A DNA stretch of 40,554 nucleotides from positions 1 to 40,554 of the forward strand of contig QHWJ01000339.1 in NCBI GenBank assembly GCA_003222535.1, read 5' to 3'. Below the pieces are notes generated by a model, which saw only the letters and a program-made list of their open reading frames with translations, ran no database searches and had not been told where the DNA came from. The position numbers and the translations under genes were made by a program. Below, in pieces: positions 1 to 40,554 of the stretch (position 1 is its first letter; each line of letters begins with the position of its first letter). Source of the DNA: Acidobacteriota bacterium. Lineage in GTDB: Bacteria > Acidobacteriota > Vicinamibacteria > Vicinamibacterales > CAVVIG01.

Positions 1-207
1 GTCGGGCAGCCAATCGATGCAGAATGGAAGGCCAAATGTCGTCCGGACTGCGATTTCGCGGTTGCCATCGAGATCGACTGCAATGATTTCCTGGGCTCCC
101 CAGTCCGAGAACCACAGACGGTCGTTGTGCCACCGTGGCGATTCCCCCATCGCGAGGCCGGTCAACAGGATTTGGGCTTCGGTTGTCGAAGATTGTTGTG
201 ATGGCAT
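1..207 (-). CDS. SMP-30/gluconolactonase-like protein, N-terminal part (runs off the window)
   Basis: The first 69 codons of a minus-strand gene; the frame is still open at base 1. The start is ATG at 207-205, with AAGG five bases upstream, and it overlaps the stop codon of the decayed frame before it (TGATG). Residues 18-40 read LAMGESPRWHNDRLWFSDW, the typical first blade of the SMP-30/gluconolactonase/LRE-like beta propeller, followed by the usual I-x-x-V-D-L-D-G strand. Family members are calcium-dependent lactonases or related esterases acting on sugar lactones. No signal peptide is visible, so it is probably cytoplasmic. The catalytic metal ligands beyond the first Glu lie outside the window, so the substrate cannot be judged. 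Confidence 0.8.
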   Translation of the reverse strand, partial: MPSQQSSTTEAQILLTGLAMGESPRWHNDRLWFSDWGAQEIIAVDLDGNREIAVRTTFGLPFCIDWLPD

Positions 208-448
208 CACAGCCTTGCTCCTGCCACGTCCCCGGTGGTCTTCGGAGGGTGCCAGTCATCATTCCAGGGTTGCGCACCGGGCCGAAATAGCTCTCGAGGC
301 CCGTCGTGCCCATGCCCAATTGATGCATGTTCATTTTGCCGACGACGATGGCCCCGGCGTCCTTCAATTTCGCGACGCCGACCGCGTCTTTTTGGGGGAC
401 ACGATTCTTGAACCTCTCGAAGGCAGCCGTCGTTCTCAGATTGGCGGA
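208..448 (-). pseudogene. Amidase (amidase-signature family) internal fragment
   Basis: Reading the minus strand from base 448 gives about 60 residues with clear amidase-signature homology: [20 protein letters not shown], then [10 protein letters not shown] and SYFGPVRNP. In intact amidases this segment carries the catalytic lysine (here in VVGK) and lies just before the Gly/Ser-rich GGSSGG loop. That loop, the catalytic serines and both ends of the protein are missing. After RNP the expected WN continues in the neighbouring frame (RNPWNDDW), so there is also a frameshift. It has no start codon or RBS of its own, because its 5' side is fused directly to a sigma-factor fragment. It is a relic with no likely function. 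The family match is by motif recognition; the boundaries are approximate. Confidence 0.72.
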
Positions 449-893
449 CCTCCGTCAAGAGCAGCGCGGCCCGCTGACGCGCCGGCAGATGCTGAAGAGC
501 CGCGACAAACGCGAGGCGGATGCTCTGACGCAGGGTCACGAGCTCGAGCGGATCCGCGTCGGACGGGAGGGCGCGCGCATCGGGGATCGGATCGAGCCAG
601 TGCGTGCGCGGGCGCGTCTCGAGCTCTTCGTCCACGGTGCCGTCGGGACGCTCTTCCATCGGTCGAGCGCGGCGCGACCTGGAGGACAACGCGTCGAGGC
701 AGACGTTGGTCGCGATCCGGTACATCCACGTCCGAAGTGATGCCCGCCCGTCGAATCGGTCGAGGCTCCTCCACGCACGCACCATCGTCTCCTGCACCGC
801 ATCGTCAGCATCGAAGGCCGACCCCAGCATGCGGTAGCAGTGGCCCGTCAATGCGGCGCGGTGTGTTTCGAGTTGGGCGACGTCCACGTGCAT
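447..893 (-). pseudogene. ECF-type sigma-70 factor, truncated in region 4
   Basis: From ATG 893 the minus frame encodes an ECF sigma factor. Region 2 is complete (residues 15-68: [19 protein letters not shown], then [18 protein letters not shown] and [13 protein letters not shown]). The linker runs to the start of region 4 (residues 129-149, [19 protein letters not shown]). It resembles the SigX5-like group that normally carries a C-terminal SnoaL-like domain. Immediately after LLLTEV the homology stops and amidase sequence begins in another frame. The region-4 helix-turn-helix that reads the -35 element is therefore lost. The open frame runs on to 207, but those residues look like shadow sequence. 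The protein could still bind core polymerase but should not recognise promoters, so I treat it as a broken gene. Confidence 0.75.
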
Positions 894-1040
894 CTGATCC
901 TGATATCACCGCTGGCTCACGCCGTCAACGCGATGGTTTTGCCCTGGCGCTACTGTCCGATTCGGCAATCCGCAAGATGGGAATTGCGCCTCGGCGCTCG
1001 TCGTCTGAGGGCGGGCCCGGCCCGTTGAGTTGAGCAGCAG

Positions 1041-1255
1041 ATGCCGGGTACCGTTTGGAATACGGCGGTCAGTTCGAGAGCCAGCAGAGCGCCTCGCGGC
1101 GTCTCGCCGTTTTCTTCGTCGCGGTAGTCGCCGGACTGTTCATGCTGCTCGTGCCGGCCTTCGGCCGTGCGCGCGACACCGCGATCCTCATGGTCAATCT
1201 CCCGCTCGCGCTGATTGGCGGCGTCGCCGGCGTGTTCCTCGCCGGCGGCAGGTAA
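1041..1255 (+). pseudogene. CzcA/CusA-type RND efflux pump fragment
   Basis: A plus-strand frame reads DAGYRLEYGGQFESQQSASR and then two hydrophobic stretches ending LPLALIGGVAGVFLAGG before a stop. This matches a segment of heavy-metal RND transporters (CzcA/CusA family), where the periplasmic motif YGGQFESQ precedes paired transmembrane helices with NLPLALIGG. Only about 70 of the roughly 1,040 residues of such a pump remain, with no start codon or RBS and no membrane-fusion or outer-membrane partner nearby. It is a gene relic. The identity is firm by motif; the exact left edge is uncertain. Confidence 0.75.
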
Positions 1256-1313
1256 GGTCACCCTGACTTTCACGGTGGGAGACGTCAAGGTCTCCGCGAT
1301 CGCTGATGAAGCG

Positions 1314-1445
1314 TCAATGAATGAATCCGACGGGTGCGCCAGCGGCAGCCTGGACCGGATTGTTTGCGACAATCAGCGAGGCTCCGCCAAGGACGACAGT
1401 GACTACGACGATAACGATGAGCCACACGAACGTGTTGCGCGTCAT
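1314..1445 (-). CDS. Small single-span membrane protein (43 aa), hypothetical
   Basis: A 43-codon frame from ATG 1445 with a good ribosome site (GAGAGG, seven bases upstream). The product starts MTRNTFVWLIVIVVVTVVLG and has one strongly hydrophobic helix (residues about 7-27), then a short polar, Ala/Gly-rich tail ending FIH. It begins 33 bases after the stop of the binding-protein gene on the same strand and could be its co-transcribed partner. Size and topology fit a small membrane peptide or a signal-anchored tail. I recognise no family. The positive RBS and the hydrophobicity are what separate it from chance; its function is unknown. Confidence 0.5.
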   Translation of the reverse strand: MTRNTFVWLIVIVVVTVVLGGASLIVANNPVQAAAGAPVGFIH

Positions 1446-1478
1446 GAGGGTGCCTCTCGTTCAAGATCTCGTGGTTGG

Positions 1479-2978
1479 CTACTGATTGAGTAACGCCGGC
1501 TTTCCGCTTGCGATCGTCCAGACCGCAGGACGCGACGCGAAATTCCCGCTGGCCGCAGCCTTGGTCAACGGACCGGCCGTTCCGTCGTAGCTGCGCAGGT
1601 TGCGGAGGTATACCGCGGGATTCTGGCCCGTCTCGAACGCGCTGACGATCATGTTCACCGAGTCGTACGCATACGGCATCATGTGCGTGGCGAATCGAGT
1701 GTCGGGATATTTCTCCTCGAATCGCCGCTTGAACCCGATGTCCGTCAGGTTGCTGTCGGTGTACCAGGCGCCTTCGAACAACGCCGGATTGTCGCTGAGG
1801 GATGGCGCGACCACCGCCGATACGTTGTGAATCCGGGCGTCACCAAGCTGTTGACCCAGCAGATCGAGCCCAGGTTCCAACGCTTCGACGTAGTACACGT
1901 CGGGGCGCGACGCCGCAGCCCGTCTGATCAGCGAGCGAAAGTCGCTGACGGAGCCGTCGAACCGCTGTTCGTCGGCAACGGTGAGCCCAAGGCGCGCGAC
2001 CTCGATCTTCAGCGCCTTCACGTGGTTGTTGATGCTCGGGTAGTCCTGCGTCAGCAGTGCGACGCGCTTGATGCCGCGACGCTGCGCCTCCCGCGCCCAC
2101 AGTTCGCCTTCGGCCTCCGGCGACGGAATGTTCGTGAAGTTGTAGGCGCCGTCCCCAATCCAGCTGACGGTGCACACGCACAGGTGCGGAATACGCGCGG
2201 CCGTCGCATACGGCTTGGTTTCCTGACCGATGAGCGAAATGCCGCCAACGATCGCGTCGACCTTGTCGTCGTTCACGACCCGGCGAATCACCTGCTTGGC
2301 CTTTTCGGGATCGGGTCCGCTGTCCCTGATCACCAACTCGTACCGGTATTTCTTATCCCCCAGATCGTCGCGTGCCATCTGGACCGCCTTGACAAACGAG
2401 TTGCCCAGCATCGCGTAGGGTCCAGTGGTGGGCACGATCACGCCGATCTTGACGACACCCTGCGTCGGCGGCGCCCAGACGTCACGGTCGAGAGCGACGA
2501 AGGCGAACAGGATTGCCGTCACACCGATTGCTGCAACGCCCGAGAGCGCGACACGTCGTCCGCGACTCGGAATGAGCTGGAGGCCGTAGTAGAGAACAAA
2601 GAGACTGCCGAGGAACATCGCGACGCCGCTGATCTCGAACCCGAAGGCGCCGAACACGGGCTTCGGGTACGCAGTGGACACCGAGGAAAGAAACGTTCCC
2701 GCGAAGATCGGAAGCGTGATGTCCCACAGTCCCTTGATCACACCGAAGCCGACGACGATCCAGGCATTCATGACGCCGTAGGCAGCGAGTGCCCGCCTGT
2801 TCCCGGTCCGGCGAAACCAGATCCACAGCGCTGGCGGGACAGCGAGCAGCGTGGCTCCCAGGACAAACGCGCCGCTGCCGAGCGTGAATACGTGATTGAA
2901 TGTGATCGCGACCGCCGTAAGCGCGACGGCGACGACCGACCGCCAACCGGGCCGCCGGATTTCGTTCTGTGAGTCCAT
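1479..2978 (-). CDS. Type 1 periplasmic-binding protein (Leu/amide-binding class) with N-terminal membrane domain
   Basis: 499 residues. I start at ATG 2978 because AAGGAGGG lies seven bases before it; a longer open frame upstream would run through the palindromic promoter region. Residues about 10-185 hold four to five hydrophobic spans, including a VAVALTAVAITF stretch, GVMNAWIVVGFGVIKGLWDI and AMFLGSLFVLYYG. The rest is a Peripla_BP_6-type ligand-binding domain: GVVKIGVIVPTTGPYAMLG, then KKYRYELVIRDSGPDPEKAK, VDAIVGGISL and a late MMPYAYDSVNMI segment. Such domains bind branched amino acids, amides or aromatic acids and normally serve ABC importers. No permease or ATPase gene is present here. 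The membrane-integral arrangement is unusual and suggests a sensor or a tethered binding protein rather than a soluble shuttle. It is divergent from a TetR gene that probably controls it. Confidence 0.8.
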   Translation of the reverse strand: MDSQNEIRRPGWRSVVAVALTAVAITFNHVFTLGSGAFVLGATLLAVPPALWIWFRRTGNRRALAAYGVMNAWIVVGFGVIKGLWDITLPIFAGTFLSSVSTAYPKPVFGAFGFEISGVAMFLGSLFVLYYGLQLIPSRGRRVALSGVAAIGVTAILFAFVALDRDVWAPPTQGVVKIGVIVPTTGPYAMLGNSFVKAVQMARDDLGDKKYRYELVIRDSGPDPEKAKQVIRRVVNDDKVDAIVGGISLIGQETKPYATAARIPHLCVCTVSWIGDGAYNFTNIPSPEAEGELWAREAQRRGIKRVALLTQDYPSINNHVKALKIEVARLGLTVADEQRFDGSVSDFRSLIRRAAASRPDVYYVEALEPGLDLLGQQLGDARIHNVSAVVAPSLSDNPALFEGAWYTDSNLTDIGFKRRFEEKYPDTRFATHMMPYAYDSVNMIVSAFETGQNPAVYLRNLRSYDGTAGPLTKAAASGNFASRPAVWTIASGKPALLNQ

Positions 2979-3023
2979 CGCCAAACCCTCCTTGCTGAGG
3001 AACGACATGTTCATGATGGATGG

Positions 3024-3115
3024 ACGTTCGTTTCGGAACATAATGTTCAGTTTCCGAGGACGCGGAATCAGACGCCAGACGGTGTAACGTCTGTTACTGA
3101 ACAATTGACCGTTCG
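3024..3115. promoter_or_regulatory. Divergent promoter/operator region between the binding-protein gene and tetR
   Basis: The 160-base gap between the two divergent starts contains several operator-like symmetries. GAACAT-A-ATGTTC (3036-3048) is a perfect inverted repeat. GTAAC-GTCT-GTTAC (3084-3097) is a second one. The word CGTTCGTT followed by CGGAA occurs twice in direct orientation, at about 3024 and 3110. The first palindrome also contains TATGTT on the minus strand, a possible -10 for the binding-protein gene. Palindromes of this size between a TetR gene and its neighbour are typical TetR sites. Which one is bound is not determined. Confidence 0.5.
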
Positions 3116-3139
3116 TTGTTCGGAAATGTGAGGGGTGCG

Positions 3140-3724
3140 GTGAAGGCGAGAGCCGTCGATCGACGCATTCAGCGAACGCGGCAACTGCTCCACGGCTCGC
3201 TGATGGCGCTGATTCAAGAAAAGGGGTTTGAAGCCCTGTCCGTGCAGGACATCATCGACCAGGCCAACGTCGGTCGGGCGACGTTCTACGCCCATTTCGA
3301 CAGCAAGGAAGATCTCCTCGCGAGCGGCATCGAAAACCTGCGCGCATCACTGAAGGAACGGCAACGGCAGGCGCGATCGGCAGGCGGATCGGACGAGAGG
3401 CTTTTTGCGTTCAGCCGCGAGCTCTTCACTCATGCGAACGAGCACAGAACCATCTTTCGTGCCATGGTCGGGAAACGAAGCGGTGCGGTCGTGCAGCAGT
3501 TGCTGCAGAAGATGCTCGTCGATCTCGTGCGGGAGGAAGTCAGAGGGACATGGGCCGAGAAGGAGAACGAGACGCCCATCGAAGCGGTCTCGCAATTCAT
3601 CGGGGGCGGTTTGTTCGGACTGTTGATGTGGTGGGGCAACGGGAAAATGCGGATGGCCGTTGACGATGTCGATTTGATGTTCCGGCGGCTCGCAATTCCT
3701 TCACTCAAGGCTGCTGCTCGGTAA
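3140..3724 (+). CDS. TetR/AcrR-family transcriptional regulator
   Basis: 194 residues from GTG 3140, which has GAGGGG four bases upstream; GTG 3128 and TTG 3116 are alternative starts. The N-terminal domain is a typical TetR HTH: residues about 5-55 contain RRIQRTRQLLHGSLMALIQE, ALSVQDIIDQANV and GRATFYAHFDSKEDLL. The C-terminal half is helical and resembles the TetR_C ligand-binding/dimer domain (FSRELFTHANEHRTIFRAM, then QFIGGGLFGLLMWW). TetR proteins usually repress an adjacent divergent gene until a small ligand binds. The neighbour here is the membrane-linked binding protein, with palindromes in the shared promoter region. The ligand cannot be deduced. Confidence 0.88.
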   Translation: MKARAVDRRIQRTRQLLHGSLMALIQEKGFEALSVQDIIDQANVGRATFYAHFDSKEDLLASGIENLRASLKERQRQARSAGGSDERLFAFSRELFTHANEHRTIFRAMVGKRSGAVVQQLLQKMLVDLVREEVRGTWAEKENETPIEAVSQFIGGGLFGLLMWWGNGKMRMAVDDVDLMFRRLAIPSLKAAAR

Positions 3725-3847
3725 CTCTGCATGTCAGCAGCCCTTTAGAGCACGAAGGTCGTGAACCGGCACTCGCACCTGAGCGGTGCCGACATCGCAG
3801 CGTGAAAGAGGACAGCAAATGCAAGAAGAAAGGACCGATCAAAAACA

Positions 3848-4075
3848 ATGAAACGTCGATCTTCGAAGAGCAAGGCCAGGCCGCGCGGCACAGTCGATGT
3901 CGATGCCTACCTCGCAACGGTGCCAGCCGACGCCCGGGAGGCGCTGGAGAAGCTTCGGAAAGCCATCAGCGCCGCAGCGCCGCGCGCAGAGGAGGGTTCC
4001 AGCTACGGTCTTCCGGCCTTCAGACTCGACGGACGGCCTCTTGTCTGCTTCGCAGCGGCGACACATCACTGTTGA
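3848..4075 (+). pseudogene. DUF1801/YdhG-like protein, 3'-truncated
   Basis: 75 codons from ATG 3848 (weak AGGA site upstream). Residues 15-70 follow the DUF1801 (YdhG/YjbR-like) pattern: TVDVDAYLATVPADAREALE, KLRKAISAAAPRAEEG, SYGLPAFRLDGRPLVCFAA. Full-length members have about 115-140 residues and continue from this point with the HHIGFYP-like half. Here the frame ends after AATHHC, and eight bases later lies the stop codon of a convergent gene. The second half of the domain is therefore absent. Either the end was deleted when the region rearranged, or this is a frameshift remnant. A functional short protein is unlikely. The native role of the family is unclear. Confidence 0.65.
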
Positions 4076-4083
4076 GCTACGCG

Positions 4084-4599
4084 CTATGCCTTCGCGGGCG
4101 TGTCCGCGCCGGCCCAGAGGTTCATCGTGCTCAGCTCCTCGCGTCCGCACGCCTTGAGGTACAGGAACAGCTGCGTGCGGTACGCCGCGTGGCCGTTGAG
4201 CACCAGCGTGATGACAAGCAGTCCGCGCGACGACTTCCGGCCGAACATGTCCACTTCCTTTCGGAAGTCTCGGTCGGTCCACCCGCCGAGGCGCCGCGCG
4301 TACTCGTCCGACTGCTGCCCGATGGCGGTAAGCGCTTGATCGAATGACATCTTTTTCGCGTCGGCTTCCGCCGGACTCCACGTGGCGCTGAGCGTCGGCC
4401 GATCGAAAACGCCGTGCTCGATGACCGTGAGCTGAGTCGGTCCCATGATGGCCATGTACTGCAGCAGCTCGAGCGTGCTGCGCTGCTTCGGCGTCGGCCG
4501 GTAGCCGAGCATCGAGGGCTCGACCTTGCCCGCGAGGTGAAGAAGGACGCGGACCTCGTGCTGCAGCATTGCAATCAGTTCGGATGTGGTCAGGATCAT
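4084..4599 (-). CDS. DinB-like four-helix protein
   Basis: 171 residues from ATG 4599. The length and helical pattern match DinB/YfiT-like metal-binding proteins. An N-terminal helix has LIAMLQHEVRVLLHLAG, a middle helix TLELLQYMAIMGPTQLTVIE, and the last conserved helix LNGHAAYRTQLFLYLKACG, where the family places a metal-ligand His and the YR-QLFLYLK signature. The DinB superfamily includes thiol-dependent transferases and hydrolases (for bacillithiol or mycothiol), but most members are unassigned. No good Shine-Dalgarno precedes the start. It is convergent with the truncated DUF1801 gene and stands alone on its strand. The specific reaction is unknown. Confidence 0.65.
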   Translation of the reverse strand: MILTTSELIAMLQHEVRVLLHLAGKVEPSMLGYRPTPKQRSTLELLQYMAIMGPTQLTVIEHGVFDRPTLSATWSPAEADAKKMSFDQALTAIGQQSDEYARRLGGWTDRDFRKEVDMFGRKSSRGLLVITLVLNGHAAYRTQLFLYLKACGREELSTMNLWAGADTPAKA

Positions 4600-4773
4600 A
4601 GGTTTGTCGAAAGCGAATCTGGATGTCGCTTCTCCGGTGCTACACTCTGCGCAAGGCGATGGACAAACGCAAGCGCAGCCGACAGCCTAGCACGAGCAAG
4701 ACCAGGAATCTCAGGAGACGATCCAGCGAAAAGCCGGAGAGCTTCCGGCGGCCGCAGCCTGCGCAAGTCAGAA

Positions 4774-4905
4774 CTTGACCTCCAGCGTCTCGGGCTGACC
4801 GATAGCATTCTCTGCGAGGTGCTGCAGGGCATTCGCAACGAGGTTGCGGCGAGGCAGGTTGAGCAGAGACTGCTGACGTTGGACGTGTTTCATGAAAGAC
4901 GAATA
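4774..4905 (+). pseudogene. PIN-domain (VapC-like) toxin fragment
   Basis: A plus-strand frame reads LQRLGLTDSILCEVLQGIRN and then VAARQVEQRLLTLDVFHE. This is the central part of many VapC ribonucleases, where I/LTD-x-I-L-x-EVLQG carries a conserved acidic residue and is followed by a helix and the L-x-x-L-x-V-x-E strand. The N-terminal strand with the first catalytic Asp and the whole C-terminal half are missing, and there is no start site. It lies just before a scrap resembling the end of an RHH antitoxin. I read it as a decayed toxin-antitoxin locus. Recognition is by motif only. Confidence 0.55.
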
Positions 4906-5266
4906 CGATTTCAGCGCGGGAAAACGCGGACCGGTTCTAAAGAGACCCGGACAGCGCGGCGAAAGCAGAGCCGATTTGCCTGTCGTCTGTACGTTAACGC
5001 GGGCCACAATCGCCACCCGCGAGGCTGCCTTGCTGCCAGGTCTCTTCGGCCGTGCCGACAGCAGGGAAGACACGGCAGAAGGCATTCGGATCAGGCTTCC
5101 AGCCGACGCGCTGTCAGCAGTCCTGGAGACGGTTGATGCCGAGCGGCAATGCTGTCGATTCCTGCGCTTTGAAATCACCGTGGAGCCCGACGGTGGCCCG
5201 ATTTGGCTGACGCTCAGTGGGCCCCCGGGCACGCGCGAATTCTTATCCGCGCTTCTCGAATCGTGA
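4892..5266 (+). CDS. Hypothetical protein; antitoxin-like N-terminus joined to an uncharacterised ~90-residue domain
   Basis: 124 residues from ATG 4892. The first 13 residues, MKDEYDFSAGKRG, look like the short acidic/basic segment found in CopG- and BrnA-type antitoxins. From residue about 31 the sequence changes to a compact domain: a Cys in VVCTLTR (residue 33), RIRLPADALSAVLETVDAER, paired cysteines CC at 87-88 within RQCCRFLRFEITVEPDGGP, and WLTLSGPPGTREFLSALLES. I have an impression of similar stand-alone small proteins with an E-R-x-C-C-x-F-L-x-F core, but I cannot name a function. The cysteines may bind metal or form a disulfide. The real start of that domain could be TTG 4975, but no RBS supports it. 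A fusion produced by rearrangement is likely. Confidence 0.5.
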   Translation: MKDEYDFSAGKRGPVLKRPGQRGESRADLPVVCTLTRATIATREAALLPGLFGRADSREDTAEGIRIRLPADALSAVLETVDAERQCCRFLRFEITVEPDGGPIWLTLSGPPGTREFLSALLES

Positions 5267-5296
5267 GCAGGAATCTGCCGTCTCCGTCACGGGCTG

Positions 5297-5332
5297 CTAC
5301 TCTTGACGCTCGCCGAGAACGAGCGTGAGTAG
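5297..5332 (+). terminator. Stem-loop after the 4892 gene
   Basis: CTACTC (5297-5302) pairs with GAGTAG (5327-5332), and inside them ACGCTCG pairs with CGAGCGT. A TTG bulge sits on the left arm and the loop is seven bases. The stem starts 30 bases after a stop codon and ends 60 bases before the next start. There is no T-run, so it could be a transcript-end or RNA-stability hairpin rather than a classical terminator. Confidence 0.45.
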
Positions 5333-5392
5333 AATACGAATGCCGGCCATCCCGGAGGCGCAGGAAGACGCCACCTGTCCGGAGGAGGGTTC

Positions 5393-6946
5393 ATGCGTAC
5401 ACCGCTGCCGCTCGTAACGCTTCTGTTCCTTGCGCTCTCGGCCGGCGCTGCGATTGACGCGCAGATCGGCAATCCGATCACCAGCAATCCGATTCCGGCG
5501 CCGATCACGAAACGCGGGCTGACGGTCGAAATCCGGGATGTCGTGCGCCTGCCCGATACGCGCGGGCTGCGCCCCGCCGCCGAGGACGTCGTGCCGGCCG
5601 GCTGGGCGCGCGTCAGCTACGTTCGCGACCTTCCGGACGGCCGCCGGTTCGCCAACGACTCGCGCGGACTGCTGTACCTGCTCGATCGCAACAACCAGCC
5701 CTCCGTGTATGCGAACGTCGGGGCCGCCTTTCCGTTTGCCGTCTACAACAGGCTGGAGAGCGGATTCATCGGATTCGATTTCCACCCGGAATTCACGCGG
5801 AACGGGTTGTTCTACACGGTGCATGGCGAGCGCGCGATGGGCAACCCCGCGATGCCGGACTTCATCCCCCCGGGGTTCACCCGAGCCGATGTGACCTACC
5901 ACAACGTCATCACGGAGTGGCATGCCGCGAACCCGGCTGCGAACACCTTCGTGGGCACCAGGCGTGAGCTGCTCCGCGTGGCCCACGTGGTCAGCAACCT
6001 GACGCACCCGTTTGGCCATCTCGAGTTCAACCCGACGTCGAAGCCCGGTGCCCCCGATTACGGCCTGCTCTATACGAGCGGGAGCGACCTGGGGTTCAGC
6101 AATGGCGGGGGACGGAATGCGAGCAATCCGACGCAGACACAGCGCCTCGACACGGTGATCGGCGCCATTCTGCGCATCGACCCACGCAGTCCTTCTGTGT
6201 CTGGAGGGATGAAAGGGCTCGGCGACTACACCATTCCGGCGATCAACAAGTTCGCCGCGGACGGCGATCCGAAGACGCTCGGCGAGATCTACGCGTACGG
6301 ATTCCGGAACGCCCACAGGCTTTCCTGGGATCTCACCGACGGAACGATGTTCGCGTCGGACATCGGGATGAACAATATCGAGGAAATCAACATCGTTCGC
6401 GAGGGCAACAACTACGGATGGATGAAGCGCGAGGGGATCTTCGAGAACGGCGTGACAAGACCGGGCGGCGCCCTCAACCAGCTCTACCCGCTCCCTGCCG
6501 AGATCCTGGACGGGCGGATGAAGGACGGGTTCACCTACCCGGTCGCGATGTATGACCACAGCGAGGGGCAGTCGGTGACGGGTGGATTCGCCTACCATGG
6601 CCGCATTCCCGCGCTCCGAGGCAAGTTCGTCTTCGGCGACATCGTCCGTGGACGCGTCTTCGTTGCCGACCTCGCCGCGATGAAAAAAGCTGATGATGGG
6701 ATTCCACAGACCGTCGCGCCTGTTGAAGAAATCCAGCTGTGCGTGCGTGACGCGGGCGGCAACCGCACGTACGTGACGTTCCGGGAGCTCATCGAGGCGA
6801 CCAACGGCGCGACGGTCACGCGGGCGGACCTGCACCTCAGCCGCAGCCGCGACGGGGAGCTCTTCCTGACGTCGAGGCAGGACGGCATGATCCGGATGCT
6901 CGTTCCGGATTCGAGCGGCACGGCGACCGCGGCCGCGCGCCGATGA
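5393..6946 (+). CDS. Secreted PQQ-dependent sugar dehydrogenase-like protein (GSDH beta propeller)
   Basis: 517 residues from ATG 5393, preceded by GGAGGAGGG. A signal peptide covers residues 1-24 (LPLVTLLFLALSAGAA, then a likely cut near DAQ). The body matches the glucose/sorbosone dehydrogenase propeller. It has WARVSYVRDLPDGRRF in the first blade, FDFHPEFTRNGLFYTVH, an HPFGHLEFNP active-site-type His segment, GEIYAYGFRNAHRLSWD, and the late signature IEEINIVREGNNYGW. Members oxidise aldose sugars in the periplasm with PQQ and calcium and pass electrons to a cytochrome. No fused heme domain is visible and no PQQ-biosynthesis gene is nearby, so the cofactor would come from elsewhere or be taken up. 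The sugar substrate is not assignable. It appears monocistronic, with a terminator about 110 bases downstream. Confidence 0.85.
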   Translation: MRTPLPLVTLLFLALSAGAAIDAQIGNPITSNPIPAPITKRGLTVEIRDVVRLPDTRGLRPAAEDVVPAGWARVSYVRDLPDGRRFANDSRGLLYLLDRNNQPSVYANVGAAFPFAVYNRLESGFIGFDFHPEFTRNGLFYTVHGERAMGNPAMPDFIPPGFTRADVTYHNVITEWHAANPAANTFVGTRRELLRVAHVVSNLTHPFGHLEFNPTSKPGAPDYGLLYTSGSDLGFSNGGGRNASNPTQTQRLDTVIGAILRIDPRSPSVSGGMKGLGDYTIPAINKFAADGDPKTLGEIYAYGFRNAHRLSWDLTDGTMFASDIGMNNIEEINIVREGNNYGWMKREGIFENGVTRPGGALNQLYPLPAEILDGRMKDGFTYPVAMYDHSEGQSVTGGFAYHGRIPALRGKFVFGDIVRGRVFVADLAAMKKADDGIPQTVAPVEEIQLCVRDAGGNRTYVTFRELIEATNGATVTRADLHLSRSRDGELFLTSRQDGMIRMLVPDSSGTATAAARR

Positions 6947-7056
6947 GGATTCGTCAGTCCTGGCGGTGCCAGCGAGAGCCTCCGCCTTTTCACGCTGCGC
7001 GACAGATGCTGAACGGAGCCCGCTGAAAAACTCCGTAGCTCGATGGCCCAGATCAA

Positions 7057-7085
7057 ACGGCCGGTCAATTCGACCGGTCGTTTTT
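7057..7085 (+). terminator. Intrinsic terminator
   Basis: ACGGCCGGTC (7057-7066), a five-base loop, and GACCGGTCGT (7072-7081) form a ten-pair stem with one G-T wobble, followed by a run of five T. This is a classical rho-independent terminator for the dehydrogenase gene. The rest of the 250-base gap before the next gene shows nothing else I can name apart from the operator at its right end. Confidence 0.8.
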
Positions 7086-7161
7086 GCGTACGGGCGGAAG
7101 CAGCTCACCGAAGCTGCGCCGCGGCAGGCCAGGGGCCGTCGCACGAGTGCCGAAATCACTT

Positions 7162-7189
7162 GCTATCTTTAGATAGCGTAAGATATCTT
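7162..7189. promoter_or_regulatory. Tandem palindromes upstream of the RHH-HTH gene (probable operator)
   Basis: GCTATCT-TT-AGATAGC (7162-7177) is a perfect inverted repeat, followed two bases later by AAGATATCTT (7180-7189), a perfect ten-base palindrome. Both share the AGATA/TATCT half-site. They end eight bases before the start codon of a small DNA-binding protein. They are strikingly AT-rich for this genome. Spacing and position suggest autorepression by the RHH domain of the downstream gene. No SD sequence is visible between the operator and the ATG. Confidence 0.65.
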
Positions 7190-7197
7190 TTGCCGTC

Positions 7198-7599
7198 ATG
7201 TCCAACAAGCGAACTCCGTTATTCGTGAGGTTGCCGCACGACCAGGCGGCGGCCCTCGACCGCCTGACCGAAGCGACCGGACGTCGTAAACAGTCCCTGG
7301 TTAGTGAGCTCCTCGGAGACCGGCTGACGGCTGCACAGCCGCTTTCCGTTGGCCGGGTCGAGGTCACCGGACCGGCCGCTGCGGGCGGCGAGGTGTTCAC
7401 CCTGGAGGAGGTTGCCGCGCTTCTCAAGGTCCCAGCCGACGCCGTGCGATCGCGCGCGGAGAAGGGCGAATTGCCCGGCCGGCGTTTCGGGAAAGAGTGG
7501 AGATTCGCGCGAACGGCCGTACTCGCCTGGCTCGCGGACGGCGAAGCGCAAAGGCGGGGCGGTAGCAGGGACGGGCGCACACGTGCTCCAGGGAGGTGA
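7198..7599 (+). CDS. DNA-binding protein: ribbon-helix-helix plus excisionase-type HTH
   Basis: 133 residues from ATG 7198. Residues 5-42 (RTPLFVRLPHDQAAALDRLT, then GRRKQSLVSELLGDRL) fit a ribbon-helix-helix domain of the Arc/CopG type. Residues 66-113 (VFTLEEVAALLKVPADAVRS, EKGELPGRRFGKEWRFARTA, VLAWL) fit the excisionase/MerR-like HTH_17 fold, with the usual G-x-E-W-R-F wing. Having two DNA-binding modules in one short protein is unusual. The tandem palindromes just upstream suggest that it controls itself. Its stop codon lies inside the Shine-Dalgarno of the prolyl oligopeptidase gene, so the two are translationally coupled, and the protein may regulate that peptidase. No integrase or phage gene is close, which argues against a true excisionase. 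Confidence 0.75.
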   Translation: MSNKRTPLFVRLPHDQAAALDRLTEATGRRKQSLVSELLGDRLTAAQPLSVGRVEVTGPAAAGGEVFTLEEVAALLKVPADAVRSRAEKGELPGRRFGKEWRFARTAVLAWLADGEAQRRGGSRDGRTRAPGR

Positions 7600-7601
7600 T
7601 T

Positions 7602-9761
7602 GTGCACCCGCACACCTGGCAGATTGCCGCAGTTGTGACGGCGCTGGTCTCTGTCGTCCTCATCAACGGCGCCGCCCACCCCTTCAGATACCCGCAACCG
7701 CGCAAAGGCGATGCGTCGGACAGCTACTTCGGCACACGCGTCGCGGACCCGTACCGGTGGATGGAAGATCTCAATTCGCCGGAGTTGAAGCAGTGGATCG
7801 CTGTTGAGAACGCGATCACGTTCACGTATCTGAACAGCCTGCCGGCGCGCGACGCGCTGAAGTCGCGCATCACCGAGCTCTATAACTACCAGCGCGTGAC
7901 CGCGCCGAAGTTCGTTGGGGGCCGCTGGTACTACAACCACAATACGGGCCTGCAGCGGCAGGCGGTCGTGTTCACCCGCGAGACGCTCAACGGCCCGGAG
8001 AGGGTCGTCATCGATCCGAATCAGGTGTCGCCCGATGGATCGACGGCGCTGTCGTTGTTCGATCCGGCGCCGGACGGCCGTCATTTCGCGTACGGGCAGT
8101 CGGAGGGCGGATCCGACTGGTCCACCGTCTACGTTCGCGAGCTTGGCACCGGGAAGCAACTGCCCGACGAGATTCAATGGGTGAAGGCCAGCAATATCAC
8201 GTGGACCGAAGACGGCAAGGGCTTCTTCTACGGCCGCTATCCGGAGCCGCCGACAGGCAAGGCGCTCGAGGCGCTTCTGCGCGACAAGAAGATTTACTAC
8301 CATGCGCTCGGCACGCCGCAGTCCGCCGACAGGCTCATGTACGAACGTCAGGACGAGCCCACGTTGTTCATCGATGCCGACACGGACGACATGGGCCGGT
8401 ACGTGTTCTTCTCGACGCGAAAAGGAATAGGCAGGAACGAGTTGTTCGTGAAAGATCTCGGCGATCCTCTCAGACCGGAGCTCGATGCGCCGGTCAGGCC
8501 GCTCTATCTCGGGCACACTGCGTCGTACGATCCCCTCGGCGTCGTGAACGGGACGCTCTATCTGCTCACCGATCTCGACGCCCCGAACAAAAAGATCGTA
8601 TCGGTACCGGTGGACCGTCCCGACCTCAGGAACTGGCAGACGATCGTGCCGCAAGCGAAGAACGCCATCGAATCGGCGCGGCTGCTCGCGGGAAAGCTCG
8701 CCGTGAATTCGCTCGTCGACGTCGCCAGCCAAGTGCAGTTCTACAATCTGGACGGGACGCTTGCGGAGAGAATCACTCCGCCCGGAGCCGGCGTCATTAC
8801 CGGACCGATCGGCCGCTTTACGAGGCCGGAGGTGTTCTACACGTTCACGTCGCCGCTCTGTCCTGCCACGGTGTTCCGATTCGACGTGGTGACGGGGCAG
8901 AGCACGCCGTTCGAGCCGCCACGGCTGACGTTCGACCCGGCGCTGTACACGACCGAGCGCGTGTTCTTCACGTCGAAAGACGGCACGCGCGTGCCGATGT
9001 TCATCACCCGCAAGAAGGACCTGAAGAAGGACGGCGCGAATCCGACGATGCTGTCCGGCTTCGGCGGCTTCGGCATTGCAATGCTGCCCACCTTCCGATC
9101 CGACGTGCCGGCGTGGCTCGAACAGGGCGGCGTGTGGGCGACGGCCAATGTCCGGGGCGGCAGCGAGTACGGTGCGGGATGGCACGAGGCGGGGATGTTG
9201 GAGAAGAAGCAGCAGGTGTTCGACGATTTCATCGCCGCCGCGGAGTACCTGGTGAGCGAGAAATACGCCTCGCCACACACGCTCGGGATCATGGGCGGAT
9301 CGAATGGCGGCCTGCTGGTCGGCGCGGTGATGGAACAACGGCCCGATCTGTTTGCGGTGGCTCTTCCGGCTGTGGCCGTCATGGACATGCTGCGGTACCA
9401 CAAGTTCACTGGTGGCGCGGTCGGGGTGACCGAGTACGGGTCATCGGAGAGCGCAAAGGACTTCCCCTACCTGTACAAGTACTCACCGCTGCACAACGTC
9501 AAGCCCGGAACCTGCTATCCGGCCACATTGGTGACCACTGCCGATCACGACGATCGCGTGGTTCCGAGCCACTCCTTCAAGTTCACCGCGGCGCTCCAGG
9601 CGGCGCAGGGCTGCGACAAGCCGGTGCTCATCCGCGTGGAAACGCAGGGGTCCCACGCCTATCGCCCAACCGACAGGAGAATCGCGGAGCTCGCGGACGA
9701 GTGGGCGTTTGCGCTCGCCAACATGAAGGTGGCGGTCTGGCAGGAACGGATCAGGAACTGA
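7602..9761 (+). CDS. Prolyl oligopeptidase (S9A family), probably exported
   Basis: 719 residues. I choose GTG 7602 because GGGAGG stands five bases before it; GTG 7596 would overlap the SD. A hydrophobic N-terminus (IAAVVTALVSVVLINGAA) looks like a signal peptide. Then comes the S9A propeller domain (KGDASDSYFGTRVADPYRWM, EDLNSPELKQWI), and from residue about 460 the alpha/beta hydrolase domain. The catalytic Ser is 567 in MGGSNGG, the Asp is in TTADHDDRVVP, and the His is 685 in QGSHAY; canonical enzymes usually have GH-G around this His. Length matches the family. The enzyme cuts small peptides after proline, here probably in the periplasm for nutrient use. It is coupled to the regulator gene upstream and followed by a strong hairpin. 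Confidence 0.9.
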   Translation: MHPHTWQIAAVVTALVSVVLINGAAHPFRYPQPRKGDASDSYFGTRVADPYRWMEDLNSPELKQWIAVENAITFTYLNSLPARDALKSRITELYNYQRVTAPKFVGGRWYYNHNTGLQRQAVVFTRETLNGPERVVIDPNQVSPDGSTALSLFDPAPDGRHFAYGQSEGGSDWSTVYVRELGTGKQLPDEIQWVKASNITWTEDGKGFFYGRYPEPPTGKALEALLRDKKIYYHALGTPQSADRLMYERQDEPTLFIDADTDDMGRYVFFSTRKGIGRNELFVKDLGDPLRPELDAPVRPLYLGHTASYDPLGVVNGTLYLLTDLDAPNKKIVSVPVDRPDLRNWQTIVPQAKNAIESARLLAGKLAVNSLVDVASQVQFYNLDGTLAERITPPGAGVITGPIGRFTRPEVFYTFTSPLCPATVFRFDVVTGQSTPFEPPRLTFDPALYTTERVFFTSKDGTRVPMFITRKKDLKKDGANPTMLSGFGGFGIAMLPTFRSDVPAWLEQGGVWATANVRGGSEYGAGWHEAGMLEKKQQVFDDFIAAAEYLVSEKYASPHTLGIMGGSNGGLLVGAVMEQRPDLFAVALPAVAVMDMLRYHKFTGGAVGVTEYGSSESAKDFPYLYKYSPLHNVKPGTCYPATLVTTADHDDRVVPSHSFKFTAALQAAQGCDKPVLIRVETQGSHAYRPTDRRIAELADEWAFALANMKVAVWQERIRN

Positions 9762-9850
9762 CGGTTGAGGCACCCGCACCAGGCGTCGGTTGGCGTAGCG
9801 CGGCGACGTAACGCGTCGATTTCTGTAGCTTCGGACGAGCAAAGCCCGGT

Positions 9851-9877
9851 GGCCCCGCCGGTCGATCCGGCGGGGCC
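9851..9877. terminator. Strong GC hairpin between convergent genes
   Basis: GGCCCCGCCGG (9851-9861) and CCGGCGGGGCC (9867-9877) form a perfect eleven-pair stem with a five-base loop. It lies between the stop of the peptidase gene and the stop of the convergent VOC gene and probably terminates transcription from both sides. It has no clear T-run. Confidence 0.6.
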
Positions 9878-9924
9878 TGCGGGTTCCGGGTTTCTGCGTT
9901 GTTCGTGACTCTTCACACGCTCGA

Positions 9925-10419
9925 CTAGCCGTGAGCCGGCTGCGCGAACTGCTTCATCCACGCCGCCTGGCGCTGCTCCATTTCCTGGTGCGTGAGATCT
10001 TCTTTGCGCGTCGCGATCGTCCACCTGTAGCCGTGCGGGTCGGTGAAGGTCCCGGAGCGATCGCCCCAGAACTGATCCGTCATCTGCCCCATGGGCCCGG
10101 CCTGAACCTGCGCGCCCGCCGCAACGGCGCGGTTGAAGAGCGCGTCGCAATCCTCCACGTAGACCCAGAGCGAAGCGGGTGAACCGCCGATAGCTTTGGG
10201 GCCTTGACCACCCATCATCGCGTCGTTCAGCATGATGCGCGAATCGCCGATGCGCAGTTCCGCGTGGAGGATCTTCCCATCGGGACCGGCGGCACGCGCC
10301 ACTTCTTCCGCACCAAGGGCCTTCTTGTACCAATCGATCGCCTGCGCTGCGTTGTCGAGCGTGAGCTGCGGCGTAACCGTGTGGAACCCTTCTGGAACTG
10401 CACTCTTCGCTTTCGCCAT
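9925..10419 (-). CDS. VOC-family (PhnB/glyoxalase-like) protein
   Basis: 164 residues from ATG 10419, with GAAGGAGG six bases upstream. The sequence is a standard PhnB-like vicinal-oxygen-chelate domain: VTPQLTLDNAAQAIDWYKKA, LHAELRIGDSRIMLND, ASLWVYVEDCDALFNRAVAA, QMTDQFWGDRSGTFTDPHGY, then WTIATRKEDLT. The last block is the usual metal-side signature. VOC proteins include glyoxalases, bleomycin/fosfomycin resistance proteins and dioxygenases; this subgroup has no agreed substrate. It lies 90 bases downstream of the molybdopterin oxidoreductase genes on the same strand, but its own strong RBS and the gap allow separate transcription. It is probably a homodimer in the cytoplasm. Confidence 0.85.
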   Translation of the reverse strand: MAKAKSAVPEGFHTVTPQLTLDNAAQAIDWYKKALGAEEVARAAGPDGKILHAELRIGDSRIMLNDAMMGGQGPKAIGGSPASLWVYVEDCDALFNRAVAAGAQVQAGPMGQMTDQFWGDRSGTFTDPHGYRWTIATRKEDLTHQEMEQRQAAWMKQFAQPAHG

Positions 10420-10509
10420 TTCGACCTCCTTCGCCTCAAAACCACGAGCCTTGCATGGTGTTGTAACGCGACGTGTTCGAACTCGACTGCTGATAAAGAA
10501 CCGTGGCGC

Positions 10510-12945
10510 TCACTGGTACACGCGTGCAGCCTTGAGCGCCGCGAGCACGCGCCCGTCTCTGAACGGGACCCGGCGGAGCCGAACGCCGGTTGCGTCGTAG
10601 ATGGCGTTGGCAACGGCTGCAATCAGGGGCTTGCAGGCCGTCTCGCCGGCTCCGTAGGGCGGCAGGTCGGAACGGTCCGGATGAGGATCTCCGTTCACCA
10701 GCACGACATCGATCCTGGCCGGCGTGTCGGCATGCGTGAGCGTGGGATGAGAAATCCAATCCACGCTCGTGACCTTTTCGGTGTCGAACCGTACTTCCTC
10801 GTGAAGCGCGCGGCTCAACGAGTGGAGCATGCCGCCCTCGATGGTGCGGCGAAGCGCCTCGGGGTTGATGACCAGCCCGCAGTCGTGCGCACAGACGAGC
10901 CGCTTCACCCAGACGTGACCGGTCCGGCGATTCACTTCGACCTCCGCGATCTGGGCGACGACGGTCTGGTTACGGTACGAATACGCGAGCCCGCGCCCGG
11001 TGAGAATCGTTCCGGCTCCCTGCGATCCCGGTGACGGACGAGTGTCCCACCCATACGCCTCCGCCACCGCCTTGACGACGGCGATGGAACGCGCCCGCTT
11101 GAACCCGCTGTCATCCGTGCTGGCGGCGGTGAGGAGCCTCATGCGGAACTCGACCGGGTCGGCTTTCGCCGCGGCCGCCATCTCGTCGATGAACGATTCG
11201 GCGGCGAAGGTCACCTGCGGACCATTGGGATCGCGCAGGTTTCCGGTGCGAAGGGGCGTTTCCCAGACGAGAGGCAGGCTCACGACCTGTGTGGCTGTGC
11301 GCTTGTTCGGGATGGCGTACATGTCCGAAGGCGTTGCCGCGCTGCCACTGGCCGGCGTGGAGCGCCTCGTTCCCATGAGTTGAGCGATCAGCACGGTCTC
11401 GGCCTCGTTATAACCGAGATGACAGTAGTCGGCGGCTCGCGCATTGTAATCCAGCGCAATCAGATTCCCGTCGGCATCCAGGCCTCCGCGCATCTTGAAT
11501 GTAAATGCCGGACCCTTGGTGTCCCACGCCGTCTCTTCGTGCCTCATCCACTGCACGCGAACGGGCCGGCCGATCTCTTTGGCCAGGAACGCCGCCTCGA
11601 AACCCGCATCGTCGGCCGCCGTGCGGCCGTACCCCTGCGGACCCTCCATCCAGACGACGCGGACCTGTTCACGTGGCATCCCAAGAAACGCCGCGACGCC
11701 GGCTCGCATGCCGTAGGACTTCATGTCGTTGGAATAGATCGTCATCTGACCGTTCGACGGATCCGCGGTGGCATGGGCCGGACCGAAGGCCGTGTGCCCC
11801 TGGAACGGGACATCATATTCGACTTCGATGATCTTCGCCGCGCCTGCCAGCGCCGCGTCGGGGTTTCCGACGACGTTCGGCCTCTGGCTCGACGTGGGCG
11901 TGGCGCCGCGCACGTAGGTGAAGAGATCTTCCGATGCCGGGAAGGACGGTGTCGACGGCTTCTGCCACTCGACCTTGAGCTGTCTGGAGGCCTTGATGGC
12001 CTGCTCTTCCCGCTCGCAGACAACCGCGACGTAGTTGCCCTTGCTCACGACCCTGATGAATCCAGGAATGCCTCGAACGGAAGACTCGTCGATGCTGATC
12101 ACCTTCGCACCGGCCACCGGCGGCTTCACGTTGCGCGCGTGAACCATGCCCGGAAGCTTCACGTCCACGGCCCATTTCAGCGAGCCGTCCACCTTGGCAG
12201 GAATGTCGTAGCGCTGTGGCGACCGGCCCACGATCTTGAGGTCCTGTACCGGTTTTACCTTCGCCTGACCTGTGGTCGCGTCGATGTTGTTTCCCGTCAG
12301 CGCGATATTGAACCTCTTTCCCCCGATCAGTTGTCCGTAAGTGACGCTCCTCGAGGGATCCGCTTTCACGGTGATCACGCCCTCGCTGACGGCGAGCTGA
12401 TCGACGGGGACGGCAAATCGCGCGGATGCCATCTCCAGCAGAACTCGCCGGGCCTCGGCAGCGACGCGCCGCATGGGCCAGCCATCGGTCTGAATAGCAT
12501 CCGAAGCGCCGGATCCGCCCTGGTCGACGGTGATGTCGGTGCTGCCCATGATGCAAGTGGTCTTGTCGTATGCGATGTCCAGTTCATCGGACATCATCTG
12601 CCGGAAAGCGGTGCCGGTGCCCTGGCCACAGTCCGTCTTCCCGACGTAGAAGGTCGCTGTGTTGTTTTCGTGAATGACGATCCACGAATCGAGCTGTCGG
12701 AAGTTGGGGTCCGGATAGGGGCCCGCAGTCTGGGCACTCGCATCCGTGGCAAGTGGACCGGCTGCCGCCGCCGCGCTGAAGCCGACGACGAGCAGTCCCG
12801 AACCCTTGATGAAGTTCCTCCGGGAGATCGTTCCGTGCCACTGCTCCAGGAACTCTTCGACCCGCGTCGGAACGTCGTCGGCCTGGCGCTCGGCTGAAGC
12901 CTTCGCGCTCCGAGGATCCTGACTGTTGTTCGTGAAAGTCGTCAT
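10510..12945 (-). CDS. Molybdopterin-binding large subunit, xanthine oxidase family (isoquinoline 1-oxidoreductase beta-like), Tat-exported
   Basis: 811 residues from ATG 12945. Residues about 41-66 carry a twin-arginine signal (ISRRNFIKGSGLLVVGFSA), so the folded complex is exported. The protein covers both molybdopterin domains: VGKTDCGQGTGTAFRQMMSD, GRSPQRYDIPAKVDGSLKWA, EGPQGYGRTAADDAGFEAAF and VCAHDCGLVINPEALRRTIE. The active-site Glu is 768 in PPYGAGETA. It has the two-subunit plan of IorAB and periplasmic aldehyde oxidases. It overlaps the iron-sulfur subunit gene by four bases (ATGA). No FAD subunit or c-type cytochrome is nearby, so the electron acceptor is unknown. The substrate (aldehyde or N-heterocycle) cannot be deduced. 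Length is slightly above that of typical IorB proteins (roughly 730-780). Confidence 0.88.
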   Translation of the reverse strand: MTTFTNNSQDPRSAKASAERQADDVPTRVEEFLEQWHGTISRRNFIKGSGLLVVGFSAAAAAGPLATDASAQTAGPYPDPNFRQLDSWIVIHENNTATFYVGKTDCGQGTGTAFRQMMSDELDIAYDKTTCIMGSTDITVDQGGSGASDAIQTDGWPMRRVAAEARRVLLEMASARFAVPVDQLAVSEGVITVKADPSRSVTYGQLIGGKRFNIALTGNNIDATTGQAKVKPVQDLKIVGRSPQRYDIPAKVDGSLKWAVDVKLPGMVHARNVKPPVAGAKVISIDESSVRGIPGFIRVVSKGNYVAVVCEREEQAIKASRQLKVEWQKPSTPSFPASEDLFTYVRGATPTSSQRPNVVGNPDAALAGAAKIIEVEYDVPFQGHTAFGPAHATADPSNGQMTIYSNDMKSYGMRAGVAAFLGMPREQVRVVWMEGPQGYGRTAADDAGFEAAFLAKEIGRPVRVQWMRHEETAWDTKGPAFTFKMRGGLDADGNLIALDYNARAADYCHLGYNEAETVLIAQLMGTRRSTPASGSAATPSDMYAIPNKRTATQVVSLPLVWETPLRTGNLRDPNGPQVTFAAESFIDEMAAAAKADPVEFRMRLLTAASTDDSGFKRARSIAVVKAVAEAYGWDTRPSPGSQGAGTILTGRGLAYSYRNQTVVAQIAEVEVNRRTGHVWVKRLVCAHDCGLVINPEALRRTIEGGMLHSLSRALHEEVRFDTEKVTSVDWISHPTLTHADTPARIDVVLVNGDPHPDRSDLPPYGAGETACKPLIAAVANAIYDATGVRLRRVPFRDGRVLAALKAARVYQ

Positions 12946-13481
12946 GCTATATCTCCTTGGCCTGCCGAAGCGGGTCTACCGTCTTGCGCGCGAAGGCGGC
13001 CCTTTCCCGAAGCGGTCCCGGTAGCCATCGACGCCGCAGCCCGCTTGATGGCGGCTTGAACGCGGTAATACGTCATGCAGCGGCACAGGACCCCGACCAT
13101 CCCCTCGCGGATCTGCGCATCGGTCGGATTCGGATTCCTGTCCAGGAGCACCTTGGCCGTCATGATCTGCCCGTTCTGGCAGAAGCCGCATTGCGGCACC
13201 TGCTCGTCAATCCAGGCCCGCTGCACGGGGTGCAGATTGCCTTCCCTGGCCAGCCCCTCGAGCGTGGTGATCTCGCCCTTGACGGCGGAACACGGCGTGA
13301 TGCACGACCGAACCGCGGCGCCGTTCATGATCACGGTGCATGCCCCGCACTGGCCAAGTCCGCAACCAAACCGCGGGCCCTGCAGGTCGAGATCGTTGCG
13401 CAGGATATAGAGCAGCGGAGTCGAAGGGTCGACATCCAGGGTTTGCGCCCTCCCGTTCACCTTCAATGTGATCTTGCTCAT
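12942..13481 (-). CDS. (2Fe-2S)-binding small subunit of the molybdenum hydroxylase
   Basis: 179 residues from ATG 13481 (GGAGAG upstream). The plant-type ferredoxin cluster uses C40, C45, C48 and C60 (FGCGLGQCGACTV, SC). The second cluster uses C98, C101, C133 and C135 (QCGFCQNGQIM and LCRCMTYYRVQAAI). The usual LCRCGTY reads CRCMTY here, a small departure. No signal peptide is present; in this family the small subunit is carried across the membrane with its Tat-tagged partner. The last 25 residues are low-complexity and Gly/Ala-rich beyond the usual end at about 155. Together with the downstream overlapping gene it forms an alpha-beta hydroxylase. Confidence 0.9.
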   Translation of the reverse strand: MSKITLKVNGRAQTLDVDPSTPLLYILRNDLDLQGPRFGCGLGQCGACTVIMNGAAVRSCITPCSAVKGEITTLEGLAREGNLHPVQRAWIDEQVPQCGFCQNGQIMTAKVLLDRNPNPTDAQIREGMVGVLCRCMTYYRVQAAIKRAAASMATGTASGKGRLRAQDGRPASAGQGDIA

Positions 13482-13587
13482 TCTCCACTCTCCTTACGAA
13501 TTGGATCGCTCGAGCTGTCTCGCTGCGCGCCGCCCTATTGTAGGCGGACACGCCCCCAGTTCACGAGTACGCCACGATGCCCACGGC

Positions 13588-13614
13588 TCGTCCTTCGACA
13601 AGCTCAGGACGAGC
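13588..13614. repeat. Dispersed palindrome, CTTCGACAAGCTCAGG type (copy 1)
   Basis: CTCGTCCT (13588-13595) and AGGACGAG (13607-13614) are inverted arms around TCGACAAGCTC. The sequence belongs to a widespread class of short intergenic palindromes in high-GC bacteria; a second version lies at 37458-37482. It sits in the 290-base gap between divergent genes, which otherwise holds only a T8 run and no clear promoter. Confidence 0.75.
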
Positions 13615-13770
13615 GGATTTGTCTGCCCACCGGCCGAAGCGAGACCACTGCCACGATTTTTTTTGGATCCGGCGCTGTCATGCGCGCCATACGCTAAGCG
13701 AAGACCGCGATTGTTGTATACCCAGCATGGGCAGAAGCGTAGCATTGGCCCCGATGAGAGGAGTCTGGTA

Positions 13771-16722
13771 ATGACGACGATCCACGAGTCCGGTAAGACC
13801 GTGCGGGCGCGGCAGCGGTCAATCTTCTGTGTGGTGGCTTTGATTTCGATGGCGGGTGTCCATGCGGCATCCGCTCAGAGCGTCTCGTCGGGAACGATCG
13901 AAGGCATCGTGAAGGACGAGTCCAACGCCATTCTGCCCGGCGTGACGGTCACCGTGACCAGTCCTCAGCTGCAGGTCGGGCTGCTTACTCAGGTGTCCGA
14001 TGCAGCCGGAAACTACAAGTTCGTCGACCTGCCGGCCGGCACCTATCGCCTGAAGGCCGAGCTCACCGGATTCTCGACGTCCATTCGCGAAGACCTGCGC
14101 CTGACCGTCGGCTTCAACGCGCGCGTCGATCTGACGCTGAAGCTCGGTGCCATGGAAGAGTCGGTCACCGTCAGCGGGCAGAGTCCGGTGGTCGACATCA
14201 CGAGCACGACGGGAAGCGTCGCGTTCACCAAGGAAGTGCTCGATTCGATACCGCGCGGCCGCGACCTGCAGAACATCTTTGCCATGGCGCCCGGGGTGAC
14301 GCAGGCGGTCGCCGATGTCGGCGGCAGCACGATGGCGCAGCGCCAGAACCTGTCCAGCTACGGCGTCCTGTCCCAGCCGAAACTCCAGGTCGAAGGCATG
14401 AACATCACGATGGGCGCAGACCAGAACACCGCGATCTATTTCAACGACAGCACGCTCGAAGAAGTGCAGATCAAGAGCTCGGGCAACGACGCCGAAGTCT
14501 CAGTGCCGGGTATCTCGATGGTGGCGATCATGAAGTCGGGCGGCAACGCCTTTCACGGCACGTACCAGGTCTCCACGGAATCGCCGAAATTCCAGTCCGA
14601 CAACCTGGACAACGCCCTGCGGGCGCAGGGGCTCACCGCCACGTCGCCGCTGAAGAACTTCTACGACGTATCCGCGGATCTCGGTGGCCGGATTATCCGC
14701 GACAAGTTGTGGTTCTACGGTGCATACGGCCGGCAGAACAAGAACGAAGGGCTGCTCGGGTTCGCGTCCGGTCCGGGTCCCGACAACAAGTACCTGACAG
14801 CGGACGACCCGCTCGCCAATGTCGAGACATCGCTCTCACAGATATCCGCGAAGCTGTCCTACCAGCTCACGAAGAACAATCGGCTGGTCTACGCGTGGCA
14901 GCGGGGCACCAAGGCGCAGCCGCAGAACAACGCCGGCCGGTTCACCCCGCTCGAATCGACGAGGGACTACAAGAACCCGACGGCGATTCAGAAGCTCGAG
15001 CTCCAGAGCATGATCAGTCCGCGGGTGCTCGTGAACGCCGTCGGCGGCTACAGCGGGTACGTGACTGATTACGATGCGGCCCGCTCCTACGCACGTGCGG
15101 ATGCGCCGCCGCGGCAAGATCTCGCGACGACGTTAAACACGGGTTCTGCCTCATTGCATCAGAACAAGACCCGCGATCGCTTTCAAAGCGACGACAGCAT
15201 CAGCTTCTTCCCGGACCGCTCGTTTGCCGGCAAGCACGAGCTCAAGACCGGCATCAGCATCTATCTCGACAAGAGCTCCGACGGTTATGCAAACAACCTG
15301 GCCTGCAACTGCATCCTGTACACCGACACGATCGGCGGCGTCCCGGGTACGCCATCGCAAATCAGGCTCTACAACACGCCGGTCGTTCCAGCAGACCACG
15401 ACAACATTTACGCGTGGTACCTGAAGGACAGCTGGCGGCCCACGAGCAGACTCACGGTCAATCTCGGTATCCGTTGGGAGCGGCAGCACTCGTTCCTGCC
15501 CGCGCAGGATTATGCGGGCGCGCGTGATTGGCCGACAGTATTCCCCGGCGGGTCCTTCCCGAAAATCGAGGTGCAGAAGCTGACCCGCGCGGTGCCTCGT
15601 ACCGGCCTGGCCTGGGATATCGGAGGCAAATCGGTCGTGAAAGCGACATTCGGTCTGTACAACTACATGCTCGGGGACACCTACGCCGACGCGTTCAACA
15701 GGAATGCCACCGCGCAGGCCACGTTCAACTGGCACGATCTGAACGGCGACAAGCTCTATCAGCCGGGCGAAGTGAACCTCGACCCGAACGGTTCCGACTT
15801 CAGGAGCATCACGGCGGCCAGCAACCAGATCCTGAATCCGAATCTGAAATCGCCGGATATCTGGGAAACGACGGCGAGCTTCGAGCGCGAGCTGGCGGCA
15901 AACATGGGGCTCCGCGTGATGTATGTCAACAAGGTGCTCTCCAATTCGATCTACAACCCGGCGCACACGACGACGAACTCGTTCGTCGTTATCAATACGC
16001 TGCGCCCATTCGACGCCTGGAGCGTGCCAGTCACACGACGCGATCCAGGCCCCGACGGAATCCTCGGTAACGGCGATGACGGCGGGAAGGTGACGCTCGC
16101 GGATTACAGCGCCGCGTTCCGCGGCGCCGGGTTCGTGAACAGTCAAATCGTCAACGCCACCAACACGGATCGTTTCCACTCGGTCGAGGCCACGCTGACC
16201 AAGCGGTTCTCGTCGAGGTGGACCGGCCAGGTGTCGTATTTCGCGGTGAAGAATCACCGGTGGCTCGCCTCGGTTTTCAACAGCCCCAACGATCAGTTCT
16301 TCCCGCTGGACGAAACCTGGTCGTGGGCCGGCAATGTCACCGGCAGTTATCGGTTTCCCGGAGACGTCCTGGTGTCCGGATTCCTTCAAAGCAAGAACGG
16401 CTACACTGGGCAGAGAACGTACATCTTCCGCCAGGTCGATCCCGATGGCGGCCCCGCCATCGCGCAGAACGGCAATACCACGATTCGCCTCGAGCCATAC
16501 GGAAGCCAGCGGCTCTCGGCGCAGAATATTCTGAACCTGCGCGCAAGCAAGGATTTCAGGCTCGGCGGCGGGCGGCGGGTCGATGTCGACGTTGACGTCT
16601 TCAACGTGTTGAACGCGGCGACGCCAACCAATGCGAACTTCCAGTCGGGCCCGTCGTTCGGCTACGTCACCGGCGTCATCCCAGCTCGTATCGCACGCCT
16701 GGGAGTGCGTTTCCTGTTCTGA
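13771..16722 (+). CDS. Oar-like TonB-dependent receptor with carboxypeptidase-regulatory-like N-domain
   Basis: 983 residues. The start is ATG 13771, with GAGAGGAG seven bases upstream; an open frame further upstream is not coding-like. A signal peptide ends near residue 36 (FCVVALISMAGVHAASAQ). Residues about 40-120 are a carboxypeptidase-D-type regulatory beta domain (GTIEGIVKDESNAILPGVTV, then AAGNYKFVDLPAGTYRLKAE). The plug follows, with SIPRGRDLQNIFAMAPGV and the LEEVQIKSSGNDAEVSVPG loop, and then a beta barrel to the C-terminus, which ends in aromatic FLF. Such proteins import or bind large ligands across the outer membrane using TonB/ExbBD energy; the ligand here is unknown. The gene lies 47 bases before the tandem secreted-protein genes and probably heads their operon. 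Confidence 0.9.
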   Translation: MTTIHESGKTVRARQRSIFCVVALISMAGVHAASAQSVSSGTIEGIVKDESNAILPGVTVTVTSPQLQVGLLTQVSDAAGNYKFVDLPAGTYRLKAELTGFSTSIREDLRLTVGFNARVDLTLKLGAMEESVTVSGQSPVVDITSTTGSVAFTKEVLDSIPRGRDLQNIFAMAPGVTQAVADVGGSTMAQRQNLSSYGVLSQPKLQVEGMNITMGADQNTAIYFNDSTLEEVQIKSSGNDAEVSVPGISMVAIMKSGGNAFHGTYQVSTESPKFQSDNLDNALRAQGLTATSPLKNFYDVSADLGGRIIRDKLWFYGAYGRQNKNEGLLGFASGPGPDNKYLTADDPLANVETSLSQISAKLSYQLTKNNRLVYAWQRGTKAQPQNNAGRFTPLESTRDYKNPTAIQKLELQSMISPRVLVNAVGGYSGYVTDYDAARSYARADAPPRQDLATTLNTGSASLHQNKTRDRFQSDDSISFFPDRSFAGKHELKTGISIYLDKSSDGYANNLACNCILYTDTIGGVPGTPSQIRLYNTPVVPADHDNIYAWYLKDSWRPTSRLTVNLGIRWERQHSFLPAQDYAGARDWPTVFPGGSFPKIEVQKLTRAVPRTGLAWDIGGKSVVKATFGLYNYMLGDTYADAFNRNATAQATFNWHDLNGDKLYQPGEVNLDPNGSDFRSITAASNQILNPNLKSPDIWETTASFERELAANMGLRVMYVNKVLSNSIYNPAHTTTNSFVVINTLRPFDAWSVPVTRRDPGPDGILGNGDDGGKVTLADYSAAFRGAGFVNSQIVNATNTDRFHSVEATLTKRFSSRWTGQVSYFAVKNHRWLASVFNSPNDQFFPLDETWSWAGNVTGSYRFPGDVLVSGFLQSKNGYTGQRTYIFRQVDPDGGPAIAQNGNTTIRLEPYGSQRLSAQNILNLRASKDFRLGGGRRVDVDVDVFNVLNAATPTNANFQSGPSFGYVTGVIPARIARLGVRFLF

Positions 16723-16769
16723 CATTTCGTCGTGGTCTTCGCTATGGGTCCCGTTGATTGGAGGCGCAG

Positions 16770-19090
16770 ATGAGCCTGAAGAGATCAATCGTGTTCGCCG
16801 GCCTGGCCGCTGCGGCGATGGCGGTGGCACTCGTGGTGCCCTCGCCGGCCTCGACGCTGTCGCCGATGCCGGTGTTGTTCGCCGATTCACTGAACTGCAA
16901 CCTGTCGCAGTACAAGGCGGCGCAGGGGCTGACGGCAGCCATCGATCAGGACATGCTCGTCGTCTCGTGGACCGGCCAGAACGGCGCCGAACTGCGCGCG
17001 CGGTATGGCATCGACGCCGGCCAGCCGGTGATTCGGGATCTGGCGGTCAAGAAGGCCGGCGGGCAATGGACGACGCTCGGCAAGAATCTCACGCCGGAAT
17101 ATCACGTCGTCAGCGGCGTTCGCCGGATGGCCAACGATCAGGCGAATCCGCTTCGCCAGGCCGGCATCGAGCTGACGGAGGAAGTCATCGCCAAGAACCG
17201 GTGGTATGCGTTCTGGGACGCGCCGCTGGTCATGCCGGGCTCGCAGGAACTGCAGGACGAAGCGGCATGGCAGCGGGCGCGACAGGGCGGCGGCCGCGGC
17301 GAGGGCAATGCTGGCGGGCGCGGCGGCCGCGGCCAGGAACCGCAGGCTGTGCTGCAACCGAACCGGACGGTGGGTCCGCAGCGCACCCCGTCCGAGATTC
17401 GGCGCGCCGACGCGTCGTTCCACACGACGTCGTGCAGCGTGAAAACCGACGGAGCGAGCCTCATGGTGACGTTCCCCGGCTTATCGATGGGGATATTCGC
17501 CGGCGACCTTCAGTTCACCGTGTACAAGGGCACCAACCTTCTGCGGATGGACGCCGCGGCGAAGACGGGCGAACAATGGGTTGCCTACAAATACGACGCG
17601 GGCCTGAAGGGATTCTCGACCGACTTCACGCCGCGCGTCACGTGGCGCGACACCGGAGGCCATCCGCAGCATCACCAGTTCGGCGGCGTGGTCAACAACA
17701 CGCTGGCGCGCGTGAAGGCGCAAAACCGCCTGATCGTGGCCGAAGCCGACGGGGGCGCCCTGGCGGCGTTCACCCCGCCGCACACCTTCTTCCTCACGCG
17801 TGAGAAGGACACCAATCTCGGCTACGTGTGGTACCGGAAGGACGCCGAAGGGCGGTTCGGCGTCGGCATCGGCATGCCCGAGCGTGAAGAGGATCCGCAA
17901 TACGTGCAGAATTTCGCGCTCTACAATGCGCCGCCCGGCACGGTGCAGAGGATGGGCGTCTATTTCTACGCGAGCCCCGACGGGGGCGAGCCGGCGCGTC
18001 AGGCCGTGCTGGCCTTCACGCACGGCGACACGTTCAAACCGCTTCCCGGCTACAAGACGTTCGTGAACCACTTCCATCTCGACTTCACCGGGCGGCAGCG
18101 CGCGTCCGGATCGCTCGACACGCCGTTCCAGGACCTGGCGGCAATGAGGTCGCTCGGCCTCAACGTCATCGGCCTGAGCGACTTCCATTTCGAGCTGCAC
18201 GCGAACGACGCCGGCCCGCTGCGGCTCGCCGACCAGAAGGACTATTTCGAAGCCACGCGGCGCGCGTCGGACAAGGACTTCCTGGTCGTGCCGTGGGAAG
18301 AGCCGAGCGCGTACTTCGGCGGGCACTACAACATCACGGCAAGGTCTATCACACGGGCAGCGCCGCGGACGTGCAGGCCATGATGGATGCCGAGGGCGCG
18401 TACTGGTATCACGCGCACCCGCGCACGAAGAGCACCACCGGTTATCCGGACCTAATCTGGGACAAGCCGTACGTGAAGAACGATCGGTATCTCGGCGTGG
18501 CGTTCAAGCCCGGCATGGGGCAGGACAACTCGGAAGTGCGGATGTGTGACTGGCGCTGCTTCGATGCGATCGACACGATGAACAACATGTACGCGGGCCT
18601 CGGCGTCAAGCCCAAGTACGTCATCGCCGACATCGACACGTATCGAAAGGGCCCCGAGGACGATCTATACGCCAACTTCCCGGTCAACTATCTGAAGATC
18701 GACAAAACGCCGGGGCCCGACGACGACTACAGCCCGATATTGAAATCGCTTCGCGACGGCAACTTCTTCGCGACGACGGGCGAGATTCTGATCAGGAACT
18801 ACAGCGTCGCGGGCACGGGCAATCAGCGAACGATTACCGCCGATGTCGACTGGACGTTTCCGCTGAGCTTCGTCGAAGTCGTGTGGAGCGACGGCAAAAA
18901 AGTCGATCGCCAGGTGATTTCAGCCACCGAGTCGGCGCCGTTCGGCACGAAGCACTTCGCGATCCCGTTCGATGCCACCGGCAGAGCGTGGGTGCGATTT
19001 GCGGTATGGGACTCGGCCGGAGACGGCGCATTCGTGCAGCCGGTGTGGGTGTCGCCGCCGAAGACCAATCCGACGGCGGGCTCCAGATAA
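16770..19090 (+). pseudogene. Uncharacterised secreted His-rich protein, copy 1, frameshifted by a 76-bp deletion
   Basis: ATG 16770 with GGAGG five bases upstream; the first frame runs to a stop at 18383. The second frame continues the same protein from about 18336 to 19090. A signal peptide covers residues 1-30. The sequence is homologous along its whole length to the gene at 19193. Comparison shows that copy 1 jumps from GGHYNI directly to GKVYHTG at 18335/18336 and lacks 76 bases present in copy 2. Because 76 is not a multiple of three, the frame is broken and the last 250 residues are cut off. Copy 1 also has a Gly/Arg-rich insert (RGGRGQ region, about 17,280-17,340) missing from copy 2. 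The deletion is either real decay or an assembly error. For the family, see the entry at 19193. Confidence 0.8.
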
Positions 19091-19117
19091 CAGGACGTCG
19101 CGAGTTGAGAAATCGCC

Positions 19118-19171
19118 GTGGCGTCCGCCTTTAGGCGGACCCGGCCAGGTCCGGCTGAAGCCGGACGCCAC
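19118..19171. repeat. Composite REP-like palindrome (54 bp)
   Basis: Outer arms GTGGCGTCCG (19118-19127) and CGGACGCCAC (19162-19171) enclose two inner palindromes: GTCCGCCT-TT-AGGCGGAC (19123-19140) and GTCCGGCT-GA-AGCCGGAC (19149-19166). It lies in the 100-base gap between the two tandem gene copies. The GTCCGGCT core recurs inside addA near 30,680, 31,650 and 32,560. Confidence 0.85.
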
Positions 19172-19192
19172 CAGAAAAAAAGAAGGCGCGCC

Positions 19193-21493
19193 ATGACATT
19201 CAGCAGACTGAAAGTGCTCCTGTATCGGATCGCGGTGGTGGTGACCACATCGACGGCGCTCGTATGGATAACGTCGGCGGCCGCGCCAACCGTGGCCGGC
19301 GGCACGCCGTTGCTCGCCGACGCGATGGCCTGCGATCTGGCGCAGTACAAGTCGAGCCCGGGCCTCGCGGCGGCGATGGACCAGAATGTGCTGGCCGTGG
19401 CCTGGACCGGTCAGAACGGCTCGGAAATGCGGGCACGTTACGCGATCGACGGCGGGCAGCCGATTGTCCGCGACCTGGCGGTGCGCAGGACGGGTGGCCA
19501 GTGGGTGACGCTGGGGCAGAACCTCACGCCGGAATATCGCGTGGTCAGCGGCATCCGGCGCATGTCAACCCAGCAAGCCGATCCGCTGAAGGCCGCCGGC
19601 GTGGAGCTGACGCCGGACGTGATTGCCAGGAACCGCTGGTACGCCTTCTGGGATGCGCCGCTGGTGATGAAGCCGGGCCGCGAGATCATCGGGCCGCCGC
19701 GCCGCGAATCGGACATCAAGCGCGCGAGCTCGTCGTTTCACACCACGTCATGCAGCGTGAAGACCGACGGCGCGGCGCTCGAGGTGACGTTCCCGGGGCT
19801 GTCGATGGGCATCTTCTCCGGCGATCTGCGATTCACGGCGTACCGCGGCACGAACCTTCTTCGCATGGATGCGCTGGCAAAAACCAATGACGAGTGGATT
19901 GCCTACAAATATGACGCGGGCCTGAAGGGATTCTCGACCGGCCTGACGCCGCGAGTCGCATGGCGTGACACGGGCGGGCAGCCGCAGCACTACGAGTTCG
20001 GCGGCGTGATTCAAAACACCAGCGCGCCGGTCAAGGCGCAGAATCGCCTGCTCGTGGCCGAAGGAAAGGGCGCATCGCTCGGTACCTTTACACCGCCGCA
20101 TACGTTCTTCTTCACGCGCGAGGTCGACACCAATCTCGGCTACGTGTGGTACCGGAAGGACTCGGCGACGACCTTCGGCATCGGCATCCGCCAGGCCGAC
20201 GCGGAGGAGACTCCGCAGTACGCGGACAACTTCGCCCTGTTCAACGCCCCACCGGGCACCGTGCAGCACATGGGCGTGTATTTCTACGCCAGTCCGGATT
20301 CGGCCGAGGGCACGCGCCAGGCGGTGCTCCGGTTCACGCACGGCGACGAGTTCAAGCCCTTGCCGGGCTACAAGACGTTCGTGAACCATTTCCATCTGCG
20401 GTTCACCGAACGGCTCCGCGCCTCGGGCTCGTTCGACACGCCGATGCAGGACCTGGCGGCGATGAAGGCGCTCGGCCTCAACATCATCGGCCTGAGCGAT
20501 TTTCACGGCGACATGCATCCGAACGACCCGGGGCCGCTTCGATTCAAGGATCAGAAGGACTACTTCGAGACCACGCGCCGCGCGTCTGATACCGATTTCC
20601 TCGTGACGCCCTGGGAAGAGCCGAGCGCGTATTTCGGCGGGCACTACAACATCATCTTCCCGAAACGGAACGTGTACTGGTCCAAAGTACGCCAGCCGGG
20701 GCAGCCGTTCACCGAAATCGATCCCATGTACGGCAAGGTGTACCACACGGGCGATGCGGCCGACGTGCAGCAGATGATGGACGCGGAAGGCGCCTACTGG
20801 TACCATGCGCACCCGCGCACGAAAGGCACGACCGGTTATCCGGATCTGATCTTCGACAAGCCGTACGTGAAGAACGATCGGTATCTCGGCGTCGCGTTCA
20901 AGCCGGGCATGGGCATGGATCTGTCCGAGGCAAAGATCTGCGAGTGGCGGTGCTTCGACTCCACCGACACGATGAACAACCTCTACACCGGCTCCGGGTT
21001 GAAGCCGAAGTACATCATTGCCGACATCGACACCTATCGGAAAGGACCGGAAGACGACACCTACGCGAACTTCCCGGTGAACTACCTGAAGCTCGCCAGG
21101 ACGCCTCGGGCCGACGACGATGTCAGCCCGGTGCTGGCGGCGCTGCGTGACGGGAATTTTTTCGTGACCACCGGCGAGATCCTGATCACGAACTACTCGA
21201 TCGCCGGCACCGGCGCCACGCGATCGATCGGCGCGGACGTGGAATGGACGTTCCCCTTGTCGTTCGTCGAAGTGGTGTGGGGCGACGGCAAGAAGGTCGA
21301 CCGCCAGATGATCTCAGCCACCGACCTGGGCGCGTTCGGCACAAAGCACTTCGCGATTCCATTCGACGCGACAGGCAAATCGTGGGTGCGGTTCGCCGTG
21401 TGGGATACGGCGGGCAACGGCGCGTTCGTGCAGCCGGCGTGGCTGAATGCGCCGAGGACGACGACTGATGAGGGCGCGCAACGTAAACAGTAA
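19193..21493 (+). CDS. Uncharacterised secreted histidine-rich (possibly PHP-like metallohydrolase) protein, copy 2, intact
   Basis: 766 residues from ATG 19193 (GAAGG upstream). A signal peptide lies at about 1-40 (AVVVTTSTALVWITSAAA). The N-terminal half is rich in beta strands. From residue about 395 there is a His/Asp series like that of metal-dependent hydrolases: HFH at 399-401, LSDFHGDMH at 435-442, GGHYN with H484, YHAHP with H538 and H540, and IADIDTY further on. This spacing recalls PHP-type phosphoesterases, but I cannot assign a named family, so any enzyme activity is inference. Seven or more cysteines suggest disulfides in the periplasm. It follows its broken sister gene and the TonB receptor at 13771, so a role on material taken up by that receptor is plausible. 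The stop overlaps the start of the next gene. Confidence 0.75.
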   Translation: MTFSRLKVLLYRIAVVVTTSTALVWITSAAAPTVAGGTPLLADAMACDLAQYKSSPGLAAAMDQNVLAVAWTGQNGSEMRARYAIDGGQPIVRDLAVRRTGGQWVTLGQNLTPEYRVVSGIRRMSTQQADPLKAAGVELTPDVIARNRWYAFWDAPLVMKPGREIIGPPRRESDIKRASSSFHTTSCSVKTDGAALEVTFPGLSMGIFSGDLRFTAYRGTNLLRMDALAKTNDEWIAYKYDAGLKGFSTGLTPRVAWRDTGGQPQHYEFGGVIQNTSAPVKAQNRLLVAEGKGASLGTFTPPHTFFFTREVDTNLGYVWYRKDSATTFGIGIRQADAEETPQYADNFALFNAPPGTVQHMGVYFYASPDSAEGTRQAVLRFTHGDEFKPLPGYKTFVNHFHLRFTERLRASGSFDTPMQDLAAMKALGLNIIGLSDFHGDMHPNDPGPLRFKDQKDYFETTRRASDTDFLVTPWEEPSAYFGGHYNIIFPKRNVYWSKVRQPGQPFTEIDPMYGKVYHTGDAADVQQMMDAEGAYWYHAHPRTKGTTGYPDLIFDKPYVKNDRYLGVAFKPGMGMDLSEAKICEWRCFDSTDTMNNLYTGSGLKPKYIIADIDTYRKGPEDDTYANFPVNYLKLARTPRADDDVSPVLAALRDGNFFVTTGEILITNYSIAGTGATRSIGADVEWTFPLSFVEVVWGDGKKVDRQMISATDLGAFGTKHFAIPFDATGKSWVRFAVWDTAGNGAFVQPAWLNAPRTTTDEGAQRKQ

Positions 21494-21746
21494 AACGTAT
21501 CGATCGACTGACTCTCGAAGGGCCCGGACCGGCGCAACGAGCGCGGCTCCGCGAGCCACGCGGATCGGGAAGGTTCGCGAAGCGTTCTGGCTGGATCCGC
21601 GGCTGGTCGACGAAGCGCGAGAAGCGCTCGGTGTCTCCACGGAACGCGAAGCCGTGGAGATGGCGCTCGACCTGGTCGGCTTCCGGAGACATTTGGTCCT
21701 GGGCGCGCGGGCGTTACGCCGCCTCGTGCTGTCGCGCATCGACTGA
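21468..21746 (+). CDS. VapB-type antitoxin-like protein
   Basis: About 92 residues from ATG 21468, which overlaps the 3' end of the preceding gene; ATG 21447 is an in-frame alternative. Residues from about 38 read KVREAFWLDPRLVDEARE, ALGVSTEREAVEMALDLV and GFRRHLVLGARALRRL. This is the pattern of VapB antitoxins of PIN toxins: a short DNA-binding beta strand and two helices, then a toxin-wrapping tail. The N-terminal 35 residues are basic and probably extended. The partner toxin follows directly but only its last third remains, so this is an orphaned antitoxin. It could still repress its own operon. The start codon is not certain because no clear SD precedes either ATG. Confidence 0.6.
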   Translation: MRARNVNSKTYRSTDSRRARTGATSAAPRATRIGKVREAFWLDPRLVDEAREALGVSTEREAVEMALDLVGFRRHLVLGARALRRLVLSRID

Positions 21747-21748
21747 CT

Positions 21749-21880
21749 CTTGACATCCTGATCGCCTGGTCCTGCAGGGAAATTGGCGCCGTTCTCGTGT
21801 CGCGTAACGTGAAGGATTTGTCCAGGATCGCCAAGGCGTTTACGTTCGAGTTTGTGGCGCCGTATCCCTCCAGCCGCTAA
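21749..21880 (+). pseudogene. VapC PIN-domain toxin, C-terminal third only
   Basis: Starting two bases after the antitoxin stop, a 43-codon frame reads LDILIAWSCREIGAVLVSRN, then VKDLSRIAKAFTFEFVAPY, and ends SSR-stop. This is the end of a PIN-domain VapC: the D-x-L-I-A helix with a catalytic acidic residue, the AVLVSRNVKDL motif, and a final F-x-F-V-x-PYP strand. Intact toxins have about 130-140 residues, so some 90 N-terminal residues, including the first catalytic Asp, are gone. There is no start codon. The fragment cannot be an active ribonuclease. The deletion joins it almost seamlessly to vapB. Confidence 0.65.
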
Positions 21881-22042
21881 ATTCCCTATTCCTCACTTCT
21901 GACGTACAACGACGACGGCCCGAGAAACCCGCCATGCCTGGCGCAAGACGCAGGGCTTGACTGGGTCTCGAAGAGCGCGTAGCGTTCCGTAAATTTTCTG
22001 CACGACTCGGCGGCGTAAGGCCATCGGACAGGAGAGATTCCA

Positions 22043-25000
22043 ATGCAACAGCGACGGGTGAGCCTGCTGGCGGCAATCTCGATCGTCTGCCTCACGGGCG
22101 TGGGCGCCTTCGCCCAGGGCTCATCGACGGCGTCCATCTCGGGTGTCGTCGTCGATTCGGCCGGAGGCGTCGTCCCCGGCGCCGATGTGACCGTCAGGAA
22201 CAACGGCACGGCCGAGACGTTCACGGCGGTGACGTCCGGACAGGGCGTCTTCTCCGTCCCGTCGCTGATCACCGGGACCTATACGGTGACCGTCTCCCTC
22301 CAGGGATTCAAGACCGCGGTGCTCAACACCGTCGTCGTCAACGCGGGCGTGCCGGCGAGCGTTCGCGCGACGCTCGAAGTGGGCGGCATCAGCGAACAGG
22401 TGATCGTGCAGTCCACCAGTCAGATCGTGCAGACGCAGACGGCCGCGGTCTCGACGACGCTCGATACGCGTCAGGTGCAGAGCCTGCCGCTCTCCAGCCG
22501 CAGCGCGGCGGATTTCGTCGTGTTTCTGCCGGGTGTGCAGACGGCCGGCGGCTCGCGCGATTCGATCGTCAACGGCCTTCCGCAGGGCACCATCAACATG
22601 ACGCTGGACGGCGTCAACATCCAGGACAACACGCTCAAGACGACCGACGGGTTCTTCGCGATGATCGCGCCGCGACTGGATGCCGTCGAGGAGATCACGT
22701 TCACCTCCGGGGCGCAGGGGGCAGACGGCACCGGTATGGGCGCGACGCAGATCCGCTTCGTCACCCGGTCCGGAACGAACGACTTGAAAGGCAGCGTGTA
22801 CCACACGTACCGGAGCGACGAGCTGAACGCGAATACCTGGTTCAACAAGCGCGACGGTATCGAGAAGGCGCAGCTCCTGCGCAATCAGCCCGGGTTCAGC
22901 GTGGGCGGTCCGGTCGTGGTCCCGGGATTCAATGGACGGGGTAAAGCGTTCTTCTTCGTGAACTACGAGGAGCTGCGGGAACCGGCCGCCACCCGGCGCA
23001 CGCGTACGATTCTGAGCACGGCCTCGCAACAAGGCGTCTTCCGTTACAACACGGCGCAAGGAGTGCGCGAAGTCAACCTCTTCCAGCTCGCCGCCGCGTC
23101 GGGTCAGACGTCGACCGCCGATCCGATCATGGCGCGGCTGCTGGCCGACATTCGCGGCGCAACCAGCTCGGAAGGCACCGTCCGGGACCTCACGGATCCG
23201 CTATTCCAGGAATACTCGTTTGGGGTTCCCACCACGTCGTTGAGCCGCTACCCGACGGTTCGAGTCGACTACCAGCTCTCCGAGCGGCATCGCGCGACCT
23301 ACGCGATGAACTATCACTACAGCCGCGGCGGGCCCGACACCACGAACAATCGGGACCAGTTCTTCCCGGGCTTTCCCGTCGTCGGCTCCCAGTCCTCCGA
23401 CCGGAAGTCATGGAGCACCTGGCTGCGGTCCATCCTTGGAAAGAACGTCGTGAACGAGCTCCGCTTCGGCTACGGCGGCGCGCCGATTGATTTTTCCATG
23501 AACGATTTCAAGCCGTCGTTGTGGAGCGGCAGCGTCGCAAACCAGGGCGGGTTCTATCTCAATCTCGGTAACGCGCTGACGGGCCTCACCAATGCCGGCG
23601 CGTCGGGGACGCCGTCCGCGCGCGATGCGTACCACAAGTCGATCGAGAACAACCTCAGCTGGCAGAAAGGGTCCCACAGCCTCACCTTCGGGGGATCCTT
23701 CTCGCAGTTCGATTTGTGGATGGACAACCAGCAGGTGGTCCCGGAGCTGCGATTCGACGTGGTCCAGGGCGATCCTGCGGAGTCCCTCTTCACCCAGGCA
23801 AACTTCCAGGGCGCGTCGGCGACCAACATCACCAATGCGCGCAGGCTCTACGCGATCCTCACCGGGCGTGTCAGCGAGCTTCGGGGTGTCGCCCGCTTGA
23901 GCGACAGTGGTCAGTACCAGTTCAATGGAGCAGGGCGGCAGACCGTCCAGCAGCGCGAGCTCAGCGGATGGGCGCAGGATGCCTGGCGCATGCGCTCGAA
24001 CCTGACGTTGAGCTATGGGCTTCGGTACGATCTGCAGTTTCCGTTCGTCGCCAAGAACAACAGCTATTCGATTGGCGATTTCGACGACGTCTTCGGCGTG
24101 TCCGGCGCAGGGAACATCTTCAAGCCGGGAACGCTGGAGGGACAGCCACCGACGTTCCGTCAACTGAGCGAGAACGAGCGGCCGTATCCGATGGACTGGA
24201 ACAACGTCGCGCCAAGCGTGGGCGTTGCCTGGACGCCGGGCGCGGGCGGCGGGTGGCTTCGGCGTCTGACCGGCGACACCGGCGACCTGTCGATTCGCGC
24301 CGGTTACGCGTTGGCGTATTCGCGCAACGGTCTCAGCGACTTTCAAACCCCAATCGCGAACAACCCGGGCGTGTCGCTCAACGTGTTCCGGAACCTCGCG
24401 CTGGGAAACCTCGGCGCGCTCCCGCTGCTCATGCGGGACACGAGCCGCATGACGCCGGCGAGCTTTCCGGCGACACCCGTCTTCCCGTACACCGAGGTGG
24501 TGGACGGCGACATCACCATCTTCAGCCCCGAGTTGAGAGTGCCGCGGGCCGAAACCTGGCAGGCCGGCGTGACGCGGGCGCTCGGCCGGTCGCGAACGAT
24601 GGCCGTGGAGGCCCGCTATCTCGGCGCGCGATCGAGCGACGGCTGGCGCACCGGCAACAACAACACCAACAATTACAACGAGCTGAACATCATCGAGAAC
24701 GGCTTTCTGGATGAATTCAAGCTCGCGATGGCCAACCTCCAGGCCAACGTGGCGGCCGGGCGCGGCGGCACGTTCGCGTACTTCGGACCAGGCACCGGCA
24801 CGTCGCCTTTGCCGATTTTTCTCGCGTATTTCAACGGCGTCGCGCGCGCGCGCGCAGGCGATCCTGCGCTCTACACGTCACCCAACTTCCGCACCAGCAA
24901 CTTCCTCAACCCGCTCGCGCGGTTCAACCCGAATCCGTATGCCGCGGTCGATGCGCTCGACGCCGACGCCGTATCGCGAGCACGCGCGATCGCGGCAGGG

Positions 25001-25915
25001 TTGCCGCCGAACTTCATCGTGACGAACCCCGACCTGCTCGGCGGCGCCTTCATCGTCGAGAACGATGTGAGGACGATGTACCACTCGATGGCGCTCGAGC
25101 TCCGACGGCGCGGATCGAGCGGCCTCAACTTCGCATCCAGTTACGTGCTCGGACACGCCACCAACTCGCGGTTCCTCTCGCTTCGGCGGGAGAGTCCGAT
25201 GGTGCGCAACGACGGCGCCGAAGGAGACGTCACGCACGCGCTGAAAATGAACGTGGTGTACGACCTGCCGTTCGGGCACGGGCATCATCTCGGCGATGGG
25301 GTGAACGGGGCGCTCGATCGAATCATCGGCGGATGGCAGATCGCCGGCACCGCGCGAGTGCAAAGCGGTCAGCTCGTCGACCTGGGCAACGTCCGCCTGA
25401 TCGGGATGACGCCGAAAGAGCTCTCGAAGATGTTCAAGATCCGGATCGACGGCACCGGCCGCGTGTGGATGCTGCCGGAGGCGATCATCAACGAGAGCGT
25501 GAAGGCCTTCAGCGTCGACCCCGTATCGCCGACGGGCTACAGCCAGCTCGGCCCGCCGAGCGGCAAGTACATCGCGCCCGCGGACAGCATCGATTGCATC
25601 GAGACCATTCGCGGATGGGGCGATTGCGGTTTGCGGTCGGTCGTGCTCACGGGACCGATGTTCAAGCAGTTCGACATCGGGATCGCGAAGCGGGTGCCGA
25701 CATGGAGCCGCGCCACGGTCGAGTTGCGCGTCGACGTGCTGAATGCCTTCAACAACGTCAACTTCGTCCCGGTGAGCGGCATGGTGAACGGCGTGACGAC
25801 GGCGAATACGAACAACCGCGCCAACGGGGCCAACCCGGACGACTACGATGTGACGACGCTCACCGGCACCAACCCCGCACGCGTCGTGCAGGTCCAGGCG
25901 CGTTTCCGCTGGTAG
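22043..25915 (+). CDS. Large Oar-like TonB-dependent receptor
   Basis: 1,290 residues from ATG 22043 (GGAGAG upstream). The signal peptide is residues 1-25 (LLAAISIVCLTGVGAFAQ). Residues 28-110 form the carboxypeptidase-regulatory-like domain (ASISGVVVDSAGGVVPGADV, GTYTVTVSLQGFKTAVLN). The plug follows, with QVQSLPLSSRSAADFVVFLPG, NMTLDGVNIQDN and LDAVEEITFTSGAQGADG; next come the FVTRSGTNDLKGSVYHTYRS strand and NYEELREP, typical of Oar-type receptors. The barrel ends with aromatic RFRW. It is larger than the receptor at 13771 and only distantly similar to it. No obvious partner gene lies downstream. The substrate is unknown. The 160-base gap before it shows no clear promoter or riboswitch. 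Confidence 0.9.
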   Translation: MQQRRVSLLAAISIVCLTGVGAFAQGSSTASISGVVVDSAGGVVPGADVTVRNNGTAETFTAVTSGQGVFSVPSLITGTYTVTVSLQGFKTAVLNTVVVNAGVPASVRATLEVGGISEQVIVQSTSQIVQTQTAAVSTTLDTRQVQSLPLSSRSAADFVVFLPGVQTAGGSRDSIVNGLPQGTINMTLDGVNIQDNTLKTTDGFFAMIAPRLDAVEEITFTSGAQGADGTGMGATQIRFVTRSGTNDLKGSVYHTYRSDELNANTWFNKRDGIEKAQLLRNQPGFSVGGPVVVPGFNGRGKAFFFVNYEELREPAATRRTRTILSTASQQGVFRYNTAQGVREVNLFQLAAASGQTSTADPIMARLLADIRGATSSEGTVRDLTDPLFQEYSFGVPTTSLSRYPTVRVDYQLSERHRATYAMNYHYSRGGPDTTNNRDQFFPGFPVVGSQSSDRKSWSTWLRSILGKNVVNELRFGYGGAPIDFSMNDFKPSLWSGSVANQGGFYLNLGNALTGLTNAGASGTPSARDAYHKSIENNLSWQKGSHSLTFGGSFSQFDLWMDNQQVVPELRFDVVQGDPAESLFTQANFQGASATNITNARRLYAILTGRVSELRGVARLSDSGQYQFNGAGRQTVQQRELSGWAQDAWRMRSNLTLSYGLRYDLQFPFVAKNNSYSIGDFDDVFGVSGAGNIFKPGTLEGQPPTFRQLSENERPYPMDWNNVAPSVGVAWTPGAGGGWLRRLTGDTGDLSIRAGYALAYSRNGLSDFQTPIANNPGVSLNVFRNLALGNLGALPLLMRDTSRMTPASFPATPVFPYTEVVDGDITIFSPELRVPRAETWQAGVTRALGRSRTMAVEARYLGARSSDGWRTGNNNTNNYNELNIIENGFLDEFKLAMANLQANVAAGRGGTFAYFGPGTGTSPLPIFLAYFNGVARARAGDPALYTSPNFRTSNFLNPLARFNPNPYAAVDALDADAVSRARAIAAGLPPNFIVTNPDLLGGAFIVENDVRTMYHSMALELRRRGSSGLNFASSYVLGHATNSRFLSLRRESPMVRNDGAEGDVTHALKMNVVYDLPFGHGHHLGDGVNGALDRIIGGWQIAGTARVQSGQLVDLGNVRLIGMTPKELSKMFKIRIDGTGRVWMLPEAIINESVKAFSVDPVSPTGYSQLGPPSGKYIAPADSIDCIETIRGWGDCGLRSVVLTGPMFKQFDIGIAKRVPTWSRATVELRVDVLNAFNNVNFVPVSGMVNGVTTANTNNRANGANPDDYDVTTLTGTNPARVVQVQARFRW

Positions 25916-26135
25916 ATTCCGTCCTGCCAGGAACCCGCGCTAACGCGATCGGGCAGCCGTTTGATCTCTACTGGGGCTACCTGACATGGCCGACGTGGAT
26001 GCTCACCCGCGGGTTCGGCGCGGACGCTGTAGTACGAGCTGTTGGCACGCTCCTGCGACCGCGCCTCGGTACCGACCTCCCTGCGGGAAGCGGATGAGGC
26101 GTGCAGGGGCGCCAAGGCGCGGGCAAGTCTGTCGG

Positions 26136-26459
26136 TCATGAGCCACCCGGGCTCTGACGCAGCCCCAGTTTGGCCGCCCATGACCAGCCAGGTCGGCAGC
26201 AGCTCAGAGGTGCCAATGCCAGCCCGGCAGCTGTATCGAGCCGGTAGTGATATCCCAGCAGCAGTCCGAGCAGCGGGAGGTATCGTCCCCGCCTGACTCG
26301 TGCCGTGAGGCTGAGGCCGTACGCGGAAGGTATGAGCAGCAGCACTAGGAAGAGGAACGGGATCGGCATGACCGGGTGCAGACCGCTCGCCACCAAACCG
26401 GACCACGACAGGGCGAAGCATCCGGTGACGAGGAGAGCCAGTCGACACACCGCCGCCAT
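26136..26459 (-). CDS. Possible small multi-span membrane protein
   Basis: 107 codons from ATG 26459, with only a weak TGAG-type site upstream. The first 70 residues are hydrophobic with two to three spans (LALLVTGCFALSWSGLVASG, IPFLFLVLLLIPSAYGLSL, YLPLLGLLLGYHY) separated by a basic loop (TARVRRGRY), a believable membrane-protein pattern. The last 35 residues look like shadow sequence, so a frameshift or true end near residue 72 is possible. I recognise no family. It follows another hydrophobic ORF on the same strand. Confidence 0.38.
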   Translation of the reverse strand: MAAVCRLALLVTGCFALSWSGLVASGLHPVMPIPFLFLVLLLIPSAYGLSLTARVRRGRYLPLLGLLLGYHYRLDTAAGLALAPLSCCRPGWSWAAKLGLRQSPGGS

Positions 26460-26497
26460 CTTAGCTCACGCGTGACGGGCGCGAGCAGCGCGGACTG

Positions 26498-26692
26498 TCA
26501 GGTGGCCCGAGACTGAAGCCGGCTCGGATTTTCTACGCCGCCGGTGATCGTGCGCTCAGGCAGCCACCCGATCCAAGCGCAGGCAAGCGCCACCGTGTAA
26601 ATCGATCCAAGCAGTCGTGCGCCCAACGGGGTTGACAACAATGGAATGAAGAGCGGCAGCACGCAGAGCAACGCGAGCGCGACGCGGTCCAT
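26498..26692 (-). CDS. Possible small two-span membrane protein
   Basis: 64 codons from ATG 26692 with an AGGA site four bases upstream. The product reads MDRVALALLCVLPLFIPLLS, then a second hydrophobic helix GSIYTVALACAWIGWLP, and a polar tail. In the adjacent upstream frame the stretch GSINYLPIALGPMIVTWRR is also membrane-like, so this may be the rear part of a longer gene with a frameshift near 26700. I recognise no family, and there is no coding evidence beyond the RBS and hydrophobicity. Confidence 0.38.
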   Translation of the reverse strand: MDRVALALLCVLPLFIPLLSTPLGARLLGSIYTVALACAWIGWLPERTITGGVENPSRLQSRAT

Positions 26693-26774
26693 GCTGTCCT
26701 GCGCCAGGTCACGATCATCGGCCCCAGCGCGATCGGCAGGTAATTGATCGAGCCTGGACCTACTCGACCCACGA

Positions 26775-26805
26775 GGAGCGTGTTCGCATTTCGCGGACAC
26801 GCTCC
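26775..26805. repeat. Hairpin-forming palindrome
   Basis: GGAGCGTGTTCGC (26775-26787) pairs with GCGGACACGCTCC (26793-26805) around a five-base loop; twelve of thirteen positions are complementary and the other is a G-T pair. A smaller hairpin, GTTCGC/GCGAAC, lies at 26821-26839. Both sit in a 360-base stretch (26693-27055) with no other convincing feature. They look like dispersed repeat units or a transcript end for the minus-strand ORFs. Confidence 0.6.
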
Positions 26806-27055
26806 TAGGCGTGGCGACTCGTTCGCCATTCAAGCGAACATCGGGCGTATGACCAGACCTGTCAGCCCCACCAGGTATCCTCGCAAGAGTGTGCCGAACA
26901 GAACACGTTCTCCACGCTGCCAATCGTCACAATCGTTGATGCGGGGTTCGCGCGTTGCGGAATCGGTCTTCAACGTGCAGGGTTTTGAAACCGGCCACAG
27001 GCAACCCTGATGCTGTGGGCTCTGTGGGCTCACATGGTCGGTGCCGGGAGGTGGC

Positions 27056-30000
27056 GTGGATCCATTCGTCGCCCAGCTCGCTCGTCTCTGCACCGAACAC
27101 CGTACCCGCGCGAAATGGGTTTTCGTGCCGACGCACTCGCTCGGACGCACGCTCGGCGAGCGGATCGCGCGCGAAGGCACCAACTGGCTCAACCTCCGCT
27201 TCGTGACGCCGCTCGACATCGCGCTCCGCATGGGCGCACCGTTCCTCGTCGAGCGCGGCATCGATCCGTCCGAAGCGGGCCTGGGTCCGGCGCTCATGAT
27301 GCGGCTGCTGCTCGATCTGCCCGAGCCGGACGGCTACTTTCGTGCTCTTGCGGACCAGCCGACGATGGCGCAGGCGCTGTGGTCCACGGTGCGCGATCTG
27401 CGGATGGCAGGCGTGAAGTCGGACGACTTGAAAGCGGCTTCGTTCGAGTCGCCCGGGAAGCACGCCGAGCTGCGCGCCCTGCTCTCCGCGTACGAGCGGC
27501 ATCTGGAACGTGAGCACCGCGGCGACATGGCGTTGGTGTACGAAGAGGCGCTGACGCATCCCACGTGGTGCCCGATCCAGCCGCAGGACTGCTGGACCGA
27601 GCTGCCGCACGCGGCCTGGACCCTGCTGCAGCGCCTCTTGATCGACCGGATGCCCGGCGAACGCATCAGTCCGCGCGCGCTGGCTCTTCCCGGCCGCACC
27701 GTCCCGCGGCGGCTTGCGGCATCGACCATCGAACAGGTCGCACCGGAACGCGCAACGAATCCCCTTGCGTTCCTGATGACACCGGCGACCCTGAAAGGGT
27801 CGCCCTACACTCCGAGTATCGAGCTGTTCCACGCGGGCGGCCGGGAAGCAGAAATCGGGGAAGTGTTTCGCCGCATCCTGATCGCGGGCGTGCCGCTCGA
27901 CGACGTGGAGATCGCGTGCGCCTCAGACGCTCACGTTGCGCTGGTGTGGGAGAAGGCGCTTCGGCACGACTGGGCTGTCACGCTGGCGCCCGGCATCGCT
28001 GCGGCGCAGACTCGTCCTGGCCGCGCGCTCATCGGCCTGTGCGACTGGATTGAAACCGACTTCGCCGCGAGCCACTTCCGTCGTCTGCTCCAATCCGGAG
28101 ATCTTGGTGTTGAAGCCGAGGACGAAGGATTCAGTGCGGGGCAGGCCGCGCGCCTTCTTGCCCGCGCTGAAGCCGGCTGGGGACGGGCGACGTATGGTCT
28201 CGCGCTCGGACGGCTGCGCCGCGACTACGAGACACGCGCGGCGGATCCGGACGAGTCAGACGAAGACCGCGCGGATGCACGGGCAAAGGCCGACCTCACG
28301 GCGCGCGTCCTCGCCTGGATCACCGGGCTCGTGCGATCGATTCCCGAACCCGCGACCGATCTCCATCAGCCATCGGCCATCAGCCATGACGGTCGGGTCC
28401 CTTTGCAGACCGTTGTCGAAGCCGCTATCGCGTTTGTCGGACATACCACGGCACGGAAGAGCGCCCTCGACCATCGGGCGGCATCGGCGCTCGTCGACTA
28501 CGTCGCGGAGTTGCGCGCACTCGGCTCGTTCTCGTGCCCGCTGCCCGGGGCGCTGCGCTTCATCCGCGAACGTGTGCAGTCGCTGCACGTCGCGCCCGAA
28601 CGTCCACGTCCCGGCCACCTCTACGCCTGCACGCTGGCGGACGCTGGATACTCCGGACGTCCGCACGTCTTCGTCGCCGGCCTCGAGGAAGGACGAGTGT
28701 TTCCGTCGGCGGCCGAGGACGCCGTCCTGCTCGATTCGGAGCGCGCGGCGATCTCGCCTCTCTTGCGGTCTTCGACAGACAGGATTGACGAAGCCGTGTA
28801 CGCCGCGCTGGGGCGCCTCGCCGTGTCCGGCAAGACGAGCGTTACATTCAGTTACTCGTCTCAGGATACGCGCGAGTTCCGCGAGACGTATGCGTCCTGG
28901 CTGATGCTGCAGGTCTTTCGAGCGCAGCAGGCCGACGCCGGCCTCTCATATGAAGAAATGAAGGCGGCGCTCGGGGAGCCGAAGTCGGTCGTGTCGGCGG
29001 AACGGAATGCTGCGTCCTCTTCGGGTGGATGGTGGTTGCGCAGCGTCCTCGGCTCGGGCAGCGAGGGGGAAGAGGCGGTCGGCGCCGCATTCGGCGGTGT
29101 CGCGCTCGGCCGCAAGGCCGCACACGCGCGCGCGTCGGAAAAGTTCACCGAGTTCGACGGTTATGTGCCCGACGCGGGCGCAGTGCTCGATCCCTGCGCG
29201 GACGGCACCACCCTTTCGGTGACGGAGCTGGAAAAGGCGGCGGACTGTCCATTCCGTTTCTTCCTCAAGCGTGGCCTCGGCATTCGTCCCGTCGACGAGC
29301 GCGAGCGAGACAAGGATGTGTGGCTCGATCCGCTCACGCGCGGCACTGAGCTGCACGACCTGTATGCGTTGTTTCTGCGCCGATGCCGCGAAGCCGGCCG
29401 CCGGCCCGACGAAAAACAGGATGGCGCGTGGCTGAAGGGTGCCGTGCAAGCGCGGCTGACGGAGCTCCAGCGGGAGATGCCCGCGGCGACGATGGAGATT
29501 CTCGAGCGCGAGTCGAAGGACTTCCTCGCGGACGTCGAGCTGTTTCTCGAGGCGGAATGCGCGAGCTCAGCGTCCACGCCGATCGCGTTCGAAGTCTCGT
29601 TCGGTCGGCCGCTGGAAAGCGAAGAGATAGAGCCGCTGGCGCGCCCCGAAACGGTGGAAATCGATCTCGGCAAGGGACTGACGTTCCGAATCGCCGGCCG
29701 CATGGATCGCATAGACAAGGTCGGCGCCGCCTCGTTCGAGGTGGTCGACTACAAGACGGGCGGATTCTGGCGCGACGACTGGAATGGCACGTTCAACGGC
29801 GGCCGTCGTCTTCAGCATGCGCTCTACGGCCTGGCCGCGGTCGAGCTGCTTCGGAGCAAGTACAAGAAGCCAAGGGTGACTGCGGGCGTGTATTACTTTT
29901 CCAGCCATAAGGGGCGGCAGGAGCGGGTCAGAATCGATGCGCCGGGGCAGGCGGCGATTGCCCGGGTCCTCGGAGACCTCCGCGAATTGATCGTGCAAGG

Positions 30001-30145
30001 CGGCTTCGTCCACACGCCGGCAAAGGACAACTGCAAGTTCTGCGATTACGCCGCCGCCTGCGGCGACGACGTGCACGAGCAGGCCGACGCCAAACTGCAG
30101 GATTCCAGGTTGGCGGCGAATCGGAGGCTCGCCGCGCATGTCTAA
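27056..30145 (+). CDS. addB: AddB-type PD-(D/E)XK nuclease with 4Fe-4S motif
   Basis: 1,029 residues. I start at GTG 27056 with GGGAGG four bases upstream; GTG 27041 would place that SD inside the gene. The N-terminal part is an inactivated helicase-like fold, as usual in AddB ([20 protein letters not shown]). The C-terminal nuclease carries D898 and K900 in [10 protein letters not shown]731 ([16 protein letters not shown]) together with C993, C996 and C1002 ([10 protein letters not shown]) makes the iron-sulfur staple characteristic of AddB nucleases. With AddA it processes double-strand breaks for RecA loading. It precedes addA on the same strand across a 259-base gap filled with a G-rich repeat. 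A short CAGCCAT-type repeat near 28,365-28,390 codes for an in-frame loop. Confidence 0.82.
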
Positions 30146-30153
30146 GGCGAGGC

Positions 30154-30369
30154 CTCGTGGGTCTGGTGTGGCTGATAGGTCTGGTAGGTCAGGTGGGTCG
30201 CGTGGGTTGGGTGGGGCGGGTAGACCAGGTGGGTCTGGTGGGGCAGATGGGTCTGGTAGGGCAGGTGGGACTGGTTGGGCAGGTGCGTCTAGGGGACTTG
30301 GTGGGTCTTCTGGGTCGGGTGGGTCGGGTAGGGCAGGTGGGCCTGGTGGGTCTGGTGGGTCCGGTAGGT
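30154..30369 (+). repeat. G-rich degenerate tandem repeat between addB and addA
   Basis: About 216 bases built almost entirely from nine-base units close to GGTGGGTCT, with variants such as GGTAGGGCA and GGTGGGGCA. The plus strand has more than twenty runs of three or more G separated by short spacers. It lies between the stop of addB (30145) and the ribosome site of addA (30393). All plus frames are open through it, which creates false Gly/Ser-rich and Val/Gly-rich ORFs. It has strong potential to form G-quadruplex DNA or RNA. Confidence 0.85.
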
Positions 30370-30404
30370 CGAATAAGGAAGACTCCGAATCCAGGAGCCT
30401 CACC

Positions 30405-33400
30405 GTGGCATCCGCGCCAGATTCGCGTGCTGTCGATCGCGAGTCCCGCCGCCTCATTCGCGAAGAGCTGCTGACGAACATCCTCGTCGAAGCGGGCGCG
30501 GGGTCCGGCAAGACGCAGATGCTTGCCGAGCGCATGGCGGCCGGCGTCGCCGCGGGCGTCTACCAGGTCGAGCAGATGGCGGCGGTCACGTTCACCCGCA
30601 AGGCCGCCTCCGAGCTGCGCGGCCGTTTCCACCTCGCGCTCGAAGAGGAACTGCGGCGCGCCCGCGATCCCCGTGGTGTCCGGCTTCAGCTGGACCGTGA
30701 TCCGGACATCGTTGCCCGTCGCGTCCACCACGCGCTCTCGAATCTCGAGCGCTGCTTCGCAGGCACGATTCACTCCTTCTGCGCGCGGCTCCTTCGCGAG
30801 CGACCCGTTGAATCCGGCGTTTCGCCCGGCTTCACGGAACTGGACGAGGTGCAGGACCTCGATCTGCGCAAGCGCGCCTGGCGCGATTTCATCTCAAATG
30901 CTCGATCCGCCGGCGACCCGGACATGCTGGCGCTTCTCGAAGCGGACGTGCGCCCGAAAGATCTGGACTCGGCGTTCGCCACGATCTGTCTGAACGACGA
31001 CGTCGAGTTCCCGCCGGGCGACGCGGCTCGTCCCGATCCGAAGCCGGCGTGGAAGGCGCTCGATGAGTTCTGGAAGGAACTGCAGAAGCATCTTCCGTCG
31101 AAGATTGATCCGGAGACGACGTGCCCGATTCAGAAGGCTGCGCTCCAGTTCCGCGGCCAGTCGCGTGTTGCGCGGTACCGGCTCGACCGGCCGGCGGTCG
31201 TCGCGTCCCTCCTCGAGACGTGGGATTGCGAATCGAAGATCACGCAGTACCAGTGGGCCACGTCGGCCGCCGACAAAAAGCGTCTCAGGGATCTGATCAT
31301 TCCGTTGCACGAGCGCTTGAACGCAGAAACGGTCGCTCCCTATTTGTCGCAGTGGCGTCAGTACGTGTACCGCCTGTCGGTAACGCTGCTCACGCGAGCG
31401 CGCCTCTCCGCGGCGCAAGAGCGGCGCCGGCTCAATTCATTGAACTATGGCGATCTGCTCAACCTGACCGCCCGAGTCCTTCGCGGAAATGCCCGGGTCC
31501 GCCGCGCGCTGCAGCGGAAATACCGGCATCTGTTCGTGGACGAGTTCCAGGACACCGACCCGGTCCAGGCGGAGATCGTCTTCCTGCTGGCTGCCGACGA
31601 TTCAGTCGCGCCCCCAACCGTGTCCTCGGTCGGTTCTCGAGTAGTGTCCGGCTTTAGCCGGACCGTGGGGGCGGGCCGGACCGCGGCATCCGCATTCGCA
31701 GAGCCCGTAGGGCCCCGCTTTAGCGGGGCCGATACCGAACCGGTCGACTGGCGCACCGTCCCACTCCGTCCCGGCGCGTTGTTCGTCGTCGGCGATCCGA
31801 AGCAATCGATTTATCGCTTCCGCCGCGCCGACATCGACATCTACAACATCGTCCGTGAGCGCTTCAGCGACCCGGCGACCGGGCATGTCCTGCCTCTCAC
31901 GATGAACTTCCGGTCCGTGCCGGAGCTTTGCGGCTGGGCGAACGACGTCTTCAAGACGCGTTTCCCGGCCGACCCGACAGCCCATTCGCCGCGATTTGCC
32001 GCGCTCGACGCCGTTGGTCCCAGCCGCGACTCGAGCGGTGCAGCGCTTCAGCCCTGCCCGGGCAACGGGACAGGCATATCAGCTGGCGGCGTCTTCACGC
32101 TGACTCACGCGTGCGACCGCAGCGAGGTCAGACAGCAGGACGCCGAAAGGATTGCGAGATACATCAGATCGGAGGTCGATGCGAAGCGACGCACCTTCAG
32201 CGATTTCCTCATCCTGACCAGAAAAAAGCGCGACCGCATCATCTCCTACGCGCGCGCGCTCGAAGCCCTGAACATCCCCATCGAGGTGAGTGGCGCCGGC
32301 GCCTTTGGCAAGTCAGCTGAGGTCGAAGCGCTCACCGTCCTTCTCCGCGCGCTGGCCGATCCGCAGGATGCCCTGTCGCTCGTCGCCGCGCTGCGCGGTC
32401 CGCTGTTCGGCATCAGCGACCCGGAGCTGTTCGCGTTCAAGCAGTCAGGCGGCTGGTTCAATCTCTTTTCCGGCGTTGACGATGCGAACAATTCCCGCAG
32501 CCGGAGCGCGAGCCTTTCACATGGCGTCCGGCTTCACCCGGCTGACGATCGTGGCGTCCGGCTTCAGCCGGACCCGAATCCCGTCACCAACGCGCTCACG
32601 GCTCTCGGTCACTACCGGCGCTGGACGCGTCTGCTCCCCGCGGCCGCTGCGCTCGACCGCGTCCTCGAGCACACCGGCTACCTTGCTCTGGCCGCGACGA
32701 CACCCGGGGGCGTTGAGGCGGGGGACCTGGTGCATGCCGTCGACCGGGTTCGCCAGGTTGTCGAGGAGGGGGGCAGCCTTGCCGACGCCGCCGATGCGCT
32801 CGAGGCCGACCGCGAGGCGACGACCGAAGTGGAGTCGCTCCCACTCGAGCCGGGGCGCACCGACGTCGTCCGCGTCATGAATCTGCACAAGGCCAAGGGG
32901 CTGGAAGCAGATGTCGTGTTTCTCGCCGATCCCTGTGGAGGCTTCGAGCCGCGTGTGGATGTTCACATCGAGCGCACGGATCTGGAAGCGCGGGGCTGGT
33001 TCAAGGTCGAGAAGAAGGCCGACGGGAAATCCTGGGGAGGACGGATCCTGGGCGAGCACGCGGACTGGCCGGCGCACGAAGCCGCGGAGCGGCCCTACCT
33101 GCAGGCGGAACAGGATCGACTGCTTTATGTCGCGGCGACACGCGCGAAGGAACTGCTGATCATCAGTCGATGGGCGGGCAATCAGCGGGGCGCGGCCTGG
33201 GGCGCTCTCAATGATTTCCTGGCCACCGCGTCCGAGCTGGCGGTCCCACGAACGGCCGCGCCGCTGGTCGTGCGTCCCCTCGACTCCTCGAGCGAGGCCC
33301 AGGCGGAGGCCCGGGCCGCACTTCTCGCGGCCCACACCCGTGCGTGTCAGCCATCCTGGGCGATCACCTCCGTGACCGCCGAGGCGAGCCACATCGCGCG

Positions 33401-33917
33401 CATGACGCGCACCGCGGACGCGTCGGCTGATGATCCGACGAAGGTCGTCGGCACCGACACGCCCGCGCATCGCGCCGACGCCGGCATGGCGTGGGGAACG
33501 CTCGTCCACGGGCTGCTCGAGCACGCGATGCGCCACAAGTCGGCGACGCGGGACGATCTCCGCCGGCTCGCGATGTGGCTGATCATCGAGGAGCCCGAGC
33601 TGCGTGCGGTGATCGACGAAGCGCTCGACACCGTCGAACGCGCCGCCCGCGCCGACTTCTGGCAGCTCGCGCAGCGTCACGAACATTCCGTGGAGACGCC
33701 ATTCGTCGTCCTGGAACCGGCCAATCGGCTGACGAACGGCGTCGTCGATCTGCTGTTTCAGTCGGACGCAGGCTGGCAGATCGTGGACTACAAGACAGAC
33801 GTGACGCTGGATGACCGATCCTACGAGGGGCAGCTCGAGGCGTATCGGGCCGCGCTGCGCAAAGTCGGTTGCCATGTCGTTGACGCAGCGGTCGTCAGCG
33901 TGAGGTCTCAATCGTGA
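30405..33917 (+). CDS. addA: AddA-type UvrD/Rep helicase-nuclease
   Basis: 1,170 residues. I choose GTG 30405: AGGAG lies seven bases before it, and Walker A ([10 protein letters not shown], Lys 36) then falls near the N-terminus as in the family. The longer frame from 30138 would translate a G-rich repeat. Helicase motifs: [37 protein letters not shown] (D379, E380), [42 protein letters not shown] and [14 protein letters not shown]. The C-terminal RecB-type nuclease has [10 protein letters not shown] and [11 protein letters not shown]. Three segments are decoded from palindromic repeats: near residues 92-97 (RGVRLQLD), 401-446 (VVSGFSRT and flanks), and 699-727 ([17 protein letters not shown]). 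All keep the frame open. It works with the addB product in break repair. Confidence 0.88.
30678..30695. repeat. REP-like palindrome inside addA (site 1, degenerate)
   Basis: GTCCGGCT-TC-AGCTGGAC, one mismatch from a perfect inverted repeat. It is translated in frame as part of RGVRLQLD between two helicase segments. Confidence 0.6.
31646..31730. repeat. REP-like palindrome pair inside addA (site 2)
   Basis: GTCCGGCT-TT-AGCCGGAC (31646-31663) and GGCCCCGCT-TT-AGCGGGGCC (31711-31730) are both perfect inverted repeats. They are read in frame as an extra loop of about 45 residues between the DEXQ motif ([10 protein letters not shown]) and the [10 protein letters not shown] motif, where AddA proteins usually have a short linker. 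Confidence 0.8.
32526..32573. repeat. REP-like palindrome pair inside addA (site 3)
   Basis: A degenerate unit starting GTCCGGCTTCACCCGG (32526) and a perfect one, GTCCGGCT-TC-AGCCGGAC (32556-32573), are translated as [17 protein letters not shown] within a variable region after [10 protein letters not shown]. Confidence 0.78.
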
Positions 33918-33974
33918 CACATCCTCAGATCGGTTCTCCGGGCGCATGAAGAACAGGTAGTGTCTCACTCCCGA

Positions 33975-34010
33975 TTGAGTCTCTAGACAGCACAACTATA
34001 CTGTGCACAG
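33975..34010 (+). promoter_or_regulatory. Promoter with operator-like palindrome for the nucleotidyltransferase cassette
   Basis: TTGAGT (33975-33980) and TATACT (33997-34002), 16 bases apart, form a good sigma-70 promoter, one of the few clear ones in the window. The -10 overlaps CTGTGCACAG (34001-34010), a perfect ten-base palindrome. Transcription should start around 34009, only a few bases before the ATG at 34014, so the mRNA would be leaderless or nearly so; no SD is present. A repressor on the palindrome would block initiation. Confidence 0.6.
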
Positions 34011-34013
34011 CGC

Positions 34014-34703
34014 ATGGATGAACACGAGCCCCTTCCGGAGTGGGAGCGTCTCCTCGCGGCCGAGCGCCATCTCCAGGTCCTCCTGCCGGGCACGGTGCTG
34101 GTCGGGGGCACGGCCGCGGCAATACACGGCGGCCACCGGCTGAGCCTGGACGGCGATCATGTGCTCGAGGATCTCAGGAACCGATTCGACGAGGTGCTCG
34201 CGACGCTCGAAGCCGCCGCGGGATGGCAGACGCAGCGTGTGCGACGGCCGGTGCTGATTCTTGGGCGGCTCGACGGCATCCTGACCGGGATCCGGCAGCT
34301 GCGCCGGGTTCGTCCCCTCGAGACCGAGTCGATTGATGGCCTCCGCGTGCCCACGCTGGGTGAGATGGCACGCATCAAGGCCTGGCTGCTCGCCACGCGC
34401 ATGACCACCCGCGACTATCTGGACACCGTCGTGCTGTTCGAACGGCTGGGTGAGGCCGGCGTCCGGAGCGCACTCGCCACGCTCGACGAAATCTACCCGC
34501 AGGACACCGGAGCGTCGGTCCTGGCCGAAGTCGCGGAACGGCTCGGCCACGCGCAACCCGGCGACGCCGCATCGCTCGATGTGGCGACGTACCGCGGGCT
34601 CCGCGTTCCCTGGAACGACTGGGAACACGTCGTGCGCCGCGGACGAGTGTGGGCGCGTCTCGTGGCCGGCCTCGCGCTCGGTTCACCACCGCCAGCGCAC
34701 TGA
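34014..34703 (+). CDS. Nucleotidyltransferase-like protein (AbiEii/MNT-type, possible toxin)
   Basis: 229 residues from ATG 34014; no SD, consistent with a leaderless transcript. Residues 28-50 read VLVGGTAAAIHGGHRLSLDG, then DHVL. This is the minimal-nucleotidyltransferase signature G-G-T/S-A with H-R-x-S-x-D-x-D (D46, D48) found in AbiEii-type toxins and related proteins. Then come RVRRPVLILGRLDGILTG, where a further acidic residue is expected, and LRVPTLGEMARIKAWLLATR with TTRDYLDTVVL, another element seen in the family. AbiEii toxins act on tRNA or nucleotides and pair with an antitoxin. A 99-residue gene follows 20 bases later. Substrate and toxicity are untested; a housekeeping nucleotidyltransferase is the alternative. 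Confidence 0.7.
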   Translation: MDEHEPLPEWERLLAAERHLQVLLPGTVLVGGTAAAIHGGHRLSLDGDHVLEDLRNRFDEVLATLEAAAGWQTQRVRRPVLILGRLDGILTGIRQLRRVRPLETESIDGLRVPTLGEMARIKAWLLATRMTTRDYLDTVVLFERLGEAGVRSALATLDEIYPQDTGASVLAEVAERLGHAQPGDAASLDVATYRGLRVPWNDWEHVVRRGRVWARLVAGLALGSPPPAH

Positions 34704-34723
34704 ACAGGAAGGAGCGGCCCGTG

Positions 34724-35023
34724 ATGACGCCGTCATTCGATCTTCGCCGGTCGCAGGCGCTATGGAATCGCGAGCGTCTCGACCTGGCGAGCGACGAGAT
34801 CCTCGCGCAAATCCTCGACCTGGGAGAGCTCGAGGCGTGGCGGGAGATCTATCGCCGCGCCGCCGCTCCGACCGACGAGGGGGCGGCGCTTCGCCGCCGC
34901 ATTGTGCGTCTGTGCTGCACCGTCCCAGTCGCCTTTCCTCACTTGTTCCTTGCCGCGATGGCCCATCTCGGAGAAGTCGTCGATCCGTATCCCGAAGTTC
35001 CCACACACGACGTCGCGGCCTGA
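34724..35023 (+). CDS. Small helical protein, possible antitoxin/partner of the nucleotidyltransferase
   Basis: 99 residues from ATG 34724 (GTG 34721 also possible), preceded by AGGAAGGAG. It is predicted mostly helical: LRRSQALWNRERLDLASDEI, LAQILDLGELEAWREIYRRA, AALRRRIVRLCCTVPVAFPH, LFLAAMAHLGEVVD. I have an impression that this small protein commonly accompanies the nucleotidyltransferase type above, but I cannot name a domain. The gap of 20 bases and shared strand make co-expression nearly certain. Its position after the enzyme gene is opposite to classical AbiE (antitoxin first). It lacks an obvious HTH, so if it is an antitoxin it may act by direct binding. Confidence 0.65.
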   Translation: MTPSFDLRRSQALWNRERLDLASDEILAQILDLGELEAWREIYRRAAAPTDEGAALRRRIVRLCCTVPVAFPHLFLAAMAHLGEVVDPYPEVPTHDVAA

Positions 35024-35088
35024 CAATCCGAGCAGCGTCGGTTGACCACGCGTGTGTCGTCACGAATCGTCACGCAATTGCCCTCCAC

Positions 35089-35113
35089 GCCGGAAGCCAG
35101 CTCGTCTTCCGGC
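35089..35113 (+). terminator. Hairpin after the nucleotidyltransferase cassette
   Basis: GCCGGAAG (35089-35096) and CTTCCGGC (35106-35113) form a perfect eight-pair stem with a nine-base loop, 66 bases after the stop of the small gene. There is no T-run. It may end the cassette transcript. The remaining gap up to 35196 shows only a direct repeat of CGTCACG at about 35058-35075. Confidence 0.45.
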
Positions 35114-35195
35114 TGAACGGTCGCAACCACCTCGACCATGTCGCGTGTTCAATACAGGACAACGCAACGGCGTCACAAACGGTAAAGTCGTGTGC

Positions 35196-36605
35196 ATGTG
35201 TCGAGTTCTCATCGCCGACGATGAGGACGCCATCCGGCGATGGCTGACCCGCTGTCTGGTGAAGGCGGGTCACGAAGTTGAAGAAGCGTCCAATGGCAAC
35301 GCCGCGATCGCGGCCCTCCACACGAGCTCCTTCGACATCGTCCTCACGGATCTCAAAATGGCCGGCAGCAGCGGCCTGGACGTCTTGCGCGCCGCACGGG
35401 CGCTCGACCCGCCGACGGCCGTGATCGTGATGACGTCGTTCGGATCGGTCAAGACAGCCATTGAAGCGATCAAGGGCGGCGCGTTCGATTTCATGGAGAA
35501 GCCGTTCAGGTTCGAGGAGATCGAGACCAGGATCGCGAAAGCCCTCGAAGGGGGACGCCGCGCCGGCGGGCGCGACGGCACCGGTGGCACTGATGAGGGC
35601 GCCTTCGACTTCGATCGCATCATCGGCTCGAGCGCGTCACTAGGGCGCGTGCTGAACGTCGTGAAAAAGGTGGCGTCCAGCAACGCGACCGTCCTGATTC
35701 TGGGCGAAACGGGGAGCGGCAAGGAGCTGGTCGCGGAAGCGATTCACCGCCACTCGCCGCGCAAATCGCGCCACCTCGTCAAGGTGAATTGCGCGGCGCT
35801 TCACGAGAGCCTGCTCGAGTCCGAGCTCTTCGGCCACGAACGCGGGGCATTCACCGGCGCGCAGCGGCAGCGGATGGGCCGCTTCGAGCTGGCTGACGGC
35901 GGAACGCTGTTTCTGGACGAGATCGGCGACATGGCGCCCGGCACCCAGGCCAAAATCCTGCGCGTGCTCCAGGAGCACGAGTTCGAGCGGCTCGGTGGCA
36001 CGCGCACGCTCCGGGTGGACGTGCGGCTGATCGCGGCGACCAACCGCAATCTGGCGGCCATGGTGCAGGCGGGCGATTTCCGCGAGGATCTGTACTATCG
36101 CTTGAACGTCGTGTCGATCGAGATGCCGCCGCTCCGCGATCGCAGGGAGGACATCGCGCCGCTGGCGAACGCCTTCATCCGGCGGTTCTCGGACGTCCTG
36201 AACAAACGGATCGACGGCCTCGATGGCGACGCGCTGACGCTCCTGATGCAGCACAACTGGCCGGGCAACGTGCGCCAGCTCGCGAACGCCATCGAGCGTG
36301 CGGTGCTGTTGACCGATTCGGCGCTGATTCGCCGAGACCACCTCCGGCTCGAAGAGGCCTCGCCGGCGATCGCGACGGCCTCCGAGCCGGAACGGGCGTC
36401 GGCGGTGAAGATCCCGCTCAGCGGGATCGCGCTCGGCGACATCGAGCGCGACGCGCTCGTCGAGGCGCTGAAGATGACGAACTGGGTCCAGAAGGACGCG
36501 GCGGAGCTCTTGTCGATCAGCCCCCGCGTGATCAGCTACAAGATCAAGATGCTCAAGATCGAATGTCCAAAGGCCGTCGAAGTCCACATGGGAGGCGCGG
36601 CCTAG
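35196..36605 (+). CDS. NtrC-family sigma-54-dependent response regulator
   Basis: 469 residues from ATG 35196 (GTG 35190 is an alternative; weak SD). The receiver domain is 1-120, with acidic residues in ADDED and phospho-acceptor D52 in IVLTDLKM, plus VMTSFGSV and FMEKPF. The AAA+ domain is about 140-370: Walker A GETGSGKE (170-177), the sigma-54 contact loop GAFTGA (217-222), Walker B GGTLFLDEIGD, ATNRNLAAMV, EDLYYRLNVV and NWPGNVRQLANAIERAV. The Fis-type HTH is at the end (DIERDALVEALKMTNWVQKD, AAELLSISPRVISYKI). It activates sigma-54 promoters when phosphorylated. No histidine kinase gene is adjacent, so the partner and regulon are unknown. Its stop is two bases from that of the convergent gene. 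Confidence 0.92.
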   Translation: MCRVLIADDEDAIRRWLTRCLVKAGHEVEEASNGNAAIAALHTSSFDIVLTDLKMAGSSGLDVLRAARALDPPTAVIVMTSFGSVKTAIEAIKGGAFDFMEKPFRFEEIETRIAKALEGGRRAGGRDGTGGTDEGAFDFDRIIGSSASLGRVLNVVKKVASSNATVLILGETGSGKELVAEAIHRHSPRKSRHLVKVNCAALHESLLESELFGHERGAFTGAQRQRMGRFELADGGTLFLDEIGDMAPGTQAKILRVLQEHEFERLGGTRTLRVDVRLIAATNRNLAAMVQAGDFREDLYYRLNVVSIEMPPLRDRREDIAPLANAFIRRFSDVLNKRIDGLDGDALTLLMQHNWPGNVRQLANAIERAVLLTDSALIRRDHLRLEEASPAIATASEPERASAVKIPLSGIALGDIERDALVEALKMTNWVQKDAAELLSISPRVISYKIKMLKIECPKAVEVHMGGAA

Positions 36606-36607
36606 CG

Positions 36608-37006
36608 CTACTTCTTCATTCGGGTCCTCTGTGCCGCCCAGCGTTTTTTTTGCGCATCGGAAATCGCCTTGCGGGCTTCGGCTGACATCGTCGGCTTCTT
36701 CCTGCGCGATCCGGGCGGCCGTCCGGGTCCGCGTCTGGCGGCTTCCATGCGCCTCGGTCCCGCAGGATGCTCGCGACCGACGGTGCGCTCTGCTTCGTGT
36801 CCCAGGGCGGCCAGCAGCTTCGAGGCGGTATCGCGAAGATCGGTCAGATGCCTGACGATCTCCTGCCGCTGACTGATCCAACCTTCCGCCCTGGCGCGGG
36901 CCGTCCCGAGCACTTTGCCCAGGTCCTCCGCGAACCCGTCAATCCTGGTCCCGGTCGATCTGCCGGATCCGCCGTCGGCCGCCCCGCCAGTCTTCCGATT
37001 CGCCAT
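36608..37006 (-). CDS. Basic AT-hook-like DNA-binding protein
   Basis: 132 residues from ATG 37006 with GGAGGG five bases upstream. An N-terminal Gly/Ser-rich tail is followed by a helical region (DGFAEDLGKVLGTARARAEG, ISQRQEIVRHLTDLRDTASK, LLAALGHEAE) that could form a coiled coil. Then come a basic AT-hook-type motif (RRGPGRPPGSRRKK) and a C-terminal helix MSAEARKAISDAQKKRWAAQ. The GRP core is the minor-groove-binding element of AT-hooks, and the last motif recurs at the ends of bacterial histone-like proteins. A role in chromosome architecture or silencing is likely by analogy. An A8 run on the coding strand (T8 at 36644-36651) encodes the QKK and is a slippage-prone spot. Confidence 0.7.
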   Translation of the reverse strand: MANRKTGGAADGGSGRSTGTRIDGFAEDLGKVLGTARARAEGWISQRQEIVRHLTDLRDTASKLLAALGHEAERTVGREHPAGPRRMEAARRGPGRPPGSRRKKPTMSAEARKAISDAQKKRWAAQRTRMKK

Positions 37007-37113
37007 GGGTCCCTCCGATCCGGTTGTCGAGATTCGGGCGATTCTACGAGAAGTTCATCGATATGGCGAGCGGCGCGTGGATTACACTGGAGGGTCTGAA
37101 CCGAAGGTCATTC

Positions 37114-37431
37114 ATGTCCATAGAAGTCGAAGTCAATCTGCGAATCCCCAAGGTGAAGGTCCCCACATTGGATGAGAACGGCAGGCCAATCGACCACACG
37201 TATGTCAGGTTTACGAAGCTCATCAAGGTACCTGCGATTCCGAAGGCGGGTGTTTCACTCCAGCTCTCGACGAGCTCGGGAACGACATTCGAGTGCGAGG
37301 TGACGAGAGCCGACTGGAACGAGGAAAAAGAGCTCTTCATCCTGGCGTGCAAGTACTCCAAGCGATCCATCCCGGCAGACGAATGCGCCGCTCTATTCAA
37401 CGACGCCGACTGGAAAATGAGGCCGCTTTGA
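37114..37431 (+). CDS. Hypothetical protein (105 aa), PilZ-like size but unassigned
   Basis: 105 residues from ATG 37114 with GAAGG six bases upstream. The product is beta-rich: VEVNLRIPKVKVPTLDENGR, THYVRFTKLIKV-like strands (HTYVRFTKLIKVPAIPKAG), VSLQLSTSSGTTFECEVTRA, EEKELFILACKYSKR. The layout of a strand-rich domain with a C-terminal tail suggests a small barrel, but no diagnostic motif is present. It has no signal peptide or membrane helix. Its neighbours (AT-hook protein, then a dispersed repeat and the PAP2 operon) give no hint. The coding call rests on the RBS and ordinary amino-acid make-up. Confidence 0.6.
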   Translation: MSIEVEVNLRIPKVKVPTLDENGRPIDHTYVRFTKLIKVPAIPKAGVSLQLSTSSGTTFECEVTRADWNEEKELFILACKYSKRSIPADECAALFNDADWKMRPL

Positions 37432-37457
37432 TCAGCGGCCGGTCCTGAGCGAGACAC

Positions 37458-37482
37458 TCATCCTTCGACAGGCTCAGGATGA
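37458..37482. repeat. Dispersed palindrome, CTTCGACAGGCTCAGG type (copy 2)
   Basis: TCATCCT (37458-37464) and AGGATGA (37476-37482) flank TCGACAGGCTC. It is the same class as 13588-13614, with the loop differing by one base. The ATG at 37479 that opens the PAP2 frame lies inside the right arm. Confidence 0.8.
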
Positions 37483-38591
37483 CCGGCGAGCCGAAGGGCT
37501 CCCAATTGCCCATTGAGAAATCGGTCGCCGTGCGACGCGCCGTGGGTCTTTTTCTCAGACGGCTCAACGGGGATGTGGACATCTCCATCGTCTGTCCGGT
37601 GCTGGGCGTGCTTTACGCGGCCACGCTCGGCGGCCTTGTCGCCGTCGGTTTCAGGCCGGCGATTCCCTGGAGGTTTCTTCCCTATCTCGCGTTCGCCGTG
37701 CTGCCGTTCGCGATCGTCGTGACGTCGACCTTGATCGTGATCGACAGACAGGCGCCGCGCGGTCGCCTGGTCAAGCTGGCCGCGGCGGCCGGTGGGATCG
37801 CCGCCGTATACGCCTATGGGGGCTCCATCCTGTGGATTCCCGCCGCCCTCGGTCTGACGATCGTCGTGCGCCGGGAGTTTCGCAACCGGGCCCGACCCCT
37901 GTGTCTCGCGCTCGTGTCGCTGCTGTTCGGGTACGCTTCCGTGTGGAACGCGAACTACATCCTCGGCTGGCTCATGCGCAACCGCGTCGCCGACTCGACG
38001 CTGCAGCGGGCCGATCAGTTCCTGTATGGGTTGTGGCTCGGAGGAACTCCGGCATGGGCCGGCCTCTTTCCCCTCGTCCGAAATCCGCTCGCGTTCCGGC
38101 TGCTCGAGCACGCGTACCTGGCGCTCTTCGGGGAAGTCCTCATTGCCGTGCTGTGGCTGGCAATCTCCGCGACGTCAACGGATCTCGGCAACTTTTTCAA
38201 GCGCCTCTTTCTCGCCTACGGGTTCGGGCTCGCGATTTTCATTCTCTATCCGGCCGTCGGCCCGCCGATCTTCGATCCCGATTCGTTCGATGTCGCCTTT
38301 CGCGGCTCGCTCACGTTCTCAATCATGGACCAGATGGCCACGGAGTACCGGGCGGTTGCCGCCCACGGACGCCTGAACGGCTTCGGGTACTTTGTCGCAC
38401 TGCCGAGCCTCCACACACTCGTCGCGGTGTTCATCCTTGGCGTCGTCAGACGTACGCCCCTGTTGTTCTGGTTTCTTCTGCCGATCACGTCGCTCCTGGT
38501 GGGGAGCACGTTTCTTCTCGGATATCACTACCTCCTTGATGTGGCGATCGCGGTCCCTCTCGGCTGCCTGTTCGTTCCGTCAAATCGTTGA
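37479..38591 (+). CDS. PAP2-superfamily membrane phosphatase/phosphotransferase (Aur1/Ipt1-like)
   Basis: Up to 370 residues. ATG 37479 falls inside a dispersed repeat, so TTG 37506 (AAGGG upstream) may be the true start. About eight hydrophobic spans cross the membrane, e.g. IVCPVLGVLYAATLGGLVAV, FLPYLAFAVLPFAIVVTST, YLALFGEVLIAVLWLAI, AYGFGLAIFILYPAVGPP. Near the C-terminus are the catalytic motifs: PSLHT with H312, and GYHYLLDV with H350 and D354, matching motifs 2 and 3 of acid phosphatases of the Aur1/Ipt1-like PAP2 group. Such enzymes move phosphate or phospho-head groups on lipids. The next gene starts within the stop codon, so it heads a three-gene operon with a toroid protein and a DUF362 protein, suggesting isoprenoid or lipid chemistry. 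Confidence 0.8.
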   Translation: MTGEPKGSQLPIEKSVAVRRAVGLFLRRLNGDVDISIVCPVLGVLYAATLGGLVAVGFRPAIPWRFLPYLAFAVLPFAIVVTSTLIVIDRQAPRGRLVKLAAAAGGIAAVYAYGGSILWIPAALGLTIVVRREFRNRARPLCLALVSLLFGYASVWNANYILGWLMRNRVADSTLQRADQFLYGLWLGGTPAWAGLFPLVRNPLAFRLLEHAYLALFGEVLIAVLWLAISATSTDLGNFFKRLFLAYGFGLAIFILYPAVGPPIFDPDSFDVAFRGSLTFSIMDQMATEYRAVAAHGRLNGFGYFVALPSLHTLVAVFILGVVRRTPLLFWFLLPITSLLVGSTFLLGYHYLLDVAIAVPLGCLFVPSNR

Positions 38592-39559
38592 CGCGCTTCG
38601 TAGATCCGAGCACTAGAAGCAGAGCTTACGACAATAGGTTACGGGTAAAACGGAAGTTCTGGTCAACAATACTACCTGGGTGCTGGGCTGCTTTCGTGGA
38701 TCTCGCCAGTCTTTCCTCAACGCTTCACGCGGCTGAATCGCCCACGGGCGGGTGGCCGTACTTCGGCGGACAGAGCAGCCGGCTGGAGCCGACGTGCTGG
38801 GCTCTGCTCGCGCTGATGAGCGAAGGAGGGAATGCGTTTCTGGAGCGCTGCCAACCGCAGGGCGCGCTGCTGGCGGACGACCCGCAGCAGCCTGCGAATC
38901 TGGCGTTCAACGGGCTTGCCGCGCTGCTGGCGCTGAGCCGCCCCGACGTGCTGTCTCGCGCGAGGACCTCCGGGCTGCTCTCGGCGATCGCCGGACTTCG
39001 GGGCATCGTGCTGCCGCAAGCCCGGGAGTTCCGTCAGGACAACAGTCTCACGGGCTGGCCGTGGATCGACGGCACGTTCAGCTGGGTCGAGCCGACGAGC
39101 TGGTGCCTGCTCGCGCTCAAGAAGATGAAGACGTCGGGCGTGCCGGTGACCGGTGCGATCGAATCGAGAATTGTCGAGGGAGAACGGTTGCTCATCGATC
39201 GCGCGTGCGCGGCCGGCGGGTGGAATTTCGGCAACAGCGTTGTTCTTGGACAAGACCTGCGTCCGTACGTGTCCACGACCGCGATTGCCCTGCTCGCGCT
39301 GCAGGACCGGCTGCGCGAGCCCGTCACGGCACGCAGCCTGGCCTATCTCCAGGGCCAGGCGCTGAGGCAGACGTCCGGCATGAGCCTTGCGCTTTCATTG
39401 ATCTGCTTTCGCGTCTTCCGGCTCGACTCGGATGCGCTCCAGCAGCGGCTCGCCGAGCACTGGCGGGACCGGCAGTTTCTGGGAAATCTCCACGTGACCG
39501 CGATGGCGCATTACGCGCTGAATCATGCGCAGCACAAAACGTCCGCCTTCACTCTTTAG
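38588..39559 (+). CDS. Prenyltransferase/squalene-cyclase-repeat (alpha/alpha-toroid) protein
   Basis: Up to 323 residues. The frame opens at TTG 38588, overlapping the PAP2 stop, but the first 35 residues are unlike the rest, and GTG 38696 is a possible later start; neither has a good SD. Repeats typical of terpene-cyclase/prenyltransferase toroids follow: TGGWPYFGGQSSRLEPTCWA, LTGWPWIDGTFSWVEPTSW, AAGGWNFGNSVVLG and RPYVSTTAIALLAL. Each has the G-G-W-P/N-x and W-x-L-L-A-L pattern. At half the size of squalene-hopene cyclases and with no DXDD motif, it is unlikely to cyclise squalene itself. It may bind or modify a lipid or peptide substrate. It overlaps the DUF362 gene by 35 bases. Confidence 0.75.
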   Translation: MTRFVDPSTRSRAYDNRLRVKRKFWSTILPGCWAAFVDLASLSSTLHAAESPTGGWPYFGGQSSRLEPTCWALLALMSEGGNAFLERCQPQGALLADDPQQPANLAFNGLAALLALSRPDVLSRARTSGLLSAIAGLRGIVLPQAREFRQDNSLTGWPWIDGTFSWVEPTSWCLLALKKMKTSGVPVTGAIESRIVEGERLLIDRACAAGGWNFGNSVVLGQDLRPYVSTTAIALLALQDRLREPVTARSLAYLQGQALRQTSGMSLALSLICFRVFRLDSDALQQRLAEHWRDRQFLGNLHVTAMAHYALNHAQHKTSAFTL

Positions 39560-40535
39560 CGTCTCGCGCAGGCGGTTCCTCGGCGCGCTGATCGCGCCGA
39601 TCGCATTCGGCGCGTGCCGATCCCGCCCCTATCGCGCCGCCGATTTCACCGTCCCAGAACGCTCGGCCGTCTGCCTGAGTCCGGCGGCCGATTACGGCGT
39701 GGACTTCGCCGACGTGATTGGCCGCGCGCTCGGCGAGCTCGGCGTCGATCTTCGAGGCCGCCGCGTGCTGCTGAAACCGAACCTCGTGGAGTACGACGAC
39801 GGGTCGGCAACCAATACGCACCCTGCCGTCGTTGCCGGAGCAGCCGAGGCCATTCTGCGCGCAGGAGCCGCGGAAGTGGTCGTCGGCGAAGGCCCCGGTC
39901 ATCGGCGGGACATGGAGTACCTGCTGACCGGCTCGGGCCTGGACCACTACCTGCGCGACATCGGCGTCCGGTTCGTGGACTTGAATCTGGCGGATGTGCG
40001 GCGCGTCCCGCTCCGCAGCCGGTTTACGACGCTGCCCGACCTGTGGCTGCCGGTCGACGTCCTTCGCGCCGACGTCGTGGTCTCGATGCCGAAGCTGAAG
40101 ACCCACCATTGGGCCGGCCTCACCGGGAGCATGAAGAACCTGTTCGGGATCGTGCCCGGCGCCGTCTACGGGTGGCCGAAGAACGTGCTGCACACACACG
40201 GCATTGAGAACTCCATTCTGGATCTCAACGCCACGGTGCGCTCCCACGTCACGATCGTCGACGGCGTCATCGGGATGGAGGGCGACGGTCCGATCATGGG
40301 ACGCCCGCGGCCGGTCGGATTCGTCGCGGTCGGGATCGATCCGGCCGCGGTCGATGCCACCTGCGCGCGTCTGATCGGGCTCGATCCGTTCCGCATGCCC
40401 TATCTCGTCGCGGCTTCACGGTTCCTCGGCAACATCGACATGCGCCAGGTGGACCAGCGTGGCGAACCGATCTCGCGCTACCGCACGCGGTTCGACCTGA
40501 TCGAACGACTGAACGGACTCCGACTCCAATCCTGA
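39525..40535 (+). CDS. DUF362-domain protein with Tat-type signal
   Basis: 336 residues from ATG 39525, overlapping the preceding gene by 35 bases. The N-terminus has SRRRFLGALIAPIAFGAC, a twin-arginine-type signal with a Cys at 31 that could be lipid-modified. The DUF362 body follows: RRVLLKPNLVEYDDGSATNT, HPAVVAGAAEAIL, VVVGEGPGHRRDMEYLL, DVVVSMPKLKTHHWAGLTGS, MKNLFGIVPG, then GVIGMEGDGPIMG and AAVDATCARLIGLDP. DUF362 proteins are often near iron-sulfur or radical chemistry; their reaction is not established. The usual C-terminal ferredoxin cysteines are absent. After the stop, an ATG at 40542 (MRHF) may open the next gene of the operon, but only 13 bases are visible. Confidence 0.88.
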   Translation: MRSTKRPPSLFSVSRRRFLGALIAPIAFGACRSRPYRAADFTVPERSAVCLSPAADYGVDFADVIGRALGELGVDLRGRRVLLKPNLVEYDDGSATNTHPAVVAGAAEAILRAGAAEVVVGEGPGHRRDMEYLLTGSGLDHYLRDIGVRFVDLNLADVRRVPLRSRFTTLPDLWLPVDVLRADVVVSMPKLKTHHWAGLTGSMKNLFGIVPGAVYGWPKNVLHTHGIENSILDLNATVRSHVTIVDGVIGMEGDGPIMGRPRPVGFVAVGIDPAAVDATCARLIGLDPFRMPYLVAASRFLGNIDMRQVDQRGEPISRYRTRFDLIERLNGLRLQS

Positions 40536-40554
40536 TCGCCGATGCGTCACTTTC

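Follow-up and report, generated by a model that had tools for sequence, protein, structure and literature searches.

Palindromes read in frame within an AddA-type helicase gene of an Acidobacteriota bacterium are probably GTAG/GTGG-type REP elements

The window, a stretch of 40,554 nucleotides that makes up contig C48 of a draft genome (8.06 Mb in 450 contigs) of an Acidobacteriota bacterium, contains a gene for an AddA-type helicase-nuclease. Its product matches the Pfam families UvrD-helicase (9.8e-48), UvrD_C and PDDEXK_1, and its best NCBIfam model is addA_alphas, with a score far under the cut-off of that model. The gene start used here was set by a codon-usage gene finder, and the longest open reading frame opens at 30138. 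Directly before it lies a gene with a nuclease domain, which is taken as addB from this arrangement. The names given below to the helicase and nuclease motifs are those that we take to apply to this protein. The junction between the two genes (30157-30370) consists of a degenerate tandem repeat with units of 18, 36 and 72 bases, similar to GTGGGTCTGGT, which would be translated into a glycine- and serine-rich stretch if the start at 30138 applies. The features of the window are as follows.

19118-19171, no strand assigned, inverted pair in intergenic DNA, similar to a REPIN/BIME: GTGGC-GTCCGCCTTTAGGCGGAC with a GTCCGGC partner in inverse orientation, both feet facing outward
27041-30145, gene with a PD-(D/E)XK nuclease domain (Pfam), 1034 codons
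30405-33917, plus strand, AddA-type helicase-nuclease gene (addA)
30673-30696, plus strand, REP copy 1 (site 1): GTGG foot, spacer T, core with 1 mismatch; reads GVRLQLD
31602-31772, plus strand, stretch of 57 residues that separates UvrD profile position 239 from 240, in the interval from motif II to motif III
31641-31664, plus strand, REP copy 2 (site 2): GTAG foot, spacer T, exact core; reads VVSGFSRT
31707-31730, plus strand, second-family REP (site 2): GTAG and GGCCCCGCTTTAGCGGGGCC with no spacer; DNA hairpin of -11.3 kcal/mol
32040-32057, plus strand, possible further hairpin (tentative): CTTCAG centre; sits in another extra AddA segment
32521-32543, plus strand, degenerate REP copy (site 3): ATGG foot, 3 mismatches; reads GVRLHPA
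32551-32574, plus strand, REP copy 3 (site 3): GTGG foot, spacer C, exact core; reads GVRLQPD

An earlier, sequence-only reading of this DNA had pointed to inverted repeats at three sites within addA, and all three were found, although the repeat at 30678 is imperfect, its right arm being AGCTGGAC (1 mismatch). A search of the window for GTCCGGCTTYAGCCGGAC, allowing up to 3 mismatches, gave 10 matches, compared to 0.13 expected from shuffles. These matches occupy six distinct places, four of which were scored on both strands, and four of the six places lie within addA. The mismatches number 2 at 19123, 0 at 19149 (minus strand), 1 at 30678, 0 at 31646, 3 at 32526 and 0 at 32556. REP copy 2 has the form GTAG-T-GTCCGGCTTTAGCCGGAC-C, and site 2 contains REPs of two families, while site 3 combines one exact and one degenerate copy. 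The palindrome core that had also been placed between genes at 19118-19171 is indeed intergenic by the gene calls and forms an inverted pair. Two palindromes come in addition to those of the earlier reading, namely the second-family hairpin at 31707-31730 and a weak, uncertain hairpin at 32040-32057. The latter belongs to no clear family, since 1.287 Mb of the same genome hold no more than 4 places that match it with up to 2 mismatches.

As DNA, the intergenic pair folds at -24.4 kcal/mol (z -7.7), and none of 200 shuffles folds as well. For the free-strand folds of 31636-31668, which has a stem of 7 bp and a loop of 4, and of 31705-31733, one shuffle in 200 was as good in each case. Site 1 and the double site at 32521-32576 are unexceptional as free-strand hairpins, with 44 and 14 of 200 shuffles, respectively, folding as well.

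The extent of the inserted protein segments was judged against eight homologues. Pfam UvrD positions 8-239 end at nucleotide 31601 and positions 240-270 start at 31773, and 84 residues separate motif II from motif III in the AddA of the window. The same interval measures 44-47 residues in its three closest orthologues, which are 46-54% identical by segment, and 40 in the five homologues that are more distant. Thus 37-44 of the 57 intervening residues exceed the homologues; the main insert after DEFQDTD, previously put at about 45 residues, is absent from all eight, and its excess is somewhat smaller than that figure. In the solved AddA chain 3u44_A, which presumably comes from B. subtilis, 2 residues stand where the AddA of the window has 56. 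At site 1 the AddA of the window has 11-13 residues more than each of the eight aligned homologues, whereas site 3 sits in a linker of variable length, so that the limits of an insert there cannot be set. The alignment that had been proposed for the three sites therefore shows extra residues at sites 1 and 2 and leaves site 3 undelimited.

Several foreign stretches within one gene could also mean that the helicase gene is decaying, the REPs lying in a pseudogene that happens to remain open, and another AddA-like gene of the same genome (on contig C327) could make the copy in the window redundant. We consider this very unlikely. The open reading frame runs for 1170 codons with no stop or frameshift, every site is open in frame and the helicase and nuclease motifs are kept, as the earlier reading had stated, and codon scores are coding-like on either side of the two exact sites. 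The long PD-(D/E)XK nuclease gene directly upstream, moreover, gives the expected addB-addA arrangement.

The palindromes belong to a repeat family of the whole genome. Its canonical form consists of a foot GT(A/G)G, one spacer base and GTCCGGC-TTYA-GCCGGAC; the REP strand reads GTRG-N-GTCCGGCTTCAGCCGGAC, the footed sequence is GTAGTGTCCGGCTTCAGCCGGACC, and the foot stands on one side of the core. The genome-wide count of the core GTCCGGCTTNAGCCGGAC, which had been suggested as a check, returned 62 forward and 58 reverse exact copies, 120 in total and thus a high copy number, while the reversed control returned 0. The core is therefore more frequent than base composition would give, and chance was ruled out by this control together with the shuffles. 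The same count contradicts the view that the segments are native AddA sequence of the lineage and palindromic by accident. Site 3 does sit in a naturally variable linker, as that view would have it, but the exact addA copies also carry GTRG feet like the other copies of the genome, and we give this explanation next to no credence.

To describe the family, the pattern GTCCG[GC]CTT[CT]AG[GC]CGGAC was applied to a sample of the own genome that totals 1.287 Mb in 82 pieces, mostly chosen around listed cores (100 of the 120 exact places); about 19 of the 120 exact cores fall outside this sample. It holds 115 cores, 84 of which are preceded by GTRG and one spacer base (48 GTAG, 36 GTGG). A second sample, 60 pieces (0.942 Mb) of the related genome G013 selected independently of REP content, has the foot at 119 of 128 cores (112 GTAG, 7 GTGG). 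The rule in one account of REPs asks for a hairpin whose stem of 7-20 is fully paired and whose loop measures 2-5, with GTAG or GTGG on its 5′ side at a distance of 0-2 nt (PMC6006769); the 84 footed cores with their single spacer base and the fold at 31636-31668, with its stem of 7 and loop of 4, agree with this description. The second REP family, GTAG followed by GGCACCGCTTTAGCGGTGCC, is found at L150, L159, L172, L180, L195, L202, L208 and other loci, and related GTAG-footed copies lie elsewhere in the sampled own genome, with 0 in the reversed control. Judged by their sequence, the addA palindromes are copies of canonical GTAG/GTGG-tagged REP elements.

REP elements of this type are associated with tyrosine transposases (RAYTs). 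Studied RAYTs, including those of E. coli, S. maltophilia and Marinomonas, are described as binding and cleaving the single-stranded repeat, where they recognize a hairpin with a GTAG foot and cut beside it (PMC8266576). The genome has one full RAYT gene, on contig C216, whose product scores 101.7 bits against NCBIfam NF047646 (REP-associated tyrosine transposase; cut-off 80). Repeats of the same family flank it on both sides: an imperfect REP (2 mismatches) abuts the stop codon, an exact copy with a GTGGC foot follows 44 bases further, and a mirrored GTGGC-footed REP with 2 mismatches lies upstream of the start. Fragments of further RAYT genes are present at G000:C169:55531-55680 and G000:C448:41275-41403 (G000 being the own genome), the former about 2 kb from the second Lhr helicase gene, also on C169.

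We examined 27 of 80 fetched RAYT loci, searching flanks within 350 nt. Footed GTCCGGC or GTCCGCC hairpins flank eight of the 27, including six of the seven most similar to the C216 RAYT; nine of the other 19 have footed hairpins of other stems, and in ten none was found. At L070, L071, L077, L081, L086, L088 and L089, the RAYT belongs to another lineage and the GTRG-footed hairpins beside it have a different stem.

Across genomes, the core was found in 35 of 100 (own included), with a maximum of 379 copies. Foot and core together occur in nine genomes (own included) out of 297 sampled across the phylum. All nine belong to the same order, which contributes 30 genomes to the sample, and none of the other 267 has the combination; it is also present at the RAYT locus L073, titled Candidatus Sulfopaludibacter. 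Of 45 genomes (own included), 31 gave a RAYT match, 20 of them above the cut-off. The pairing of REP and RAYT is imperfect, since no RAYT match was obtained in G010, G011 and G022, which have 37, 27 and 45 cores, respectively (many of the genomes are drafts), while G007 and several other genomes have a RAYT above the cut-off and no core, other RAYTs having other stems.

The position of the copies relative to genes was scored with a simple codon-usage gene finder, which gave a coding fraction of 0.857 in the own genome, and a copy was called internal when at least 50 codons from both gene ends. The 115 cores of the own genome divide into 67 intergenic, 30 internal, 10 near a start, 4 near a stop and 4 across a gene edge, while random points were 13% intergenic and 59% internal (2965/4999). 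The 128 cores of G013 divide into 94, 13, 2, 4 and 15, respectively, compared to random points that were 10% intergenic and 60% internal (3005/5000). The family is thus mainly extragenic in both genomes, and the shortage of internal copies means that genes are avoided or that insertions within them are lost. It had been proposed that the family tolerates or favors insertion in protein loops; the censuses agree with tolerance, and with gene interiors depleted in both genomes a preference for them is unsupported.

In translation, the 30 internal copies of the own genome give SGFSRT (10), VRLKPD-like (10), VRLQPD (8), PAEAG (1) and PALAG (1), although their open frame is partly built into the gene finder and is not an independent test. 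They lie in 22 genes, 20 of which have a Pfam match (for L157 only a PD40 repeat below the cut-off); the short reading frames L143 and L209, with no Pfam match, may not be genes. Some copies lie between domains, as in Lhr (residue 574, between WH_Lhr and DEAD_assoc) and in an S9 peptidase (residue 453, before the catalytic domain), and others inside a domain, as in IspD and a class III aminotransferase. GTGG feet are enriched inside genes of G013 (5/13 compared to 2/106 GTRG copies, P 0.0001), with corresponding figures of 11/17 and 25/67 in the own genome (P 0.056), an excess that is partly expected because GTAG as a foot creates a stop codon in one of the forward frames. All four copies read in that frame have GTGG, an outcome that the gene finder itself partly imposes. 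Among the G013 genes with internal copies are three for protein kinases (L258, L268, L248).

Taken together, we consider it probable (about 0.88) that the addA palindromes are GTAG/GTGG-type REPs spread by a RAYT, and that in-frame, stop-free copies in loops and linkers are tolerated. The observations on which this reading stands are the identity of the repeats and their foot, the RAYT flanked by the same repeats, the open frame, the absence from homologues and the depletion within genes. By analogy with studied relatives, the RAYT of this genome would process single-stranded REP hairpins and so spread the GTCCGGC family, and the C216 enzyme may have made the addA copies. Those that survive in addA would be the ones with a length divisible by three, a frame without a stop and a position in a loop or linker. 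The helicase would then carry the translated hairpins as extra residues, probably within loops of the folded protein, and the inserts may be near neutral.

What remains puzzling is the recurrence of REPs in helicase genes. It is possible that REPs preferentially settle or persist in genes of DNA-repair helicases, where an altered helicase would benefit the element or the cell, for example in the processing of single-stranded intermediates. In the own genome, two of four UvrD-family genes carry internal exact copies (the AddA of the window and an AddA-like helicase on C290), and two of about 19 DEAD-family reading frames, Lhr (C178) and YoaA/DinG (C308), carry internal copies. Set against copies expected by coding length of 0.07 (UvrD) and 0.29, the Poisson P is 0.002 for at least two UvrD genes and 0.0002 for at least four genes of the UvrD and DEAD classes together, but the class was picked after the hits and the 2013 paper had been seen, so that the excess is post hoc, and the expected rate comes from an extrapolated total. 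The Lhr of G013 likewise has an internal REP, and Di Nocera and colleagues saw the same bias towards repair genes in 2013 (PMC3733652). On the other side, 16 of the 20 own genes with internal copies and a Pfam match are not helicases, and among 11 such genes of G013 there are one helicase (Lhr), three protein kinases and three glycosyltransferases. Long multi-domain proteins would also have more linkers to offer. We regard such a preference as unlikely.

For the C290-type helicase, 27 loci were compared, and the reading frame is readable in 25 of them (own included). Cores with up to 2 mismatches occur in six of these 25, in G000, G006, G010, G012, G013 and G017. The 29 other AddA-type loci (L034-L062, some of them cut) contain no such core, and extending the helicase excess to AddA proteins at large is therefore unsupported. 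Five of the six have their cores in one loop that follows DRFP. This loop holds at least one exact core in G000, G006, G012 and G013, which represent four genera, and a single copy with 2 mismatches in G010. In the helicase of G006 (L286), residues 651-690 comprise four tandem direct REPs, 33 bases apart and in frame, partly decayed to VRLMPDAT, and in G012 and G013 the loop contains opposed pairs of one exact core and one GTCCGCC variant. In the helicase tree, whose deep nodes are weakly supported, the own genome, G012 and G013 are not sisters, G006 and G010 are sisters, and G005, the nearest relative of the own genome, has no core in its C290-type helicase. Exact cores turn up on distant branches of the tree and are missing from the sister G005, a pattern that points to repeated recent insertion, and common descent of the inserts appears less likely. 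A bolder proposal is that in different genera REP/RAYT families have colonized, repeatedly and independently, one and the same set of exposed helicase loops (in AddA-like proteins, Lhr and YoaA/DinG), with copies there specially permitted or advantageous to element or host. Though we see only a slim chance that this is right, DNA-repair helicases would, if it were, be a recurrent landing place for translated selfish hairpins. The loop of the AddA-like helicase, with no REP in some relatives and exact copies in others, offers a natural experiment on the repair-gene bias.

These results extend in-frame, presumably translated REPs to an order of Acidobacteriota, with comparative evidence. They caution annotators that VRLKPDT, VSGFSRT and similar peptides would, in these proteins, be scars of mobile DNA and not domains.

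The sequence-only reading had likened the elements to the palindromic elements of Rickettsia, in a different phylum. A genome-wide repeat family in another phylum was confirmed, and the likeness holds for palindromic repeats that appear to lie in frame inside proteins (open frame, absence from homologues). It fails on the terminal tag and on the transposase, since RPE-4 and RPE-6 are described with a CGTC tag and no dedicated transposase, and RPE-1 as longer (PMC3733652), whereas the elements here have a GTRG foot and a RAYT. The string CGTC arises here only where the spacer base is C. REPs of the GTAG/GTGG type with their RAYT are the closer match. The REPINs of Pseudomonas are reported as inverted REP doublets tied to a RAYT (PMC3116915), a form that the pair at 19118-19171 fits, but most copies here are not in close pairs, with 23 neighbor pairs under 200 bp among the 115 cores. 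Such pairs are inverted in 16 of 23 cases in the own sample and 30 of 39 in G013, as raw counts.

The closest likeness is to the GTAG-tagged REPs and their TnpA_REP transposases as treated by Di Nocera and colleagues, in the one-sided GTAG/GTGG foot, the short stem and loop, the occurrence as singles and inverted pairs, the RAYT flanked by the same repeat, and the mostly intergenic location with some in-frame copies in genes (PMC3733652). Their account gives in-frame intragenic REPs of the GTAG type in Proteobacteria and the verrucomicrobium Opitutus terrae, and mentions tyrosine transposases and TIR repeats of Koribacter versatilis (PMC3733652). The intragenic targets that it names include recB, uvrA and a UvrD/REP helicase, with genes of replication and repair prominent, and its authors doubted that the hits in repair genes could be accidental (PMC3733652). 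The addA case thus adds to a phenomenon reported in 2013, and it would be an independent case for the view taken there that REPs are too frequent in repair genes to be accidental (PMC3733652). The GTCCGGC stem and this order are unnamed in the accessible text of that article (PMC3733652), and among the matches listed in a literature search that left most subscription journals outside, no paper was recognized as describing this REP family. Beyond that account, direct alignment here shows one loop of a helicase hit in several genera.
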